A stretch of 64,000 nt of DNA from the NCBI RefSeq assembly GCF_004000435.1, contig NZ_RBVZ01000001.1:971328-1035327 (forward strand), in the 5' to 3' direction. Below are positions 1 to 64,000 of the stretch, in pieces (positions within the stretch are counted from its first letter, which is position 1; each line of letters begins with the position of its first letter). The notes below the pieces were generated by a model that worked only from the letters and a program-made list of their open reading frames with translations, was not told the origin of the DNA and ran no database searches. Origin of the DNA: Alexandriicola marinus. GTDB taxonomy: Bacteria; Pseudomonadota; Alphaproteobacteria; Rhodobacterales; Rhodobacteraceae. The translations under genes and the position numbers were made by a program.

Positions 1-215
1 GCGACGACGAGATCGAAGGCGGCGATGGTGACGACGTCATCGACGGTGGCGAGGGCCAGGACGAGATCGAGGGTGGTGATGGGAACGACACGCTCGATGC
101 TGGAGATGCGGATGGCAACGGTCGAGACGAGTTGTACGGCGGGGACGGCGACGACACGCTCATCTCAGGTGGGAATGGTGACGAGCTTTTCGGCGGGGAT
201 GATGACGACACCTTT
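1..215 (+). repeat. RTX nonapeptide repeat array (coding)
   Basis: Aspartate- and glycine-rich repeats of the GGxGxDxUx type run in frame from the window edge to about base 215, mostly as GAC/GGC/GAT codons. They form the calcium-binding beta-roll of the protein ending at 1034. The array continues upstream beyond the window. Confidence 0.8.
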
Positions 216-1034
216 ATCATTCAGGCCAACGGGAACGGGGTCTTCAACGATTTAGACATCTTCGGTGGCAGCGGGTCGGATACGCTCGACCTGTCCGAGC
301 TTCGTGAAATCTATCCCGATCTGGAGATCATCTACGAAAGTGGTTCGCCCGGCAGTTCTTCGGGGACGATACTTGTTCGGACCGAACCGGGCGGTCAGCA
401 GCTTGGCCGGATCAACTTTTCAGGGATGGAATCCATTGATCCGGTCATCTGTTTCACGCCCGGCGTCATGGTCGCCACGAAGCGGGGGCGGCTGCCGGTC
501 GAAGCCTTGCGCCCCGGCGACATGATCGTCACCCGCGACAACGGCCTGCAGGAACTGGCCTGGGTCGGTCGCCGCGATCTGGGAGTGGCTGATCTTTGCG
601 TTGCGCCGCAACACGCGCCGATCCGGATCCGCGCGGGCGCGCTGGGGAACGGGTTTCCCGATCGCGATCTTGTCGTCTCGCCCCAGCACCGGATCCTGAT
701 GCAGGGCCATGTGGCAGAACTTTATTTTCACGAACCCGAGGTCCTGGCGGCCGCTGTGCATCTTGTCGGGCGACCGGGGGTCGAGCGGCTCGGGCCGGTG
801 AAGGCAAGCTATATCCATCTCATGTTCGAGAAACATGAGATCCTCAGCACCAACGGTTGCTGGACAGAAAGCTTTCAGCCGGGGTCATGGTCGATGTCGG
901 GGCTGGGCGAACCTCAGCGCAACGAAATCCTGTCATTGTTTCCCGAACTTGCCGACGCGCCGGGGCTGGAGGATTTCGGGGCCGCGCGGCGGGTGTTGCG
1001 CGGCTATGAGGCGTCGGTCTTTCAGCGCGCCTGA
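1..1034 (+). CDS. RTX-repeat protein with C-terminal Hint domain (5' truncated)
   Basis: The reading frame is open from the window edge (first full codon at base 3) to the TGA at 1032-1034, so the N-terminus is missing. The first ~70 visible residues are glycine/aspartate-rich nonapeptide repeats such as GGDGDD and GGDDDDTF, the calcium-binding beta-roll of RTX proteins. After a ~75-residue spacer a Hint_2-type domain begins at CFTPGVMVATKRG and continues through VSPQHRIL and HLMFEKHEIL. Hint_2 proteins of this layout are common in Rhodobacterales and are usually secreted, probably by a type I system. The Hint fold is related to inteins and hedgehog autoprocessing domains, but cleavage is not shown here. 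The exact role is unknown. Confidence 0.85.
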   Translation, partial: DDEIEGGDGDDVIDGGEGQDEIEGGDGNDTLDAGDADGNGRDELYGGDGDDTLISGGNGDELFGGDDDDTFIIQANGNGVFNDLDIFGGSGSDTLDLSELREIYPDLEIIYESGSPGSSSGTILVRTEPGGQQLGRINFSGMESIDPVICFTPGVMVATKRGRLPVEALRPGDMIVTRDNGLQELAWVGRRDLGVADLCVAPQHAPIRIRAGALGNGFPDRDLVVSPQHRILMQGHVAELYFHEPEVLAAAVHLVGRPGVERLGPVKASYIHLMFEKHEILSTNGCWTESFQPGSWSMSGLGEPQRNEILSLFPELADAPGLEDFGAARRVLRGYEASVFQRA

Positions 1035-1043
1035 CCTATCCTG

Positions 1044-1631
1044 TCAGAGCCCGGTCTCGGCCCGGAACCTGTCCCAATCCTCGGGCGTATCAAGATCAAG
1101 CCGTGCAGCCTCGCCCGGCAAGGCGACGGTCGCAATCGGATGGTGGCGCACGATCACCTCGCCTCCCGTATCGCCCTGAAGGCTCTCGAACTCCGGCCTC
1201 AGTCGGGCATCGAACAGGATCGGATGGCCGGGTTTGCCGGTTTCGGTCGTGCCCCGCCAGATCATCGCCTCGGGCCGGGCCTCTCTCAGATCGCAGACGG
1301 CGCGCATGGCCGCGGCGTCGATCAGCGGCAGATCGGCCAGAACCACGAGAAACGCCGCGCAATCGGGCAATTGCGCCACTGCACCGCGCAGCGTGCCCGA
1401 CATGCCTTCGGCCGCCTCGGGCACGATCAGGGGCGTGACCTCCAGATCGGCGATATGCTGCGCCCGGTCGTGACCGGGGCCGGGCAGGGCCACGAAGACC
1501 GGCCCCCCCAAACGCAGCGCGGCAAGGGTCTGGCGGCGCAGCAGTGGCTCACCATCGACAAGTTCGGCCAGCTTGTCGCGCCCGCGCATCCGCCGGCTTT
1601 CGCCGGCCGCAAGGATCAGGATCGGGATCAT
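1044..1631 (-). CDS. MobA/MocA-like NTP transferase
   Basis: A 195-residue nucleotidyltransferase of the MobA-like family, which transfers CMP or GMP to a molybdenum cofactor or a related acceptor. The N-terminus carries the signature LAAGESRRMRGRDKL (residues ~6-20), followed by LVVLADLPLID, which supplies the metal-binding aspartate of the GT-A-like fold. I start at the ATG at 1629-1631 because the protein then opens directly with the beta strand MIPILILAAG; a start 12 codons upstream at 1667 adds only a non-conserved arginine-rich tail. No xdh or coxG gene is next to it, so the substrate cannot be decided. It lies tail to tail with the RTX-Hint gene. Confidence 0.8.
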   Translation of the reverse strand: MIPILILAAGESRRMRGRDKLAELVDGEPLLRRQTLAALRLGGPVFVALPGPGHDRAQHIADLEVTPLIVPEAAEGMSGTLRGAVAQLPDCAAFLVVLADLPLIDAAAMRAVCDLREARPEAMIWRGTTETGKPGHPILFDARLRPEFESLQGDTGGEVIVRHHPIATVALPGEAARLDLDTPEDWDRFRAETGL

Positions 1632-1676
1632 GCAACCAGTCTGCCCCCGGCCGCGGACAAAGGGCAAGGCCCGGTC

Positions 1677-4085
1677 TCAGGCATAGCGCGTCCGATCCGG
1701 ATCGAAGATCGGAGCCGACAGATGCCGGGCAGGGCGCCGCTGCCCGAGGATCTCGATCTCGACCTCAAGCCCCTCGCGCGCCATGTCGCGCGGCACCAGC
1801 CCGAAGGCGATGGATTTGCCCGTGTGGTGCGAATAGCCGCCCGAAGTGCAGAACCCCCTGACCTCGCCATCGATGAAGATTGGCTCATAGGCGGTGACAT
1901 CGGCATCCGTGGCGTCGACCTCGAAGGGCAGGAGCGTCCGGGCGGGCGGGGTGATCCGTTCGGCCTCGGCCGCTGCGCGCCCGATGAAATCGGCCGCCTT
2001 GTCCCAGCGGATGAACCGGTCCATCCCCGTCTCGGCCGGGGTATAATCGGGCGAGAATTCCCGCATCCATGACCCGAAGAACCTGTCCAGACGCAGGCTC
2101 ATCATGGCCCGCATTCCGAAGGGTTTCATGCCAAAGGGCTGGCCAGCGGTCCACAACGTGTCCCACAAGGGGCGCTGCTCCATGGCGTCGACGTAGATCT
2201 CGTATCCCAGATCGCCGGTATAGCTGACGCGTTGCACGACCGCGGTGGAGAGCCCGATGGTCAGCTGGCGGACATCCATGAACCTCATGTCGCTGACGTC
2301 CTCCCGCGCGACCGCCTGCAGCACTTCGCGTGCGCGCGGCCCCGCGATCTGGAACCCGGTGCGCCGGTCCGACACGTTGTCGAGCGTGACCTCGCCTTCC
2401 GGTTCATGGGCCATGAACCAGCGCATGTGATAGGCTTGCGCGCCGTAGGACCCGATCAGCTGGAAATGCGTTTCCGACAGGCAAGCGACTGTAAAGTCGC
2501 CTATAATCTTGCCCTTCTCGGACAGCATCGGCGTCAGCGACAGCCGACCCGGCCCGGGGATGCGGCCGGCCATGATCCGGTCGAGCCAGGCCCGTGCGCC
2601 GGCGCCCTGCACGTCATATTTGCCGAAATTCTGCACCTCGTTGATACCGACGGAGCCACGCACGGCAGCCACCTCGCGCGCCGTCGCATCCCACGCGTTC
2701 GAGCGGCGGAAGGACGGTGTCTCGTAGCGCGCCTCGCCGGGATCGGCGAAATAATTCACCACCTCAAGCCCGTATTGCTGGCCCCAGACCGCCCCCATCG
2801 CGTCGAAGGTGTCATACATCGGCGTGGTTCGCAGAGGGCGCGCGGCGGGCAGCTCCTCGTTGGGATAAACCACGGAAAACCGTGTCTGATAGTTTTCCAC
2901 CACCTTGGACAGCGTATAGCCCGGCGTGATCCAGCGGCCAAAGCGGGCGACATCCATGGCCATCACGTCGCGCTCGGGCTCGCCCTCGACCATCCACTGC
3001 GCGAGCATCAGCCCCACGCCGCCACCCTGGCTGAACCCGGCCATCACTCCGCAGGCTGACCAGTAGTTGCGTAGCCCCGGGATCGGGCCGACCAGCGGAT
3101 TGCCGTCAGGGGCAAAGGTGAACGGCCCGTGGATCACCGATTTGATGCCCGCGCGCTCCAGCACGGGGAACCGGCGAAAGGCGAACGCCACGCTGTCCTC
3201 GATCTTCTCGAAATCGTCGGGCAAAAGCTCATGACCGAACTGCCAGGGCGTTCCGTCCACCGCCCAAGGCCGGCAATTCTGCTCGTAAAACCCGATACAT
3301 AGACCGCGACCTTCCTGTCGAAGGTAGCTTTCGCCCGCCGGGTCCATCACATGGGGATGTTCGCTCTCGCGTTCATAGATTTCGGGGACCTCCTCGGTGA
3401 CGAGGTATTGATGCTCCATGGGATGGAGCGGCAGGTAGATGCCCGCCATCGCCGCGACTTCCCGGGCCCAGAGGCCACCTGCATTCACCACATGTTCGGC
3501 ATGGATCGTGCCCTTGTCGGTGACCACGTCCCAGGTGCCGTCGGGGCGCTGCGTGGTCTCGCGCACCATGCAATGGGTCTCGATCGTGGCGCCGCCCATC
3601 CGGGCAGCCTTGGCATAGGCATGGGTCGTGCCCGACGGATCGAGATGCCCGTCAAGCGGGTCGTAAAGCCCGCCGATGATTCCGTCGAGATTGGTGATCG
3701 GGGCAAGTTTCGCAATCTCGTCGGGGCCTATGATCTCGGTCTCGAGCCCCATGTAGCGATGCTTGGCCCGCTCGGCGACGAGCATGTCGAAGCGGTCCTT
3801 GTCGGCCGCCAGTGTCACGCCGCCCACGTGATGAAGGCCGCAGGACATGCCGGTGATCTCTTCAAGCTCGCGGTAAAGCTTGATCGTATAGCCCTGAAGG
3901 GCAGCCATGTTGGTATCGCCGTTGAGCGTGTGAAATCCGCCTGCCGCATGCCATGTGGAGCCGGAGGTCAATTCGGAACGTTCGATCAGCATTACGTCCG
4001 ACCAGCCAAGCTTTGTCAGGTGATAAAGGACGGAACAGCCGACAACGCCGCCCCCGATGACGGCAACGCGGGTGGTGGTTTGCAT
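1677..4085 (-). CDS. Dimethylglycine/sarcosine dehydrogenase-type flavoprotein (GcvT family)
   Basis: An 802-residue oxidoreductase with the layout of dimethylglycine and sarcosine dehydrogenases: an N-terminal DAO-type FAD domain (VAVIGGGVVGCSVLYHL, residues 7-23), a middle FAO_M linker, then GCV_T and GCV_T C-terminal domains from about residue 430. STWHAAG at 44-50 places a histidine (H46) where this family attaches FAD covalently. The expected reaction is oxidative N-demethylation of a methylated glycine, with the GcvT part passing the one-carbon unit to tetrahydrofolate. The ATG at 4083-4085 is preceded by a strong GGAGG, whereas the longer ORF to 4199 has no conserved sequence. Rhodobacterales carry many paralogues, so the exact substrate is uncertain. 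Confidence 0.85.
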   Translation of the reverse strand: MQTTTRVAVIGGGVVGCSVLYHLTKLGWSDVMLIERSELTSGSTWHAAGGFHTLNGDTNMAALQGYTIKLYRELEEITGMSCGLHHVGGVTLAADKDRFDMLVAERAKHRYMGLETEIIGPDEIAKLAPITNLDGIIGGLYDPLDGHLDPSGTTHAYAKAARMGGATIETHCMVRETTQRPDGTWDVVTDKGTIHAEHVVNAGGLWAREVAAMAGIYLPLHPMEHQYLVTEEVPEIYERESEHPHVMDPAGESYLRQEGRGLCIGFYEQNCRPWAVDGTPWQFGHELLPDDFEKIEDSVAFAFRRFPVLERAGIKSVIHGPFTFAPDGNPLVGPIPGLRNYWSACGVMAGFSQGGGVGLMLAQWMVEGEPERDVMAMDVARFGRWITPGYTLSKVVENYQTRFSVVYPNEELPAARPLRTTPMYDTFDAMGAVWGQQYGLEVVNYFADPGEARYETPSFRRSNAWDATAREVAAVRGSVGINEVQNFGKYDVQGAGARAWLDRIMAGRIPGPGRLSLTPMLSEKGKIIGDFTVACLSETHFQLIGSYGAQAYHMRWFMAHEPEGEVTLDNVSDRRTGFQIAGPRAREVLQAVAREDVSDMRFMDVRQLTIGLSTAVVQRVSYTGDLGYEIYVDAMEQRPLWDTLWTAGQPFGMKPFGMRAMMSLRLDRFFGSWMREFSPDYTPAETGMDRFIRWDKAADFIGRAAAEAERITPPARTLLPFEVDATDADVTAYEPIFIDGEVRGFCTSGGYSHHTGKSIAFGLVPRDMAREGLEVEIEILGQRRPARHLSAPIFDPDRTRYA

Positions 4086-4253
4086 GGCGGGCCTCCGATG
4101 GCTGGGCTGTGTCTTCTGCCACTTTGTGGAGCCTGCCGCGGAATGGATGGTCAGAACCGACAGATGCCGTCGCAAACGAACAATTCCCCCGAAACGCAAT
4201 AAGTTTCAGGTGGTTCGCATCCACATTTCACCCAAAGGATGAGGATCGGGCCG

Positions 4254-4811
4254 TTACGGTATGATCCGCGTGTATTTCGTGCCGTCGAGCGTGGCGCCAA
4301 CACGAAGCCCGGCCTGTGCAAAGACCATGGCGATAACGGGTGTGCGGACAGTTGTTGTCTCGGCCCGGAGAATCTCTCCCTCGTTCGAGATGACGTATTC
4401 CACGTCTGCCCCGACGACCCAGCCGGGCGAGCGGCGGAACTCCATCAGCGCGTCATCTGTCATGAAGAACAGGACATGGCTGTATTGCTGCGCGCCAAGT
4501 TGCAGGCCTGCGCTGGCCGCCGCGGCGCTATAGTAATCGACGACGCTTTCCCCGACCAGAAGGGCGCCCCGTCCGTAGGATCCGCCAAGCACGAGGCCGA
4601 GTTCCGTCACCACCGGCATGACAAGCATTCCCGAGGATTGCGCCGCAAGATCGGCGGTGCCGGGGTAGGTTGAGTAGAGGAAGTTCAGCGTCGACTGGAC
4701 GCGCGCGTCGATCTGCTCCGCGCCGCCGCTGCCGATGCCGTTGCCACAGGCGGCCAGTCCCGTTGCCGCGCCAAGGCCAAGCGCAAAATTGCGTCTGGTG
4801 AAACTGCTCAT
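4254..4811 (-). CDS. SYLF/YSC84-domain lipoprotein
   Basis: A 185-residue exported protein. It starts with a twin-arginine-like run (TRRNFALGLG) that merges into a lipobox ending LAAC, so it is probably lipid-anchored. The remainder is a SYLF (YSC84-like) domain, recognisable from YPGTADLAAQSSGMLVMP, LVLGGSYGRGALLV and the C-terminal GLRVGATLDGTKYTRI. In other organisms SYLF domains bind lipids; the bacterial role is not established. The start ATG at 4809-4811 has GAGG nine bases upstream. It is a single gene between the flavoprotein and hemB. Confidence 0.8.
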   Translation of the reverse strand: MSSFTRRNFALGLGAATGLAACGNGIGSGGAEQIDARVQSTLNFLYSTYPGTADLAAQSSGMLVMPVVTELGLVLGGSYGRGALLVGESVVDYYSAAAASAGLQLGAQQYSHVLFFMTDDALMEFRRSPGWVVGADVEYVISNEGEILRAETTTVRTPVIAMVFAQAGLRVGATLDGTKYTRIIP

Positions 4812-4932
4812 ATCGTATCGCCTCTAGTGTGGGGCCATGTTGTGTCTGACCCTTCTGACGACACTATAGGCAGGAAGCCTGGTCCTGTCATCTGATAGAT
4901 TGCGGCCGGGCAAAACCTCGCCGGGCGGTTTG

Positions 4933-5931
4933 TCAGCCGTTCAGCAGACGGGCCGCATCCGGGGCGAAATAGGTCAGGATCCCGTCGCAGCCGGCGCGTT
5001 TGAAACACGTCAGCCCTTCGATCATCGTCTTGTCGCCATCGAACCAGCCGTTCTGCGCGGCCGCCTTCTGCATCGCGTATTCGCCCGACACCTGGTAGGC
5101 AAAAGTCGGCAGGCCAAAGCGATCCTTCACCTCGCGGCAGATGTCGAGATAGGGCATCCCCGGCTTGACCATGACCATGTCGGCCCCTTCGGCGATGTCG
5201 CGGGCCACCATGCGCAGCGCCTCCGACCGGTTCGCAGGATCGATCTGGTAGGTCGCCTTGTCGCCCTTCAGTGCGCCCGAGGCGCCGACCGCGTCGCGGA
5301 ACGGCCCATAGAATCCAGACGCGAACTTGGCGGCGTAAGACAGGATCGTAACCTGTTGATGTCCCTCGGATTCAAGCGCGGAACGGATCGCCCCGATCCG
5401 ACCGTCCATCATGTCGGACGGCCCCAGTATATCCGCGCCGGCCTCGGCCTGGGCGAGCGCCATCCTGACCAGCGCCTCGACGGTGCGATCGTTCACGATC
5501 TCTTCGCCTTCGACATATCCGTCGTGGCCGTTGATGTTGTAGGGGTCGAGCGCGATATCCGTCATGACCGCCATCTCGGGCACCGCGTCCTTGATCGCGC
5601 GGATCGCGCGGTTCGACAGGTTGTCGGGGTTCCAGGCTTCGGCGCAATCCTCGGTCCGGTCTTCAAGCGCGGTATAGGGAAAGAGGCAGATCGCGGGAAT
5701 GCCCAGGCCATGGGCCTCGCGCGCGGCCGCCACGACCCTGTCGACCGTCTTGCGCGTCACCCCCGGCATCGACGGCACGGGCGTTTCGTCGTCCTGTCCC
5801 GCCATCACGAACACCGGCCAGATGAAATCATCGGGGCTCAGCGTCGTTTCGCGCACCATCGCGCGCAGGGCGGAGGTCCGGCGCAGCCGGCGCGGACGGG
5901 CGGCGGGAAAGGGGGGCAAGGTGGGTGTCAT
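4933..5931 (-). CDS. hemB: Delta-aminolevulinic acid dehydratase (porphobilinogen synthase)
   Basis: A 332-residue HemB that condenses two 5-aminolevulinate molecules to porphobilinogen in haem and bacteriochlorophyll synthesis. Both active-site lysines are present: K202 in SYAAKFASGFYGPF and K256 in MVMVKPGMPYLD. The position of the zinc-binding cysteines is occupied by DIALDPYNINGHDGY (~125-139), so this is the aspartate-rich, zinc-independent, Mg/K-dependent type. The ATG at 5929-5931 follows AAGG with good spacing; the ORF extends upstream to 6108 but without conservation. It is divergent from the membrane protein gene at 6090. Confidence 0.96.
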   Translation of the reverse strand: MTPTLPPFPAARPRRLRRTSALRAMVRETTLSPDDFIWPVFVMAGQDDETPVPSMPGVTRKTVDRVVAAAREAHGLGIPAICLFPYTALEDRTEDCAEAWNPDNLSNRAIRAIKDAVPEMAVMTDIALDPYNINGHDGYVEGEEIVNDRTVEALVRMALAQAEAGADILGPSDMMDGRIGAIRSALESEGHQQVTILSYAAKFASGFYGPFRDAVGASGALKGDKATYQIDPANRSEALRMVARDIAEGADMVMVKPGMPYLDICREVKDRFGLPTFAYQVSGEYAMQKAAAQNGWFDGDKTMIEGLTCFKRAGCDGILTYFAPDAARLLNG

Positions 5932-6089
5932 GGCGGGCCTTCCGATACGTGACGGCGGCCGGGTCATCTCGTCGTTCCGGCCGCATCTTTGAGTCGCACG
6001 GATTTTCCCGCCCCACAAGTCTGGGCATTGCCGTTCGGGGGCGATAGTGTCCGGCGAGATTTTACAAAGCACCCGGGTCGGTACCCACA

Positions 6090-6614
6090 GTGGACCTCGC
6101 CAAGACAATCATCGACGTCATCGATGCGCGATCCTTTACCAATGTCTGGTACTGGATGGTTCTGGCGGTGTTCTGGTCGACCGTTTCGCACTACGTGTTG
6201 GGCGTGCCCTTCGATATGATCGCCCGCGCGCGGCGCGGGGGAGAAGATGCGCTGTCCGATCTTTCGAGGCTTGTAGATATCAATATCCGGCGCCTGTTCT
6301 TCATCACACAGGTCTCTGGCCTTCTCCTGATGGGCTTCTGGGCCTTCATCCTGTCGGGGCTTTTGCTTCTGGGGTTCTGGTATTGGATCGAACTCGCGCA
6401 GGCGATTTCCTTCCTTGCCGTTCCCGTCACATGGATCGGTTTCATGACGATGCGGACCGCCCGCATCATCTCCGAGCAGAAGCTCGAAGGGCAGGAGCTG
6501 ATTCGCCGGCTGATGCGGCACCGGTTCTGGACGCATGTGACGGGGATGGTCTCGATCTTTATCACGGCCATGTTCGGAATGTATCACAACCTGTCGGTGG
6601 TGCCGGGCTTCTGA
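6090..6614 (+). CDS. Small integral membrane protein, unknown function
   Basis: A 174-residue protein starting with GTG at 6090. Hydrophobic stretches around residues 18-38 (VWYWMVLAVFWSTVSHYVLGV), 70-90, 90-115 and 145-165 suggest about four membrane spans, with a charged cytoplasmic loop (MIARARRGGEDALSDLSRL). I do not recognise a named family. It ends 37 bases before mfd on the same strand and could be co-transcribed with it, but nothing ties it to DNA repair. Codon use matches its neighbours. Confidence 0.75.
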   Translation: MDLAKTIIDVIDARSFTNVWYWMVLAVFWSTVSHYVLGVPFDMIARARRGGEDALSDLSRLVDINIRRLFFITQVSGLLLMGFWAFILSGLLLLGFWYWIELAQAISFLAVPVTWIGFMTMRTARIISEQKLEGQELIRRLMRHRFWTHVTGMVSIFITAMFGMYHNLSVVPGF

Positions 6615-6651
6615 CGGTTGACTATCCGGCGCCGCGCGGTAGGTCACGCGC

Positions 6652-9600
6652 ATGAACAGGCCATCCACCCATGTCACCGTCTCGGGCGCGCCCGAAGGGC
6701 TTGATGCCCGGCTGATCCTCGAAGAGGTCGCACGCGCCGGCGCGCCGGTCCTGCATGTCGCGCGCGATGACAAGCGGCTCGAGGCGATGCGCGCGGCCCT
6801 GGCGTTCTTCGCGCCGGACATGCCTGTCATCACCTTTCCCGGCTGGGACTGTCTGCCCTATGACCGGGTCTCGCCCAATCCCGAAATCTCGGCGACGCGA
6901 ATGGCGACGCTGGCGGCTCTTGTGCATGGGATGCCCGAACGGTTCATCCTGCTGACGACGCTGAACGCGGCGACGCAGCGTGTTCCCCGTCGGGGTCTGC
7001 TGCAAGAGGCAGCCTTTACGGCACGGGTGGGATCGCGCATCGACGAGGCGGGCTTGCGCGAATTCCTCGTCCGGATGGGCTTTTCTCAGGCACCCACGGT
7101 GCTTGAGCCCGGCGATTACGCCGTGCGCGGCGGGATCATCGACATCTATCCGCCGGGGCAAAGTGGGCCGGTCAGGCTCGATCTCTTCGGCGATGTGCTG
7201 GACGGCGCGCGCCGGTTCGATGCGGCGACGCAGATGACGACGGAAAAGCTCGATGTGATCGAGCTGGCCCCGGTCTCCGAAGTGATCCTCGATGACGACG
7301 CGATCACCCGGTTCCGCCAGAACTACCGCATCGAATTCGGCGCGGCGGGCACCGACGATCCGCTGTATGAGGCCGTCAGCGCGGGGCGCAAACATGCCGG
7401 CATGGAGCATTGGCTCGGCCTGTTTCACGACCGGCTCGAGACGCTGTTCGATTATCTGCCCCATGCGACGATCACGCTCGATGAGCAATCCGATCCGCAG
7501 CGCACCGCCCGCTGGGATGCGATCGCCGATCAATACGAGACGCGCAAGATCGCGATGGATCAGAAGAACCGGATGGACACGGTCTATAAACCCGCGCCAC
7601 CGGACCTGCTCTACCTCGACGACGATGGCTGGCAGGCCGCGACATCGGGCCGGCGGCTGTTGCATTTCACAGCGCACAAGCAGGCGACAGGCCCCGGTGT
7701 GATCGACGCGGGCGGCCGGACCGGCCGCGATTTCGCGCCGGAACGTCAGCAGGAAAAGATAAGCCTTTTCAAATCTCTGTTCGATCATATTCAGAAACGA
7801 CTCGAAGTTGGGCCCGTTGTCGTCGCCTCCTATTCCGAGGGCGCGCGCGAGAGGCTCTCGGGGCTTCTCGAAGATGAGGGCATCGTCGAGGCGATCCCGA
7901 TCACCGATGCCACGCGGATCGGCAAGCGGGGTGTCCACCTTGCCGTCTGGCCGCTGGAACACGGGTTCGAAACCTCTGATCTGACGGTGATTTCCGAACA
8001 GGATGTTTTGGGCGACCGGCTGATCCGGCAGACCCGGCGCAAACGCCGGGCCGAAAACTTCCTGACCGAGGCGCAAAGTCTCAGCCCCGGTGATCTGGTC
8101 GTTCATGTCGATCATGGTGTCGGGCGATATCAGGGCCTTGAGGTCGTGACGGCCGCTGGCGCCGCGCACGAATGCCTTCTTCTGGAATATGCCGAAGGAT
8201 CAAAGCTTTACCTTCCGGTCGAGAATATCGAACTTCTGTCCAAGTTCGGGCATGAAGAGGGGCTTCTGGATCGGTTGGGCGGCGGGGCGTGGCAGGCCAA
8301 GAAGGCCCGCCTCAAGGAACGCATCCGCCAGATGGCGGAACGCCTGATCCGCGTCGCGGCAGAACGTGCCCTGCGCACCGCGCCGTCGCTGACCCCGCCC
8401 GAGGGCGTCTGGGATCAGTTCCTCGCGCGTTTTCCCTATTCCGAAACCGACGATCAGCTTCAGGCGATCGAGGATGTTCTGGCCGACCTTGAATCGGGCC
8501 AGCCGATGGATCGGCTCGTCTGTGGCGACGTCGGCTTTGGCAAGACCGAGGTCGCGATCCGTGCGGCCTTCGTGGCGGCCATGTCAGGCGTTCAGGTGGC
8601 CGTGATCGCGCCCACAACACTGCTTGCGCGGCAGCATTACAAGCAATTCGCCGAACGGTTCCGCGGGTTCCCTCTTCAGGTCCGGCCCCTGTCCCGGTTT
8701 GTCAGCGCGAAGGAGGCCGCCCGCACCCGCGAGGGGATAGCCGATGGAACTGTCGATATCGTGGTGGGCACCCACGCGCTTTTGGCGAAATCTGTGCGGT
8801 TCAAGCGACTGGGCCTGCTTGTCATCGACGAAGAGCAGCATTTCGGCGTTCAGCACAAGGAGAGGCTGAAACAGCTGCGCACCGATATCCACGTTCTCAC
8901 ACTGACCGCGACGCCGATCCCGCGCACCTTGCAGCTGTCGCTGTCGGGCGTGCGCGAATTGTCGGTGATCGGCACGCCGCCGGTCGACCGGCTGGCGATC
9001 CGCACCTATGTGAGCGAATTCGACACGATCACCCTGCGCGAGGCGCTCCTGCGGGAACGCTATCGCGGCGGGCAGAGCTTTTTCGTGGTGCCGCGTGTCG
9101 CCGATCTGCCTGAGATGGAGGATTGGCTGAAGCGCGAAGTCCCGGAGGTGAGCTATGTCGTGGCACATGGGCAGATGGCGGCGGGCGAACTCGATGACCG
9201 GATGAATGCCTTTTATGACGGCAAGTTCGACGTGCTTCTGGCCACCACGATCGTGGAATCCGGTCTCGATATTCCGACGGCCAATACCATGCTGGTCCAT
9301 CGCGCCGACATGTTCGGTCTGGCCCAGCTTTACCAGATCCGGGGCAGGGTGGGCCGGTCCAAGACGCGGGCCTATGCCTATCTGACGACGAAACCCCGGC
9401 AGAAGCTGACGGATGCGGCGCAAAAGCGGCTGCGCGTTCTGGGATCGCTCGACTCCCTTGGGGCCGGGTTCAACCTCGCCAGCCAGGATCTTGATATCCG
9501 GGGGGCGGGCAACCTTCTGGGCGAGGAACAATCGGGCCAGATGCGCGAAGTGGGCTATGAACTCTACCAGCAGATGCTGGAAGAGCAGATTGCCCGCATC

Positions 9601-10107
9601 AAGTCGGGCGAGGCCGAGGGCATCATCGATGACGGGGCCTGGGCGCCGCAACTGAACCTTGGTCTGCCGGTCCTGATCCCGGAAGATTATGTGCCCGACC
9701 TTGATGTGCGCCTTGGCCTTTATCGCCGCCTGAGCGATCTGTCGAAGAAGGTGGAGCTTGAGGGTTTTGCTGCCGAGTTGATCGACAGGTTCGGCCCGTT
9801 GCCCAAGGAAATCAATATCCTGCTGACCGTTGTTCGCATCAAGGCGATGTGCAAGCGCGCGGGTATCAGCCAGCTGGATGCCGGACCCAAGGGGGCCACG
9901 ATCCGGTTTCACAACGACAAGTTCGCCTCGCCCAAGGGGCTGGTCGAATTCATCGAGGCGCAGAATGGTCTGGCGAAGGTCCGCGACAACAAGATCGTGG
10001 TGCGCCGCGACTGGTCGAAAGACAAGGACAAGGTGCGCGGCGCCTTTGCCATCGCGCGCGACCTGGCCGAGAAGGTGGCCGAGGCCAAGGAGGACAAGGC
10101 CGCCTGA
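6652..10107 (+). CDS. mfd: Transcription-repair coupling factor
   Basis: A 1151-residue Mfd, the usual family length. The N-terminal UvrB-like region occupies roughly residues 1-440, and the RNA polymerase-interacting domain is near 475-545 ([20 protein letters not shown]). The RecG-like translocase has Walker [11 protein letters not shown] (~624-633) and the DEEQ box in [10 protein letters not shown] (~723-732), followed by helicase motifs TATPIPRT and [16 protein letters not shown]. The C-terminal TRCF domain covers about 980-1120. Mfd removes RNA polymerase stalled at lesions and recruits UvrA. It is convergent with the MFS gene, with six bases between the stop codons and no terminator visible. 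Confidence 0.98.
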
Positions 10108-10113
10108 GCTGGA

Positions 10114-11370
10114 TCAGGCGCTTTCCGTCCGGGAGGCCAGCGTGACGACCGGGCGGTCCGTCTTGGGGTCGGGGTCGATGGCCTTGGCCACACGCAGGAA
10201 CGCATAGGCCAGCGCTGAACAGGTCATCGTGCCCAGCAGGAGCGGCAGGGGCGTGCCATCGAAGGCAAGCCCGAGGGGGATCGCGATCATGATGCCCCCA
10301 AAGGCCGTCACCGCGTTGACGACCGATGCGGCGATGCCGGCGATATGACCCATCGGCTCCAGCGCCAGCGCGGTGAGATTGCCGAAGGTCAGCGCGGCCA
10401 TGGCATGGATCGAGACGGTCCAGACAAAGAAGGCCGGGAAGGGCAGGTCCCCCCCGATCGTGAGAAGCCCCCCCACGAAGATGGCCGAGACAAAGCTTTG
10501 CGCGCCAAAGGCAAACAGCGCCAGTCGCCGCATGCCCCTGCGCATGACAAGCGCGGCGTTGAACAAGGTGGCGAGCCCCGAGATCAGGCCGCTGAGCATG
10601 AACCAGAAGGGAAAGCTGTCTTCCATGCCATAGGTCACGGCATAAAGCTGCTGGATCGACGACAACATCGCGATCAGCATTCCGAAGCACAGCGACAGCA
10701 CGAGTACATAGATCATGACCAGCCTGTCGCGCCCGATCTCGGACAGGGCCTCGGCAATGACACGCAGCCGGATCGGGCGGCGGTGGGCGCGGGGTAACGT
10801 CTCGGGTTGGCGCAGGTTCAGCCATGTCGCCATCATGAGGCCGATCAGGACGAAACTGCCGAAGATGCCCCGCCAACCGGCCATGTCCGCGATCTGCGCG
10901 CCGATATAGGGGGCCATCGCCGGAACGATCACGAAGACCATCATGATGAAAGAACAGATCTGCGCCATGCGGCGGCCCGAATAGGCATCGCGCAAGAGGG
11001 CCTGTCCGGCGATCCGCGGTCCGGCCATGCCGAGGCCCTGGATCAGGCGGGCGACCAGCAGGCCCTCGATCGTGACGGCACATATCGCAAGAAGCGCGCC
11101 CAGCACATAGAGCACGATCCCGGCCGTGATGACGGGTTTGCGGCCGAAGCGGTCGGCGAGGGGGCCCGCCAGCAGCATGCCGACACCCATGCCGATGATG
11201 AAGCTCGACAGAACAAGTTGTGCGCGGTTGGGGGCGTCGGGGCTGAGTTCGCGCGCAATATCGGGCAACGCCGGCAACATCGCGTCGATAGAGAACGCGA
11301 CCATCGAGAAGAGCCCCGCCATCAATACCACGAATTCGGGCAGTGGCAGGCGGCGGCCCCGCCCGATCAT
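10114..11370 (-). CDS. Bcr/CflA-type MFS drug exporter
   Basis: A 418-residue major facilitator with twelve predicted membrane helices. The N-terminus LPEFVVLMAGLFSMVAFSID and the GPLADRFGRKPVI loop between helices 2 and 3 are typical of the Bcr/CflA multidrug efflux subfamily (DHA1). It probably exports a small toxic molecule by proton antiport at the inner membrane. Its ATG at 11368-11370 overlaps the TGA of the FrnE-like gene by four bases, so the two are translationally coupled. The operon is acyl-CoA ligase, FrnE-like protein, exporter. The longer ORF to 11601 is an extension into the upstream gene. Confidence 0.88.
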   Translation of the reverse strand: MIGRGRRLPLPEFVVLMAGLFSMVAFSIDAMLPALPDIARELSPDAPNRAQLVLSSFIIGMGVGMLLAGPLADRFGRKPVITAGIVLYVLGALLAICAVTIEGLLVARLIQGLGMAGPRIAGQALLRDAYSGRRMAQICSFIMMVFVIVPAMAPYIGAQIADMAGWRGIFGSFVLIGLMMATWLNLRQPETLPRAHRRPIRLRVIAEALSEIGRDRLVMIYVLVLSLCFGMLIAMLSSIQQLYAVTYGMEDSFPFWFMLSGLISGLATLFNAALVMRRGMRRLALFAFGAQSFVSAIFVGGLLTIGGDLPFPAFFVWTVSIHAMAALTFGNLTALALEPMGHIAGIAASVVNAVTAFGGIMIAIPLGLAFDGTPLPLLLGTMTCSALAYAFLRVAKAIDPDPKTDRPVVTLASRTESA

Positions 11371-12011
11371 CCGGGGTCGGGCAACTGCTCGATGATATCG
11401 TCGATGACCTTTTCCCAGAACTCGGCCGGCTGCGCGCCGGGGACCACGTGTTGCTGGGCCACGATGAAGGTCGGAACGGCGTTTACACCCATCTGTCGGG
11501 AATGGGCATCGCGCGCCTTGATATCCTCGATTTCGGCATCGGAGGACAGCAACCGTTCGACGACATCCCGCTCCATTCCGATGGCCTCGGCAATATCGCA
11601 CAGCACCTTGCTGTCGCCGATATCGCGGCCTTCGGTGAAATAGGCGTTGAACAAGGCCGTCACGGCTGCCTCCTGCTTCCGCTCGATCCCGGCCCAGTGA
11701 ATCAGGCGGTGAGCGTTCACCGTATTTGGCGTGCGATCTATTGAGGCGAGGTTAACAAAAAGGCCCGAAGCCTCGGCTTCTTCGGCGATTCTGGCATAAA
11801 CCGAGACCGCCTGCTCCTTTCCGCCGAACTTGGCCTCGAGATAGCTGCGCCGGTCCATACCTTCGGGCGGCATGTCGGGGTTCAGCTGGAAAGGATGCCA
11901 TTCGATGACGAAGGGATGATCGGGCCGCGCCTTCAGGGCCGCGTCCAGCCTTGCCTTGCCGATATAGCACCATGGGCAGATCGGGTCAGACAGGATATCA
12001 AGTTTGACCAT
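11367..12011 (-). CDS. FrnE-like DsbA-family oxidoreductase
   Basis: A 214-residue cytoplasmic DsbA-fold protein of the FrnE/2-hydroxychromene-2-carboxylate isomerase group. It opens with VKLDILSDPICPWCYIG, placing a CPWC redox motif at residues 12-15, and has the helical insertion expected between the halves of the thioredoxin fold. FrnE-type proteins act as thiol-disulfide oxidoreductases or use glutathione for isomerisation; the substrate is unknown here. There is no signal peptide. The start lies inside the end of the acyl-CoA ligase gene (14-base overlap) and the stop overlaps the exporter start, so the three form one transcription unit. Confidence 0.85.
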   Translation of the reverse strand: MVKLDILSDPICPWCYIGKARLDAALKARPDHPFVIEWHPFQLNPDMPPEGMDRRSYLEAKFGGKEQAVSVYARIAEEAEASGLFVNLASIDRTPNTVNAHRLIHWAGIERKQEAAVTALFNAYFTEGRDIGDSKVLCDIAEAIGMERDVVERLLSSDAEIEDIKARDAHSRQMGVNAVPTFIVAQQHVVPGAQPAEFWEKVIDDIIEQLPDPG

Positions 12012-13506
12012 GGTTCTTCTCCCAGTCCTGCCGCAGCGCGCGGCGCAAGAGTTTGTTGTTCGCCCCGCGGGGCAGGTGATCGACCCGCACGAAAAGGCGC
12101 GGAAGCTTGTAGCTGGCCAGCCGTTCGGCGGCAAAGGCGCGCAGCTGATCCTCGGCGATCGGGGCGGGCCCTGACCAGAATGCGGCGATGACGGTGGTCT
12201 CGGGCCCGACCCGCACTTCGCAGGCGGCGGCCTCGGTCACGCCGGGGTGGTCTGTCAGGGCGGTTTCGACCTCGATGGGCGAAACGCGGATGCCGCCTGC
12301 GTTCATCATGTCGTCATTGCGGCCCAGATAGCGCAGCGCGCCTGCCTCGGTCCCGCAGGCCAGATCGCCGGTCAGGAACCAGTCGCCGGCAAAGCGGTTG
12401 GCCGTGGCCTCTGGATCGCCATGATAGCCCAGCATCAGGCCCGGATCGTCCCGATGGATCGCGATGATCCCCGGCGCGCCGGGCGCGACCGTGGCGCCGT
12501 TGTCGTCCAGCAACGCGATGCGTCGGCCATTCTGCGGCCAGCCGAGCGTGTCGGGCGGGGCCGGGCGATCGGGATTGCCCGAGATGAAGGTCGAGCATTC
12601 CGACATGCCGAAGGCCTCGTGCACCTCGCGGCCCGTGGCCGTGCGCCATGCCGCGCGCAGGGTTTCGGGCAGCTTCTCGCCTGCCGACAATCCGTGGCGC
12701 AACGCCGGCAGGCCCGGCATGTCAGAGCGCAGAATCTGCCGGTATACCCCCGGGGCCGCGGCAAAGATCGTGGCCTTCGACCGTTCCAGCAGCGCGGGAA
12801 GATCGGTGCTGGCAGTGCCGGCGCGCGGGATGAGCGCGGTGGCCCCGATGCTCCATGGGTCCATCAGCCCGGTGCCCAGCGTATAGGTCCAGTTGAAGGC
12901 GCCCGCATGAAGGAGCCGGTCATCCGCGCGCAGCCCGTACCAGCCGTCCCACATCATCCGGCGCGCGAGGATCGCGCGATGCGCATGAACCACCGCCCGG
13001 GTCTGGCCCGAGGTGCCCGAGGTCAGGATGATATAGGCAGGCCGGTCGGGATCGCCCCTATGCCAGTCGGCGGGCGGCAGGTGGTGGAACCGGTGCAGAT
13101 CATCCGCCGACAGAACCGGCGCGGGATGATCGGGGCAGGCGATGCCGGGCCCCGCGATCACCAGCGCCGGATCAAGCGCCTTGGCGATCCGGGTGATCTC
13201 GGGCCGGGACAGCTGGGCCGAGGTCGGGATCGGCACAAGGCCCGCGGCGATGGCCCCCAGATAGGCCAGCGGAAACTCGACCGAGTTTCCAAGCCGCATC
13301 AGAACCCGGTCGCCGGGGCGCAGGCCAAGCTCCAGCAACCCCGTGGCCGTCCCGCGCGTGGCGTCGATCAGGCGACGATAGCTCCAGCAATCGGCGCCAT
13401 CCGGACCGTGGATTTCGAGCGCGGTCTTGTCGGCACAGCTCTGGCCCTCGCGCAGCACATGGGCGGCAAGGTTGAACGGGGCGGTCTGGTCGGGTTGATC
13501 GGGCAT
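11998..13506 (-). CDS. AMP-dependent acyl/aryl-CoA ligase
   Basis: A 502-residue ANL-superfamily enzyme that activates a carboxylic acid with ATP and joins it to CoA. Visible motifs are the phosphate-binding loop ILTSGTSGQTRAVVHAHR, the A5-like AFGMSECSTF, the hinge region RNDDMMNAGGIRVSPIEVE, and the C-terminal catalytic lysine in PRGANNKLLRRALR. The overall form resembles benzoate-CoA ligase-like proteins, but the substrate is not readable from the sequence. It is first in an operon with the FrnE-like protein and MFS exporter, and is divergent from the XRE-cupin regulator, which probably controls it. Confidence 0.86.
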   Translation of the reverse strand: MPDQPDQTAPFNLAAHVLREGQSCADKTALEIHGPDGADCWSYRRLIDATRGTATGLLELGLRPGDRVLMRLGNSVEFPLAYLGAIAAGLVPIPTSAQLSRPEITRIAKALDPALVIAGPGIACPDHPAPVLSADDLHRFHHLPPADWHRGDPDRPAYIILTSGTSGQTRAVVHAHRAILARRMMWDGWYGLRADDRLLHAGAFNWTYTLGTGLMDPWSIGATALIPRAGTASTDLPALLERSKATIFAAAPGVYRQILRSDMPGLPALRHGLSAGEKLPETLRAAWRTATGREVHEAFGMSECSTFISGNPDRPAPPDTLGWPQNGRRIALLDDNGATVAPGAPGIIAIHRDDPGLMLGYHGDPEATANRFAGDWFLTGDLACGTEAGALRYLGRNDDMMNAGGIRVSPIEVETALTDHPGVTEAAACEVRVGPETTVIAAFWSGPAPIAEDQLRAFAAERLASYKLPRLFVRVDHLPRGANNKLLRRALRQDWEKNHGQT

Positions 13507-13559
13507 GGCGCTTCGCTAGTGGCGCAGGCGCAGAGTTGCAAGCGGCCCCGCCGCGCCCT

Positions 13560-14195
13560 ATGAGCAATGCCATGTCCGACACGTCGCCCCGCAACCTGAT
13601 CGAGATCGCCCGCGCCAGCGGCGAGACCGATATCGCCCAGCCAGTCGACCTGTCGTCGCGGGTGCGGGAACTGCGCAAGGCCAAGGGCTGGACGCTGGAG
13701 CAGGCGGCACAAAAGGCGGGTCTGGCGCGGTCGACGCTGTCGAAGATCGAAAACGACCAGATGTCGCCCACCTATGACGCGCTGAAAAAGCTGGCCGTGG
13801 GGCTGGGCATCTCGGTGCCGCAGCTGTTCACCCCGACGCGGACGGCTCAGGTCAATGGCCGGATGGCGGTGGCGCGTGCGGGCGAAAGCCCGGTGCAGAT
13901 CACCACGACCTACGAGCACGAATTGCTGGCACCCGCGATCAGCCGCAAGGACATGCTGCCCTATCGCGCGCGGATCCGGGCCCGCTCGATGGACGAATTC
14001 GACGGTTGGGTCCGCCACGAGGGCGAGGAATTCCTTTATGTGCTGACAGGCCGGATCCGGCTGTATTCCGAATTCTACGAACCCGTCGAGATGTCCCGCG
14101 GCGACAGCGCCTATTACGACGCCGCGATGGGCCACAACGTGATCTCTGTCAGCGCCGAGGATGCGACAATCCTCTGGGTGACGTCGCTGAACTGA
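13560..14195 (+). CDS. XRE-family regulator with C-terminal cupin
   Basis: A 211-residue regulator with an N-terminal helix-turn-helix (VRELRKAKGWTLEQAAQKAG then LARSTLSKIENDQMSPTY) and a C-terminal cupin (GEEFLYVLTGRIRLYSEFYE, then SRGDSAYYDAAMGHNV). In this family the cupin senses a small ligand and the HTH binds the divergent promoter. Only 53 bases separate its start from that of the acyl-CoA ligase on the opposite strand, so control of that operon is a natural inference. ATGs at 13560 and 13572 are both possible; the TTG at 13536 would place extra codons in the shared promoter. Confidence 0.88.
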   Translation: MSNAMSDTSPRNLIEIARASGETDIAQPVDLSSRVRELRKAKGWTLEQAAQKAGLARSTLSKIENDQMSPTYDALKKLAVGLGISVPQLFTPTRTAQVNGRMAVARAGESPVQITTTYEHELLAPAISRKDMLPYRARIRARSMDEFDGWVRHEGEEFLYVLTGRIRLYSEFYEPVEMSRGDSAYYDAAMGHNVISVSAEDATILWVTSLN

Positions 14196-14218
14196 TCCGG
14201 GACTCCCGACGCAAGAAG

Positions 14219-14240
14219 GGCGGCCCCGACGGAGCCGCCC
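14219..14240. terminator. Hairpin terminator between convergent genes
   Basis: GGGCGGC pairs with GCCGCCC around a short loop, about 23 bases after the stop of the XRE-cupin gene. A weak T-rich tail (GTTTC) follows on the plus strand. It probably ends transcription of that gene and insulates it from the small lipoprotein gene on the minus strand. Confidence 0.55.
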
Positions 14241-14269
14241 GTTTCAGATCCAGCCGGACCAGAGCCTGC

Positions 14270-14392
14270 CTAGAGGATCGCGCCGGTCACGGTGGCTGCG
14301 GCGTCGATCGGGGCGGTTATGATCCCGATCGGGGTGCAGCCCGCGATCGCGGCGAAGGCCGCCATCGCGATTATCAGTGTCGTCTTGTTCAT
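14270..14392 (-). CDS. Small (40-residue) lipoprotein, entericidin-like size
   Basis: A short ORF from ATG (14390-14392) to TAG (14270-14272) encodes 40 residues. The first half is a textbook lipoprotein signal: MNKTT, a hydrophobic core LIIAMAAFAAI, then a lipobox IAGC with the cysteine at residue 19. The mature peptide is ~22 residues, rich in isoleucine, alanine and threonine. AGGGCCCTGCC precedes the ATG as a weak ribosome site. The size and pattern recall entericidin-like peptides, but sequence identity to that family cannot be claimed. It lies 18 bases after the end of the minus-strand YejA-like gene and could be co-transcribed with it. Confidence 0.6.
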   Translation of the reverse strand: MNKTTLIIAMAAFAAIAGCTPIGIITAPIDAAATVTGAIL

Positions 14393-14410
14393 GGCAGGGC
14401 CCTCTATGCG

Positions 14411-16231
14411 CTATTCTTCATACCACCACACGTCGGGCTGCCATCCGGGCCAGTCCCCGAACAGCGGGATGTAGTCGGGATAGTGCAGATTGGCCGAATG
14501 CGCCACCCGGCTGATATTCCACTGATAGATCGGGATCACATAGCGGCCGGACATCAACACCCGGTCCAGCGCGCGCGCCGCGGCAAGGAAATCGTCCTGG
14601 CTCTCCGAAGTCAGCAACTTGTCTATCATGCCGTCGACGGCCGGTGAACTCACGCCCATCAGGTTGCGACCGCCCGGTTCGTCGGCGCGTTCGGCCCCGA
14701 AGTAAAGATATTGCTCGTTGCCCGGGCTGAGCGAGAGGCCGACACGGTAATAGGTCATGTCGAAATCGTAGAGGTCGGTGCGTTCCTTGTATTGCGCGCT
14801 GTCGACGGCGCTGACGCTGGGGGTGATCCCGATCCGGGCCAGCGACTGGGTATACATGTCGATGATCGACTGGTTCTCGGAGGCGCCGGTGGTCAGCAGA
14901 ATCTCGAAGGTGAAGGGCTCCCCATCCTCGTTGGCCAGAACGCCGTCCTGAACCGTCCAGCCGGCCTCGGCCAGAAGCTCCAGCGCGGTGGCCGTGCCCT
15001 GACGGTTGCGCTCCGAGCCGTCGCTTTCAGGCAGCGAATAGCCGTCGATCGCCCCGGGCAGAAGCGCGTCCTGATACTCCTGAAGGAATTCGAGGACGCG
15101 GCCCTCCGCCGGTCCATGCTCCATCCCCAAAGGCGAATTCGAGAAATAGGAGGTGATCCGCGGCTGCTGGCTTCCGGTCATCGATTCATTGATGAACTCG
15201 AAGTTGAACGCCTGGATCAGCGCCTCGCGCACGCGCCAATCCTCGAACTGGGGCTTGCGGGTGTTCATGACAAAGCCGGTCATGCCGGACGGCCGGAAGT
15301 GCGGCAGGACCGACAGGACGATCTCGCCGTCCTGAACCATCGGGAAATCATATTGGCTTTCCCAGCGGGCCACGTTGAACTCGCGGTTGGAATTCACGAT
15401 CCCGGTCTTGAACGCCTCGAAAGCCGCGGTCTCGTCGCCGAAGAATTCGAACCGCACCTCGTCAAGATTGCCGACGCCGTTGCGGAACGGGATGACACCG
15501 TTGCCCCAGTAATCGGGATCGCGCACGAGGCTGACGAAACGGCCGGCCTCGAAATCGCCGATCACATATTCGGAAGACACGATCGGGATCATGTCGGTTC
15601 CGTCGGATTCGGCGAAATCGACGCCATCCCACTGGTCCTTCTTCAGGATCGGGCGGAGCCCGGCCAGAAGCGCCAGTTCCCGGTCCTCTTCGTTGAAGGT
15701 GATCCGGACGGAATGCTCGCCGGTCTGCTCCATGCTGGCGATCTTGCTGTAGAGACCGTGATAGCGGGGGTGACCCTCGGTGCCTAGGGTCTCGAACGAC
15801 CAGATCACATCTTCGACCGTGACCGGGCTTCCGTCTGAGAATCGGGCCTCGGGGCGAAGGGTGAATTCGACCCATTCGCGATTCGGTCCGGTCTCGATCG
15901 TTTCGGCCAGAAGGCCGTACAGGGTGAAGGGTTCGTCGAGGGAACGGGCCATCAGCGTGTCGCCGACGATCCAGCGAAGCTGCCACGGAACCGAGCCTTT
16001 GCGGATGTAGGGATTGAGGCTGTCATAGCCCCCGATGAAGGCCGTGGTCATGGAACCGCCGGTCGGCGCATCGGGATTGGCATAGGGGAGATGTTCAAAA
16101 TCTGGGGGGAGGGCAGGGTCCCCATACATAGCTATGCCATGCTGAGGCTCTGCCATGGCAATGCCGGCGAGGGCGCAACAGGCCACGCTTAATGCGACGA
16201 CCCGCTTGCGTGGGAAAAATACTGATCTCAT
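14411..16231 (-). CDS. YejA-like extracellular solute-binding protein (family 5)
   Basis: A 606-residue periplasmic binding protein of family 5 (SBP_bac_5), closest in look to YejA-type peptide/microcin C binding proteins. After MRSVFFPRKRV comes a hydrophobic signal ending AGIAMAEP. The mature part has the typical HGIAMYGDPALPPDFEHLPYANP opening split here across the signal junction, then TLYGLLAETIE, FTLRPEARFSDGSPVTVEDV and, near the C-terminus, WNISRVAHSANLHYPDYIP. The start at 16229-16231 is chosen because AAGGA lies upstream; the ATG at 16262-16264 lacks one. No permease or ATPase genes adjoin it, so it is an orphan component in this window. Confidence 0.88.
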   Translation of the reverse strand: MRSVFFPRKRVVALSVACCALAGIAMAEPQHGIAMYGDPALPPDFEHLPYANPDAPTGGSMTTAFIGGYDSLNPYIRKGSVPWQLRWIVGDTLMARSLDEPFTLYGLLAETIETGPNREWVEFTLRPEARFSDGSPVTVEDVIWSFETLGTEGHPRYHGLYSKIASMEQTGEHSVRITFNEEDRELALLAGLRPILKKDQWDGVDFAESDGTDMIPIVSSEYVIGDFEAGRFVSLVRDPDYWGNGVIPFRNGVGNLDEVRFEFFGDETAAFEAFKTGIVNSNREFNVARWESQYDFPMVQDGEIVLSVLPHFRPSGMTGFVMNTRKPQFEDWRVREALIQAFNFEFINESMTGSQQPRITSYFSNSPLGMEHGPAEGRVLEFLQEYQDALLPGAIDGYSLPESDGSERNRQGTATALELLAEAGWTVQDGVLANEDGEPFTFEILLTTGASENQSIIDMYTQSLARIGITPSVSAVDSAQYKERTDLYDFDMTYYRVGLSLSPGNEQYLYFGAERADEPGGRNLMGVSSPAVDGMIDKLLTSESQDDFLAAARALDRVLMSGRYVIPIYQWNISRVAHSANLHYPDYIPLFGDWPGWQPDVWWYEE

Positions 16232-16310
16232 TTTGACGACAATCCTTCTGCTCCCTGTGTTCATTGAGGGGGAGCGTATCGGGGTCCTTGTGTGTTTTCA
16301 ATTTTTTAGC

Positions 16311-16339
16311 TTGGACGGCGGCGCAGGATTGCTTATAAA
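16311..16339 (+). promoter_or_regulatory. Sigma-70-type promoter of a candidate small RNA
   Basis: TTGGAC at 16311-16316 and TATAAA at 16334-16339 are separated by exactly 17 bases. That matches housekeeping promoter geometry and predicts transcription from about 16346. The nearest plus-strand product it could drive ends at the terminator at 16394-16421, well before bdhA. Confidence 0.6.
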
Positions 16340-16345
16340 GGTGTC

Positions 16346-16421
16346 ACTGCTCGATAGGTTTCTTGCCTGTATGAAACCTGCCTCAATAACTCAACGCCCG
16401 CTTCGTGCGGGCGTTTTTTTT
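16346..16421 (+). ncRNA. Candidate small RNA, about 76 nt
   Basis: Downstream of a good promoter the sequence forms a first hairpin, AGGTTTC (16356-16362) pairing with GAAACCT (16373-16379) around a ten-base loop. A 14-base single-stranded linker follows, then a strong terminator hairpin and a run of eight T. No ribosome site or stable ORF lies inside. Promoter, body hairpin and intrinsic terminator in a 110-base unit with no gene is the classic layout of an Hfq-dependent trans-acting sRNA. I do not recognise a named family. An hfq gene is present in this window, at 58335-58568. Confidence 0.55.
16394..16421 (+). terminator. Intrinsic terminator of the sRNA candidate
   Basis: ACGCCCGC (16394-16401) pairs perfectly with GCGGGCGT (16407-16414) around a five-base loop, followed by T to 16421. 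The T-tract exists only in the plus direction, so it terminates plus-strand transcription; no plus-strand protein gene lies directly upstream. Confidence 0.85.
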
Positions 16422-16508
16422 GACCGGCAGCCCCTCGTGTGGCCCCTGTATGCAAGGCCCTGCCAAAGTGGGGGAGGGCCCGCGTGTTTCGCGTTTATCT
16501 CGCAGGTG

Positions 16509-16522
16509 CAGCATATATGCTG
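16509..16522. promoter_or_regulatory. 14-base perfect palindrome upstream of bdhA
   Basis: CAGCATATATGCTG is its own reverse complement and lies 31 bases before the bdhA start. Its place and symmetry suggest a dimeric repressor operator for the bdhA-acnX-patatin operon. GCA/TGC-rich sites are bound by PhaR-type regulators in related bacteria, but that link is only a guess. Confidence 0.45.
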
Positions 16523-16553
16523 ACAGCGAATCGGACAGCGAAAGGAGCCGCGC

Positions 16554-17327
16554 ATGTCACTGAAGGGAAAGACCGCGATCATCACCGGATCGAACTCGGG
16601 AATCGGGCTCGGCGTGGCGCGCGCGCTTGCGGCTGCGGGCGCCGATGTCGTGCTCAACTCCTATACCGATCGCGACGAGGATCATGCCCTCGCCGAAGAG
16701 ATCGCCAAGGCCCATGGCGTGACCGCGCGCTACATAGCGGCGGATCTGTCCAAGGGCGCCGAGGCCCGCCGCCTGATCGAGAAGGCAGGACGCTGCGACA
16801 TCCTCGTGAACAATGCCGGCATCCAGCACGTGGCCCCGATCGACGAATTTCCCGTCGACAAATGGGATGCGATCATCGCGATCAACATGTCGTCGGCGTT
16901 TCACACGACGGCCGTGGCACTGCCGATGATGCGCGAGGCGGGCTGGGGCCGGGTGATCAACATCGCCTCGGCGCACGGGCTGACCGCCTCGCCCTACAAG
17001 AGCGCCTATATCACGGCCAAGCACGGCGTCGTCGGCATGACCAAGACCGTGGCGCTGGAAACCGCACGCGAGAAGATCACCGCCAACGCGATCTGCCCGG
17101 GCTATGTGCTGACTCCGCTGGTCGAGGCGCAGATCCCCGATACCGCCAAGAAGTATGGCATGACCGAGGAAGAGGCCAAGCAGAAGGTCATCCTCGAGCG
17201 TCAGCCGTCCAAGGAATTCGCCACCGTCGAGCAGATCGGTGGCACGGCGGTGTTCCTGTGTTCGGATGCCGCCGACCAGATCACCGGCACCACGATCAGC
17301 GTGGACGGCGGCTGGACGGCGCTCTGA
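16554..17327 (+). CDS. bdhA: 3-Hydroxybutyrate dehydrogenase
   Basis: A 257-residue short-chain dehydrogenase that interconverts D-3-hydroxybutyrate and acetoacetate with NAD. It has TGSNSGIGLG (11-20) for the dinucleotide, NNAG at 86-89, and the catalytic N111, S139, Y152 and K156 (AYITAKHG). The C-terminal SVDGGWTAL and the QHVAPIDEFP segment are characteristic of 3-hydroxybutyrate dehydrogenases. AAAGGAG precedes the ATG. It leads an operon with aconitase X and a patatin; in relatives the bdhA-patatin pair is linked to poly-hydroxybutyrate turnover. Confidence 0.95.
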   Translation: MSLKGKTAIITGSNSGIGLGVARALAAAGADVVLNSYTDRDEDHALAEEIAKAHGVTARYIAADLSKGAEARRLIEKAGRCDILVNNAGIQHVAPIDEFPVDKWDAIIAINMSSAFHTTAVALPMMREAGWGRVINIASAHGLTASPYKSAYITAKHGVVGMTKTVALETAREKITANAICPGYVLTPLVEAQIPDTAKKYGMTEEEAKQKVILERQPSKEFATVEQIGGTAVFLCSDAADQITGTTISVDGGWTAL

Positions 17328-17332
17328 CCGCG

Positions 17333-19027
17333 ATGGCCCGGGCGATCATCCCCAGCGCAGCGGAAGGTCCGGTTGTCGCCTGTGACGAAGGGCTCAGCTT
17401 CTGGGGCGGTGTCGATCCGGCCACGGGCCGGATCATCGACGCGCATCACCCGCAGGCGGGCCGGTCCGTCGCCGGGGCCATCGTCTGCATGCCCACGAGC
17501 CGGGGTTCCTGTTCCGGATCCGGCGTCCTGCTGCAACTGGCGCTGGCGGGTCTGGCACCCGCCGCGCTCGTCTTTCGCGAGGCCGAAGACATCCTCACCC
17601 TCGGGGCCTTCATCGCGACGCGGATGTTCGATACCCCGATCCCGGTCATCCGGGCCGATGCCGAGGATTACGAGGCCATTGCGCGCGCCACGCGGGCAGC
17701 GATCTCCGATACGCGCCTGACGCTGGACGACAGGTCCGTCGCGCTGAGCGGGGCCATGGACGACACGCTCGCGCTTTCCGAACGCGACCGCGCCATGCTG
17801 GCCGGAGAAGAGGGCGAGCCGATCCAGCTGGCCATGGAAACGCTGATCGCCATGGCCGAGGCGCAGGGCGCCTCCCGCCTGATCGATGTGAGCCGGGGCC
17901 ATATCGACGGCTGTATCCTTGCCCATTCCGCGAACCTGCGCTATGCCGAGGCGATGCGCGACCGTGGCGCGCAGGTGAGCATCCCCACCACGATCAACGC
18001 GATCTCGGTCGATATGGAGCGTTGGCAGGCCGATGGCGTGCCGCATGATTTCGGCGACCGTGCCCGCAGGCTGGCGCAGGCCTATGTCGACATGGGCGCG
18101 CGACCGACCTTCACCTGTGCGCCCTACCTCGCCGAGGACAGGCCCGCCGAGGGAGAGGCGATCGGCTGGTCGGAATCGAATGCGGTCATCTTCGCCAATT
18201 CCGTTCTGGGGGCACGGACGGTGAAACACCCCGATTACCTCGATCTCTTCATCGCGATGACGGGCCGCGCGCCGGAGGCCGGTGTCTATCTTGATGCCGA
18301 ACGGCAGGCCCGCGTCGTGATCGAGGTCGATCTGCCAGAGGGGGCCGAAGATGCGGTCTGGCCGCTGATCGGCTGGCTTGCCGGTCAGCGTGCGCCCGAT
18401 TGCGTGCCCCTGCTGACGGGGCTGGAGGCGGGGAAACCCGGGCAGGACGGCCTCAAGGCGCTTTGTGCCGCATTCGGGACGACCTCCGGCTCCCCGCTTC
18501 TGCATATCCGGGGCCTCACCCCCGAGGGTGACCAGCCAGCTGCGCCCGGCGCACCCGTCCTCGCCATCACGCGCGAGGATTTGAGAAAGCTCTGGGGCCG
18601 CTTCAACTCCGGCCCGCAAGCCATTGATCTGGTGTCGATCGGCAGCCCTCATGCCTCGCTTTCCGAGTTGAGTGCATTGGCCGATCTCCTGGAGGGGCAG
18701 CATGTGGCCCAGCATGTCGCGATGATCGTGACGGCCGGGCGCGACACGCTTCGGGCCGCCCGGAAAGATGGCATCGCGGGCAGGCTCGCCCAATCGGGTG
18801 TCCAGCTTCTGGGCGATCTGTGCTGGTGTTCTATCGTGGAGCCGGTGATGCCGGAAACCGCCCGCGTCCTGATGACGAATTCCGGCAAATACGCCCATTA
18901 CGCGCCCGGCCTGTCAGGCCGTGCGGTCCGGTTCGGAAGCCTGTCGGATTGCGCCCGCGCCGCGGTGTCGGGGCAGGCGCCGACGGACCTGCCCGGCTGG
19001 TTGAGTGAAGGAGAGTTTACATCGTGA
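17333..19027 (+). CDS. Aconitase X (AcnX), fused swivel and catalytic domains
   Basis: A 564-residue AcnX-type dehydratase. Residues ~1-125 are the small swivel domain (DUF126), with GGVDPATGRIIDAHHP and MPTSRGSCSGSG. Residues ~135-560 are the large domain (DUF521), with LIDVSRGHIDGCILAHSAN, the PTTINAISVD segment and the C-terminal MTNSGKYAHYAPGLSG signature. Characterised bacterial AcnX enzymes dehydrate cis-3-hydroxy-L-proline; archaeal ones act on mevalonate 5-phosphate. The ATG lies five bases after bdhA and the TGA overlaps the patatin GTG, so the three genes are coupled. No hydroxyproline genes adjoin it, so the substrate is open. The frame extends upstream through bdhA, but only as a shadow. 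Confidence 0.85.
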   Translation: MARAIIPSAAEGPVVACDEGLSFWGGVDPATGRIIDAHHPQAGRSVAGAIVCMPTSRGSCSGSGVLLQLALAGLAPAALVFREAEDILTLGAFIATRMFDTPIPVIRADAEDYEAIARATRAAISDTRLTLDDRSVALSGAMDDTLALSERDRAMLAGEEGEPIQLAMETLIAMAEAQGASRLIDVSRGHIDGCILAHSANLRYAEAMRDRGAQVSIPTTINAISVDMERWQADGVPHDFGDRARRLAQAYVDMGARPTFTCAPYLAEDRPAEGEAIGWSESNAVIFANSVLGARTVKHPDYLDLFIAMTGRAPEAGVYLDAERQARVVIEVDLPEGAEDAVWPLIGWLAGQRAPDCVPLLTGLEAGKPGQDGLKALCAAFGTTSGSPLLHIRGLTPEGDQPAAPGAPVLAITREDLRKLWGRFNSGPQAIDLVSIGSPHASLSELSALADLLEGQHVAQHVAMIVTAGRDTLRAARKDGIAGRLAQSGVQLLGDLCWCSIVEPVMPETARVLMTNSGKYAHYAPGLSGRAVRFGSLSDCARAAVSGQAPTDLPGWLSEGEFTS

Positions 19028-20046
19028 CCGACCCGATCCGCATCAACCTTGCCCTTCAGGGCGGCGGCGCCCATGGCGCCTTTACCTGGGGCGCGCTGGA
19101 CCGTCTGCTTGACGAGGATGACATCGAGGTCTCCGCCATTTCCGGCACCTCGGCAGGCGCGATGAACGGCGCGGCCTTCAAGGCCGGTTGGCTCGAGAAT
19201 GGACGGGAGGGCGCGCGCGCGAATCTCCAATGGTTCTGGTCCCAGATCGGGGCGATCAATGCCGATGGCATGTCCGAATGGCTTTCGGCGCTGGCGCCGA
19301 CCGTTCCGTCGATGGCCCGGGCGCTGTCGATGTCGCCGGCCTACATGGCGCTGGACATGACGTCGCGGATCGTCTCGCCCTACGTCTATGGCCCGCTTCT
19401 GCGCAACCCGCTCGACCGGATCGTGCGGCAGTTCCGCTATGACGAGGTCTGCGCGGCCGATGGGCCCGAATTGTTCGTCGGCGCCACGAATGTGCGCAGC
19501 GGCAAGATCCGGGTTTTTTCGGGGGAGGAGATCGGCCCAGAGGCGCTCCTTGCATCCGCCTGCCTGCCGACGCTGTTCCAGGCGGTCGATATCGACGGAG
19601 AGGCCTATTGGGATGGCGGCTACACCGGCAACCCGGCGCTGTTTCCGCTGTTCGAGGGGCATTTGCCGGACGACGTCTTGATCATCAATATCAATCCGTT
19701 GATGCGCGACACCGTCCCGACCGAGAGCCAGGAAATCCAGAACCGGATCAACGAGATCAGCTTCAACGCCTCGCTCTTGCGGGAATTGCGGGCCATCGCC
19801 TTCGTCAAACGGCTCCTGTCCGATGGCAGCCTCGAAAGGGGGACGATGAAGGACGTTCTGGTTCACATGGTGTCGGACGACGCGCTGATGAACGATCTGA
19901 ACGTGGCCACCAAGACGATCCCCACGCCGGTGATACTGGCCAAGCTGAAATCGGCGGGCCGCGCCGCGATGGACGGGTTCCTTGCCGCCCATAAGGGGGA
20001 TCTGGGCCAGCGCGGGACGGTCGATCTGGCGGAAATGTTCGGGTGA
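19024..20046 (+). CDS. Patatin-like phospholipase
   Basis: A 340-residue serine hydrolase with a patatin fold. The oxyanion loop GGGAHG is at residues 13-18, the nucleophile sits in GTSAG (~42-46), and the catalytic aspartate in WDGGYTGNP (~198-206). It is expected to hydrolyse acyl esters of lipids. There is no signal peptide, so it is cytoplasmic or peripheral. The GTG start at 19024 overlaps the aconitase X stop (GTGA). Its linkage to bdhA recurs in alphaproteobacteria and suggests a role with hydroxybutyrate or storage-polymer metabolism, though this is not proven. Confidence 0.9.
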   Translation: MTDPIRINLALQGGGAHGAFTWGALDRLLDEDDIEVSAISGTSAGAMNGAAFKAGWLENGREGARANLQWFWSQIGAINADGMSEWLSALAPTVPSMARALSMSPAYMALDMTSRIVSPYVYGPLLRNPLDRIVRQFRYDEVCAADGPELFVGATNVRSGKIRVFSGEEIGPEALLASACLPTLFQAVDIDGEAYWDGGYTGNPALFPLFEGHLPDDVLIININPLMRDTVPTESQEIQNRINEISFNASLLRELRAIAFVKRLLSDGSLERGTMKDVLVHMVSDDALMNDLNVATKTIPTPVILAKLKSAGRAAMDGFLAAHKGDLGQRGTVDLAEMFG

Positions 20047-20070
20047 ACACGATGCCCAGCCTAACCGAAA

Positions 20071-20099
20071 AAGGGCCACCCGATGATCGGGCGGCCCTT
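20071..20099. terminator. Bidirectional hairpin terminator
   Basis: AAGGGCC pairs with GGCCCTT and an inner CCCGA pairs with TCGGG around TGA, giving a long stable stem between the patatin gene (plus) and the VPLPA-CTERM gene (minus). Short T/A runs flank both sides. Confidence 0.8.
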
Positions 20100-20123
20100 C
20101 TGTTGGTCGTGCGATCCGAAAGG

Positions 20124-20720
20124 TCAGGCGCTTGCGCTTGCCTTTTTCCGCATCCGCATGGCCGCAAGTCCGCCAATGCCAAACACCAGAAGAAGTCCTG
20201 ATGCGGGCAAGGGGATCGGCGCGGCAGTGAGCGTCACATCCGCGTAGATGGTCGTGCTTGTACCTTTCAGCACATCGATGCCCTGATCGAAGTTGACGGT
20301 GTATTGGCCGCCATTTCCGAAGTTGATGACGAATTCATGCTGGTCCCAGTTGAGGATCCCGCCGCTGATCGCACCAAACAGGCTCACAAACGCTCCGCTG
20401 CCCATGCTCGAGGCGGACCCGCCAGGAACAAGGAAGGACAGCGTGGCGTCGATATCGAACCATCCGCCGGCAACCCACGAGTGGATATCTGCCGAGATGT
20501 CGAAGAAGGCCAGGCTTTCCGTTTGTCCCTCGGCAAGAGCGAACATCGTTCCCTCAAGCGACGGGTTCTGGTCGATCGACAGGATGCAACCGGCGCAGAA
20601 GGACGTGCTCGTCACGTCCGTGTCGGGACCGACCTCGAAATCGACGGTGGTCGCATGGGCGGCCCCCGCCGAAAGCCCAAGCGCCAGAATGGCGCCCTTC
20701 AGTAAATTCAGAATCTTCAT
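20124..20720 (-). CDS. VPLPA-CTERM sorting-domain surface protein
   Basis: A 198-residue exported protein. The signal peptide MKILNLLKGAILALGLSAGAAHA is followed by a soluble region with two close cysteines (CAGC) and a C-terminal sorting tail: IPLPASGLLLVFGIGG, then AAMRMRKK. That tripartite tail is the VPLPA-CTERM variant of PEP-CTERM, read by an exosortase that should be encoded elsewhere. The mature part resembles secreted beta-sandwich proteins of this class and has no known enzyme motif. A sigma-54-like element lies upstream (20781-20797). Confidence 0.85.
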   Translation of the reverse strand: MKILNLLKGAILALGLSAGAAHATTVDFEVGPDTDVTSTSFCAGCILSIDQNPSLEGTMFALAEGQTESLAFFDISADIHSWVAGGWFDIDATLSFLVPGGSASSMGSGAFVSLFGAISGGILNWDQHEFVINFGNGGQYTVNFDQGIDVLKGTSTTIYADVTLTAAPIPLPASGLLLVFGIGGLAAMRMRKKASASA

Positions 20721-20780
20721 CCTTGTCCCCCAATCTCGTTGTCAACAATCCTCACAAACCAAGGGCACTGATTACAACTA

Positions 20781-20797
20781 ATGCCTTAATTCTGCCA
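20781..20797 (-). promoter_or_regulatory. Possible sigma-54 promoter of the VPLPA-CTERM gene
   Basis: Read on the minus strand, TGGCAGAATTAAGGCAT has the -24 GG and -12 GC separated by ten bases, with TGGCA intact at -24. It predicts a start near 20771 and a ~50-base leader. Exosortase-linked genes are often RpoN-controlled in other proteobacteria. The -12 box (GGCA rather than TTGCA) is imperfect. Confidence 0.35.
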
Positions 20798-20951
20798 TAA
20801 TTGGTGAAAAAAGTCGAGGCACTATCGCGCTATGGTGGCAAATCCTACCACGATTGCGCGGCGGGGTCTGATCCCACCTAGCGTCGGTGTCGAGGGCTTG
20901 GATGGGGTCTTCGCCCCGCAGGGAGCAAAGACGAAGCCCACGCCAAGCCTT

Positions 20952-21659
20952 TCAGATCGCTTCTTTTTCTCGGGTCGGCAGCGGGATCGCGCCTTTCGCG
21001 GGCGCCAGCTGGTTCGCCGGGTAGACGAGGCCCGCCGAGATCACCAGCTTGGCCGCATCTTCGACCGTCATGTCCAGTTCGATGATGTCCGATGACGGCA
21101 CGAAAAGCAGGAAACCGGACGTCGGGTTGGGCGTCGTCGGCATGAAGACCGTCACGATGCGTTCGTCATGGGGCAGCTTGGCGTCGATCTCGCCCTTGGC
21201 GTCGGTGGTGATGAAGGCGATGGCGTAGACGCCCTTGCGGGGATGCTCGATAAGGCAGGCCTTGTCGAAATTCTTGTCGGATTGGGCAAAGATCGTCTCG
21301 GCGATCTGTTTGACGGCGTTATAGACCGACCGGACGATCGGCATCCGCGACACGAGGCTTTCGCCCAGACGGATCAGGCTGCGCCCGACCAGACCCTTGG
21401 CGATCCAGCCGATCAAGACGGTGAAGACGAGGAAGAAGATCACGCCCACGCCGCGCAGGTTGATCCCGATATATTGTTCGGGATCGAGCCAGCCGGGGAT
21501 GAACGGCAGGACCCAGCCGTCGATCCAGCCGATAACTGTCCAGATCAGCCAGAGCGTGAAGGCCACCGGTGCAATGACGACGAGGCCTGCAAGAAAATTG
21601 GTCCGGAGCCGTCCGAAGGGACCTGGCCGTTTGCGCAGCGGAAGAATCGGTGGTTCCAT
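20952..21659 (-). CDS. DUF502 membrane protein
   Basis: A 235-residue protein with two N-terminal membrane helices (LRTNFLAGLVVIAPVAFTLW and INLRGVGVIFFLVFTVLIGW) and a C-terminal soluble domain. LIRLGESLVSRMPIVRSVYN and the FMPTTPNPTSGFLLFVP segment identify DUF502, a conserved bacterial family of unknown function that recalls plant COV1 proteins. It is a single gene; an imperfect stem-loop follows its stop (20897-20939) without a T-tract. Confidence 0.9.
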   Translation of the reverse strand: MEPPILPLRKRPGPFGRLRTNFLAGLVVIAPVAFTLWLIWTVIGWIDGWVLPFIPGWLDPEQYIGINLRGVGVIFFLVFTVLIGWIAKGLVGRSLIRLGESLVSRMPIVRSVYNAVKQIAETIFAQSDKNFDKACLIEHPRKGVYAIAFITTDAKGEIDAKLPHDERIVTVFMPTTPNPTSGFLLFVPSSDIIELDMTVEDAAKLVISAGLVYPANQLAPAKGAIPLPTREKEAI

Positions 21660-21746
21660 GAGCGGTCTCGAAGATCCCGGTGGGATTTATTTCAACATCC
21701 TGAATGTATGTCGCGGCGGGGCCGCTTTCAATCCGGCACGGCGTGC

Positions 21747-22676
21747 TTACCCCGCAATTGACGGGAGGCTGCACAATTCCCGGGCAATTGCGGCGGCCAG
21801 TCGCGCGTTGTTGCGAACCAGCGCGATATTGGCCTCGAGCGAACGGCCCTCGGTCAGCTGGAAGATCCGGTCAAGCAGGAACGGCGTGACAGCCTTGGCC
21901 GACATGCCCGCGGCATCGGCATCGGCCAGCGCCTGGTCGATCAGGGGCGCCAGATCGGATTGCGGGATTTCATCGGCCTCGGGTATCGGGTTGGTGACCA
22001 GCTGGCCGCCCGACAGGCCCATGCGGGCGCGCATCCGGTGGGAACGGGCGACCTCTGCCGCGGTGTCCATCCGCAGGGGGGCCGCTATCTCTGACCGGCG
22101 CGACCAGAAGGCCGGCAGCACGTCCTGCCCCATGGCGATGACCGGAACGCCCAGCGTTTCCAGAACTTCATAGGTCTTGGGCAGGTCGAGGATGGCCTTT
22201 GCCCCCGCAGCAACGACCGTTACCGGCGTCAGCGACAGCTCCCGCAGGTCGGCCGAGATGTCAAAACTCAATTCCGCGCCGCGATGGACGCCACCGATAC
22301 CACCCGTGGCAAAGACCTCGATCCCTGCCAGTTGCGCGGCGATCATCGTGGCCGCGACCGTTGTCGCCCCGTGGCCGCCACGTGCGATGCAGGTGGCCAG
22401 ATCGGCACGCGACAGCTTGGCCACATCCTCCAGCGCCGCGAGCCTGTCGAGCTGATCAGAGGTCAGGCCGACATGGAGCGTCCCGTCGAGCACCGCCATC
22501 GTCGCGGGAACGGCGCCCGCCTTGCGGATATCGGCCTCGACGGCACGGGCGGTTTCGACGTTGCGGGGGAAGGGCATCCCGTGGGTGATGATCGTGCTTT
22601 CGAGCGCGACCAGAGGCGTGCCCGACGCGCGGGCCTCCGCCACTTCGGGGGACAGCAGAAGGGGCAGGTGGGTCAC
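21747..22676 (-). CDS. psuG: Pseudouridine-5'-phosphate glycosidase
   Basis: A 309-residue PsuG that splits pseudouridine 5'-phosphate to uracil and ribose 5-phosphate. Family motifs are VALESTIITHGMPFP near the N-terminus, ISRADLA-like KLSRADLATCIARGGHGATTV, FATGGIGGVHRGAE, and the C-terminal NPIPEADEIP. The GTG start at 22674-22676 overlaps the psuK stop (GTGA on the minus strand), so the pair is translationally coupled; the longer ORF to 22859 merely overlaps psuK. With the kinase it forms a complete two-step route for salvage of modified nucleosides. Confidence 0.95.
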   Translation of the reverse strand: MTHLPLLLSPEVAEARASGTPLVALESTIITHGMPFPRNVETARAVEADIRKAGAVPATMAVLDGTLHVGLTSDQLDRLAALEDVAKLSRADLATCIARGGHGATTVAATMIAAQLAGIEVFATGGIGGVHRGAELSFDISADLRELSLTPVTVVAAGAKAILDLPKTYEVLETLGVPVIAMGQDVLPAFWSRRSEIAAPLRMDTAAEVARSHRMRARMGLSGGQLVTNPIPEADEIPQSDLAPLIDQALADADAAGMSAKAVTPFLLDRIFQLTEGRSLEANIALVRNNARLAAAIARELCSLPSIAG

Positions 22677-23569
22677 AGGGGCATCTCTCCGGATACATAG
22701 GCGGCCGCACCCCGCAGGGCGTGGTCGAGGGCGGCTTGGGGGCCTTCGCCGCGGGCTTCGGCCGCGATATGGGCCGCCATGAAGGTGTCGCCGGCACCGG
22801 TGACACGGGTCACGAGGACTTCGGGCGGTTTGGCGGTCAGCGTGCCGTCGGGGCCGCAAAGAGCCGCCTTGCCGGCGCCATCGGTCACCAGCACCCGATG
22901 GGCGCCACGGGCGCGCATGGCCTCGGCCGCGGGTTTCGCGGTGGCGAAGCTGTCCTGACAGATGATGCCGGCTTCCTCGCGGTTGACATAGAAGGTCGCC
23001 GATGGATGGCCCATCAGGGCCAGAAGGCGTTCGGCCTTGCCGGGGCTGGCGGGCGCGACGCGCAGGTCACTGTCACGAAAGACCGGCGAATGGGCGATAT
23101 CGCGCAGCAACTCGGTCGTGAGGTTGCCGTCAAGCGCGATCAGCCCCGACCACGGCGTGTCTGCGTGACCAAGCCGCCCGTCGCTGAGAGGGGCCACGAT
23201 CTTTGCGCCGGCCGCCTCGAGCGAATGGGCATCCGCAATGGCGGCGATCAGGCCATTGGCACCTTCGATCGCCATGTAGACATCCGTGGGCAGATCATCC
23301 GAGCGGTAGACATGATCGGTGATCATGCCCTGGCTGCGGCATTCGGCGATCAGTTCGTCGCCTTCCGGGTCGCGCCCGATCGCGGTCAGAAGCGCGGGTG
23401 TCAGGCCAAACCGGGCCAGCGTCATCGCGATGTTCATCGCCACGCCGCCGGGCAGGCGGGTGATGCGGCCCGGCACGTCCGAGCCCACCCGCATATGGCT
23501 GGCAGAGCGGCCGATGACGTCCCACAGGACGGAGCCAATGCACAGGATATCAGGGGTCGGTGTCGTCAT
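22673..23569 (-). CDS. psuK: PfkB-family pseudouridine kinase
   Basis: A 298-residue ribokinase-like sugar kinase. The N-terminal ILCIGSVLWDVIGRS and the GGVAMNIAMTLARFG segment bind the nucleoside, and VTRVTGAGDTFMAAHI carries the GAGD anion hole with catalytic aspartate near the C-terminus. Directly upstream of and overlapping psuG, it should phosphorylate pseudouridine to the 5'-phosphate. GGAG lies seven bases before its ATG. A pseudouridine transporter is not next to it. Confidence 0.92.
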   Translation of the reverse strand: MTTPTPDILCIGSVLWDVIGRSASHMRVGSDVPGRITRLPGGVAMNIAMTLARFGLTPALLTAIGRDPEGDELIAECRSQGMITDHVYRSDDLPTDVYMAIEGANGLIAAIADAHSLEAAGAKIVAPLSDGRLGHADTPWSGLIALDGNLTTELLRDIAHSPVFRDSDLRVAPASPGKAERLLALMGHPSATFYVNREEAGIICQDSFATAKPAAEAMRARGAHRVLVTDGAGKAALCGPDGTLTAKPPEVLVTRVTGAGDTFMAAHIAAEARGEGPQAALDHALRGAAAYVSGEMPL

Positions 23570-23632
23570 GCGCCATCTCCTGACGCGGTCGGGTCACGGA
23601 CGCAAGACCCCAACCGCGCCAAGCAAGTCGTA

Positions 23633-24445
23633 TCAGGGCACGTGAAAGGTGAGATTTGCCCAGAGCGTCTCCCACGAGGCCTTGGTCAGATCGGCCAGCT
23701 CCGAGGTGGGTTCACGCAGCAGCACCGCATCGAGCATGTAGTCATGACCCGGGGCGACCGGGATCACCGCGATGCCTTCGGCGTTGGTGCGCACCGTGCT
23801 GACCGTCACCGCGCCCGACGGCGCGCGATCATAGATCTCGACCTGTTCGTCTGCGCGGACCCCCGATTGGTAGAACAACTGAACCCGGATCGTATCGCCC
23901 GAGGCCGTATAGGGGTTGTCGAGGGCCACCAGCTCGGTTTCGAGGCCCACACGCCTGTCGGAGCCTTCGCCCGCACCCACCGCGATGAGGGACTTCGAGA
24001 ACCGTGTATAGGCCTCGGTAAAGACGCTGCGGGGCAGGCCGCGCGCGTCATGCATCGTCGCCACGTCGCCCAGATCCTTGTGCTCGGCAAAGCTCACGAA
24101 TTTTTCCCACTCGGTATAGGACAGTGTCGACGGCGTCGATTGGTAGGCCGCCACGTGAAGCCCTTCGCCATGCGAGGGCGTATCCAGCGCCGGTCGAGAG
24201 CCATTGCGATTCTGGATGCGCGTGGCGCGGTTTTCTGAAAAGAGGTTGAAGAGGACGAGGCGATTGGCAAGGTAAGGCTGGCGAACGCCTTCGAAATTCT
24301 GGCCGTTGATCAGATCGGCCTGAAGCTGTTCGCCCGGCTCGACTTGCCACTCGAGTGGCTCGATCCACAATTCATGAGACAGCGCAGGCAGCGCGGCAAA
24401 GATAAGAAGGAGCGGCAGGGTGGCTAGACGAATAAAGCGGCGCAT
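23633..24445 (-). CDS. DUF4198-family periplasmic protein
   Basis: A 270-residue exported protein: MRRFIRLATLPLLLIFAALPALSHE is a clear signal peptide, and the mature protein begins HELWIEPLEWQVEPGEQL. This opening and the beta-rich ending DYMLDAVLLREPT match DUF4198, a family related to the NikM-like accessory part of cobalt/nickel uptake systems. The ATG at 24443-24445 has AAAGGA eight bases upstream. It is divergent from a HupE/UreJ-like protein, with the start regions almost touching. A histidine just after the cleavage site could bind metal, as in CbiM/NikM, though this is inference. Confidence 0.8.
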   Translation of the reverse strand: MRRFIRLATLPLLLIFAALPALSHELWIEPLEWQVEPGEQLQADLINGQNFEGVRQPYLANRLVLFNLFSENRATRIQNRNGSRPALDTPSHGEGLHVAAYQSTPSTLSYTEWEKFVSFAEHKDLGDVATMHDARGLPRSVFTEAYTRFSKSLIAVGAGEGSDRRVGLETELVALDNPYTASGDTIRVQLFYQSGVRADEQVEIYDRAPSGAVTVSTVRTNAEGIAVIPVAPGHDYMLDAVLLREPTSELADLTKASWETLWANLTFHVP

Positions 24446-24467
24446 GGGTTGGTCCTTTCCGTTGACG

Positions 24468-25799
24468 GTGAGGGTGATCCGATCAGCGCTGGTGTCAAGC
24501 ATGCTGTCGGTCTGGTGCCTGCTGGCCGGCATGGCCGCCGCGCACGAGGTCTTGCCCTCGATCGCCGACATGACCGAGGTCGATGGCCGGCTTGTCTTCG
24601 AGGTCGAGGCCAATCTGGAAAGCTTCGTGGCCGGCATCGACCTGGCCGAGGTCTCTGATACCAACGAGGCCGACGAGGCCGCGCGCTATGACGCGCTGCG
24701 GGCGATGGGGCCCGCGGAGCTGGAGGCGGAATTCCGAGAATTCTGGCCAGAAATGGCCCGCCGGATCACGATCGAGGCCGATGGAGCCCGCCTTGCACCC
24801 GATCTCGACGGGATGATGATCCCCGAGGTGGGCAATATCGAGCTGGTTCGCCCGGCCCAATTGACCTTCAGCGTGGCGCTGCCCGAAGGGGCCGAAACGG
24901 TCCGCATGGGCTGGGACCGCGCCTTCGGCACGCTTGTTCTGCGGCAGATGGGGGTCGAGGCCCCCTATGACGGCTATCTCGAGGCCGGCAGCATGAGCGA
25001 CGAGATCACCTTGTCGGGCGGCGGTCAGGCCGGGCCCTGGCTGACCTTCGTCAATTATATCCCCGTTGGCTTCGATCATATCGTGCCGCTGGGGCTCGAC
25101 CATATCCTGTTCGTGCTCGGCCTGTTCTTCCTGTCGACCCATCTCGCGCCGCTCTTGTGGCAGGTCTCGGCCTTCACGCTGGCGCATACGATCACGCTGG
25201 CGCTGGCCGCGCTGGGATATGTCCGCATCCCGCCCGAGATCGTTGAGCCGCTGATCGCGGCCTCGATTGTTTTCGTCGCGGTCGAGAACATCTTCAGCCG
25301 GGGGCTGAGCCCGTGGCGACCCGTGGTGATTTTCGGCTTCGGCTTGCTGCATGGCCTGGGCTTTGCCTCTGTGCTGGGACAATTCGGTCTGCCGCCGGGC
25401 TCCTTCGTGCCAGCGCTGATCGGGTTCAACGTGGGGGTCGAGCTGGGCCAGCTCGCGGTGATCGCGGTGATCGCGGTCTTTGTCTACCTCGCGGTTCAGA
25501 TCGACCGGGGCGATTCCGACGTGCCACTGGCGTCGGTGTTCTACGCAGTCACCGGCGGCGCGCTTCTGGTCCTGTCCTATCTTGCGCTGACCGGATCGGG
25601 TGTCTGGGGTGGGTCGTTGATGGATGAAATCCCGGTCTGGGTCTTCATCGTGCCGACGGCGCTCCTGATGATGCTTTGCTTCGCCTCCGTTCTGTTGCGG
25701 GATCAGATCGACGCCTACCGGCGGATCGTGGCGATCCCGGCCTCGGCGGGGATCGCTGTCGTCGGACTGTGGTGGTTCTTCGAGCGGGTTTTCCTCTGA
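24468..25799 (+). CDS. HupE/UreJ-like membrane protein
   Basis: About 443 residues. A signal-like segment ends GMAAAHE, then a ~190-residue soluble domain precedes a C-terminal membrane domain of about seven helices. GFDHIVPLGLDHILFVLG, with two close DH pairs, and LAPLLWQVSAFTLAHTITL are marks of the HupE/UreJ_2 family, whose smaller members transport nickel. The start is uncertain: GTG at 24468 gives a good signal peptide, but no clear ribosome site is seen, and ATG at 24444 or 24507 are alternatives. Pairing with a DUF4198 protein suggests a metal-handling system. Confidence 0.8.
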   Translation: MRVIRSALVSSMLSVWCLLAGMAAAHEVLPSIADMTEVDGRLVFEVEANLESFVAGIDLAEVSDTNEADEAARYDALRAMGPAELEAEFREFWPEMARRITIEADGARLAPDLDGMMIPEVGNIELVRPAQLTFSVALPEGAETVRMGWDRAFGTLVLRQMGVEAPYDGYLEAGSMSDEITLSGGGQAGPWLTFVNYIPVGFDHIVPLGLDHILFVLGLFFLSTHLAPLLWQVSAFTLAHTITLALAALGYVRIPPEIVEPLIAASIVFVAVENIFSRGLSPWRPVVIFGFGLLHGLGFASVLGQFGLPPGSFVPALIGFNVGVELGQLAVIAVIAVFVYLAVQIDRGDSDVPLASVFYAVTGGALLVLSYLALTGSGVWGGSLMDEIPVWVFIVPTALLMMLCFASVLLRDQIDAYRRIVAIPASAGIAVVGLWWFFERVFL

Positions 25800-25823
25800 C
25801 CGGCGAAACCCGTGCGGCAGGGC

Positions 25824-25852
25824 TGGACAAGGCCCGCCGCGCCGGGTAAAGC
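25824..25852 (+). promoter_or_regulatory. Possible rpsB-tsf promoter
   Basis: TGGACA (25824-25829) and TAAAGC (25847-25852) are spaced by 17 bases and lie just before the structured rpsB leader. The -35 is good (five of six) and the -10 weak, so this is a tentative call. Confidence 0.35.
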
Positions 25853-25869
25853 GCGCGGATCAATCCACA

Positions 25870-25939
25870 GGCACGGGCGGGCCCGCGGGGGAGACATCCC
25901 CGAAGGTCCACCGGTTGGGGGAAACCCTGATCCCGTGCC
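25870..25939 (+). promoter_or_regulatory. Structured rpsB leader, candidate S2 autoregulatory element
   Basis: GGCACGGG (25870-25877) pairs perfectly with CCCGTGCC (25932-25939), closing a ~54-base interior. Inside are a GGGG/CCCC hairpin around AGACAT (25887-25901) and a GGG-GAAA-CCC hairpin with a GNRA tetraloop (25918-25927). The closed element ends 27 bases before the rpsB ATG. rpsB leaders in other proteobacteria bind S2 to repress rpsB-tsf, so autoregulation is the likely role, but homology was not tested. Confidence 0.5.
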
Positions 25940-25966
25940 GAGGCAGAAACCGGAAAGGAAATACGC

Positions 25967-26770
25967 ATGGCTCTTCCTGAGTTCAGCATGCGTCAGCTCT
26001 TGGAAGCTGGCGTTCACTTCGGCCACCAGACCGCACGCTGGAACCCCCGCATGTCCGAGTTCATCTACGGCTCGCGCAACGGGATTCATATCATGGACCT
26101 CACGCAGACCGTCCCGATGCTCGACGCCGCACTCAACGTGGTGCGCGAGACCGTCGCCAAGGGGGGCCGCGTTCTGTTCGTCGGCACCAAGCGTCAGGCC
26201 CAGGGGCCGATCCGCGATGCGGCCGAGCGCTCGGCACAATATTACATGAACCACCGCTGGCTGGGCGGCACGCTCACCAACTGGAAGACCGTGTCCCAGT
26301 CGATCAACCGTCTGCGCCAGATCGACGAAGCAGCCGAGAACGGCTTTGAAGGCCTGACCAAGAAAGAGCGTCTCGGCATGGAGCGCGAGCAGGCCAAACT
26401 GCAGGCCTCCCTCGGCGGTATCCGCGAGATGGGCGGCGTGCCGGACCTTCTGTTCGTGATCGACGTCAACAAGGAAGACCTGGCCATCGCCGAAGCCCGC
26501 AAGCTGGGCATTCCGGTCGTCGCCGTCGTCGACACCAACTGCTCGCCCGCCGGCGTGGATTACATCATCCCCGGCAATGACGACGCCAGCCGTGCCATCT
26601 CGCTGTATTGCGATCTGGCCGCACGCGCCGCGCTTGACGGTATGTCCGCACAGCTGGGCGCCGCAGGCGTCGACATGGGCGCCATGGAAGAGCTGGCCGA
26701 AGAAGAGCTGGCTAGCGAGGCGACCGCCGCCGCTGCCGCCGCCGAAGGCGAAACGGCCACCGCTGAATAA
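25967..26770 (+). CDS. rpsB: 30S ribosomal protein S2
   Basis: A 267-residue S2. The opening [22 protein letters not shown], here read from residues 8-29 in two parts, and [20 protein letters not shown] are universal S2 signatures. The C-terminal tail is acidic and alanine-rich ([20 protein letters not shown]). AAGGA stands nine bases before the ATG. It is first in the rpsB-tsf operon and sits behind a structured leader. Confidence 0.99.
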
Positions 26771-26861
26771 GCGGCCCAGCCGGGCATACGACGCTCATAT
26801 ATATTTCCCGACGGGGGCCTGCGGGTCCCCGCGGGTCACTTCCATTGACAGGAGACCGCTC

Positions 26862-27737
26862 ATGGCGATCACAGCGAGCATGGTGAAAGAACTGCGCGAA
26901 TCCACCGGCGCAGGCATGATGGACGCGAAAAAAGCGCTGACCGAAACCGATGGCGACATGGAAGCCGCGGTTGACTGGCTGCGCACCAAGGGCCTTGCGA
27001 AGGCTGCCAAGAAGTCGGGCCGCACCGCGGCCGAAGGTCTTGTGGCCGTTGCCGTTTCGGGCGGCACGGGCGTGGCCGTCGAGGTCAACTCCGAGACCGA
27101 CTTCGTGGGCAAGAACGAACAATTCCAGAAAATGGTCGGCGCCATCGCCAACACGGCGCTCGCCGCCGAGAATGTCGACGGCCTTCTGGGGATGGACGTG
27201 GACGGCAAGTCGGTCGCCGACACGCTGACCGCCGCCATCGCCACGATCGGCGAGAACATGACCTTGCGCCGCATGGAAAAGGTCGAGGGCGAAACTGTCG
27301 TCACCTATGTCCACAACGCGGTGAGCGACGGCATGGGCAAGATCGGCGTTCTGGTCGGGATGAACGGCGGCGACGAAGCCTTTGGTCGCCAGGTCGCGAT
27401 GCACATCGCTGCCGCCTCGCCGGCCGCGCTGTCCGAGGCAGAGCTTGATCCGGCGATCGTCGAGAAGGAAAAGCAGGTCCAGATGGACATCGCCCGCGAA
27501 TCCGGCAAGCCCGAGCAGGTCATCGAAAAGATGATCGAAGGCCGCATGAAGAAGTGGCTGGCCGAGAACACGCTGATGGGTCAGGCTTTCGTGATCAATC
27601 CCGACCTGACAGTGGCCCAGGCCGCCGAAGAGGCCGGCGCGACGATCACGGGTTTCGTGCGCCTTGCCGTCGGCGAGGGCATCGAGAAGGAAGAAGAGGA
27701 TTTCGCCGCCGAGGTCGCAAAGACACTCAAGGGCTGA
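26862..27737 (+). CDS. tsf: Elongation factor Ts
   Basis: A 291-residue EF-Ts, the guanine nucleotide exchange factor of EF-Tu. The N-terminal UBA-like domain has [19 protein letters not shown], and the core contains the [13 protein letters not shown] segment that contacts EF-Tu. AGGAG precedes the ATG at 26862. The in-frame ORF reaching back to 26577 overlaps rpsB and is a shadow. A strong terminator follows 23 bases after the stop. Confidence 0.98.
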
Positions 27738-27760
27738 TCCACATTCAGACCTCAGTCGAA

Positions 27761-27788
27761 AAGCCGCCGGTTCGCCGGCGGCTTTTTT
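27761..27788 (+). terminator. rpsB-tsf intrinsic terminator
   Basis: AAGCCGCCGG (27761-27770) and CCGGCGGCTT (27775-27784) form a perfect ten-pair stem with a TTCG tetraloop, followed by a run of T. It ends the rpsB-tsf transcript. Confidence 0.95.
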
Positions 27789-27825
27789 CGTTTTGGCCAC
27801 TCTCTCACGCGATTTGGAGGAAGGG

Positions 27826-28010
27826 GGGCGACACCGCTCAGGAAGAAGAGGCGGTGCCGCCCTTGGGAGTTCCGACACCCGTATCAGGGGAAGGATGCCG
27901 AATTCTGCAAGCCCGGAGAACAATACTCTCCGACCCCGCCCAGCCGGGGGACAACCGGCTGTTTAGAGATGCGGGTCGAAGCGCCCTGTAATCTCAGAGA
28001 TACGACCCGC
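27826..28010. ncRNA. Hairpin array, possible structured RNA
   Basis: Four hairpins follow one another: GGGCG/CGCCC extended by CACCGC/GCGGTG (27826-27862); CGGAGA/TCTCCG (27914-27932); CAGCCGG/CCGGCTG (27941-27961); GCGGGTCG/CGACCCGC (27971-28010). All stems are perfect except one A-C mismatch in the first. No clear promoter or T-tract fixes the strand, so this remains a candidate. It does not show the signatures of RNase P, tmRNA, SRP RNA or a known 6S RNA. Confidence 0.3.
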
Positions 28011-28078
28011 TGTTCCCTGGCCTTAGGCCACCACTCACGGAACATGGTTAGCATGCCAAATGACGCTACGTCACAACA

Positions 28079-28094
28079 GTAGGGGAAACCCTAC
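28079..28094. promoter_or_regulatory. GTAGGG-GAAA-CCCTAC inverted repeat
   Basis: A six-base perfect dyad around GAAA. The symmetry and the CCCTA/TAGGG half-sites resemble binding sites of some alphaproteobacterial LuxR-type regulators, and the adjacent gene is a LuxR protein. It lies downstream of that gene, however, and as RNA it would be a GNRA hairpin. Confidence 0.3.
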
Positions 28095-28226
28095 CTCGTG
28101 AATAAAAGCGTCTTCTTACGCAACGTCAGACGAAATTTTCGGTCGCAGCGCACAATCAACGGGCGAATTGGCCTGAACTGTTCAGTCTCAAATCCCCAAT
28201 AAGGCCAAAGGTTTACGAATCAACAA

Positions 28227-28985
28227 CTAGAGGTCGAGGACGAACATCTGGTTGTAGAACGCGGCCTTGAGAACGGCCTGCGCCGTGGTGTCGACATCCA
28301 GCGCCTCCCGCGCCAGCCGCAGGTGCTTTTCCACGGTCGCAGGCGTCAGCCCGAGGATCATCGCCGTATCCTGGGTCGTCTTGCCGTCGCCCACGCATTC
28401 CAGAACCTCGCGCTGCCGTTTGGTCAGGTTGCGTGAGCCGAAATAGGGCAGGGTGAGCAATTTCAGATGGGCCACGTTGTTCATGACAAGGATATCCTTG
28501 CCATGTTCGGCCCAGACCTCGTCCACCTCGGCCTGCGACATGCCCTCACGGGCCGTCAGCGCCACCGCGCCCTTGTTGCGGGCCGAAATCGACCGGAAGC
28601 TGATCGAATAGCCCGCCGTCACGCCATACTTGCGATTGAAATCGATCACACGAAGTTCCGCCGGCGTGAACGCATCCGACGCCGCCATTTCGGCCATCCA
28701 TGACCAGCTGCACGCACCATCGTTCTCGAGGGCCCAATGTATCATGGGCGCGTGAAAATACAGACCGTCCTCGATGAAGGCTGTCATGTAGCTGGCGGTC
28801 TGGTTGGTCAGAAGGACCCAATCCTGAGGATCGCCAAGCGAACTTGTCGTGCGGTACCGCGTGAAGCCATAGATGATCCGGTCGAACCCGTAGCTTTGCA
28901 TCTGGTCAAGATGCGCCGCCCAGAGCGTCTCGACATCGGGTGAATTGGTCACGTGGTTCAGGTAATCAACAAGTGGCATGGACAT
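28227..28985 (-). CDS. LuxR-type autoinducer-domain regulator (solo)
   Basis: A 252-residue regulator with an N-terminal autoinducer-binding domain (~10-165) and a C-terminal LuxR HTH (LTKRQREVLECVGDGKTTQD, then TPATVEKHLRLAREAL). No luxI gene is within the window, so it is a solo here. In the pocket the usual Asp-Pro pair appears as HAP (78-80), which loses the aspartate that holds the acyl-homoserine lactone amide. I start at 28985 because GGAG lies ten bases upstream; a GTG at 29015 adds ten residues without a ribosome site. Confidence 0.85.
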   Translation of the reverse strand: MSMPLVDYLNHVTNSPDVETLWAAHLDQMQSYGFDRIIYGFTRYRTTSSLGDPQDWVLLTNQTASYMTAFIEDGLYFHAPMIHWALENDGACSWSWMAEMAASDAFTPAELRVIDFNRKYGVTAGYSISFRSISARNKGAVALTAREGMSQAEVDEVWAEHGKDILVMNNVAHLKLLTLPYFGSRNLTKRQREVLECVGDGKTTQDTAMILGLTPATVEKHLRLAREALDVDTTAQAVLKAAFYNQMFVLDL

Positions 28986-29201
28986 GGGAAATTCGCTCCG
29001 CGGGATTATGGCCACTGTCTAGCAATGTTTTTATTGCTTGGTCAAAAACAGAAAACCCGTCCAGTGCTTCCAGCCGGGCGGGCACGCGTCCGCGATGGCG
29101 CGCTGACATGGGCGATCTGGTCTGAAGATGATGGACCAAGTTATTGAATGCTGGGGGCAATAGTGAACAAGCGACCAGTTTTCCACAATCCAAGTCTTTA
29201 A

Positions 29202-29217
29202 CATAATACTGATTATG
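29202..29217. promoter_or_regulatory. CATAAT/ATTATG dyad downstream of the M24 gene
   Basis: CATAAT (29202-29207) and ATTATG (29212-29217) form a perfect six-base inverted repeat with a four-base spacer. It lies ten bases beyond the stop of the M24 gene and about 220 bases upstream of the LuxR start. It may be an operator or a weak transcript-end hairpin. Confidence 0.25.
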
Positions 29218-29226
29218 CGAATTACA

Positions 29227-30414
29227 CTATAGCTTGACGGTGAGCCCCCCAGGAGTATTGCACAGCTTCTCCACGCCGGTTTCGGTGATCAGGATCGGCT
29301 CCGTGATCTCAATCCCCCCGTCGTCCAGCCACAGCCCCGGCATCAGGTGGAACGTCATTCCCGGCAAAAGCTCGGTCCTGTCGCCCTTGCGGAACGACAT
29401 GGTCCGTTCGCCCCAGTCCGGCGGATAGCTGATCCCGATCGGATAGCCGCAGCGATTGTCCTTGATATAGCCATGCGCCTCGAGCGCCTTGTTGAAGGCA
29501 TTGGCGACATCCTCGCAGCGATTGCCGGGCCTGGCCTGCTCAAGCGCTGCATCCTTCGCCTCCTCTACCGCCTTTGTGGCGTCGAGATACTTCTGAGGCG
29601 GCTTGCCAAGGAACAGCGTGCGAGACTGCGGGCATTGATAGCGACGATGCGCGCCCGCAATCTCGAAGAACGTGGTTTCGCCGGTTCTCAGCGGCGTGTC
29701 ATCCCATGTCAGATGCGGCGCCGTGGCATCAAGGCCCGAGGGCGCCATCGGCACGATCGCGGGATAGTCGCCCCAATGCCCGCCGACGCCGGTAATGCCG
29801 GTGTGATAGATCTCGGCGACCAGCTGGTGCTTGGGCATGCCCGGCTCGGCCAGTTCGACGATCCGGGCATGCATCGCCTCGACGATGGATGCGGCGCGGC
29901 GCATGTAGGTCAGTTCGGTTTCCGATTTCACGGCCCGCTGCCAGTTCACCAGCCCCGTTGCATCGATCAGATCGGCCTTCGTCAACAACTTCAGGAGCGT
30001 CGCGTAAGCCTTTCCACTGAAATAATAATTGTCCAGCTCAATGCCGATGCGCGCCTGACCCCAGCCCATGGCATCCAGGATGCGGGCCATGTCTTCCATC
30101 GGGTGTTTGTCGGGGTTCTGAACGTAGGTGTCTTCATAGCCGAAGATGTTGTCGTCTTCCATGAACACCGTTCTCAGGGCGCCGGCCACGTCGATGCCAC
30201 GACCCCACCAGATCGGCTCGCCCTCCATGCCGAGGATGACGGCCTGATGCACATAGAACGACCAGCCGTCATAGCCCGAGATCCAGGACATGTTCGACGG
30301 GTCCGAGATGATCAGAACCTCGATCCCCGCGGCCTCCATCGCGGCACGGGTCTTTTCGATCCGGTCCCAGTATTCGGCATCGGGGAAGGATGGGCTTGTG
30401 CGGGTTGATGGCAT
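29227..30414 (-). CDS. M24-fold hydrolase, ectoine hydrolase (DoeA)/creatinase type
   Basis: A 395-residue protein with a creatinase N-terminal domain (~15-165) and a pita-bread M24 domain (~170-390). The segment EPIWWGRGIDVAGALRTVF and the LDNYYFSGKAY run resemble ectoine hydrolase DoeA. The five metal ligands of aminopeptidase P are largely lost: the aspartate pair region reads FFEIAG and YQCPQSRTLF, and the GMTFHLMPGLW segment has methionine for the usual glutamate. This fits metal-free creatinase-like hydrolases rather than a peptidase. No other ectoine genes adjoin it, so substrate assignment is tentative. Confidence 0.75.
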   Translation of the reverse strand: MPSTRTSPSFPDAEYWDRIEKTRAAMEAAGIEVLIISDPSNMSWISGYDGWSFYVHQAVILGMEGEPIWWGRGIDVAGALRTVFMEDDNIFGYEDTYVQNPDKHPMEDMARILDAMGWGQARIGIELDNYYFSGKAYATLLKLLTKADLIDATGLVNWQRAVKSETELTYMRRAASIVEAMHARIVELAEPGMPKHQLVAEIYHTGITGVGGHWGDYPAIVPMAPSGLDATAPHLTWDDTPLRTGETTFFEIAGAHRRYQCPQSRTLFLGKPPQKYLDATKAVEEAKDAALEQARPGNRCEDVANAFNKALEAHGYIKDNRCGYPIGISYPPDWGERTMSFRKGDRTELLPGMTFHLMPGLWLDDGGIEITEPILITETGVEKLCNTPGGLTVKL

Positions 30415-30491
30415 GGGGCCTCCGGAATTGATCTTGGGGCAGGCTCACCAAAGAGCCCGGCCGCTTCAACCCCAAAAACGACGATGGCGCC

Positions 30492-31190
30492 CTACCCCAG
30501 CGCGTATCCCGCGCCGCGCACGGTGCGCACCGGATCGCCCCCGCCGTCGCGCGTCAGAACCTTGCGCAGACGCCCGACATGCACGTCGACCGTTCTGGTA
30601 TCGACATAGACGTCACGCCCCCAGACCCGGTCAAGCAGCTGGTCCCGGGTCCAGACACGGCCCGGCTTTTCCATGAAGGTCGCCAGAAGCCGGAATTCCG
30701 TGGGCCCCAGCTTCAGTGGCCGTTCCGCCCGGCTTGCGCGGTGCGTTTCGGTGTCGAGGAGGATATCCTCGTAGACGAGCACCTGCCCCACGCTGGCGGG
30801 CCTGACACGCCGCAGCTGGCTCCGGACGCGGGCCATCAACTCGCTCACCGAATAGGGTTTGACGACGTAGTCATCGGCCCCTGTTTCAAGCCCGCGCACG
30901 CGATCGACCTCTTCGGACCGGGCCGACAGCATGATGATCGCGATGCCGCGGGTTTCGGGCCGCATTTTCAACTGGCGGCAGACTTCGATGCCCGAGACGC
31001 GCGGCAGCATCCAGTCCAGAACGATCACGTCGGGCGGATCCTCGTCGACCATCATCAACCCCTCTTCGCCATTGGCGGCACCCGTGGTGCGAAAGCCTTC
31101 GGCCTCGAGGTTGTAGCACAGCACCTCGCGCTGCGCGGGTTCGTCCTCGACGATCAGGACGTGTGGCTGGCTCTGGTTGTCTGTGGTCAT
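30492..31190 (-). CDS. phoB: Phosphate regulon response regulator
   Basis: A 232-residue OmpR-family regulator. The receiver has the acidic pair in VLIVEDEPAQ (11-20), the phosphorylated D59 in VIVLDWMLP, and K in VVKPYS. The C-terminal winged helix shows LKLGPTEFRLLATFMEKPGR and RTVDVHVGRLRKVL. It activates phosphate-starvation genes by binding Pho boxes such as those upstream of pstS. The start overlaps the phoU stop by four bases; it is the last gene of the pst operon, with phoR upstream of pstS. Confidence 0.97.
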   Translation of the reverse strand: MTTDNQSQPHVLIVEDEPAQREVLCYNLEAEGFRTTGAANGEEGLMMVDEDPPDVIVLDWMLPRVSGIEVCRQLKMRPETRGIAIIMLSARSEEVDRVRGLETGADDYVVKPYSVSELMARVRSQLRRVRPASVGQVLVYEDILLDTETHRASRAERPLKLGPTEFRLLATFMEKPGRVWTRDQLLDRVWGRDVYVDTRTVDVHVGRLRKVLTRDGGGDPVRTVRGAGYALG

Positions 31191-31897
31191 TTTCTTGGCG
31201 CGGCAAAGGCCGTTCTGTCCTTCTTCGGGCGATCGTCGTCGGGCAAGGTGCCGGTCGTCAGATAGACCACCTGCTCCGCCATGTTCGTGACCAGATCGCC
31301 CATGCGTTCGATGTTCTTGGCGATGAAATGCAGATGCATGCAGGCGGTGATGTTGCGCGGGTCTTCCATCATGTGGGTCAGGAATTCGCGGAACATGGCG
31401 TTATAGAGCTGATCGACATCCTCGTCGCGCAGGATCACCTGTTCGGCCCGCTCCGCATCCCGCGCGATAAAGGCATCGAGCGTGTCTTTGAGCATGGATT
31501 GCACATCCATGGCCATCCGCCGCAGCGAGGTGTTGGTGCCGGGGATCTGCCCCAGTTCGGCCAGAACCGTCGTGCGCTTGGCGATGTTCTTGGCGTAATC
31601 GCCCACCCGCTCCAGCGACCCCGACAGCTTGATCACCGCAAGGATGATCCGCAGATCCTTTGACACCGGCGCGCGCAGCGCGATGACGCGGGCGCATTCC
31701 TCGTTGATCCGCTCTTCCAGATCGTCGATGACGGCGTCTTCGCGGCGCACCTTTTCGGCAAGCTCCACGTCGCGGGTATCGAGGGAGCGGGTGCCTTCGA
31801 GGATCGCGGATTCCACGAGGCCGCCCATCCGGATGATCATCGCCTGGATCGCCTCGAGATCGCGGTCATAGGCCGATGCGATATGCTGTTCGTTCAT
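31187..31897 (-). CDS. phoU: Phosphate signalling protein PhoU
   Basis: A 236-residue all-helical protein with two PhoU repeats; the marks are FDRDLEAIQAMIIRMGGLVE-like YDRDLEAIQAMIIRMG at the start and MEDPRNITACMHLHFIAKNI near the end, where metal-binding residues cluster. It connects the Pst transporter with PhoR and damps PhoB activation when phosphate is plentiful. It lies 12 bases after pstB and overlaps phoB. Confidence 0.97.
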   Translation of the reverse strand: MNEQHIASAYDRDLEAIQAMIIRMGGLVESAILEGTRSLDTRDVELAEKVRREDAVIDDLEERINEECARVIALRAPVSKDLRIILAVIKLSGSLERVGDYAKNIAKRTTVLAELGQIPGTNTSLRRMAMDVQSMLKDTLDAFIARDAERAEQVILRDEDVDQLYNAMFREFLTHMMEDPRNITACMHLHFIAKNIERMGDLVTNMAEQVVYLTTGTLPDDDRPKKDRTAFAAPRK

Positions 31898-31909
31898 GTT
31901 GGCGGTTCC

Positions 31910-32707
31910 TTAGCCGATGCGGCCGGAAATATAGCTTTCCGTTCGCGGATCGCTTGGATTGGTGAAGATGGTCCCGGTCTCGTCGTATTCCACGAGGTTG
32001 CCGAGGTGAAAGAAGGCGGTCATCTGGCTGACGCGGGCCGCCTGCTGCATCGAATGGGTGACGATGACCACCGAATAGCTCTGGCGCAGCTCGTCGATCA
32101 GCTCCTCAACCTGTGCCGTGGCGATCGGGTCGAGCGCTGAACAGGGCTCGTCCATCAGCAGGACCTCGGGCTCGGTTGCGACAGCGCGCGCGATGCAAAG
32201 CCGCTGCTGCTGGCCGCCCGACAGGCCGGTCCCCGGTTCCTGAAGGCGATCCTTGGCCTCGTTCCAGAGCGCCGCGCGGCGCAGAGCGCGTTCGACGATC
32301 TCGTCCAGTTCGGCCTTGTTGCGGGCCAGCCCGTGGATCTTGGGCCCATAGGCCACGTTGTCATAGATCGACTTGGGGAACGGGTTCGGTTTCTGGAACA
32401 CCATGCCCACCTTGGCGCGCAGCTGGACCGGATCGACCCGCTTGTCATAGATGTCCTCACCATCGATCCGGATATCTCCCTCGACCCGGGCGACAGAAAT
32501 CGTGTCGTTCATCCGGTTCAGGCAGCGCAGGAAGGTCGACTTGCCGCAGCCCGACGGGCCGATGAAGGCCGTGACCGTCTTGTCCGCGATCTCGACATTG
32601 ACGTCCTTGATGGCGTGGTTGTCGCCATAATAGACCTGAACGCCATTCGCTGAGATCTTCGTTTCATTCATGTCCACGGCTCTTTCGATTAATCTGAGGT
32701 CATCCAT
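31910..32707 (-). CDS. pstB: Phosphate ABC transporter ATPase
   Basis: A 265-residue ABC ATPase of the Pst phosphate importer. Walker A is GPSGCGKST, the Q-loop is [20 protein letters not shown], a PstB hallmark, the signature [14 protein letters not shown], and Walker [13 protein letters not shown]. The ATG at 32705-32707 has a strong GGAGG seven bases upstream, which I prefer over the internal ATG at 32671. It is cotranscribed between pstA and phoU. Confidence 0.98.
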
Positions 32708-32718
32708 TTGCTGCCCTC

Positions 32719-34074
32719 CTACCAGCGGCGTTCGAACCGGCGGCGCAGCAGGATCGCCAGAAGGTTCATCGACATCAGGAACACCAGCAGGACGATGATA
32801 CCGCCCCATGCGCGTTCGTAATAGGCGGGATCGGCCCGTTTGGCCCATTCGTAGATTTGCGCGGGCATCGCCGAGTTCGGATCGAGGAACCCTTCGGCCA
32901 CGCCAGCGGGATAGTTCGACGCGATAAAGCCCACCATGCCGATCAACAGAAGCGGGGCCGTTTCCCCAAGCGCCTGTGCCAGACCGATGATCGTGCCCGT
33001 CAGGATGCCGGGCATCGCCAGCGGTAGGACGTGGTGGAACACCGTCTGCATCTTCGAGGCGCCGACACCCAGCGCGGCCTCGCGGATCGAGGGCGGCACC
33101 GATTTCAGCGACGCGCGGGTCGAGATGATGATCGTGGGCAGCGTCATCAGCGTGAGAACCAGACCGCCGACCAGCGGCGCCGATTGCGGCAGATGCATCA
33201 CCTGGATGAAGATCGCGAGGCCGAGAATACCAAAGACGATCGACGGCACCGCCGCGAGGTTCGAGATATTCACCTCGATGAAATCGGTGAACCTGTTCTG
33301 CGGTGCGAATTCCTCGAGATAGATCGAGGCCGCGACGCCGATCGGGAGCGACAGGAACAGGACCACCAGCATCATGAAGAACGACCCGATCATCGACACG
33401 CCGATCCCCGCCGATTCCGGCCGGCTTTCCGAGGCGTCGGATCCGGTTATGAAATCGAGGTTGAATCGCCGTTCGACATGGCCGCTTTCGGCCAGCTGAT
33501 CGAGGATATCGAGGTGCGGCGGGCCGAGGTTGCGGTCACGCGCAAGGCTTTCGCGGGTGACGCGGCCCTTGAAATAGCCATCTGCCCGCGACGAGGTCAA
33601 AAGCTCGAACGTCACCGTCTGTCCGATGAGGGACGGATCGTCGAGGACGGCATCACGTAGAACCGCCGGTGCCGACTGGCTTAGCATCAGGATCAGCGCG
33701 GGCGGCGGCAGGGGCGTCTCGATCCGCTGCTCTTCCAGAAGCGACACCAGCGCCTGTCCGATCAGCGGCTGATAGCCAAAGGTCGTGACCTTCGCGATCT
33801 CGTCGCGGTCGCCGGTGCCGTTGGGGTCAAGCGCATTGGCCTCCAGCGTGACGTCCAGCGTCATGTAGGTCTGGGTAAAGGCCGGAACGCCGCGCACGAC
33901 GATCGTGGCCAGAAGGATCACGAGGAAGGTGGCCGCAATCGCGATAGCCGCGATCCCATAGGCACGGAACCGTGCCTCGGCCCTGTTGCGGGCGCGCGTG
34001 CGTTCATCCTCGACAAGGATGGATTTCGTGGGCTTGCCCGCCGGGGCCGCGTCAAGCGGTGTCGTGTCGGTCAT
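32719..34074 (-). CDS. pstA: Phosphate ABC transporter permease PstA, long form
   Basis: A 451-residue inner-membrane permease, longer than the ~280-300 residues of enteric PstA. The extra part is an N-terminal extension with one membrane helix ([20 protein letters not shown]) and a periplasmic region, matching the DUF3333 domain found in alphaproteobacterial PstA. The permease core starts near residue 230 and contains the EAA loop [20 protein letters not shown]. Its ATG overlaps the pstC stop by four bases. Confidence 0.96.
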
Positions 34075-35552
34075 TCATACTGCTCCCGGTAGCGGCGCAC
34101 GATCCAGAGCGCAAAGACATTGAGGCCCAGCGTGATGACGAACAGCGTCATGCCGAGCGAGAAGGCCACCAGCGCCTCGGGCGAGGAGAAATCCGCATCC
34201 CCGGTCAGCTGGCTCACGATCTTGGCGGTGATCGTCGTCATCGCGTCGAAGGGGTTCATCGACAGACGGGCCGCGGCCCCTGCCCCGAGCACGACGATCA
34301 TCGTCTCGCCGATGGCGCGCGAGGCGGCCAGAAGGATGGCGCCCACGATCCCCGGAAGGGCCGCCGGCAGCACGACCTGGCGCACCGTCTCCGACCGTGT
34401 GGCCCCGAGGCCCAGCGATCCATCGCGCATGGATTGCGGGACGGCGTTGATGATGTCGTCCGACAGCGACGACACGAAGGGGATCAGCATGATCCCCATC
34501 ACGAGGCCCGCCGTCATGACAGCGGTGCCGCCACCCATCCAGCTGACACCCAGAACCCCGCCTTCGCCGAAGGCCGACACAAGGACCGGACCGACCGTCA
34601 GCAGGGCAAAGAGGCCGTAGACGATCGTGGGAATGCCCGCGAGCACCTCGATCATCGGCTTCACGATCGAGCGAACCCGCTTCGTCGCGTATTCCGACAG
34701 ATAGATCGCCGAGAACAGGCCGATCGGAACGGCCACGGCCAGCGCCACGACCGAGATGTAGAGCGTGCCCCACAAGAGCGGCAGGATGCCCAGTTCGGAC
34801 GCACCCCCCCTGCCCGAGAAACTCGGCGCCCAGTTCAGGCCAAAGAAGAAATCCGTGGCCGGATAAAGCCGGAAGAACTCGACCGTGTTGAAGACCAGCG
34901 ACAAAACGATGCCCACCGTCGTCAGGATCGCGATGGAGGCCGCCGACAACAGCAGCATCCGCACTCCGAATTCCACCACGTTGCGGGATCGGAAGTCCGG
35001 CCTGACAAGCCGATAGGCGATCACACCGCCCACGAGCGAGACAATCAGAACGAGGATCGTCATGACGCTGGTGCCGGTGTAGGCCAGTGCCCGGTACCGT
35101 TGCGCGGCACTCAGGGTTTCGATGCTCACATCCGAGCCAAGCGCCACACCAACCTCGGCCAGACGTGCGCGCACATCCATGACGTCGGCCTGGATGTCAC
35201 GGGCCTCGTCGGGGCTGATTGCACCTTCGGTGATCGCGATGTCGATGCCTTCGGCGACACGGCGCACATCACTCAGCACAAGGCTCATGGTGCCGCGGTC
35301 GTTGACGTCGACCGAGCTCAGCATCGGCATGACCGCACGGTTGAGAACGAACGGCTGGATCAACAGCCACAGAACAAGAAGCAAAAGCGCCGGTACGAGC
35401 GCATTGAGCGCCACGTGCCAGCCATAATAATTGGGTCGGGAATGAAGACCGCGCGCATCTCCGCCAGCTGATGCCACGGACTTGCTTCGACCGGCGAAAA
35501 AGCCGGCAACAGCAATCAGCACCAGCAGACCGAAAAGCCAGGACAGCGCCAT
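34071..35552 (-). CDS. pstC: Phosphate ABC transporter permease PstC, long form
   Basis: A 493-residue permease, again longer than the enteric form. The N-terminal ~230 residues add a membrane helix, a charged periplasmic region (residues ~85-160) and further helices. The transport core has YLSEYATKRVRSIVKPMIEV, GIPTIVYGLFAL and the EAA-like RDGSLGLGATRSETVRQVVL. It pairs with PstA to form the channel for phosphate. It follows pstS after a 95-base gap that holds a stable hairpin. Confidence 0.96.
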   Translation of the reverse strand: MALSWLFGLLVLIAVAGFFAGRSKSVASAGGDARGLHSRPNYYGWHVALNALVPALLLLVLWLLIQPFVLNRAVMPMLSSVDVNDRGTMSLVLSDVRRVAEGIDIAITEGAISPDEARDIQADVMDVRARLAEVGVALGSDVSIETLSAAQRYRALAYTGTSVMTILVLIVSLVGGVIAYRLVRPDFRSRNVVEFGVRMLLLSAASIAILTTVGIVLSLVFNTVEFFRLYPATDFFFGLNWAPSFSGRGGASELGILPLLWGTLYISVVALAVAVPIGLFSAIYLSEYATKRVRSIVKPMIEVLAGIPTIVYGLFALLTVGPVLVSAFGEGGVLGVSWMGGGTAVMTAGLVMGIMLIPFVSSLSDDIINAVPQSMRDGSLGLGATRSETVRQVVLPAALPGIVGAILLAASRAIGETMIVVLGAGAAARLSMNPFDAMTTITAKIVSQLTGDADFSSPEALVAFSLGMTLFVITLGLNVFALWIVRRYREQYE

Positions 35553-35606
35553 GAGATGCTCCGCTCAATCAGGTTCGGGCACGCGATGGCCCCGGAATGG
35601 GTGTGA

Positions 35607-35632
35607 CGGGGCCCGCCACTGATCGGGCCCCG
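35607..35632 (-). terminator. Intercistronic hairpin between pstS and pstC
   Basis: CGGGGCCCG (35607-35615) pairs with CGGGCCCCG (35624-35632) over nine bases with an eight-base loop. There is no T-tract. It probably stabilises or partly terminates the pstS message so that the binding protein is made in excess over the permeases. Confidence 0.6.
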
Positions 35633-35647
35633 CCGCGAATGGGTGGC

Positions 35648-36682
35648 TTACATGCCGCCCATGGTTTCTTCGTTGGCGATCATCGCCTGCGTCGCAGCAA
35701 GCTCCGGATCGGACACAAGGCCGTATTGCGACAGCGGACCCCAGGGACCGGCAACCGCGTCAGAGACGAAGAACTCGGCATATTCCTTGAGGCCCGGGAT
35801 CACGCCGATATGCGCCTTCTTGATGTAGAAGTAGAGCGGGCGGGACACCGGGTATTCGCCGGATGCGATCGTCTCGACCGTCGGCTCGACACCAGACATG
35901 GTCGCGACCTTCAGCGTGTCGGTGTTGTTCTCGTAGAACGCGAGGCCGAACACGCCGATGCCGTTGGTGTTGGCGTCGATGCGGGCCAGCGTCTCGGTGT
36001 AGTCGCCGTCGATGTCGACGGAGCGGCCATCGGTGCGCACTTCGAGGCAGGCATCCTCGGCATCGTCCTCGGACATGCCGGCCGCCATCATGGCTTCCAT
36101 GGCGCCGGTGGCTTCGCAGCCGGCGGCAATGACCTGCTCTTCGAACACTTCGCGGGTGCCGTGCTTGGTGCCGGGGATGAAGGCGAGGATTTCGGCTTCG
36201 GGCAGATCGGCGTTGAAGTCGGACCACATGGTGTGCGGGTTGTCGACCAGTTCACCGTCAACCATGACCTTGGGCGCCAGCGCGTTGAAGATGTCGGACG
36301 GCGTGAAGGCGTCGAAGGCCGGCCCGTCGATCTGGGAGGCGAAGACGATCCCGTCATAGCCGATCCGGACTTCGATGATGTCGGTCACGCCGTTGGCGGC
36401 GCAGGCCTCGATCTCGCCCTCGCGGATCGCGCGGGAGGCGTTGGCGATATCGATCTGGTTTTCACCGACGCCTTCGCAGAAGCGGGCGAGACCGGCCGAG
36501 GAGCCACCCGATTCGACGACGGGCGTCGGGAAATCGAAGTTTTCACCGAAGGCTTCGGCCACGATCGAGGCATAGGGCAGAACAGTCGACGACCCTGCAA
36601 CCTGAACATTGTCGCGCGCGGCGGCAGCGGTCGCGAGGGCAGAAATGGCAATGGCGGATGTCGCCAGTTTCGCGAATTTCAT
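35648..36682 (-). CDS. pstS: Phosphate-binding protein
   Basis: A 344-residue periplasmic binding protein. MKFAKLATSAIAISALATAAAA is the signal peptide, and VQVAGSSTVLPYASIVAEAF near the N-terminus together with VVESGGSSAGLARFCEG bind phosphate. It delivers phosphate to PstCAB. The ATG at 36680-36682 follows AGGAGT. Four 11-base direct repeats 67-110 bases upstream form the Pho box region, so PhoB probably induces it strongly. Confidence 0.97.
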   Translation of the reverse strand: MKFAKLATSAIAISALATAAAARDNVQVAGSSTVLPYASIVAEAFGENFDFPTPVVESGGSSAGLARFCEGVGENQIDIANASRAIREGEIEACAANGVTDIIEVRIGYDGIVFASQIDGPAFDAFTPSDIFNALAPKVMVDGELVDNPHTMWSDFNADLPEAEILAFIPGTKHGTREVFEEQVIAAGCEATGAMEAMMAAGMSEDDAEDACLEVRTDGRSVDIDGDYTETLARIDANTNGIGVFGLAFYENNTDTLKVATMSGVEPTVETIASGEYPVSRPLYFYIKKAHIGVIPGLKEYAEFFVSDAVAGPWGPLSQYGLVSDPELAATQAMIANEETMGGM

Positions 36683-36748
36683 CAGATACTCCTGTTTTCG
36701 CTGTCGGCCCGACACCCCTGTCGAACCGTCACCGCCCTGCTATGGATC

Positions 36749-36792
36749 GGACACAAAGCTTCTGTGACATTCATGTAAAAGTTTCATGACAT
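36749..36792 (-). promoter_or_regulatory. Pho box array upstream of pstS
   Basis: On the minus strand four 11-base units follow in phase: ATGTCATGAAA (36782-36792), CTTTTACATGA (36771-36781), ATGTCACAGAA (36760-36770) and GCTTTGTGTCC (36749-36759). The first and third match the PhoB half-site CTGTCAT best. The 11-base period is the defining mark of Pho boxes. They precede pstS and follow the phoR gene. Confidence 0.7.
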
Positions 36793-36810
36793 GACGCAGT
36801 TTTCCGGGGG

Positions 36811-37863
36811 CTACTCCGACACCTCCTCGCGCCCAGAAACAGGAAGGAACACGCTGAAAATACTTCCTTTTCCCGGCTCGCTTTCGATTCTGAGCCGGCC
36901 CCGGTGTCGTGTGACGATATGTTTTACAATCGCCAGCCCCAACCCGGTGCCGCCCATTTCGCGCGACCGGTGGGAATCGACCCGGTAGAACCGTTCGGTC
37001 AGGCGGGGGATGTGATGTTCCTCGATTCCCTCGCCCTCGTCGGTGACCGACAGCCGCCACGCCATGCGCTGCAACACGGCATCCCGGCCGGGCCCCGCGA
37101 TGTCGATCCGGACCTGGCCATCGGCGCCGCCGTATTTCAGGGCATTCTCGACCAGATTGGTGACGACCTGCTGCAATTGCCGCACGTCGCCCTGCACCAC
37201 CGCCTCCGACGGCGCATCGAGCGTGATCCGCCCCGCGCCCGGACCGCCCGACAAGAGCGCGATGGCCTGTTCCGTGATCGCGACCAGATCGGCCTGCTCG
37301 CGCGGCTGGACCCGGACTTCCTGTTCCACCCGGCTGAGCGACAGAAGATCGTCGATCAGCCGCGACATGCGTTCGGCTTCACGTTCCATGATCTCGAGGA
37401 ACCGGTCCTGCGCCTTTGCGTCGTGCCGCGCCGCGCCGCGCAGGGTTTCGACGAATCCGCGAAATGCGGTCAGTGGCGTGCGCAGCTCATGGCTGACGTT
37501 GGCCACGAAATCCCGGCGCATCTGGCCGGTTTCCTCGACCGCGGTGATATCCTCGAAACTGATCAATGCGCCGCGGCCATCTTCGGTCGTCACGGGCCGA
37601 ATGACGGCGCGCCACAGCATTTCGCGCGGATCCTGAAGCTGACGCATCGTCGCCTCGGTGGCTTCGCCGCGGGCCAGTACCCGTTCGACCCCGGACACGA
37701 TCGCAGGATTTCGAAGGGACACGACGAAATGCTGGCCCACCGCATTGACCCCGAAAAGCGCGATCGCCGGCTCGTTCGCCGCTCTCAAACGCTGATCCGG
37801 ACCGACGAGAGCCACCGGAAATGGCAGGGCTTCGACAATTTCGCGGAAGACAGCGTCGGCCAT
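36811..37863 (-). CDS. phoR: Phosphate regulon sensor kinase, no membrane segment
   Basis: A 350-residue histidine kinase. A PAS domain fills residues ~1-110 (FPVALVGPDQRLRAANEPAI), then the dimerisation helix with H125 in FVANVSHELRTPLTAF, and the ATPase with N-box NLVENALKYGG and G-boxes DEGEGIEEHH and GTGLGLAIVKH. Unlike enteric PhoR it shows no N-terminal membrane helix from the chosen ATG at 37863; an ATG at 37896 would add only eleven residues. Its place upstream of pstSCAB-phoU-phoB makes the PhoR assignment safe. Confidence 0.93.
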   Translation of the reverse strand: MADAVFREIVEALPFPVALVGPDQRLRAANEPAIALFGVNAVGQHFVVSLRNPAIVSGVERVLARGEATEATMRQLQDPREMLWRAVIRPVTTEDGRGALISFEDITAVEETGQMRRDFVANVSHELRTPLTAFRGFVETLRGAARHDAKAQDRFLEIMEREAERMSRLIDDLLSLSRVEQEVRVQPREQADLVAITEQAIALLSGGPGAGRITLDAPSEAVVQGDVRQLQQVVTNLVENALKYGGADGQVRIDIAGPGRDAVLQRMAWRLSVTDEGEGIEEHHIPRLTERFYRVDSHRSREMGGTGLGLAIVKHIVTRHRGRLRIESEPGKGSIFSVFLPVSGREEVSE

Positions 37864-38015
37864 TGCAATTCCCGAACAGGAGGCAAGCGCGAGCATCGGC
37901 TGGCGATGAGAACCCTTGCGTGGCGAGATCGATCCGCCAATAGTGGAAGTTGAAAAGCCGTTCAACAGCGAAGAACCTCGCGGCGTTCCGTGTGGTTTCT
38001 AGTGAGGTGTGTCTT

Positions 38016-38417
38016 GTGAAGGCAGGTGACGACCTGTTCGGGTCAATGACGACAGGCACGTCTTCGCAGGTCCTCGTGGTCGTCTGCTCTTCACGTTTGC
38101 CTGTGGAAACTGCGCCTCCGGACGGCGTGTTCTTCACCTCTTTCGATGACCTGACGGGCGAACTTCTGCTCAGGACAGGGGCGACGATTGTTCTCTCGGC
38201 GCTCTGGACCGACGAATTCGATGTGATCGATCTGGCCGGGAAACTGTCGTTGATGGGCTTTACCGGACGCTACCGGGCGGTATCGTCGGGTGTCCCGCGA
38301 CCGGGATTGATCGTGTCGGATGTGCGCAGGGTCTATCCGTTTCTGGATTTCCGCATCCTGCTGTTTTCCGGCAAGGGCCGTCAGACGACATGGGTCGAAT
38401 ACGACGATCAGGTCTGA
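38016..38417 (+). CDS. Hypothetical protein, 133 residues
   Basis: A short alpha/beta-looking protein that I do not recognise. GTG at 38016 has GAGGT seven bases upstream and gives MKAGDDLFGSMTTG as the N-terminus; an ATG at 38046 lacks a ribosome site. Strands such as SQVLVVVCSS, ATIVLSALW and PGLIVSDVRR alternate with acidic helices in the manner of a degenerate receiver or Rossmann-like domain, but key residues of receivers are not evident. It is divergent from phoR and ends two bases before the stop of metZ. Confidence 0.6.
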   Translation: MKAGDDLFGSMTTGTSSQVLVVVCSSRLPVETAPPDGVFFTSFDDLTGELLLRTGATIVLSALWTDEFDVIDLAGKLSLMGFTGRYRAVSSGVPRPGLIVSDVRRVYPFLDFRILLFSGKGRQTTWVEYDDQV

Positions 38418-38419
38418 GA

Positions 38420-39616
38420 TCAGCTCGCCTCCGTCGCGATCCGTGCCGCATTGACCATCTCCGGGATCAGCAGATCCGGCTCTTCGATCCCCACCGACAC
38501 CCGGAAGAACCCCTCCGATATGCCGATCGCGGCCCGCGCCGCGGGCGTCAGTGCGCGATGCGATGACGAGGCGGGATGCGACAGCGTCGTGCCCACATCG
38601 CCCAGTGTCGGAGCAAAGGCGATATCAGGGGCGGCGCGGGTAAAGGCGTTGGCTGCCGCGCGCCCGCCCTCGAGTTCAAAGCTCAGCATGTTGCCCCCCT
38701 GCCCCGCGAACAGCGCCACCGCCCTGTTGTGATCGGGGTGATCGGGACGCGTGGGATAGATCACCCGCGCCACGCCCGGCACCTCCGCCAGCGCGGCCCC
38801 CAGCCGGGCGGCGGTGTTCTGCGCGCGTGCGAGCCTCAGATCGAATGAATGCAGCCCCCGCTCGGCCAGCCAGCATTCATAGGGGCTGGGCGTCAGGCCC
38901 CATGTGACATTGGCCGTCATGATGGCGTCGCGATGCGCGGGGTCCCTGGCCGCCACATAGCCCAGCGTGACATCGGAATGCCCGGCCAACAGCTTCGTCA
39001 CCGAATGAATGACGATATCGGCGCCATGGGCGAAAGGCTGATAAAGCCGTGGCGTCGTAAAGGTGTTGTCGACCACCAGAAGGATGCCCCGGTCGCGCGC
39101 GATGGCCGCGATCCCCTTCATGTCGGCCACGCGGATCGTGGGGTTGGAGATCGCCTCGACCACGATCATCCGGGTCTCCGGACGGATCGCGGCCTCGATG
39201 GCGGCGGCATCGGTCGGATCGGCCAGCGACGTGGCGATCCCCAGCCGGGGCAGATCGTCGTTCATCAGCCTGAGCGTGCGGCCATAGAGCTGATCGCCCC
39301 CCAGAACGTGATCGCCCGCCCGCAAGAGGCCAAGGAACGTGGCCGAGATCGCCGACATGCCCGATCCGGTGATGATGCCGGCGGGTTCGAACAGAACGGG
39401 CGCGCCTTCGAGCATGTCGATCTTGGCCGCCAGAACATCTGCATTCGGATGCCCCTCGCGGGCATAGGTATAGCCCGTCGCCCCCTCGTATTGCGCATCG
39501 AGCGCATCAGGGTCGGGCGAGGCATAGACGACCGACGGCTGCAGGGGCGTTACAACGGGCCGGGAGGTCGAACTGGGCCAATCCGTGCGTCGCACAAGGC
39601 TGTCGGGGCGTTTCAT
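38420..39616 (-). CDS. Trans-sulfuration PLP enzyme, MetZ-like
   Basis: A 398-residue member of the Cys/Met metabolism PLP family. The PLP lysine lies in HSVTKLLAGHSDVTLG (K near 208), with GSGMSAISATFLGLLRAGD and VVDNTFTTPRLYQP upstream, and SSSHRALTPAAR plus FFRVSVGIEEPDLL at the C-terminus. It could be an O-succinylhomoserine sulfhydrylase, cystathionine gamma-synthase or beta-lyase; the short YTYAREGHPN motif does not decide. It is last in the yicC-gmk-carbonic anhydrase operon, overlapping the upstream gene by four bases. Confidence 0.85.
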   Translation of the reverse strand: MKRPDSLVRRTDWPSSTSRPVVTPLQPSVVYASPDPDALDAQYEGATGYTYAREGHPNADVLAAKIDMLEGAPVLFEPAGIITGSGMSAISATFLGLLRAGDHVLGGDQLYGRTLRLMNDDLPRLGIATSLADPTDAAAIEAAIRPETRMIVVEAISNPTIRVADMKGIAAIARDRGILLVVDNTFTTPRLYQPFAHGADIVIHSVTKLLAGHSDVTLGYVAARDPAHRDAIMTANVTWGLTPSPYECWLAERGLHSFDLRLARAQNTAARLGAALAEVPGVARVIYPTRPDHPDHNRAVALFAGQGGNMLSFELEGGRAAANAFTRAAPDIAFAPTLGDVGTTLSHPASSSHRALTPAARAAIGISEGFFRVSVGIEEPDLLIPEMVNAARIATEAS

Positions 39617-40134
39617 TCGATGGCCTCCAGCCCGGCGCGGAACCTTCGGGCATTCGCGACATAATGGCGGGCCGAGGTGATCAACGCGGCGCGGGCCGCA
39701 TCATCCAGCTGGCGCACGATCTTGCCCGGTGCGCCCATGACAAGGCTGCCATCGGGGATGACCTTGCCTTCGGTGATCAGCGCGCCCGCCCCGATCAGGC
39801 AGCCTCTGCCGATCACCGCGCGGTTCAGGATCGTGGCGCCCATGCCGATCAGGCTCCCCTCCCCGATCGTGCAGCCATGCAGCATCGCCTTGTGGCCGAT
39901 CGTGCAATCGGCCCCGATCGTCAGCGGGCAGCCGGGATCGGTATGAAGCACGCAGTTCTCCTGGATATTCGACCCACGCCCCAGCGTGATCGGTTCATTG
40001 TCGCCCCGGATCGTCGCGCCGAACCAGACGGAACTGTCGTCTTCAAGGATGACATCGCCGATCAGGTGACAGCCGGGCGCGACCCAGGCGCTGGCCGCGA
40101 TGCGGGGGGATATGCCGTCAAGACTATAGATCAT
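39613..40134 (-). CDS. Gamma-carbonic anhydrase family protein
   Basis: A 173-residue left-handed beta-helix protein with hexapeptide repeats ([37 protein letters not shown]). The zinc ligands of the gamma class are visible as histidines in NCVLHTD and GHKAMLHG. Members of this YrdA/PaaY group may be carbonic anhydrases or orphan metal proteins. It overlaps gmk and metZ by four bases each, implying one message. Confidence 0.92.
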
Positions 40135-40790
40135 CTGGTATCCTCGAATTCGGATTGCAGGGTGCGCACATGGCTGGTCAGGCCGGGCTGCTGCGTCCGG
40201 CGCAGGCGTTCGGCGGTGACGATGCTGATCAGGCGCTGTTCGGTCGCGTCCAAATCGTCGTTGATCAGGACGTAATCATAGGCATCCCAATGGCTGATCT
40301 CGTCCCAGCTTTTCTGCATCCGCTTGGCGATGGTGGCCTCATCGTCCTGGCCGCGGCTGACAAGCCTGCGATGCAGCTCGGTGATCGAGGGCGGCAGGAA
40401 GAACACCGACAGCACATGCTGACCCAGCGACGAATTCTTGATCTGCTGTGCGCCCTGCCAGTCGACATCGAACAGCACGTCGCGCCCGGCCTCGATGCTG
40501 GCCTCGACCGGGCCCTTGGGGGAGCCATAGAAATTGCCGAACACATGGGCATGTTCGAGCATCTCGGAATTGGTGACGCGCGACTTGAACTCTGCTTCCG
40601 ACAGGAACTGGTAGTCACGGCCGTCCACCTCGCCGGGGCGCGGTGGCCGGGTCGTCGCCGAGACCGAGAAGGTGATCGACGGGTCCCAGTCGCGCAGGCG
40701 CCGGGTCAGTGTCGTCTTGCCCGCCCCCGAGGGCGACGACAGGATGATCAGCAGCCCGCGCCGGGGCATGGAGAGAGGTGTCGCGTTCAT
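40131..40790 (-). CDS. gmk: Guanylate kinase
   Basis: A 219-residue kinase that phosphorylates GMP to GDP. The P-loop [11 protein letters not shown] is at residues 18-28, followed by [21 protein letters not shown] for GMP binding and [11 protein letters not shown]. Length and motifs are standard. It sits three bases after yicC, a pairing conserved widely in bacteria, and overlaps the carbonic anhydrase gene. Confidence 0.98.
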
Positions 40791-40793
40791 CGC

Positions 40794-41693
40794 CTATTCC
40801 ACATTCTGGACCTGCTCGCGCATCTGGTCGATCAGCGTCTTGAGATCGAGCCCGATGCGGGTCAGCGCGGTCGAGCCGGACTTCGAGCACAGGGTGTTGG
40901 CCTCGCGGTTGAACTCCTGCATCAGGAAATCGAGCTTTCTTCCGACCGCCCCCTTCGTCGACAGAAGCGTGCGCGCGGCATCGACATGGGCGTTCAGACG
41001 ATCGAGCTCTTCGGTCACGTCGGCCTTTACCGCGAGAAGCGCCAGCTCCTGCGCAAGGCGGTCCTCCGGCATGTCGGTCCCGGCCTCGCCCAGCCGGGCA
41101 ACGGCGTCGCGCAGCGCTTGACGCGCCACGGGAAGCCGGGCTTCGGCCGCATCCTGTGCCTCGGTCAGGAGGGCGCCGATCTCATCGAGCCTCTCGGAAA
41201 GGATCGTGCGAAGGGCACGGCCTTCTGCCTCGCGCATTTCGCAGAAATCAGACAGAAGCAGGTCGAAATCCGCAAGAAGCGCGGATCGCAGCGCCTCGGT
41301 TTCGGCCGGATCGGGTTGGCTGTCCTCCTGCGCCAGCACGCCACGCTGCGACAGCACATCGGCAGCGCTTGGCTGACCTAGCGTGATCCCCAGCGTCATC
41401 GCCCTGTCCTGAACCGCATCAAGCGCGCGCAAAACCCGGTCCAGCCGGGCCTCATCGAGGCTGAGCTCCTCTCGTGACGCGTCTCGGCTCAGGCGCAGCC
41501 CGATCGTGACATTTCCCCGGTCGATCCGGTGGGTCACGGCGGCGCGGAGCCCCGCCTCCAGCCCCTCGATCCCGTCCGGCAGGCGCAGCCGCAGATCGAG
41601 CCCCCGCCCATTGACGGAGCGCATGTCCCAGCTCCAGCCATGGGCCCCGTGGGTGCCGGTCCGGCTGGCAAAGGCGGTCATGGATCGGATCAC
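40794..41693 (-). CDS. YicC-family endoribonuclease
   Basis: A 299-residue YicC/YloC protein. The N-terminus MIRSMTAFASRTG and VNGRGLDLRLRLPDGIEGLE are family marks, as is the C-terminal GRKLDFLMQEFNREANTLCSKS, here given to twenty residues or fewer per segment. The family includes RNases active on small RNAs. I use the GTG at 41691-41693, which has AGGAG eight bases upstream and gives the canonical MIRSMT opening. It begins the yicC-gmk-carbonic anhydrase-metZ operon. Confidence 0.93.
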   Translation of the reverse strand: MIRSMTAFASRTGTHGAHGWSWDMRSVNGRGLDLRLRLPDGIEGLEAGLRAAVTHRIDRGNVTIGLRLSRDASREELSLDEARLDRVLRALDAVQDRAMTLGITLGQPSAADVLSQRGVLAQEDSQPDPAETEALRSALLADFDLLLSDFCEMREAEGRALRTILSERLDEIGALLTEAQDAAEARLPVARQALRDAVARLGEAGTDMPEDRLAQELALLAVKADVTEELDRLNAHVDAARTLLSTKGAVGRKLDFLMQEFNREANTLCSKSGSTALTRIGLDLKTLIDQMREQVQNVE

Positions 41694-41862
41694 GGCGCGG
41701 GCTCCTGACGATGGATATGCGGGTGTCCGGGCACCTAACGGAAATTGCCCACTCACGGCAAGCCCGACATGGACGCATTAACCACCCGTAAGGAATTCCC
41801 GGGATTTCGGTACAAATTGAAGCTATCTTTCGGATAGATTTCATGGGTGGGGAGTTGAGCCG

Positions 41863-42504
41863 ATGTGGCGGGACAAGACCGGTCAGTCGAGTAACGAGGA
41901 TGTGGGTAACGTGTTGAGGCTGGGCCATCAGCCGGGGCCGTCGCGGCAGATATCTGTCCTGATGGCGCTCGAGGAATACTGGCGCGGGCTGGGGCGAATG
42001 GGTGATATTCCGGACCGTCACGACGTGGAGCCGCGCGATATCGGCCCGTGCCTGCGCCATTGCTACATTGCCTCGATCATCGCACCGGGCCTTGCCCGGA
42101 TCCGGTTCGCGGGACAGGAACTGGAGCAGATCTTCGGGATGGATGTGCGCGGGATGCCGATGAGTGCGCTGTTCGATCCGGGCAGCCGGGTCCGGCTGCA
42201 CGATGCGCTCGAGCGGATCGCGGCGGCGCCGACGATCGTCGAGCTTCCGCTCGAGACCGGACAACGGGTCTTGCGGCGGCGCCTGGCGGGACGGATGAGC
42301 CTCCTGCCGCTGCGGGATGGCGCGGGCGCGGTGACCCATATCCTTGGGGCGGTGATCTTCGACGGCAAGACGGCGACCCGTGGCCCCGCGCAGATCACCA
42401 TCCCGACAGATCGGGCCTTTCGGGTCGAACGGCTCCACATTGCGCAGCCGCCCCGTGTCGGCTCCGACAAGCCCACATTGCGCCTGGTCGTCGACAACAG
42501 CTGA
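41863..42504 (+). CDS. PAS_5-type PAS domain protein
   Basis: A 213-residue protein consisting mostly of one PAS domain of the PAS_5 family, typical of alphaproteobacteria: LMALEEYWRGLGRMGDIPDR, then DIGPCLRHCYI, RIRFAGQELEQIFGMDVRGM and LLPLRDGAGAVTHILGAV. There is no output domain, so it may act through a partner. The ligand is unknown. It is divergent from yicC and is followed by stacked palindromes. GGGGAG lies upstream of the ATG. Confidence 0.85.
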   Translation: MWRDKTGQSSNEDVGNVLRLGHQPGPSRQISVLMALEEYWRGLGRMGDIPDRHDVEPRDIGPCLRHCYIASIIAPGLARIRFAGQELEQIFGMDVRGMPMSALFDPGSRVRLHDALERIAAAPTIVELPLETGQRVLRRRLAGRMSLLPLRDGAGAVTHILGAVIFDGKTATRGPAQITIPTDRAFRVERLHIAQPPRVGSDKPTLRLVVDNS

Positions 42505-42522
42505 CCTTTGCGCCGTCTCTTG

Positions 42523-42613
42523 CGGTCGGGGACCGATTTCTTTCAAAGAAATCGGATCGGAAACTTTGAAAGTTTCCGTCACCGACAGCAAACAGCCCGG
42601 CGTGGCCGGGCTG
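42523..42613. repeat. Four stacked perfect palindromes
   Basis: Four inverted repeats succeed one another: CGGTC/GACCG (42523-42535); an 11-pair palindrome with one central base (42533-42555); a 10-pair palindrome with one central base (42558-42578), containing GGAAACTTT and AAAGTTTCC; and CAGCCCGGC/GCCGGGCTG (42593-42613). The middle two share the AAAG/CTTT core and have almost no loop, so they suit DNA-binding or cruciform better than RNA hairpins. Confidence 0.75.
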
Positions 42614-42683
42614 GGGACGCTCGCTTGTTCATCTCGTCTCACGACGACGTTGCTGATCGTCCCGGCAGATCGTGACCAATGAA

Positions 42684-42709
42684 AAAGGGGCGGATCGCTC
42701 CGCCCCTTT
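42684..42709. terminator. Bidirectional terminator after aroG
   Basis: AAAGGGGCGGA (42684-42694) pairs with TCCGCCCCTTT (42699-42709) around TCGC, eleven pairs. On the minus strand a run of five T follows, so it ends the DAHP synthase transcript. Confidence 0.88.
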
Positions 42710-42732
42710 CGCTTGCAGACTGTTATGGCGTG

Positions 42733-44103
42733 TCAGCCCGCCTTGGCGGTCTCCAGACAGGCGCGGCGGTCGGTCAGTTCCTCGGCCACGAGGAAGGCCA
42801 GTTCCAGAGCCTGGCTCGCGTTCAGACGCGGATCGCAGGCGGTGTGATACCGGTCGGACAAATCCTCGTCTGTCAGGGCGCGCACGCCGCCGGTGCATTC
42901 GGTGACGTCAGATCCGGTCATCTCGAAATGCACACCGCCGGGGATCGAGCCTTCGGCATTGTGGACGGCGAAGAATTCCTTCACCTCGCGAAGGACGCTG
43001 TCGAAGGGGCGCGTCTTGTAGCCGGTCGACGACTTGATCGTGTTGCCGTGCATCGGGTCGCAGGACCACACGACATTTGCGCCCTCTTCCTGAACCGCCT
43101 TGACGAGGCGCGGCAGATGTTCGCCCACGGAGCCCGCGCCGAAGCGCGCGATCAGCGTCAGGCGCCCGGCTTCGTTGTTGGGATTGAGCGTGGCCATCAG
43201 CGACTTCAGGTGCCCGGTCGTCATGGACGGGCCGCATTTGAGCCCGATCGGGTTCTGCACACCGCGGCAGAATTCCACATGGGCGCCATCGGGCTGGCGG
43301 GTCCGGTCGCCGATCCAGATCATGTGACCCGATCCCGCGACCCATTTGCCCGTAGTGCTGTCGACGCGGGTCAGCGCCTCTTCGTATTCCAGAAGCAGCG
43401 CCTCGTGGCTGGTGTAGAAATCCACCGATTCCATCGCATGGCTCTGCTCCGACTTGATGCCCGCCGCCGACAGGAAGTCGAGCGTGTCGGAAATCCGGTT
43501 CGCCATCTCGCGATAGCGTTCGGCCTCGGGCGCGTCGGTAAAGCCGAGCGTCCAGGCGTGAACCTTGTGGACATCGGCGAACCCGCCTGTCGAGAAGGCG
43601 CGCAGCAGGTTCAGCGTGGCGGCCGATTGCAGATAGGCCTGCAACATCCGCTCGGGGTCCGGAATCCGGGCCTCGGGCGTAAAATCGAGCGCGTTGATGA
43701 TATCTCCGCGGTATGACGGAAGCTCCGTGCCGCCGACCGTCTCTGTCGGGGCCGAGCGCGGCTTGGCGAACTGACCGGCCATGCGGCCGACCTTCACCAC
43801 CGGCACTTTCGCGGCATAGGTCAGGACCATCGCCATCTGCAGCATGACCTTGAACGTGTCGCGAATCCCGTCTGCCGTGAATTCGGCAAAGCTCTCGGCG
43901 CAATCGCCGCCCTGAAGCAGGAACGCGTCGCCGCGCGACACCGCGGCCAGCTCGTTGCGCAGACGGCGCGCTTCTCCGGCGAAGATGAGCGGCGGATAGG
44001 ATGCGATCCGAGCCTCGACTTCCCGCAGTTTCGCTTCGTCGGTATAGTCCGGCATCTGAACCCTGGGCTTTTGGCGCCAGTCGGATTTGTGCCACTCGGT
44101 CAT
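42733..44103 (-). CDS. Class II DAHP synthase
   Basis: A 456-residue 3-deoxy-D-arabino-heptulosonate 7-phosphate synthase of the plant-like class II. It joins phosphoenolpyruvate and erythrose 4-phosphate as the first step of aromatic amino acid synthesis. Marks are [42 protein letters not shown] and [20 protein letters not shown]. The ATG at 44101-44103 has GGAG eight bases upstream; the ORF to 44193 is not supported. A good promoter lies at 44159-44187 and a terminator follows. Confidence 0.96.
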
Positions 44104-44158
44104 ATCTACAGCTCCGTTCGCAGTTATCCCGCCGATCCGTTCGACAGGAACAGGCCGG

Positions 44159-44187
44159 CTTATAGCGAGACAAACTGCGGTGGCCAA
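44159..44187 (-). promoter_or_regulatory. Promoter of the DAHP synthase gene
   Basis: On the minus strand TTGGCC (44182-44187) and TATAAG (44159-44164) are 17 bases apart, predicting a start near 44152 and a ~49-base leader. The elements match the housekeeping consensus at four and five of six positions. Confidence 0.55.
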
Positions 44188-44200
44188 CGCCAAATGCCGT

Positions 44201-44219
44201 GCAAATCAGGCCGATTTGC
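44201..44219. promoter_or_regulatory. GCAAATC/GATTTGC dyad in the divergent promoter region
   Basis: GCAAATC (44201-44207) and GATTTGC (44213-44219) form a perfect seven-base inverted repeat with a five-base spacer. It lies 14 bases upstream of the -35 of the DAHP synthase promoter and about 100 bases before the GlxA-type regulator, so it could serve either gene. Confidence 0.4.
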
Positions 44220-44320
44220 GGGTTTTTCAGGCAGTGCAAACGCTCTTGTCCTGTTCGGGCAAACCTGTTCACATCATTCGGATACTAAAGGAGCGTCCGG
44301 CCTGAGTCGGACGAAAGTGG

Positions 44321-45322
44321 ATGAACGCGCAATCGATCGGAAGTCAAAACCCCAATTCCGGCGATCATCGGCGTTTCGTTTTCCTGCTTCTGGATAACTT
44401 CACGCTGCTATGTTTTTCCTGCGCCGTGGAGGCGCTGCGCATCGCGAACCGGATGGCCGGCAAGGAGCTCTACTCCTGGATCGTGGCCGGCGAAGACGGG
44501 GTCTCGGCGCGCTGTTCGGCGGGGATCGAGTTCCGGCTCGAGATGGGTCTCGACGAGGTTCAGCGCGACGATACGATCATGATCTGCGGCGGCGTCGATG
44601 TTCAGAAAGCCAGCAGCAAGCGCATTCTCAACTGGGTGCGGCGCGAGGCGCGGCGCGGTGTGACGTTGGCCGGGCTGTGCACCGCAGGCTACACCATGGC
44701 CAAGGCGGGACTTCTGGACGGCAAACGCGCGACGATCCACTGGGAGAACCAGGACAGCTTCATCGAGGAATTCGACGAGGTGGAATTGACGAAATCCGTC
44801 TTCGTGGTCGATGGCAACCGGATCACCACAGCGGGCGGCACCTCATCGATCGACCTGATGCTCAAGATCATTGCCGACGATCATGGCGAATTGCTGGCCA
44901 ATGCCGTTGCGGATCAGCTGATCTATACCCAGATCCGAACCGATCAGGACACCCAGCGCCTGTCGATCCCGACGCGCATCGGCGTGCGCCATCCCAAGCT
45001 GAGCCAGGTGATCCAGATGATGGAGCGCAACATCGAGGAGCCGATCAGCCCCTCGATCCTGGCCAAGGACGTTGGGATGTCGACCCGGCAGCTGGAACGG
45101 CTGTTCCGCCGCTATCTGAACCGCAGCCCCAAGAGGTATTACATGGAGTTGCGGCTGTCGAAGGCCCGCAACCTGCTGATGCAGACGGATATGAGCGTGA
45201 TCAACGTGGCGCTGGCCTGCGGTTTCGCGAGCCCGTCGCATTTCTCGAAATGCTATCGCGCCCATTACGATACGACACCCTATCGCGAACGCGGCAGCCA
45301 CGCGGCGCGGTTGTCGGTCTGA
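44321..45322 (+). CDS. GlxA-family (DJ-1/PfpI + AraC) regulator
   Basis: A 333-residue regulator. Residues ~18-185 form a class I glutamine amidotransferase-like fold, with LLLDNFTLLCFSCAVEALRI and LAGLCTAGYTMAKAGLLDG; residues ~225-325 carry the AraC double HTH (ILAKDVGMSTRQLERLFRRY then VALACGFASPSHFSKCYRAH). The group includes GbdR and CdhR, activators of betaine and carnitine breakdown, and it resembles GbdR. It is divergent from the DAHP synthase and four bases before an unknown gene. Confidence 0.88.
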   Translation: MNAQSIGSQNPNSGDHRRFVFLLLDNFTLLCFSCAVEALRIANRMAGKELYSWIVAGEDGVSARCSAGIEFRLEMGLDEVQRDDTIMICGGVDVQKASSKRILNWVRREARRGVTLAGLCTAGYTMAKAGLLDGKRATIHWENQDSFIEEFDEVELTKSVFVVDGNRITTAGGTSSIDLMLKIIADDHGELLANAVADQLIYTQIRTDQDTQRLSIPTRIGVRHPKLSQVIQMMERNIEEPISPSILAKDVGMSTRQLERLFRRYLNRSPKRYYMELRLSKARNLLMQTDMSVINVALACGFASPSHFSKCYRAHYDTTPYRERGSHAARLSV

Positions 45323-45326
45323 TAGC

Positions 45327-46355
45327 GTGGCCCGATCGCCCCGGCTCGCGACCGGGCTCCTGGCGGTGGCCCTTCTGGCCCTTGGCGTCGACCGGCTGGT
45401 CCTTGCGCCACTGCGGCTGGACACTGCGCTTGGTGCCCTGCCCCGCGTGACCCTGGCCGAAGCGATGGGTCCGGTCGACACCCTGGACTATATCGCCCTT
45501 CTGGATGATCGCGATGGCTGGTTCCTGATCGACGATCCATCCCGCGCGGCCCAAAGCCCCTTGGGCGGGATCGGCCTTTCGGGCGGCGCTCATGTGCCCG
45601 CCTATTGCGGGGGCGACAGGGGCCGGATTGTCTGGGGCATCAGGGATGCGCAGATCGTCGAGGAAATCGCGTTCTGCGATCCGGCCGCGCTGGATTTGGC
45701 GGCGCTGCGTGTGCAGGCCCGACCGATCCGGATGGAGCGCGATCTTCTGACCGGGCAAGAGGTTGAAATTCTGGCGGCCGAGATCGCGGCCGACCCTCTT
45801 CGCCTGCCGATCACCCTTCCGCAGGAGAGGATCGACCTGCCCTTCGAACGGATCGTGGTTCTGCCCTGGGTATGGACCGGCCCCGATGATCCGCGCGATC
45901 TGTCAGAGGTTCTGCCGATCGGCGCCCAATGGCTGGAACAGGCTCTGACCGGCCAGGATGGGGCCTTCGACATCGAGACGACGACCCAAGCCGGACCCGA
46001 GGCCCCCGTGGCGGGCGGAGGACGTGCCCCGGTGGTGCTGGTCGACGGTGATCCGGCTGTCGTGTCGGGCCTCTCTGCCCTGCTGCGGCCAGTCTATTCC
46101 GTGCGCTGCACCGAGGCGGCCTGTGCCGCGCTCGATGACCTGTCGACAGGCGACAGTCTCGACCCCTGGCGCGACAGGTCGGTGCTTGATGCCGCCTTGG
46201 CCGGTGCGGCCCCGGTTTCCTACGCAGGCGGCAGCGACAGCCTGCCTGACAGGGCGGCGCTTCTCGACGGGGCGATCTCGATCTCTCCGGCGCTGGTATT
46301 TCGCCACGCGGTCCGGATCGCCCGCCTCCTGACCGACCCGGCGCAGGAAATGTGA
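45327..46355 (+). CDS. Hypothetical signal-anchored protein, 342 residues
   Basis: I do not recognise this protein. From the GTG at 45327 an N-terminal hydrophobic helix (LATGLLAVALLALGVDRLVL) serves as signal or anchor, and the remainder appears periplasmic and alanine/aspartate-rich. Four cysteines lie at 94, 117 and in RCTEAAC, so disulfides are possible. It starts four bases after the GlxA-type regulator stop and is likely cotranscribed with it. A promoter-like AT-rich gap separates it from the liv genes. Confidence 0.65.
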   Translation: MARSPRLATGLLAVALLALGVDRLVLAPLRLDTALGALPRVTLAEAMGPVDTLDYIALLDDRDGWFLIDDPSRAAQSPLGGIGLSGGAHVPAYCGGDRGRIVWGIRDAQIVEEIAFCDPAALDLAALRVQARPIRMERDLLTGQEVEILAAEIAADPLRLPITLPQERIDLPFERIVVLPWVWTGPDDPRDLSEVLPIGAQWLEQALTGQDGAFDIETTTQAGPEAPVAGGGRAPVVLVDGDPAVVSGLSALLRPVYSVRCTEAACAALDDLSTGDSLDPWRDRSVLDAALAGAAPVSYAGGSDSLPDRAALLDGAISISPALVFRHAVRIARLLTDPAQEM

Positions 46356-46456
46356 CGCGGCGACACCCTGACCATGCGCCATGCTAAATCCTCTTTTCTT
46401 TGTGCGTTTGTCTGACTAGCTTCGTCCGAGGAAAAAAATTCAACTGGGAGTAACAA

Positions 46457-47650
46457 ATGAAGAAACTTCTCATGGCCTCCGCCGCGACCGCGATCATGGC
46501 AACCGGTGCGCTGGCCGATGCCCACAGCGAAGTGAAGATCGGGATCATCCTCGGGTTCACGGGTCCGCTTGAATCGATCACGCCCGCAATGGGTGCCGGG
46601 GCCGAACTGGCGATTGCAGAGGTGAACACTGCCGGCGGCATCATCGACGGCATGACCGTCGCCCCCGTGCGCGCTGACAGCACCTGCATTGATGCCGCCG
46701 CCGCCACCGCCGCGGCCGAGCGTCTGATCTCGTCGGAAGGCATCGCCGCGATCATGGGCGCCGATTGCTCGGGTGTGACCGGTGCGATCCTTCAGAACGT
46801 GGCCCGTCCGAACGGCATGGTCATGATCTCGCCCTCCGCCACCAGCCCGGCGCTGTCGACCGCCGAGGACGATGGCCTGTTCTTCCGCACCGCCCCCTCT
46901 GACGCGCGTCAGGGCGTCGTGATGACCGAAGTCCTGATGGATCGCGGCATCACCGAAGTGGCGCTGACCTATACCAACAACGACTATGGCAAGGGTCTGG
47001 CCGACAGCTTCGAAGCTGCCTTCACCGAAGCCGGCGGCACGGTCACGATCAACGCCGCCCACGAAGACGGCAAGGCGGATTACTCGGCTGAAGTCGCGTC
47101 GCTGGCCTCCGCCGGTGGCGAGGTCCTCGTCGTGGCGGGCTACACCGACCAGGGCGGCAAGGGCATCATCCAGGCCAGCCTCGATTCGGGGGCCTTCGAC
47201 ACCTTCGTCTTGCCCGACGGCATGGTCGGACAGCAGCTGGTCGACGACATCGGCGCCGATCTGAACGGCTCGTTCGGTCAGTTCCCGGGCACCGACAGCC
47301 AGGGTGCCGAGATCTTCCAGGGCATGGCCGCCGAGGCGGGCTTTGAAGGCACCTCCGCCTTCGCACCGGAAAGCTATGACGCCGCCGCGCTGATCATGAT
47401 GGCGATGCACGCCGCCGGATCGACCGCATCGGCCGATTTCGCACCGCTGATCATGGATATCGCGAACGCGCCGGGCGAGGAAATCTTCCCGGGCGAGCTT
47501 GCCAAGGCACTCGAGCTTCTCGCAGCCGGTACCGACATCGACTACGTCGGAGCAACCGCGGTCGAACTGATCGGCCCCGGCGAAAGCGCGGGCAACTACC
47601 GCGAGATCGAGATCCAGGACGGCGCCATCGAGACTGTGCGCTTCCGTTAA
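46457..47650 (+). CDS. Branched-chain amino acid-type ABC binding protein
   Basis: A 397-residue periplasmic binding protein of the LivJ/Peripla_BP_6 type. The signal peptide MKKLLMASAATAIMATGALA is followed by VKIGIILGFTGPLESITPAM and an AAERLISSEGIAAIMGADCS region around the ligand. It is the first gene of a five-component transporter. GGGAG lies upstream of the ATG. Members of the group bind leucine, other amino acids, amides or urea, so the exact ligand is open. Confidence 0.93.
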   Translation: MKKLLMASAATAIMATGALADAHSEVKIGIILGFTGPLESITPAMGAGAELAIAEVNTAGGIIDGMTVAPVRADSTCIDAAAATAAAERLISSEGIAAIMGADCSGVTGAILQNVARPNGMVMISPSATSPALSTAEDDGLFFRTAPSDARQGVVMTEVLMDRGITEVALTYTNNDYGKGLADSFEAAFTEAGGTVTINAAHEDGKADYSAEVASLASAGGEVLVVAGYTDQGGKGIIQASLDSGAFDTFVLPDGMVGQQLVDDIGADLNGSFGQFPGTDSQGAEIFQGMAAEAGFEGTSAFAPESYDAAALIMMAMHAAGSTASADFAPLIMDIANAPGEEIFPGELAKALELLAAGTDIDYVGATAVELIGPGESAGNYREIEIQDGAIETVRFR

Positions 47651-47676
47651 GGTCTAAGATGCGGCCGGGCCTGCGT

Positions 47677-47729
47677 GGTCCGGTCGCTTCCGACGCCGGA
47701 CCGGGGACCGCGCGCCAGTTTGCGCGGTC
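47677..47729 (+). terminator. Two hairpins between binding protein and ATPase genes
   Basis: GGTCCGG (47677-47683) pairs with CCGGACC (47696-47702), and GACCGCGC (47706-47713) pairs with GCGCGGTC (47722-47729), the latter followed by TCTTT. They probably attenuate or protect, so that more binding protein than ATPase is made. Confidence 0.6.
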
Positions 47730-47752
47730 TCTTTCCATACGGGGAGATCGCC

Positions 47753-48532
47753 ATGATCGCCGTCGAGAATCTACACAAGCACTTTGGCGGCTTTCATGCC
47801 GTTGACGGGGCCACGCTCGAAATCGCCGAGGGCTCCATCACGGGGCTGATCGGCCCGAACGGCGCCGGCAAGACGACGCTGTTCAACGTCGTGGCGGGCC
47901 ACCTGCCGCCGACCTCGGGCAAGGTCATGCTGGCAGGCGAAGACATCACCGGGATGGCGCCGCACGATCTGTTCCACAAGGGCCTGCTGCGCACCTTTCA
48001 GATTGCGCATGAATTTTCGTCGATGACGGCGCGGGAAAACCTGATGATGGTGCCCGGCGGCCAATCGGGCGAAGGGCTCTGGACCGCGTGGTTCGGTCGG
48101 GGCCGGATCGAACGCGAAGAGGCCGAGCTGCGCCGCAAGGCTGATGAAGTCCTTGACTTCCTGACGATTTCTCATCTTGCCGACGAAAAGGCCGGGAACC
48201 TGTCGGGCGGCCAGAAAAAGCTTCTGGAACTTGGCCGCACGATGATGGTGGAAGCCAAGATCGTCTTTCTTGACGAGGTGGGCGCGGGCGTGAACCGCAC
48301 GCTTCTCAACACGATCGGCGATGCGATCATCCGGCTGAATAAGGAACGGGGCTATACGTTCTGCGTCATCGAGCATGACATGGATTTCATCCAGCGGCTG
48401 TGCGATCCGGTGATCGTGATGGCCGAGGGCAAGGTGCTGGCCGAAGGATCGGCCGACCAGATCATGAAAAACGAGGCGGTGATCGAGGCCTATCTCGGCA
48501 CGGGGCTCAAGAACAAGGCGCAGGCGGGCTGA
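47753..48532 (+). CDS. livG: Branched-chain amino acid-type ABC ATPase (LivG)
   Basis: A 259-residue ABC ATPase: Walker [10 protein letters not shown] (34-42), signature [14 protein letters not shown], Walker [12 protein letters not shown]. The long C-terminal tail ending [11 protein letters not shown] is LivG-like. The ATG at 47753 follows GGGGAG; the longer ORF to 47675 runs through the upstream hairpins. It powers import together with LivF. Confidence 0.93.
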
Positions 48533-48569
48533 GACTGCACGCCAATTGCCGGGGGCAAGGAAACTGACA

Positions 48570-49286
48570 ATGGCCGGAGACCCGTTCCTGATCGGCGAAA
48601 ACATGACCGGCGGCTATGGCCGCGGAGCCGATATCCTGCACGATTGCACCGTTTCGGTGGAAAAGGGCCAGATCGCCGTCATCGTCGGCCCCAATGGCGC
48701 GGGCAAATCGACGGCGATGAAGGCCATCTTCGGCATGCTCGACCTGCGGAAGGGCTCGGTCCGGATCGACGGTGAGGATATCACCAGGCTGTCGCCGCAG
48801 GCCCGCGTGCCCAAGGGCATGGCCTTCGTGCCGCAGACCTCGAACATCTTCCCGTCGATGACGGTAGAGGAAAACCTCGAGATGGGCGCTTTTCTGCGCC
48901 GCGACGATATCCGCGACACGATGGATCAGGTCTATGGCCTGTTCCCGATCCTCAAGGACAAGCGCCGACAGAACGCAGGCGAATTGTCCGGCGGGCAGCG
49001 CCAGCAGGTCGCCGTGGGCCGCGCGCTGATGACCCAGCCCAAGGTCCTGATGCTGGACGAGCCCACCGCCGGCGTCAGCCCTATCGTCATGGATGAACTC
49101 TTCGACCGGATCATCGAGGTCGCCCGTGCCGGCATCACCATCCTGATGGTGGAACAAAATGCCAAGCAGGCGCTTGATATCGCGGATATCGGTTATGTGC
49201 TGGTTCAGGGCAGCAATGCCCATACCGGCACCGGCAAGGAACTTCTGGAGGATCCGGTTGTGCGCCGGACCTTCCTGGGGGGATGA
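48570..49286 (+). CDS. livF: Branched-chain amino acid-type ABC ATPase (LivF)
   Basis: A 238-residue ABC ATPase with Walker A GPNGAGKST, signature LSGGQRQQVAVGRALMTQPK and Walker B VLMLDEPTAGVSP. The short C-terminus identifies LivF. AAGGAAA precedes the ATG at 48570; an in-frame start at 48546 lacks a ribosome site. It lies 37 bases after livG. Confidence 0.93.
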   Translation: MAGDPFLIGENMTGGYGRGADILHDCTVSVEKGQIAVIVGPNGAGKSTAMKAIFGMLDLRKGSVRIDGEDITRLSPQARVPKGMAFVPQTSNIFPSMTVEENLEMGAFLRRDDIRDTMDQVYGLFPILKDKRRQNAGELSGGQRQQVAVGRALMTQPKVLMLDEPTAGVSPIVMDELFDRIIEVARAGITILMVEQNAKQALDIADIGYVLVQGSNAHTGTGKELLEDPVVRRTFLGG

Positions 49287-49289
49287 GGG

Positions 49290-49805
49290 GTGCGTCCTCC
49301 TTCCGTCCAGCCGTCGCGCCGACGCCGCACAAGGCGCGCCGTGACGGGAAAGGCTCAGGGCAACGGTGCCCGCAGGTTCGTCTGGACCGCGATCCCGGTC
49401 GTCGCACTCCTCGGCGCCGGCACCTTCGGCTTCCTTCTGTTGCGGACGCCCCCATCGCTTGGCTTTGGTCCGGATGCCCTCGCGATGGAGTGCCGGTTCG
49501 ACAGCTACTGCCGGGGCGAGGATTGCGGCGGCGCCCTGCCCGCCGTCGCGCAGATCGTCATCAACACCTACCGCGGGCGCAGCGCGATGATCTGGGACAG
49601 CCCATTGGGTCAGGCCACCGTCCTGCCGGGCGAGACAGAGACGGTCTATGCCGCCCCGATCGACGAGGATATCTGGGCCGTCTTCGTCCTCTCGGCGGAG
49701 CGCGCCTTCACCTTCCGAAAGACAGAAAGGCGGATCGATGCAGCCGGATTCGAAACCGGGTCGGGCCAATGTTCCGCCCCAGCCCCTCTGCCCGAGGCCG
49801 CATGA
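49290..49805 (+). CDS. Hypothetical membrane-anchored protein within the liv operon
   Basis: A 171-residue protein starting with GTG at 49290, three bases after livF. The first 29 residues are strongly basic (RRRRTRRAV), then a single membrane helix at ~30-52 (FVWTAIPVVALLGAGTFGFL), then a periplasmic domain with four cysteines (68, 74, 79 and 161). The domain contains LPAVAQIVINTYRGRSAMIW and may be a small beta-rich fold with two disulfides. I know no family for it. It ends 18 bases before livH on the same strand. Confidence 0.7.
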   Translation: MRPPSVQPSRRRRTRRAVTGKAQGNGARRFVWTAIPVVALLGAGTFGFLLLRTPPSLGFGPDALAMECRFDSYCRGEDCGGALPAVAQIVINTYRGRSAMIWDSPLGQATVLPGETETVYAAPIDEDIWAVFVLSAERAFTFRKTERRIDAAGFETGSGQCSAPAPLPEAA

Positions 49806-49823
49806 CCAGATGAGCGAGGAATA

Positions 49824-50834
49824 ATGGATATCCTGAACGCCCTTGTGGCCTTTCTGAATTTCGTCTTCTTTCCGGCACTGGCCTATGGGGCGCAGCTGTC
49901 GCTCGGGGCGCTGGGGGTCACGCTGATCTATGGCATCCTGCGGTTCTCGAACTTCGCCCATGGCGACACGATGGCCTTCGGCACGATGGCGACGATCCTT
50001 GTGACGTGGCTGTTTCAGGCGGTGGGCATCGGGCTCGGCCCCCTTCCCACGGCGCTTTTGGCCCTGCCCTTCGGCATCGCGGCGACGGCTCTTCTGCTGT
50101 TGTTCACGGATCGGGCGGTCTATCGGTTCTACCGGGTCCAGAAGGCCAAGCCGGTGATCCTCGTGATCGTCTCGATGGGGGTGATGTTCGTGATGAACGG
50201 CGTCGTGCGCTTCATCATCGGGGTCAATGACATCAACTTCTCGGACGGCCAGAGGTTCATCATTTCTGCCCGCGATTTCAGAGAGATGACGGGCCTTGAC
50301 GAAGGTCTTGCCATTCGCACGACATCGCTGATCACGCTGGTGACGGCGGCGATCGCGGTGGCGCTTCTGTTCTGGTTCCTCAACAAGACGCGGACCGGGA
50401 AATCCATGCGCGCCTTTTCCGACAACGAGGATCTGGCGCTGTTGTCCGGCATCAACCCCGAGCGGGTCGTGGCCGTGACTTGGATCATCGTCGCAGCGCT
50501 GGCCACGACTGCGGGGGTGCTCTACGGGCTCGACAAATCGTTCAAGGCCTTCACCTATTTCCAGCTGCTTCTGCCGATCTTCGCCGCGGCCATCGTGGGC
50601 GGTCTGGGCAGCCCGCTGGGCGCCATCGCCGGCGGCTTTGTCATCGCCTTCTCCGAGGTCACGATCACCTATGCGTGGAAAAAGGTGCTGGGCTATGTCC
50701 TGCCCGAACCACTCGAACCTGACGGTCTCGTCCAGCTTCTGTCGACGGATTACAAGTTCGCCGTAAGCTTTGCGATCCTGATCGTCGTTCTTCTCTTCCG
50801 CCCGACGGGCCTGTTCCGGGGACAATCGGTATGA
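49824..50834 (+). CDS. livH: Branched-chain amino acid-type ABC permease (LivH)
   Basis: A 336-residue permease with about eight to nine membrane helices. GAQLSLGALGVTLIYGILRF, NFAHGDTMAFGTMA and FAAAIVGGLGSPLGAIAGGF are LivH features. GAGGAATA stands before the ATG. It overlaps livM by four bases (ATGA). Confidence 0.93.
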   Translation: MDILNALVAFLNFVFFPALAYGAQLSLGALGVTLIYGILRFSNFAHGDTMAFGTMATILVTWLFQAVGIGLGPLPTALLALPFGIAATALLLLFTDRAVYRFYRVQKAKPVILVIVSMGVMFVMNGVVRFIIGVNDINFSDGQRFIISARDFREMTGLDEGLAIRTTSLITLVTAAIAVALLFWFLNKTRTGKSMRAFSDNEDLALLSGINPERVVAVTWIIVAALATTAGVLYGLDKSFKAFTYFQLLLPIFAAAIVGGLGSPLGAIAGGFVIAFSEVTITYAWKKVLGYVLPEPLEPDGLVQLLSTDYKFAVSFAILIVVLLFRPTGLFRGQSV

Positions 50835-52135
50835 CGGATACGAACCGCAACATCCTTTACTTCGCGCTGATGGCCGTTCTGATCGTCGGCACGGGGATGA
50901 CGCAGGGCTGGAACGTGGCCCTGACGCTTTTGAACATGGGCGTGATCTCGGCGATCCTCGCCATCGGGGTGAACCTGCAATGGGGCTTTGCGGGCCTCTT
51001 CAACATCGGGGTCATGGGCTTTGTCGCGCTGGGAGGTCTCGGCGCCGTTCTGGTTTCGATGCCGCCCACCGAGGGCGCATGGAGCGCGGGGGGCTTTCGC
51101 ATCGTCGGAGCCCTGATCCTCGGGGCCGCGACGATCGTGGCCGCGGTGATCGCACAGCGCCGGATGGCGAAGGGCCGGGCACGCACGCTGGCGACGCTGG
51201 CGATCCTGATCGTGGGGTTCTTCGTGTTCCGCGCGGTGTTCGATCCGGGCGTCGAGGCGGTCGAGGCGATCAACCCCGCCGGCACCGGATATCTGGGCGG
51301 AATGAACCTGCCTGTCCTGATCGCGTGGCCCGTGGGCGGACTTCTGGCCGCGGGTGCGGCCTGGGTGATTGGCAAGACGGCGCTGGGTCTGCGCTCGGAT
51401 TATCTGGCGATCGCGACGCTCGGGATCGCAGAGATCGTGATCGCGGTTCTCAAGAACGAGGACTGGCTGAGCCGGGGCGTCAAGAACGTGATCGGCATCC
51501 CGCGCCCGGTGCCCTATGAAATCGATCTGCAACAGGATCCGGGCTTTGTCGATCGGGCGACGGGGCTGGGCCTCGATCCGGTGACGGCCTCGACGATCTA
51601 CGTGAAGTTCGCCTATCTCATCCTCTTCGTGATCGTCCTGCTGATCGTTCTGTGGCTGGCACAGCGGGCGCTCAATTCGCCATGGGGCCGGATGATGCGC
51701 GCGATCCGCGACAATGAAACCGCGGCCGAAGCCATGGGCAAGGACGTCAAGGGCCGGCATCTGCAGATCTTCATCCTCGGCTCGGCGATCTGCGGCGTCG
51801 CGGGCGCGATGATGACCACGCTCGACAGCCAGTTGACGCCGACCTCCTACCAGCCGCTGCGCTTTACCTTCCTTGTCTGGGTGATGGTGATCGTCGGCGG
51901 ATCGGGCAACAATTTCGGCGCCGTTCTGGGCGGTTTGCTGATCTGGTGGCTCTGGGTCATGGTAGAGCCCATCGGCCTTGGCCTGATGGAGCTGATCACG
52001 GCCGGGATGCCCGATGGCAGCGCCCTGAAGGACCACCTGATCGCCAGTGCCGCGCAAATGCGGCTGCTGACGATGGGGCTGATCCTGCTTCTGGTCCTGC
52101 GGTTCAGTCCAAGGGGCCTGATCCCCGAGAAGTAA
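50831..52135 (+). CDS. livM: Branched-chain amino acid-type ABC permease (LivM)
   Basis: A 434-residue permease with about ten membrane helices: LNMGVISAILAIGVNLQWGF, IATLGIAEIVIAVLKNEDWL and the conserved WGRMMRAIRDNETAAEAMGK loop that contacts the ATPase. The RFTFLVWVMVIVGGSGNNFG segment is also typical. It ends the operon and a strong terminator follows. Confidence 0.93.
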   Translation: MTDTNRNILYFALMAVLIVGTGMTQGWNVALTLLNMGVISAILAIGVNLQWGFAGLFNIGVMGFVALGGLGAVLVSMPPTEGAWSAGGFRIVGALILGAATIVAAVIAQRRMAKGRARTLATLAILIVGFFVFRAVFDPGVEAVEAINPAGTGYLGGMNLPVLIAWPVGGLLAAGAAWVIGKTALGLRSDYLAIATLGIAEIVIAVLKNEDWLSRGVKNVIGIPRPVPYEIDLQQDPGFVDRATGLGLDPVTASTIYVKFAYLILFVIVLLIVLWLAQRALNSPWGRMMRAIRDNETAAEAMGKDVKGRHLQIFILGSAICGVAGAMMTTLDSQLTPTSYQPLRFTFLVWVMVIVGGSGNNFGAVLGGLLIWWLWVMVEPIGLGLMELITAGMPDGSALKDHLIASAAQMRLLTMGLILLLVLRFSPRGLIPEK

Positions 52136-52140
52136 CAAGA

Positions 52141-52164
52141 AAAGGGGGGCTTCTGCCCCCCTTT
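52141..52164 (+). terminator. liv operon terminator
   Basis: AAAGGGGGGC (52141-52150) pairs with GCCCCCCTTT (52155-52164) around TTCT, six bases after livM. It can also serve the convergent dehydrogenase gene. Confidence 0.88.
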
Positions 52165-52192
52165 CGCTCTCCGGTTTCGATGGACCGGCGTC

Positions 52193-53068
52193 TCAGCTGT
52201 CGAGCTTGCGCAGACGCTTGAACAGCGACGAGGTATCCCAGCGGCCTCCGCCCATCTTCTGCACGTCCTTGTAGAACTGGTCGACCAGCGCCGTCACCGG
52301 AAGCGATGCGCCGGTATCCTCGGCCGTGGACAGGCAGATCCGCAGGTCCTTGCGCATCCAGTCGACGGCAAAGCCATGCTCGAATTCATCGTCGAGCATC
52401 GTCTCGTAGCGGTTTGCCATCTGCCAGCTGCCCGCCGCGCCGCCCTTGATCACATCGACCACGGCGCGACCGTCCAGCCCGGCTTTCTCGGCGAAATGCA
52501 GACCTTCGGACAGGCCCTGCACAAGACCCGCGATGCAGATCTGGTTGACCATCTTGGTCAGCTGACCCGCGCCGCTTTCGCCAAGGCGCGAACACATCTT
52601 CGCATAGGCCGCGATCACCGGTTCGGCCCGGTCGTAATGCGCTTGCGCGCCCCCGCACATCACGACCAGCTGGCCGTTCTCGGCGCCTGCCTGCCCGCCC
52701 GACACAGGCGCGTCGACAAAGCCCAGCCCGTGGCTGCGGGCCACCTCTTCGAGCTCTGCCGTCACCTGAGCCGAAACGGTGGTGTGATCGACAAAGATCG
52801 TCCCCTCGGTCATCGCGCCAAGCGCGCCGTCCTCGCCCAGGCAGACCGAGCGCAGATCGTCGTCATTGCCCACGCAGGCCATGACGAACTCCGCGCCCTC
52901 GGCGGCTTTCGCGGGCGTCGGCGCGGCGCGGCCGCCGTTTTTCGCGACCCAGGCCTCGGCCTTTGCCGGGGTCCGGTTATAGACCGTGACCTCGTGTCCG
53001 GCGGCGGCAAGGTGCCCCGCCATCGGCGCGCCCATGACACCCAATCCAAGAAATGCGACTTTCGCCAT
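52193..53068 (-). CDS. Beta-hydroxyacid dehydrogenase (HIBADH/GarR family)
   Basis: A 291-residue NAD(P)-dependent dehydrogenase. VAFLGLGVMGAPMAGHLAAA binds the cofactor, VDAPVSGGQAGAENGQL binds substrate, and the catalytic lysine lies in GAGQLTKMVNQICIAG (about residue 169). The family includes 3-hydroxyisobutyrate dehydrogenase and tartronate semialdehyde reductase; the sequence does not decide between them. A role beside the branched-chain transporter (valine breakdown) is possible. It is convergent with livM. Confidence 0.88.
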   Translation of the reverse strand: MAKVAFLGLGVMGAPMAGHLAAAGHEVTVYNRTPAKAEAWVAKNGGRAAPTPAKAAEGAEFVMACVGNDDDLRSVCLGEDGALGAMTEGTIFVDHTTVSAQVTAELEEVARSHGLGFVDAPVSGGQAGAENGQLVVMCGGAQAHYDRAEPVIAAYAKMCSRLGESGAGQLTKMVNQICIAGLVQGLSEGLHFAEKAGLDGRAVVDVIKGGAAGSWQMANRYETMLDDEFEHGFAVDWMRKDLRICLSTAEDTGASLPVTALVDQFYKDVQKMGGGRWDTSSLFKRLRKLDS

Positions 53069-53175
53069 TGCCTTGCCCCTCTCTGCCAGCCCTGTAAAAC
53101 GGTTCGAGGATTGGTAACGGATGAGCCATCGTCGTCAAGCGGCGACAGGCGCTCCGCTTTGGAGACAGGCAGGTC

Positions 53176-55650
53176 ATGGCGCGCGTTTTCCGGCTCTTGC
53201 TGCGACTGACAACGGGGCTTGTCGTCCTTGTTCTGGCGGCCCTGTTCCTTGCCTATTACTTCGGTTCGCGGTCGTTGCCCGACTATTCTGCGGAACGCTC
53301 GGTCTCGGGCCTGATCGCCCCGATCGAGATTGTGCGGGACACCTCGAACGTGCCGCATATCTTCGGCGCCACGGATCCCGACATCTATTACGGGCTGGGC
53401 TATGCCCATGCGCAGGACAGGTTCTGGCAGATGACGATGCTGCGCCGCACGGCGCAGGGCCGGCTGTCCGAATTGTTCGGAGAGAGAACGTTGTCGACCG
53501 ACGCGCTCATGCGCAGGCTCGATCTCTACACGCTGGCCGGTCAGTCGGTGGCGGATCAGGACGCCCGCACCCTTGCCGCGCTCGAGGCCTATTCGGCGGG
53601 GGTCAATGCCTGGCTGACCGAGGTCAACGCCGGCGCCTTGGGCCGTGGCGCGCCCGAGATGTGGCTTTTCAACCATCCGGTGGCACCCTGGGTGCCCGCC
53701 GATAGTCTTGCGATTCTCAAGCTGATGGCCCTGCAATTGTCGGGCCAGATCGAGGCTGAAGTGCTGCGCGCCCGCGTCTCGCTGGCCCTGCCGGACGAGC
53801 GGGTCCGAGATATCCTGCCCGATGCGCCGGGCAGCGGGCTTGCGGCCCTGCCCGCCTATGCCATGCTCATGCCAGGGGTCGAGGAGCTTCGCTTTGCGGA
53901 AGGTCGCCGGTCTGAGCTGGGCCCGCTGTCCCCTGTCAGCCCCCGGCCCCTGTCGGGCGCGTCGAATTCATGGGCCGCCGCCCCCAATCGCTCGGCCACG
54001 GGCTCGACCATCCTCGCCAACGACCCGCATCTGGGCCTGACGGCGCCCGCGATATGGTATCTGGCGCGGCTGGAATTGTCGTCGGGCGGCGTGATCGGCG
54101 GTACGATCCCGGGGATGCCGGTGATCCTCTCGGGCCGGTCGGCCAATCTCGGCTGGGCGATCACCTCGAGCTATCTCGACGATCAGGACGTCTTCGTCGA
54201 AGAGGTGAACCCCGCCAACACCGACGAATACCGCACGCCCGATGGCTGGGCGCCCTTTGTCACCCGCGACAGCATCATCAACATCAAGGATCGCCCAGGC
54301 GTCACCCTGCGCCTGCAATGGACGGTGAACGGCCCCGTCCTTCCGCCGGACATGTATGATCTGGGCACGATCCGTCCGCCGGGCCATGTCACCGCGATCA
54401 GCTGGACGGCGCTGTCGCCCGATGACACCTCGATGAGTGCCGCCATCGCCCTGATGCGCGCGCGCAATATCGACGAGGGGCTGGCCGCCGGGGAGCGCTT
54501 TGTCGCGCCCTCGCAGAACCTGCTTCTGGCCGATCGCAACCGGATCGCCATGAAGGTGATCGGCGCGATGCCGCGCCGGGATGCCGGTCACGCAAGCCAG
54601 GGGCGCTATCCGTCGCTGGGCTATGTCGAGGCGAACCGCTGGCTGGGCACCCTGCCCTATGCCGCGAACCCGCAATTCGTCGATCCGGGCGGCGGGATCC
54701 TGGGCAATACCAACAACAAGGTGATCGACCGTCCGTTCCCGCTTCATATGTCGTTCGACTGGGGCGATACGCAGCGGGTGCAGCGCTGGCGGTTCCTGAT
54801 GCAGAACCGCGAGGTGCATACCCGCGAAAGCTTTATCGAGGCACAGCTCGATACCGTAAGCTACACCGCCCGATCGATCCTGCCGCTCGTGGGGGCAGAC
54901 CTGTGGTTCACCGGCGATTCCGCGCCCGAGGGAACGCCCGCCCGCCAGCGCCAGAAGGCCCTTGCCCTGCTGTCCGAATGGAACGGCGAGATGAACGAGC
55001 ACATGCCCGAACCCCTGATCTATTCGGCGTGGGTACGTGCCCTTCAGGACAGGTTGATCCGCGATGAGCTGGGCCCGCTCGCGTCGGAATTCACCCATGT
55101 GGAGCCTGTGTTCATCGAACGCGTGTTCCGCGACATCGACGGCGCGGGGGTCTGGTGCGACGTCATCCAGTCGGCCCCGACCGAAACCTGCACGGATATG
55201 GCGCGCCTCGCGCTGGATGATGCGATTGTGTGGATCGAGCAGAACTATGGCACGGCGCTGGAATCGCTGCGCTGGGGCGATGCGCACGAGGCCGCGCACG
55301 ACCACCCCGTTCTGGGCGAAACGCCGATCCTGAACTGGTTCGTGAACATCCGTCAGTCGACCTCCGGCGGCGACAACACCCTGCGTCGCGGCCTGACCTC
55401 GGGCACAGATCCCGACCCGTTCCTGAACGTCCATTCCGCAGGCTACCGCGGTGTTTATGACTTCGCCGATCCCGACAGCTCTGTCTTCGTGATCTCGACC
55501 GGGCAGTCAGGTCATCTGTTCTCGCGCCATTACGACGATCTGGGGGAGCTGTGGCGGCGTGGGGAATATATCCCGATGTCTCTCGATCCGGCGCTGGCGC
55601 GGGCCGGGGCGGTTGGTGTCACGATCCTCCGCCCGGCGCTGGGGAACTGA
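53176..55650 (+). CDS. Penicillin acylase (amidase) family hydrolase
   Basis: An 824-residue Ntn hydrolase precursor. An N-terminal membrane helix (LTTGLVVLVLAALFLAYYFG) anchors or exports it, and the alpha subunit region shows VPHIFGATDPDIYYGLGYAH and QDRFWQMTMLRRTAQGRL. Autocatalytic cleavage should expose S263 in GASNSWAAAP as the beta-chain nucleophile, with LANDPHLGL and GWAITSSYLDDQDVF downstream. Members split penicillins, acyl-homoserine lactones or other N-acyl amides. The 3' end overlaps the convergent DUF2177 gene by 32 bases. Confidence 0.93.
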   Translation: MARVFRLLLRLTTGLVVLVLAALFLAYYFGSRSLPDYSAERSVSGLIAPIEIVRDTSNVPHIFGATDPDIYYGLGYAHAQDRFWQMTMLRRTAQGRLSELFGERTLSTDALMRRLDLYTLAGQSVADQDARTLAALEAYSAGVNAWLTEVNAGALGRGAPEMWLFNHPVAPWVPADSLAILKLMALQLSGQIEAEVLRARVSLALPDERVRDILPDAPGSGLAALPAYAMLMPGVEELRFAEGRRSELGPLSPVSPRPLSGASNSWAAAPNRSATGSTILANDPHLGLTAPAIWYLARLELSSGGVIGGTIPGMPVILSGRSANLGWAITSSYLDDQDVFVEEVNPANTDEYRTPDGWAPFVTRDSIINIKDRPGVTLRLQWTVNGPVLPPDMYDLGTIRPPGHVTAISWTALSPDDTSMSAAIALMRARNIDEGLAAGERFVAPSQNLLLADRNRIAMKVIGAMPRRDAGHASQGRYPSLGYVEANRWLGTLPYAANPQFVDPGGGILGNTNNKVIDRPFPLHMSFDWGDTQRVQRWRFLMQNREVHTRESFIEAQLDTVSYTARSILPLVGADLWFTGDSAPEGTPARQRQKALALLSEWNGEMNEHMPEPLIYSAWVRALQDRLIRDELGPLASEFTHVEPVFIERVFRDIDGAGVWCDVIQSAPTETCTDMARLALDDAIVWIEQNYGTALESLRWGDAHEAAHDHPVLGETPILNWFVNIRQSTSGGDNTLRRGLTSGTDPDPFLNVHSAGYRGVYDFADPDSSVFVISTGQSGHLFSRHYDDLGELWRRGEYIPMSLDPALARAGAVGVTILRPALGN

Positions 55651-56047
55651 CAAAGGCGCGGGTGATCGCAAGCCCCAGCGTTGCCGAGGTCGCGGACAGG
55701 AGCGTGCCCCAGATCAGGTCCGTCCAGAGCATCTGCCATGTCCAGCCCTTGAGCGTGGCAAGGTTCGAGAATTCGTAGGTCCCATACCCCACCGCACCCA
55801 GCACCGCCGCCGAGAACCAGACGGCGCCCAGCGACGTCCCGTCACGCAGCGCAGGCAGAGAGACGAACCACAACAGCGCGCCGACAAAGAACAGGTAGAA
55901 GACAAGGGCCGGCCCGTAGCGCGGCGTCTCGAGCAGCAAGTGCCCGATATCCCGGTCGAAAACCGGTTTCACGATGTATCGCAGGCCAATGACGTCGGCG
56001 GCCAGAAATATCACGACGGTGACGAGGTAGAGGATGGCAATCGACAT
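55619..56047 (-). CDS. DUF2177 membrane protein
   Basis: A 142-residue protein with four membrane helices: AILYLVTVVIFLAADVIGLR, YGPALVFYLFFVGALLWFV, AVWFSAAVLGAVGYGTYEFS and LWTDLIWGTLLSATSATLGL. The NLATLKGW and FDRDIGHLL segments match DUF2177, whose function is unknown. GGAG lies eight bases before the ATG at 56045-56047. Its last 32 bases overlap the end of the acylase gene on the other strand. Confidence 0.88.
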   Translation of the reverse strand: MSIAILYLVTVVIFLAADVIGLRYIVKPVFDRDIGHLLLETPRYGPALVFYLFFVGALLWFVSLPALRDGTSLGAVWFSAAVLGAVGYGTYEFSNLATLKGWTWQMLWTDLIWGTLLSATSATLGLAITRAFVSSPAPGGGS

Positions 56048-56162
56048 ATGCGGGCTCCGTTCCGGATTCATTTTGATCTCGCCTAAAGTTGCGAGCATTT
56101 CCCCCTGACCACCTAGGGCGCCATTCCGAAATTGGTAAGACTGGGAGGGCGAGATTGCGGGC

Positions 56163-56939
56163 ATGCAGGAAATGCCCAAGATCATCGCGATCCTGATCGC
56201 CTTCATGTCGCTGCGCAAGCCGGTCGATTTCGTGGTCAAACCGCTGTTTGCGGGTTTGTTCATGTGCCTTTTCGCCTTTGGCGCGGAATTCTACCTGCAC
56301 GGGGAATTTCTGATCGATTTCGTCGATCTGGTGCTGGTGACGATGGTGGCCTCGCTGCCCTTTTCGGGCATCATCTTTCTGGTCGTGACCTATCTGGACC
56401 GGCTTCAGGAAAGGCTTGCGATGATGGCCCTGACAGATCCCTTGACACAGCTTCCCAACCGGCGGGCCTTTCTTGACTGGACGACCCGGGTTCTGAGCCG
56501 GATCGATGCTGCCGAACAGGGCGTGCTGATGTTGATCGATGCGGACCGGTTCAAAAGTGTGAACGACAATTGGGGCCATGCGGTGGGCGACCTGTGCCTG
56601 CAGCGCGTGGCGGAACGCCTGACGACGGAACTTCGCCCCTTCGATGTGGTCGGGCGATACGGGGGCGAAGAATTCGTCGTCTTTCTGCCCGGCGTCTCGA
56701 TGGAGGTGGCCTATGAGGTCGGAACGCGCCTGTGTCGTCCGATCCGGATCGAACCCGAACAGCCGCCGGGCCGGATCAGCCTGACCCTGTCGATCGGGGC
56801 GGCGCTTGTTCACTATGGCGATCCGCTGCCCGACGTTCTCGTTCAGGCGGATACGGCGCTCTATCGCGCCAAGGCGAACGGACGCGCCCGGGTCGAGATT
56901 TGGGATGGCGGGCCGCTACGGCCCTCTGCCGCGGCCTAG
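56163..56939 (+). CDS. Membrane diguanylate cyclase (GGDEF)
   Basis: A 258-residue enzyme with two N-terminal membrane helices (~25-45 and ~52-75) and a GGDEF domain from about 90. The active-site loop is RYGGEEF (G167-F171), and TDPLTQLPNRRAF and DADRFKSVND are intact, so it should make cyclic di-GMP. An RPFD inhibitory site lies exactly five residues upstream (158-161), implying product feedback. No sensor domain other than the membrane part is seen. Its stop codon overlaps that of hflX tail to tail in CTAG. Confidence 0.92.
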   Translation: MQEMPKIIAILIAFMSLRKPVDFVVKPLFAGLFMCLFAFGAEFYLHGEFLIDFVDLVLVTMVASLPFSGIIFLVVTYLDRLQERLAMMALTDPLTQLPNRRAFLDWTTRVLSRIDAAEQGVLMLIDADRFKSVNDNWGHAVGDLCLQRVAERLTTELRPFDVVGRYGGEEFVVFLPGVSMEVAYEVGTRLCRPIRIEPEQPPGRISLTLSIGAALVHYGDPLPDVLVQADTALYRAKANGRARVEIWDGGPLRPSAAA

Positions 56940-58255
56940 CTTCCGTCCGCCTTCCCGGTCAGCCGGGCAAAGCGCGCCTTTTGCCGCTCATTCCAGTTCA
57001 CGCGGAGTTCCACGCCGGTCTCGACCGGGGTTTCCGCCTCGATCACGCCCTGTTCGTAAAGCCAGGCCCGCGCCCGGCCCGCATCATGCGGCAGGGTCAG
57101 TGTCTCGGTCACCGTCTGGGGTTTGAGACGTCGTGCAATCTCGGACACCAGCTGCTGCACGCCGTCACCCGTCAACGCCGAGATCAGGCAGACATCCTCA
57201 CTCCGGCTTGCCTGAACCTCCATCGCGTCTCGCTCTTCAGGCGGAAGCTGGTCGGCCTTGTTCCAGACCTCGATCATCGGGGTTTCGTTGGCGACGCCTA
57301 GACTCGTCAGGATTGCCTCCACATCGGCGGCCTGTTCAGCACTCTGCGCATGGCTGATGTCGCGCACATGCAGGACCAGATCAGCATCCGTCACCTCTTC
57401 AAGCGTGGCGCGGAAGGCCGCGACAAGCTCGGTCGGAAGATCCGAAATGAACCCCACCGTATCCGACAGGATGACCTCGTCGCCGGTGGCCAGTTCGACC
57501 TTGCGCATGGTGGGATCAAGCGTCGCGAACAGCATGTCCTTGGCCATCACTTCGGCCCCGGTCATGCGGTTGAACAGCGTGGATTTTCCGGCGTTGGTAT
57601 AGCCGACCAGCGCGACGATGGGGAACGGCACCTTGGCGCGGGCCTTGCGGTGCAGATCGCGCGTGCGCACCACCTTGTCCAGTTGGCGACGCAGGCGGTT
57701 GAGCTGTTCGTCGATGGCGCGGCGGTCTGCCTCGATCTGCGTCTCGCCGGGGCCGCCGACGAATCCCAATCCGCCCCGCTGCCGTTCAAGGTGGGTCCAC
57801 GCCCGCACAAGGCGCGTCCGCTGATAGCTGAGAGCCGCCATCTCGACCTGCAGAACACCCTCGCGGGTGCGGGCACGGTCGGAAAAGATCTCCAGGATCA
57901 GACCCGTCCGATCGAGGATTTTGACCCCCCATTCCTTTTCCAGATTGCGCTGCTGAACAGGCGAGACGTGGCCGTCGATCAGCACGAGTTCGATGTCCTG
58001 CGCCTTGAACAGCTGGCCCAGTTCCTCGATCTTGCCCTTGCCGAACAGCTTGCCCGGATGGATGCGAGGCAGGCGCACGACCTGCGCACCCTCGACCACC
58101 AGCCCCGGCAGGGCGGCGGCCAGCGCCACGGCCTCCTCGAGCGCCGGATCAGGATCGCGTGCGTCCCTGTCCGAGCGGACATGCGGATGCAGCACGAAAG
58201 CCGGAGTATCCGGAACCTTGCGGTCCACGCCGCCACCACGGGCGCCCTGTTTCAT
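56936..58255 (-). CDS. hflX: GTPase HflX
   Basis: A 439-residue ribosome-associated GTPase. The N-terminal HflX domain has VRLPRIHPGKLFGKGKIEEL and ERQRGGLGFVGGPGETQIE; the G domain has G1 GYTNAGKSTLFN, G3 DTVGFI and G4 NKAD. HflX splits stalled or hibernating ribosomes. I choose the ATG at 58253-58255, eight bases after AAGGTGAG; another at 58261 is too close to it. It follows hfq by 79 bases, a conserved hfq-hflX order. Confidence 0.96.
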   Translation of the reverse strand: MKQGARGGGVDRKVPDTPAFVLHPHVRSDRDARDPDPALEEAVALAAALPGLVVEGAQVVRLPRIHPGKLFGKGKIEELGQLFKAQDIELVLIDGHVSPVQQRNLEKEWGVKILDRTGLILEIFSDRARTREGVLQVEMAALSYQRTRLVRAWTHLERQRGGLGFVGGPGETQIEADRRAIDEQLNRLRRQLDKVVRTRDLHRKARAKVPFPIVALVGYTNAGKSTLFNRMTGAEVMAKDMLFATLDPTMRKVELATGDEVILSDTVGFISDLPTELVAAFRATLEEVTDADLVLHVRDISHAQSAEQAADVEAILTSLGVANETPMIEVWNKADQLPPEERDAMEVQASRSEDVCLISALTGDGVQQLVSEIARRLKPQTVTETLTLPHDAGRARAWLYEQGVIEAETPVETGVELRVNWNERQKARFARLTGKADGS

Positions 58256-58334
58256 GATCATCTCACCTTGGGCCGGGCGCGCATCTTGCCGACCTGCCCC
58301 GCCCGGCGGCTGGTGCGGATCGCGACTGGCGGGA

Positions 58335-58568
58335 TCAGTCCTCGCCGTCGTAAAGGTTGATCGGCTGCGACGGCATGATCGTGGAAATCGCGCTCTTGTA
58401 GACAAGCTGCGACTGGCCATCCCGGCGCAGAAGTACACAGAAACTATCGAACCACGTGATAACGCCTTGCAGCTTGACCCCGTTGATCAGGAAGATCGTG
58501 ACGGGAACCTTTGTCTTTCGGACGTGATTCAGGAATGCGTCCTGCAGATTCTGCTTGTCGGCGGCCAT
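58335..58568 (-). CDS. hfq: RNA chaperone Hfq
   Basis: A 77-residue Hfq. The Sm1 motif covers [20 protein letters not shown] and the Sm2 motif [12 protein letters not shown]; the N-terminal [11 protein letters not shown] is standard. It forms a hexamer that pairs small RNAs with messages and is a candidate partner of the sRNA candidate at 16346-16421. It precedes hflX. A sigma-54-like element and a CATAAT -10 lie 57-86 bases upstream of the ATG. Confidence 0.98.
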
Positions 58569-58624
58569 GACCTGTTTTCCTTGCTCTTGACGGCCTCTGC
58601 GGGGCCTCTCCCTCGTTTGGGCCG

Positions 58625-58654
58625 ATTATGTCGTGCCAGCAACTGACATTCCAG
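58625..58654 (-). promoter_or_regulatory. Possible hfq promoter elements
   Basis: On the minus strand CTGGAATGTCAGTTGCT (58638-58654) has GG and GC ten bases apart with a perfect TTGCT -12 box, as for sigma-54. CATAAT (58625-58630) could be a sigma-70 -10 with a weak -35 (TGGAAT). Only one is likely to be real, and neither is strong. Confidence 0.3.
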
Positions 58655-58696
58655 CCCAAATTCAAGGCATTGCGCCGGAGTTTCAAGACTGTGCCT

Positions 58697-60244
58697 TCAA
58701 CCGCGCCAGAATTCCCTGTTCAGAAGCGCCACGAGGGCCAGTGTCTCGAGCCGTCCCAGAACCATCGCGAGGGCGTAGATCGTCTTGGCAGCATCCGGTA
58801 TCCCCGCGCTCGAGATCGGGTTTTCAGCGGCAACCGTGGCCAATGGCCCGGTCGTGGACAGCGCTGCCACCGCAAGGATCATCGCCGTTTCGAATTGCAC
58901 ACCCGTCAAGGCCAGAAGCAGCATGATCGCGGCCACGCTAAGCGCGAACAGCATGAAAAAGATCCATGCGATCCTTGCGCCCTGACGCCGGATCCGGCGC
59001 GCGGTCTGGCCCGAGCCACCGACGGAATTGGGGTGAACCAGGCGGCCGATCTCGCGCTCACCGTGGCGCATCAGCGCATAGACACGCAATAGTTTCACCC
59101 CACCCGCCGTCGTGGCCACGCCGCCCCCCAGAAGTGACAGGCCAACGAGAATCAGCCCCGGCGTCTCCAGCCCTGACCAATCGCCCGCCCGCACCCATTG
59201 CGCGGATTCGAATCCCGTCGTCGTCAGGAACGACAGAACGGTGAAGATGCTGCCCCAGAGGGCGGCAAACGCCGACGCCGCATTGCCCGCCTCCCGATCC
59301 TCGACCGCGCCAACATAATGCCGCACGAACAGCAAGAGCGGGATCATGACGACCAGAACAATGGCAATCTGGATTTCCGGATCGCGAAACAGCGACCGGT
59401 CGTCATCTGACAGAACCCCACGCGAGAACGTCAGGCGCGAGACCCCGAAAATCAGGAAGGCGAAGATCACCACCTCGCCCGCAAAGCCCGAGCCCGCGAA
59501 TTGCGTCCCGCCGGTGGGCGATATGCCCGATGTGGCCAGAACCGACATCGCATGGCAGATCGCGGTCAGCGGCGTCTCGCCGGCGACGAGCAGCGCGACC
59601 CAGAGCGCAAGCGTAAGCCCCACATAGATCGGCATCAGCTTGGCGCCAAAGCGCACCAGCCGTTCGGATGGGGCATGAAGTTGCTGCCCGGTCAACTGGC
59701 CCAGAGACGGGTCCTCTCCGCGGGCCGCCGCCCGCACTTCGAAGCCACCGATGTTCATCGGCGCAAAAACCGCAAGTGCCGCGACCCAGATCAGCAAACC
59801 GCCCAGCCAGCCAACGGTGGCGCGCCACAGGTGGAGCCCCGGTGCGATATCGCCGGGATCGTCGAAGAGCGTGGCCCCGGTCGTCGTGAAGCTCGAGATC
59901 ATTTCGAACCATGCGTGCAGGAAACTCAGGTCCGGCACCGCTTCGTGAAAGGGAATGGCGAAGAGAACCGGCAGGATCGCGAAACTGGCCAGCAGTCCTG
60001 TCAGTTGGCTCTTGCCAAGGTCAGACCGGCGCTGGCCCTGCGTGGCGATCGCGATCAGAAGCGTCAGGACAAGCGACATCATCATCGCGAAGAGAAACGC
60101 CCGCGCCACGACGAAATCGCCGGTAGTCAGCGCATAGGCTGCGGGGGCCGCCATGGCCGCCGATCCCACCCCCATGACCAGCACGATAAAGGGCATGTCC
60201 GCGATCCGGGTGGAGGCGTTCGCCGTTTTCCGCGTGGTGGCCAT
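58697..60244 (-). CDS. trkH: Potassium uptake protein TrkH
   Basis: A 515-residue membrane transporter of the TrkH/KtrB family with about ten to twelve helices and four filter loops: SFTTTGATLFDDP, LATSGISPTGGTQFAG, LTTTGFESAQWV and ALSTTGPLATVAAEN. It conducts K+ with TrkA as the gate. The ATG is at 60242-60244, ten bases after trkA; the ORF continuing to 60397 overlaps trkA. Confidence 0.95.
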   Translation of the reverse strand: MATTRKTANASTRIADMPFIVLVMGVGSAAMAAPAAYALTTGDFVVARAFLFAMMMSLVLTLLIAIATQGQRRSDLGKSQLTGLLASFAILPVLFAIPFHEAVPDLSFLHAWFEMISSFTTTGATLFDDPGDIAPGLHLWRATVGWLGGLLIWVAALAVFAPMNIGGFEVRAAARGEDPSLGQLTGQQLHAPSERLVRFGAKLMPIYVGLTLALWVALLVAGETPLTAICHAMSVLATSGISPTGGTQFAGSGFAGEVVIFAFLIFGVSRLTFSRGVLSDDDRSLFRDPEIQIAIVLVVMIPLLLFVRHYVGAVEDREAGNAASAFAALWGSIFTVLSFLTTTGFESAQWVRAGDWSGLETPGLILVGLSLLGGGVATTAGGVKLLRVYALMRHGEREIGRLVHPNSVGGSGQTARRIRRQGARIAWIFFMLFALSVAAIMLLLALTGVQFETAMILAVAALSTTGPLATVAAENPISSAGIPDAAKTIYALAMVLGRLETLALVALLNREFWRG

Positions 60245-60254
60245 GGCGTGCCGC

Positions 60255-61631
60255 TCAGAAGAAGTCGATGGAGACCTGAAGCAGGCGTTCCACCTCAGGC
60301 ACATCGCTCGACATCGCAAAGATCGCCACCACGTCGCCCTCTTCGATCCGGGTGGAGCCGGTCGGGCGCACCACGTCGCCATCCTTGACGACGCCACCGA
60401 TCAGAACGCCTTCCGGGAACCCGATATCCGAGATTTTCTGCCCCGCCATGGGCGAGGTTCCCAGAACCTGCGCTTCGATCACCTCGGCCTCGGCATCGCC
60501 GATCGAATAGACACCCCGAACGCGCCCGTGCCGGATATGGCGAAGGATCGACGACACGGTCGTTGCGCGCGGGTTGATATAGGCGTCGATCCCGAGGGGT
60601 TTCATCAGCGGGATCAGCGTCGGGTCGTTCAACAGACAGATCGCCGTCCGGGCCCCCATCTCCTTGGCGCGCACGGCCGCGAGCATGTTGGTCTTGTCGT
60701 CATCGGTCACGACCAAGGCGGCATCGGCACGGCCGGCCCCCGCCTCGTCGAGGATCCCTGCGTCGAGCCCGTCACCATGCAGAACGATCGTCCGGTCGAG
60801 CGCATCGGCGGCGCGTTCGGCCCGCTGACGGCTCCGCTCGATCACCTTGACGCGCGGGCGCACCGTGCGCGCCTCCAGCGCTGTTGCCACGCCAAGGCCC
60901 ACGTTGCCGCCGCCGATGATGACGATCCTGTCCTGCTTTTTCTGCGCCTTGCCGAAAATCTCGAGCGTGCGGCCCATGTCGCGTGTGTCGGTGAACACAT
61001 AGACATCGTCGCCCATGAAGATCTGATCCCCGGCCATCGGCGCGAAAAGCGATCCGTCCCGCCGGATGCCCACCACGATGGCGCGCAGGGTGGAAAACAG
61101 GTCGGTGAGCTGGCGTAGCGGAGTGTCGACAATCGGACAGGCTTCGTCGATCCGGATGCCCATCAGCTGGGCCTTGCCGCCGAAGAAGCTTTCGATATCG
61201 AATGTGGTTGGGGCGGAGAGCCGCTGCAACGCAGCCTCGGCCACCTCCTTTTCCGGAGAGATGACCACGTCGATCGGCATGTGATCGCGGCGATAGAGAT
61301 CGGAATAGATGGCATCGAGATAGCTTTGCGCCCGAAGCCGCGCGATCTTGCGGCGGATCGCGAAGACCGAATGGGCCACCTGACAGGTGACCATGTTGAC
61401 CTCGTCGGAATGGGTCGCCGCGATGATCATCTCGGCATCGCGCGCGCCGGCGCGATCGAGCACATCGGGATAGCTCGCAAAGCCTGTGATACCCTGCACG
61501 TCCAGCGTATCGGTGGCGCGGCGCACGAGGTCGGGATTGTTGTCCACGACCGTCACGTCGTTGCGCTCGCCGGACAGGTGGCGGGCAATCTGCCAACCGA
61601 CCTGACCTGCGCCGCAGATGATGACCTTCAT
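60255..61631 (-). CDS. trkA: Potassium uptake regulatory protein TrkA
   Basis: A 458-residue cytoplasmic protein with two RCK_N Rossmann domains (VIICGAGQVGWQIARHLSGE at the start, and IVIIGGGNVGLGVATALEAR near 230) and two RCK_C domains. It binds NAD(H) and gates TrkH. It lies 80 bases downstream of ntrX in the conserved ntrYX-trkAH-hfq-hflX order. Confidence 0.97.
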   Translation of the reverse strand: MKVIICGAGQVGWQIARHLSGERNDVTVVDNNPDLVRRATDTLDVQGITGFASYPDVLDRAGARDAEMIIAATHSDEVNMVTCQVAHSVFAIRRKIARLRAQSYLDAIYSDLYRRDHMPIDVVISPEKEVAEAALQRLSAPTTFDIESFFGGKAQLMGIRIDEACPIVDTPLRQLTDLFSTLRAIVVGIRRDGSLFAPMAGDQIFMGDDVYVFTDTRDMGRTLEIFGKAQKKQDRIVIIGGGNVGLGVATALEARTVRPRVKVIERSRQRAERAADALDRTIVLHGDGLDAGILDEAGAGRADAALVVTDDDKTNMLAAVRAKEMGARTAICLLNDPTLIPLMKPLGIDAYINPRATTVSSILRHIRHGRVRGVYSIGDAEAEVIEAQVLGTSPMAGQKISDIGFPEGVLIGGVVKDGDVVRPTGSTRIEEGDVVAIFAMSSDVPEVERLLQVSIDFF

Positions 61632-61711
61632 CGGAAGGCACTCCTGTCAGTCACAAGCCCGCCCGTCCTGCCAGATGCGCAGCCCGTGGTCAATCTGGCC
61701 GGCGGCACGTG

Positions 61712-63127
61712 TCAGCTTTCGGCCGACACGGCGTCGTCCTGAACATGGGCGACACGCCCCCCGCCCTTGGACGAAGTCACGACCCCCAGCGACTTGAGCT
61801 TGCGGTGCAGCGCCGAGCGCTCCATGCCGACGAAACTCGCCGTGCGGCTGATGTTGCCGCCAAAGCGATTGATCTGGGTCAGCAGGTATTCGCGTTCGAA
61901 CAATTCCCGCGCCTCGCGCAGCGGCAAGGTCGCGAGCCCGCCCGACAGAACCACCCGGCCCTCCTCTGCGCCCGTCTCTTCGAGGCTGGGAAGTTCCTTC
62001 GCGCTGATCGGGCCGGATCCGTCGCCGAGGATCAGAACCCGTTCGATCACGTTCTTCAGCTGGCGCACATTGCCGGGCCAGACCATCGTCTGAAGAAGCG
62101 CGCGGGCATCGTCGGCCAGCGGCCGCAGGGGCAAGCCTTGGGTCTTGTTCAGTTCGGCGATGAAATGCTCGGCCAGAAGCGGGATGTCTTCGCGGCGCTC
62201 CTCGAGGCTCGGCACAGCGATCGGCACCACGTTAAGCCGGTAGAACAGCTCCTGCCGGAACCGCCCTTCCTGGATTGCCTGATCCAGATCGCGGTTCGTC
62301 GAGGAGATGACCCTCAGATCGACCTTGATCTTGTCGCTTCCGCCGACGCGCTGAAAGCTTTGATCGACCAGCACGCGCAGGATCTTGGATTGCGTGCCCA
62401 GCGGCATGTCGGTGACCTCGTCGAAATAGATCACGCCGCCGTTGGCCTGCTCTAGAAGCCCTTTCTCCAACCCTTTTTCGGGGCTTTCGCGACCAAAAAG
62501 AACCTCTTCCATCCGGTCGGGTTCGATCGTCGCCGACGAGACCGACACGAACGGCGCCGAGGCGCGGTTCGAATTGGCGTGGATATAGCGCGCGGCGATC
62601 TCCTTGCCGCAGCCGGGCGGCCCCGACAGCATCACACGGCCGTTGGATTTCGTGACCTTGTCGAGCTGGTTGCGCAGGGCGCGAAAGATCGCGCTGTCGC
62701 CCAGCATCTCGGAGGGGGGGGCATCGCCGCGTTTCAGTTCGGTGTTTTCCCGGCGCAGCCGCGAAATCTCCATCGCGCGCCGAATGACGACAAGTAACTG
62801 ATCGATATTGAACGGTTTTTCGATGAAATCGTAAGCGCCCTGCTTGATCGCGGCGACCGCGATTTCGATGTTGCCATGGCCGGAAATGATGACGATCGGA
62901 ATATCGGGATAGTCGCGTTTGACGACCTTGAGGATGTCGATCCCGTCCATCCGGCTGTCCTTGAGCCAGATGTCGAGGATCATAAGCGCCGGCGGCGCCT
63001 CCTCGATGGCATCCATGCATTCCTGCGAATTCGCGGCCAGACGGGTGTCGAAGCCTTCGTCCTTGAGGATATCCGAGATCAATTCGCGGATATCACGCTC
63101 GTCGTCGGTAATCAGGATGTCGCTCAT
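61712..63127 (-). CDS. ntrX: Response regulator NtrX, without GAFTGA loop
   Basis: A 471-residue NtrC-like regulator. The receiver has D52 in MILDIWLKDS and K in EKPFNIDQLL; the AAA+ domain has Walker A GPPGCGKE (~169) and Walker B GGVIYFDEV; the C-terminal Fis-type HTH is NISRTASFVGMERSALHRKL. Between them the sigma-54-contacting GAFTGA motif is absent: the sequence runs LFGRESPEKGLEKGLLEQAN. It probably does not activate sigma-54 in the usual way. It is directly downstream of ntrY, with which it forms a two-component system tied to nitrogen and redox control. Confidence 0.95.
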   Translation of the reverse strand: MSDILITDDERDIRELISDILKDEGFDTRLAANSQECMDAIEEAPPALMILDIWLKDSRMDGIDILKVVKRDYPDIPIVIISGHGNIEIAVAAIKQGAYDFIEKPFNIDQLLVVIRRAMEISRLRRENTELKRGDAPPSEMLGDSAIFRALRNQLDKVTKSNGRVMLSGPPGCGKEIAARYIHANSNRASAPFVSVSSATIEPDRMEEVLFGRESPEKGLEKGLLEQANGGVIYFDEVTDMPLGTQSKILRVLVDQSFQRVGGSDKIKVDLRVISSTNRDLDQAIQEGRFRQELFYRLNVVPIAVPSLEERREDIPLLAEHFIAELNKTQGLPLRPLADDARALLQTMVWPGNVRQLKNVIERVLILGDGSGPISAKELPSLEETGAEEGRVVLSGGLATLPLREARELFEREYLLTQINRFGGNISRTASFVGMERSALHRKLKSLGVVTSSKGGGRVAHVQDDAVSAES

Positions 63128-63134
63128 ACTCTCC

Positions 63135-64000
63135 TCACGCGGTTATTCTTGTTTGGGCCGTTCCGGCCGCCTGTGGCAGGATCGGCAGGGTAATGATCGC
63201 GGCGGCCCCGCAATGGGCGCCGGGGGTGAATGGCTCGGCATCGACGAGCGTCAGCGTCCCGCCATGCTCCTCGATGATCTTCTTGACGATGGGCAGGCCG
63301 AGGCCGGTGCCCTTGTCGCGGGTGGTGACATAGGGCTCGAACAGGCGAACCCGATCCTCTGGAAGGCCGATGCCGTTGTCCGAAATGACAATCCTCACGG
63401 CGGTTTCTGCCACGGACATCTCGACCCGAACCTCTGGTTCGAACCCGTCCGGCGCACCGGTTTCCTTCAGTGTTTCAATCGCTTCGCCCGCGTTCTTGAT
63501 CAGGTTCGTGAAGGCCTGGCTGATCATCGTGCTGTCGACATCCGCGATCACGGGCATATCGGGCAATTCGGCGCGGATCGTCACATCGGGCTGGCCCGCC
63601 TCCTGCAGGGTGACGGCGCCGCGCATCAATCCTGCCAGATCGTCCTCCCGCAGATCAGGCTCGGGCATGCGGGCGAATTTCGAAAACTCATCGACGATCC
63701 GGCGCAGATCGTCGGTCTGCCGCACGATCACATCGGTCATGTTCGCAAGCTTTTCGGGTTCGCTGACTTCTGAGCCGTACTTGCGGCGAATGCGCTCGGC
63801 CGAGAGCTTGATCGGTGTCAGCGGGTTCTTGATCTCATGCGCGATGCGGCGGGCCACATCGCCCCAGGCCGCCATGCGCTGAGCCGAGACAAGATCCGTG
63901 ACATCGTCAAAGGCCACAACGAACCCTTCGAGCGTATCGTCCCCCCGAAGACGCCGCGACATGCGCACAAGAAGGGTCTCCTGCTGCCCGCCCCGGATCA
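63135..64000 (-). CDS. ntrY: Sensor kinase NtrY (5' truncated)
   Basis: The reading frame is open from the window's right edge to the TGA at 63135-63137, so only the C-terminal ~288 residues are seen. A PAS end (GFVVAFDDVTDLVSAQRM) is followed by the H-box RRIAHEIKNPLTPIKLSAER, the N-box AFTNLIKNAGEAI and G-boxes ISDNGIGLPEDR and KGTGLGLPIVKKI. It partners NtrX. An internal ATG at 63966-63968 is not the true start, because coding character continues upstream (ETLLVR). Confidence 0.95.
   Translation of the reverse strand, partial: IRGGQQETLLVRMSRRLRGDDTLEGFVVAFDDVTDLVSAQRMAAWGDVARRIAHEIKNPLTPIKLSAERIRRKYGSEVSEPEKLANMTDVIVRQTDDLRRIVDEFSKFARMPEPDLREDDLAGLMRGAVTLQEAGQPDVTIRAELPDMPVIADVDSTMISQAFTNLIKNAGEAIETLKETGAPDGFEPEVRVEMSVAETAVRIVISDNGIGLPEDRVRLFEPYVTTRDKGTGLGLPIVKKIIEEHGGTLTLVDAEPFTPGAHCGAAAIITLPILPQAAGTAQTRITA

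Follow-up and report, generated by a model that had tools for sequence, protein, structure and literature searches.

Does the short intergenic stretch between a divergently transcribed transporter gene and bdhA in Alexandriicola marinus encode an RNA of its own and, if so, of what kind? The stretch (16311-16421) lies in a window of 64,000 nt, the whole piece of DNA analyzed here, and an earlier sequence-only reading had proposed that it specifies a free-standing non-coding transcript of about 76 nt. We conclude that it is probably a free-standing sRNA gene belonging to a Rhodobacterales-wide family, its product most likely acting in trans with the assistance of Hfq. Feature coordinates are collected in Table 1.

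Table 1. Positions in the window of the RNA gene, its component elements and the protein genes discussed in the text
Feature	Position	Strand	Basis
Family 5 extracellular solute-binding protein gene (ABC transporter), divergent flank	14411..16264	-	PF00496, 195 bits
18-nt conserved promoter box TCAATTTTTTAGCTTGGA, including the -35 element	16298..16315	+	Most columns 76-97% identical, 66 loci
-35 element TTGGAC	16311..16316	+	CTTGG columns 91-97% conserved
-10 element TATAAA, 17-nt spacer from -35	16334..16339	+	TATA 92-97% conserved, constant distance to RNA start
Small RNA (inferred), ~76 nt	16346..16421	+	Start from -10 element and onset of conservation (ACTGCTCGATAGG...)
Hairpin 1	16356..16379	+	Pairs unchanged in 62-63 of 63 distinct sequences
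Single-stranded linker GCCTCAATAACTC	16380..16392	+	GCCTC invariant, rest A/U-rich
Intrinsic terminator, 9-pair stem, TTCGT loop, T8	16393..16421	+	Two-sided compensatory changes in 7/9 pairs
bdhA, 3-hydroxybutyrate dehydrogenase, downstream flank	16554..17327	+	TIGR01963, 357.9 bits, above cut-off
hfq	58335..58625	-	

The promoter letters that the sequence-only reading had picked out, TTGGAC-N17-TATAAA, are present at 16311-16339 and are conserved in the family. Its seven-pair hairpin was confirmed base for base, with AGGTTTC (16356-16362) pairing with GAAACCT (16373-16379), and an extra T-G pair lies outside these seven. The stem closes a 10-nt loop, TTGCCTGTAT (16363-16372), which is a candidate seed. 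The linker that follows is a second candidate seed and possibly a contact for Hfq beside the terminator; in 11 of 80 copies it is shorter by one nucleotide. The terminator stem (AACGCCCGC-TTCGT-GCGGGCGTT, 16393-16415) has nine pairs and not the eight first counted, whereas the run of eight T (16414-16421) stands as described. No plus-strand protein gene ends at this terminator, as had been claimed: the upstream gene runs in the opposite direction from its start at 16264, and on the plus strand no gene begins before 16554, so the terminator belongs to no protein gene of that strand. The RNA strand (81 nt) folds with a minimum free energy of -26.4 kcal/mol, whereas shuffled sequences average -15.65 (z = -3.84; equaled by 0 of 200 shuffles). 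Loop and linker are unpaired in the predicted fold and are nearly invariant across copies. Anatomy alone is nevertheless weak evidence, because the promoter falls below the cut-off of a consensus promoter scan and is missing from its list, and because terminator-like sites in the region occur at chance level in a scan.

The elements had also been said to have no ORF between them. Some ORFs do cross 16311-16421 mechanically, but none of them is conserved. That the RNA encodes a tiny peptide (MKPASIT, ATGAAACCTGCCTCAATAACTTAA) is very unlikely: MKPASIT followed by a stop codon is found in 42 of 80 copies, but the ATG sits at the edge of the loop without a preceding Shine-Dalgarno sequence, a 1-nt deletion in 11 of the 80 shifts the frame to MKPAS-stop, and in the copy of the window the terminator is reached before any stop codon. 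With the frame not kept and no ribosome-binding site, the peptide was rejected.

Evidence of a different order comes from comparison among genomes. At the DNA level the unit was found once in each of 25 genomes of the family (the window's own included) and was missing from all 16 genomes of other families. A covariance model built for the RNA (R1) and used for genome-wide surveys detected it in 292 of the 298 genera sampled from the family, or 261 of 263 among good assemblies, and in 0 of 285 genomes from the class outside the family. The order Rhodobacterales was sampled with 61 genomes, all of them Rhodobacteraceae, and every one carries the unit, normally as a single copy; the genomes in which it is missing are mostly incomplete assemblies. 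This conservation across the family and order, together with absence elsewhere in the class, puts the unit far beyond chance. As judged from these genome surveys, the RNA family occurs throughout Rhodobacterales and only there.

Two fairly complete genomes (G150 and G172) lack the RNA and have only weak matches to bdhA; in these the entire locus may be absent or unassembled. One genome holds a weak second match (G145:C11:121121-121193, 32 bits) beside a normal copy, possibly a degenerate paralog. Genome G067 is R. sphaeroides, as its reaction-center M chain is identical to a PDB chain from that species; in it the copy lies on the minus strand of chromosome 1 at 1,443,997-1,444,075. The published probe for the sRNA StsR also matches this genome exactly, and the published start coordinate of the sRNA SorY falls on an sRNA-like unit.

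Conservation is concentrated in a 39-nt core, ACTGCTCGATAGGTTTCTTGCCTGTATGAAACCTGCCTC (positions 5-43 of the RNA), every column of which is at least 97.5% identical in 80 aligned copies. The core is nearly constant while the flanks diverge between genera. Conservation of both stems in relatives had been set beforehand as the test of the proposal, and the two stems are conserved in different ways. The pairs of hairpin 1 hardly vary, and for this reason its stem gives no covariation signal in the 80 copies. The terminator stem differs in sequence and keeps its pairing, with 99.3% of cells forming pairs and two-sided changes in 7 of 9 pairs, a count taken from an alignment fitted to the structure; an independent MAFFT alignment gave the same picture (6 of 9 pairs). 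The covariation score of this stem was matched by 0 of 500 shuffles. Comparison of sequences thus establishes a conserved and apparently dedicated promoter, an invariant 5' domain and a covarying terminator. The most diverged copy (L073, genome G045, 1501-1578; 67 bits) has an altered loop and upper stem and retains TGAAACCTGCCTCAA and GCTCGA. Retention of TGAAACCTGCCTCAA and GCTCGA there suggests that the 3' arm plus linker are the functional part.

The genomic neighborhood bears on whether the RNA is a gene in its own right. The solute-binding protein gene adjoins the RNA in 24 of 25 genera. A small predicted lipoprotein (MNKTTLIIAMAAFAAIAGCTPIG..., 14270-14392) adjoins that gene in turn, and a similar small ORF occupies the same place in R. 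sphaeroides. In Paracoccus the RNA is located on the second large replicon (1.5-2.2 Mb). On the other side, bdhA has the same orientation as the RNA and starts 133 nt beyond it; in 17 of 25 genera it follows at short distance. Such proximity is what would be expected of a cis-acting leader, with transcription either attenuated at 16421 or continuing into bdhA, much as UpsM arises from the dcw leader. This explanation is very unlikely. A leader or attenuator requires a constant downstream gene, yet bdhA lies about 3 kb (G020), 6.7 kb (G267) or 1.9 kb (G235) away or on a different contig (G023), and the RNA and its terminator are intact in several genomes where bdhA is 1-7 kb distant or on another contig. 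No alternative antiterminator fold is evident either. Such a pattern does not fit a leader of bdhA, and the RNA is likely to be a separate gene. Its persistence where bdhA is distant, together with the conserved stems and promoter, upholds the free-standing non-coding RNA of about 76 nt first proposed.

The promoter box has the family consensus TCAAACTTTTAGCTTGGA and stands at a single spacing from the RNA start in 55 of 66 copies, and one base off in 8. In a scan of 2.4 Mb of R. sphaeroides chromosome 1 the RNA's own site scored 20.2 and the next best 8.2; in the window the corresponding scores were 16.0 and 6.6. There being no other good match in either, a shared regulon for the box was rejected. 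Its apparent uniqueness suggests that control is probably dedicated to the RNA and not shared with a large regulon. The base after TATAA varies among copies, as it seldom does in a housekeeping -10 element. A TCAAACTTTTAG box (16298-16309), seemingly unique to the RNA locus in R. sphaeroides, lies immediately 5' of the -35 element and implies a putative dedicated regulator site or UP-like element.

How might such an RNA act? The favored explanation is that its own promoter, probably under dedicated control, would give an RNA of about 76 nt comprising a tail, a hairpin with the 10-nt loop UUGCCUGUAU, the linker GCCUCAAU, a terminator and a long U tail. Hfq, encoded in the same genome and, as the sequence-only reading had pointed out, within the window itself, would bind the RNA at its U tail and at the A/U-rich linker. 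Loop and linker, both exposed, would base-pair in trans with mRNAs, for the most part close to ribosome-binding sites, and pairing would reduce the translation or stability of those mRNAs. The near-perfect core would fit a single RNA that several targets engage through identical bases. Expression of the RNA, its binding by Hfq and its mRNA targets are what we infer; two general traits of Hfq-dependent trans-acting sRNAs, an own promoter with an intrinsic terminator and U tail, here conserved across genera, and a conserved single-stranded seed, are seen in the RNA.

The target scan covered 2.4 of the 3.19 Mb of R. sphaeroides chromosome 1. With approximate gene starts and three shuffles as controls, 8-mers able to pair with the loop were most frequent between -30 and -16 relative to start codons (16, against 7.3 in shuffled sequence), and those able to pair with the linker behaved likewise (11 against 3.3). 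These peaks hint that loop and linker pair with ribosome-binding sites. Duplexes of the RNA with both flanking mRNAs have energies like those of shuffled sequence, and both were rejected as targets, scoring no better than the controls. In R. sphaeroides the prrB/regB leader contains, at -26, a perfect 10-nt complement of the whole loop (ATACAGGCAA); the loop complement is absent in 27 other genomes having the gene, and prrB/regB was rejected as a conserved target. No conserved target was thus found among the candidates tested (both flanking mRNAs and prrB/regB).

This result would also fit an RNA that binds a protein, the invariant hairpin and linker forming a recognition site through which the RNA titrates or modulates its partner. 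Hardly any base of the 39-nt 5' domain changes, even in the stem, and compensatory changes are absent. A seed would not require so constrained a core, which makes a protein partner a serious rival to antisense action. We nonetheless consider it unlikely, as the motif occurs once per RNA, in contrast to the repeated sites of typical titrating RNAs, and its size, its U tail and its unpaired stretches rich in C and U are in keeping with an antisense sRNA.

For the most part, bacterial sRNAs change rapidly in evolution and are found in a few genera each. The RNA described here is kept in essentially all members of the order, including the Roseobacter group, Rhodobacter and Paracoccus, with a nearly unchanged core. 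Retention on this scale points to strong selection and implies a basic function. It is tempting to speculate, though we think it on balance rather unlikely, that a universal RNA, its 39-nt domain all but frozen and its promoter unique, is an unrecognized core regulator of the order, its invariance arising from a fixed RNA-protein or RNA-RNA partner in all members, unlike an ordinary fast-evolving antisense sRNA. With covariance model R1 and the precise location of the gene in R. sphaeroides, a species amenable to genetics, the function of the RNA can be tested directly.

No Rfam family reached its gathering score when the window and 20 relatives were searched, in line with the earlier statement that no known sRNA family was recognized. 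Of 30 hits to the core sequence in open papers, the 20 listed were all unrelated, and no RSs13xx name for the R. sphaeroides RNA was found in the open literature. Relative to Rfam and the open literature examined, the RNA is a new, order-wide family of orphan sRNAs, and its absence from Rfam leaves it unannotated in genomes. It is quite possible, at somewhat less than an even chance, that the RNA is already listed provisionally in RNA-seq tables, as P. denitrificans Intergenic 134 or under an R. sphaeroides RSs number; only the conservation and family status would then be new, and the preferred explanation would be unaffected. Intergenic 134 is a putative sRNA of 84 nt, conserved in Rhodobacteraceae and with the same gene context reported in R. 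sphaeroides (PMC5107571). Besides length and context, its number suggests chromosome 2, and the RNA resides on the second replicons of Paracoccus, so that the two are likely to share a replicon type. Intergenic 134 is, however, reported to match Streptomyces and Chloroflexus; the RNA should not, and such matches outside the alphaproteobacteria do not fit it. If the two are the same, GATAGGTTTCTTGCCTGTATGAAACCTGCC is the sequence expected in PD1222 chromosome 2 at 759993-760077.

Several known RNAs invite comparison. The CcsR (cuckoo) RNAs have CUCCUCCC anti-Shine-Dalgarno loops, and the CUCCUCCC motif is missing from the aligned copies of the RNA. Among Rfam families, SorX (RF02784) comes closest to the R. 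sphaeroides copy, though weakly, at 22.5 bits, mostly from the terminator, against a gathering score of 46.6. For SorY (RF02651) the copy scores 15.3 bits against 111. Both matches were rejected. These two R. sphaeroides stress sRNAs resemble the RNA in length, 5' structure, C/U-rich linker, TTCG-type terminator and long U tail; SorX, however, is made from a 3' UTR, whereas the RNA has its own promoter, and SorY differs in sequence and lies elsewhere (1,632,642). MmgR/suhB (RF00519) was likewise rejected, scoring 21.8 bits in the window and 20.5 in R. sphaeroides against a threshold of 41, with none at threshold in 20 relatives. MmgR, an alphaproteobacterial RNA, is like the present one in measuring about 77 nt, in having two hairpins joined by a linker and in its U tail, and is tied to PHB granules in Sinorhizobium, the RNA adjoining the PHB-pathway gene bdhA. 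The unpaired UUUcCUCCCU between the hairpins of the MmgR/suhB model is nevertheless absent, other bases standing there, and the first hairpin of MmgR is a small one of 4 pairs, whereas the RNA has a different, 8-pair one.

UpsM of R. sphaeroides is a non-coding RNA that ends at an intrinsic terminator and is conserved in Rhodobacteraceae (PMC5089854). It is a 206-nt product of the dcw cluster 5' leader, whereas the RNA is not tied to a downstream gene. StsR (RSs0827), a 72-nt Hfq-associated orphan sRNA of R. sphaeroides with its own promoter and terminator (PMC8307010), was the first guess by length. Its probe target CCGTTCTACCTTCACTGTCC maps to 858,073 on chromosome 1, about 586 kb from the RNA, and the guess was dropped; from its position at 1,443,997-1,444,075 the RNA is neither StsR nor SorY. 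StsR has no evident sequence similarity to the RNA, but the two are alike in kind, each an orphan sRNA with its own promoter and terminator in the same bacterial family.
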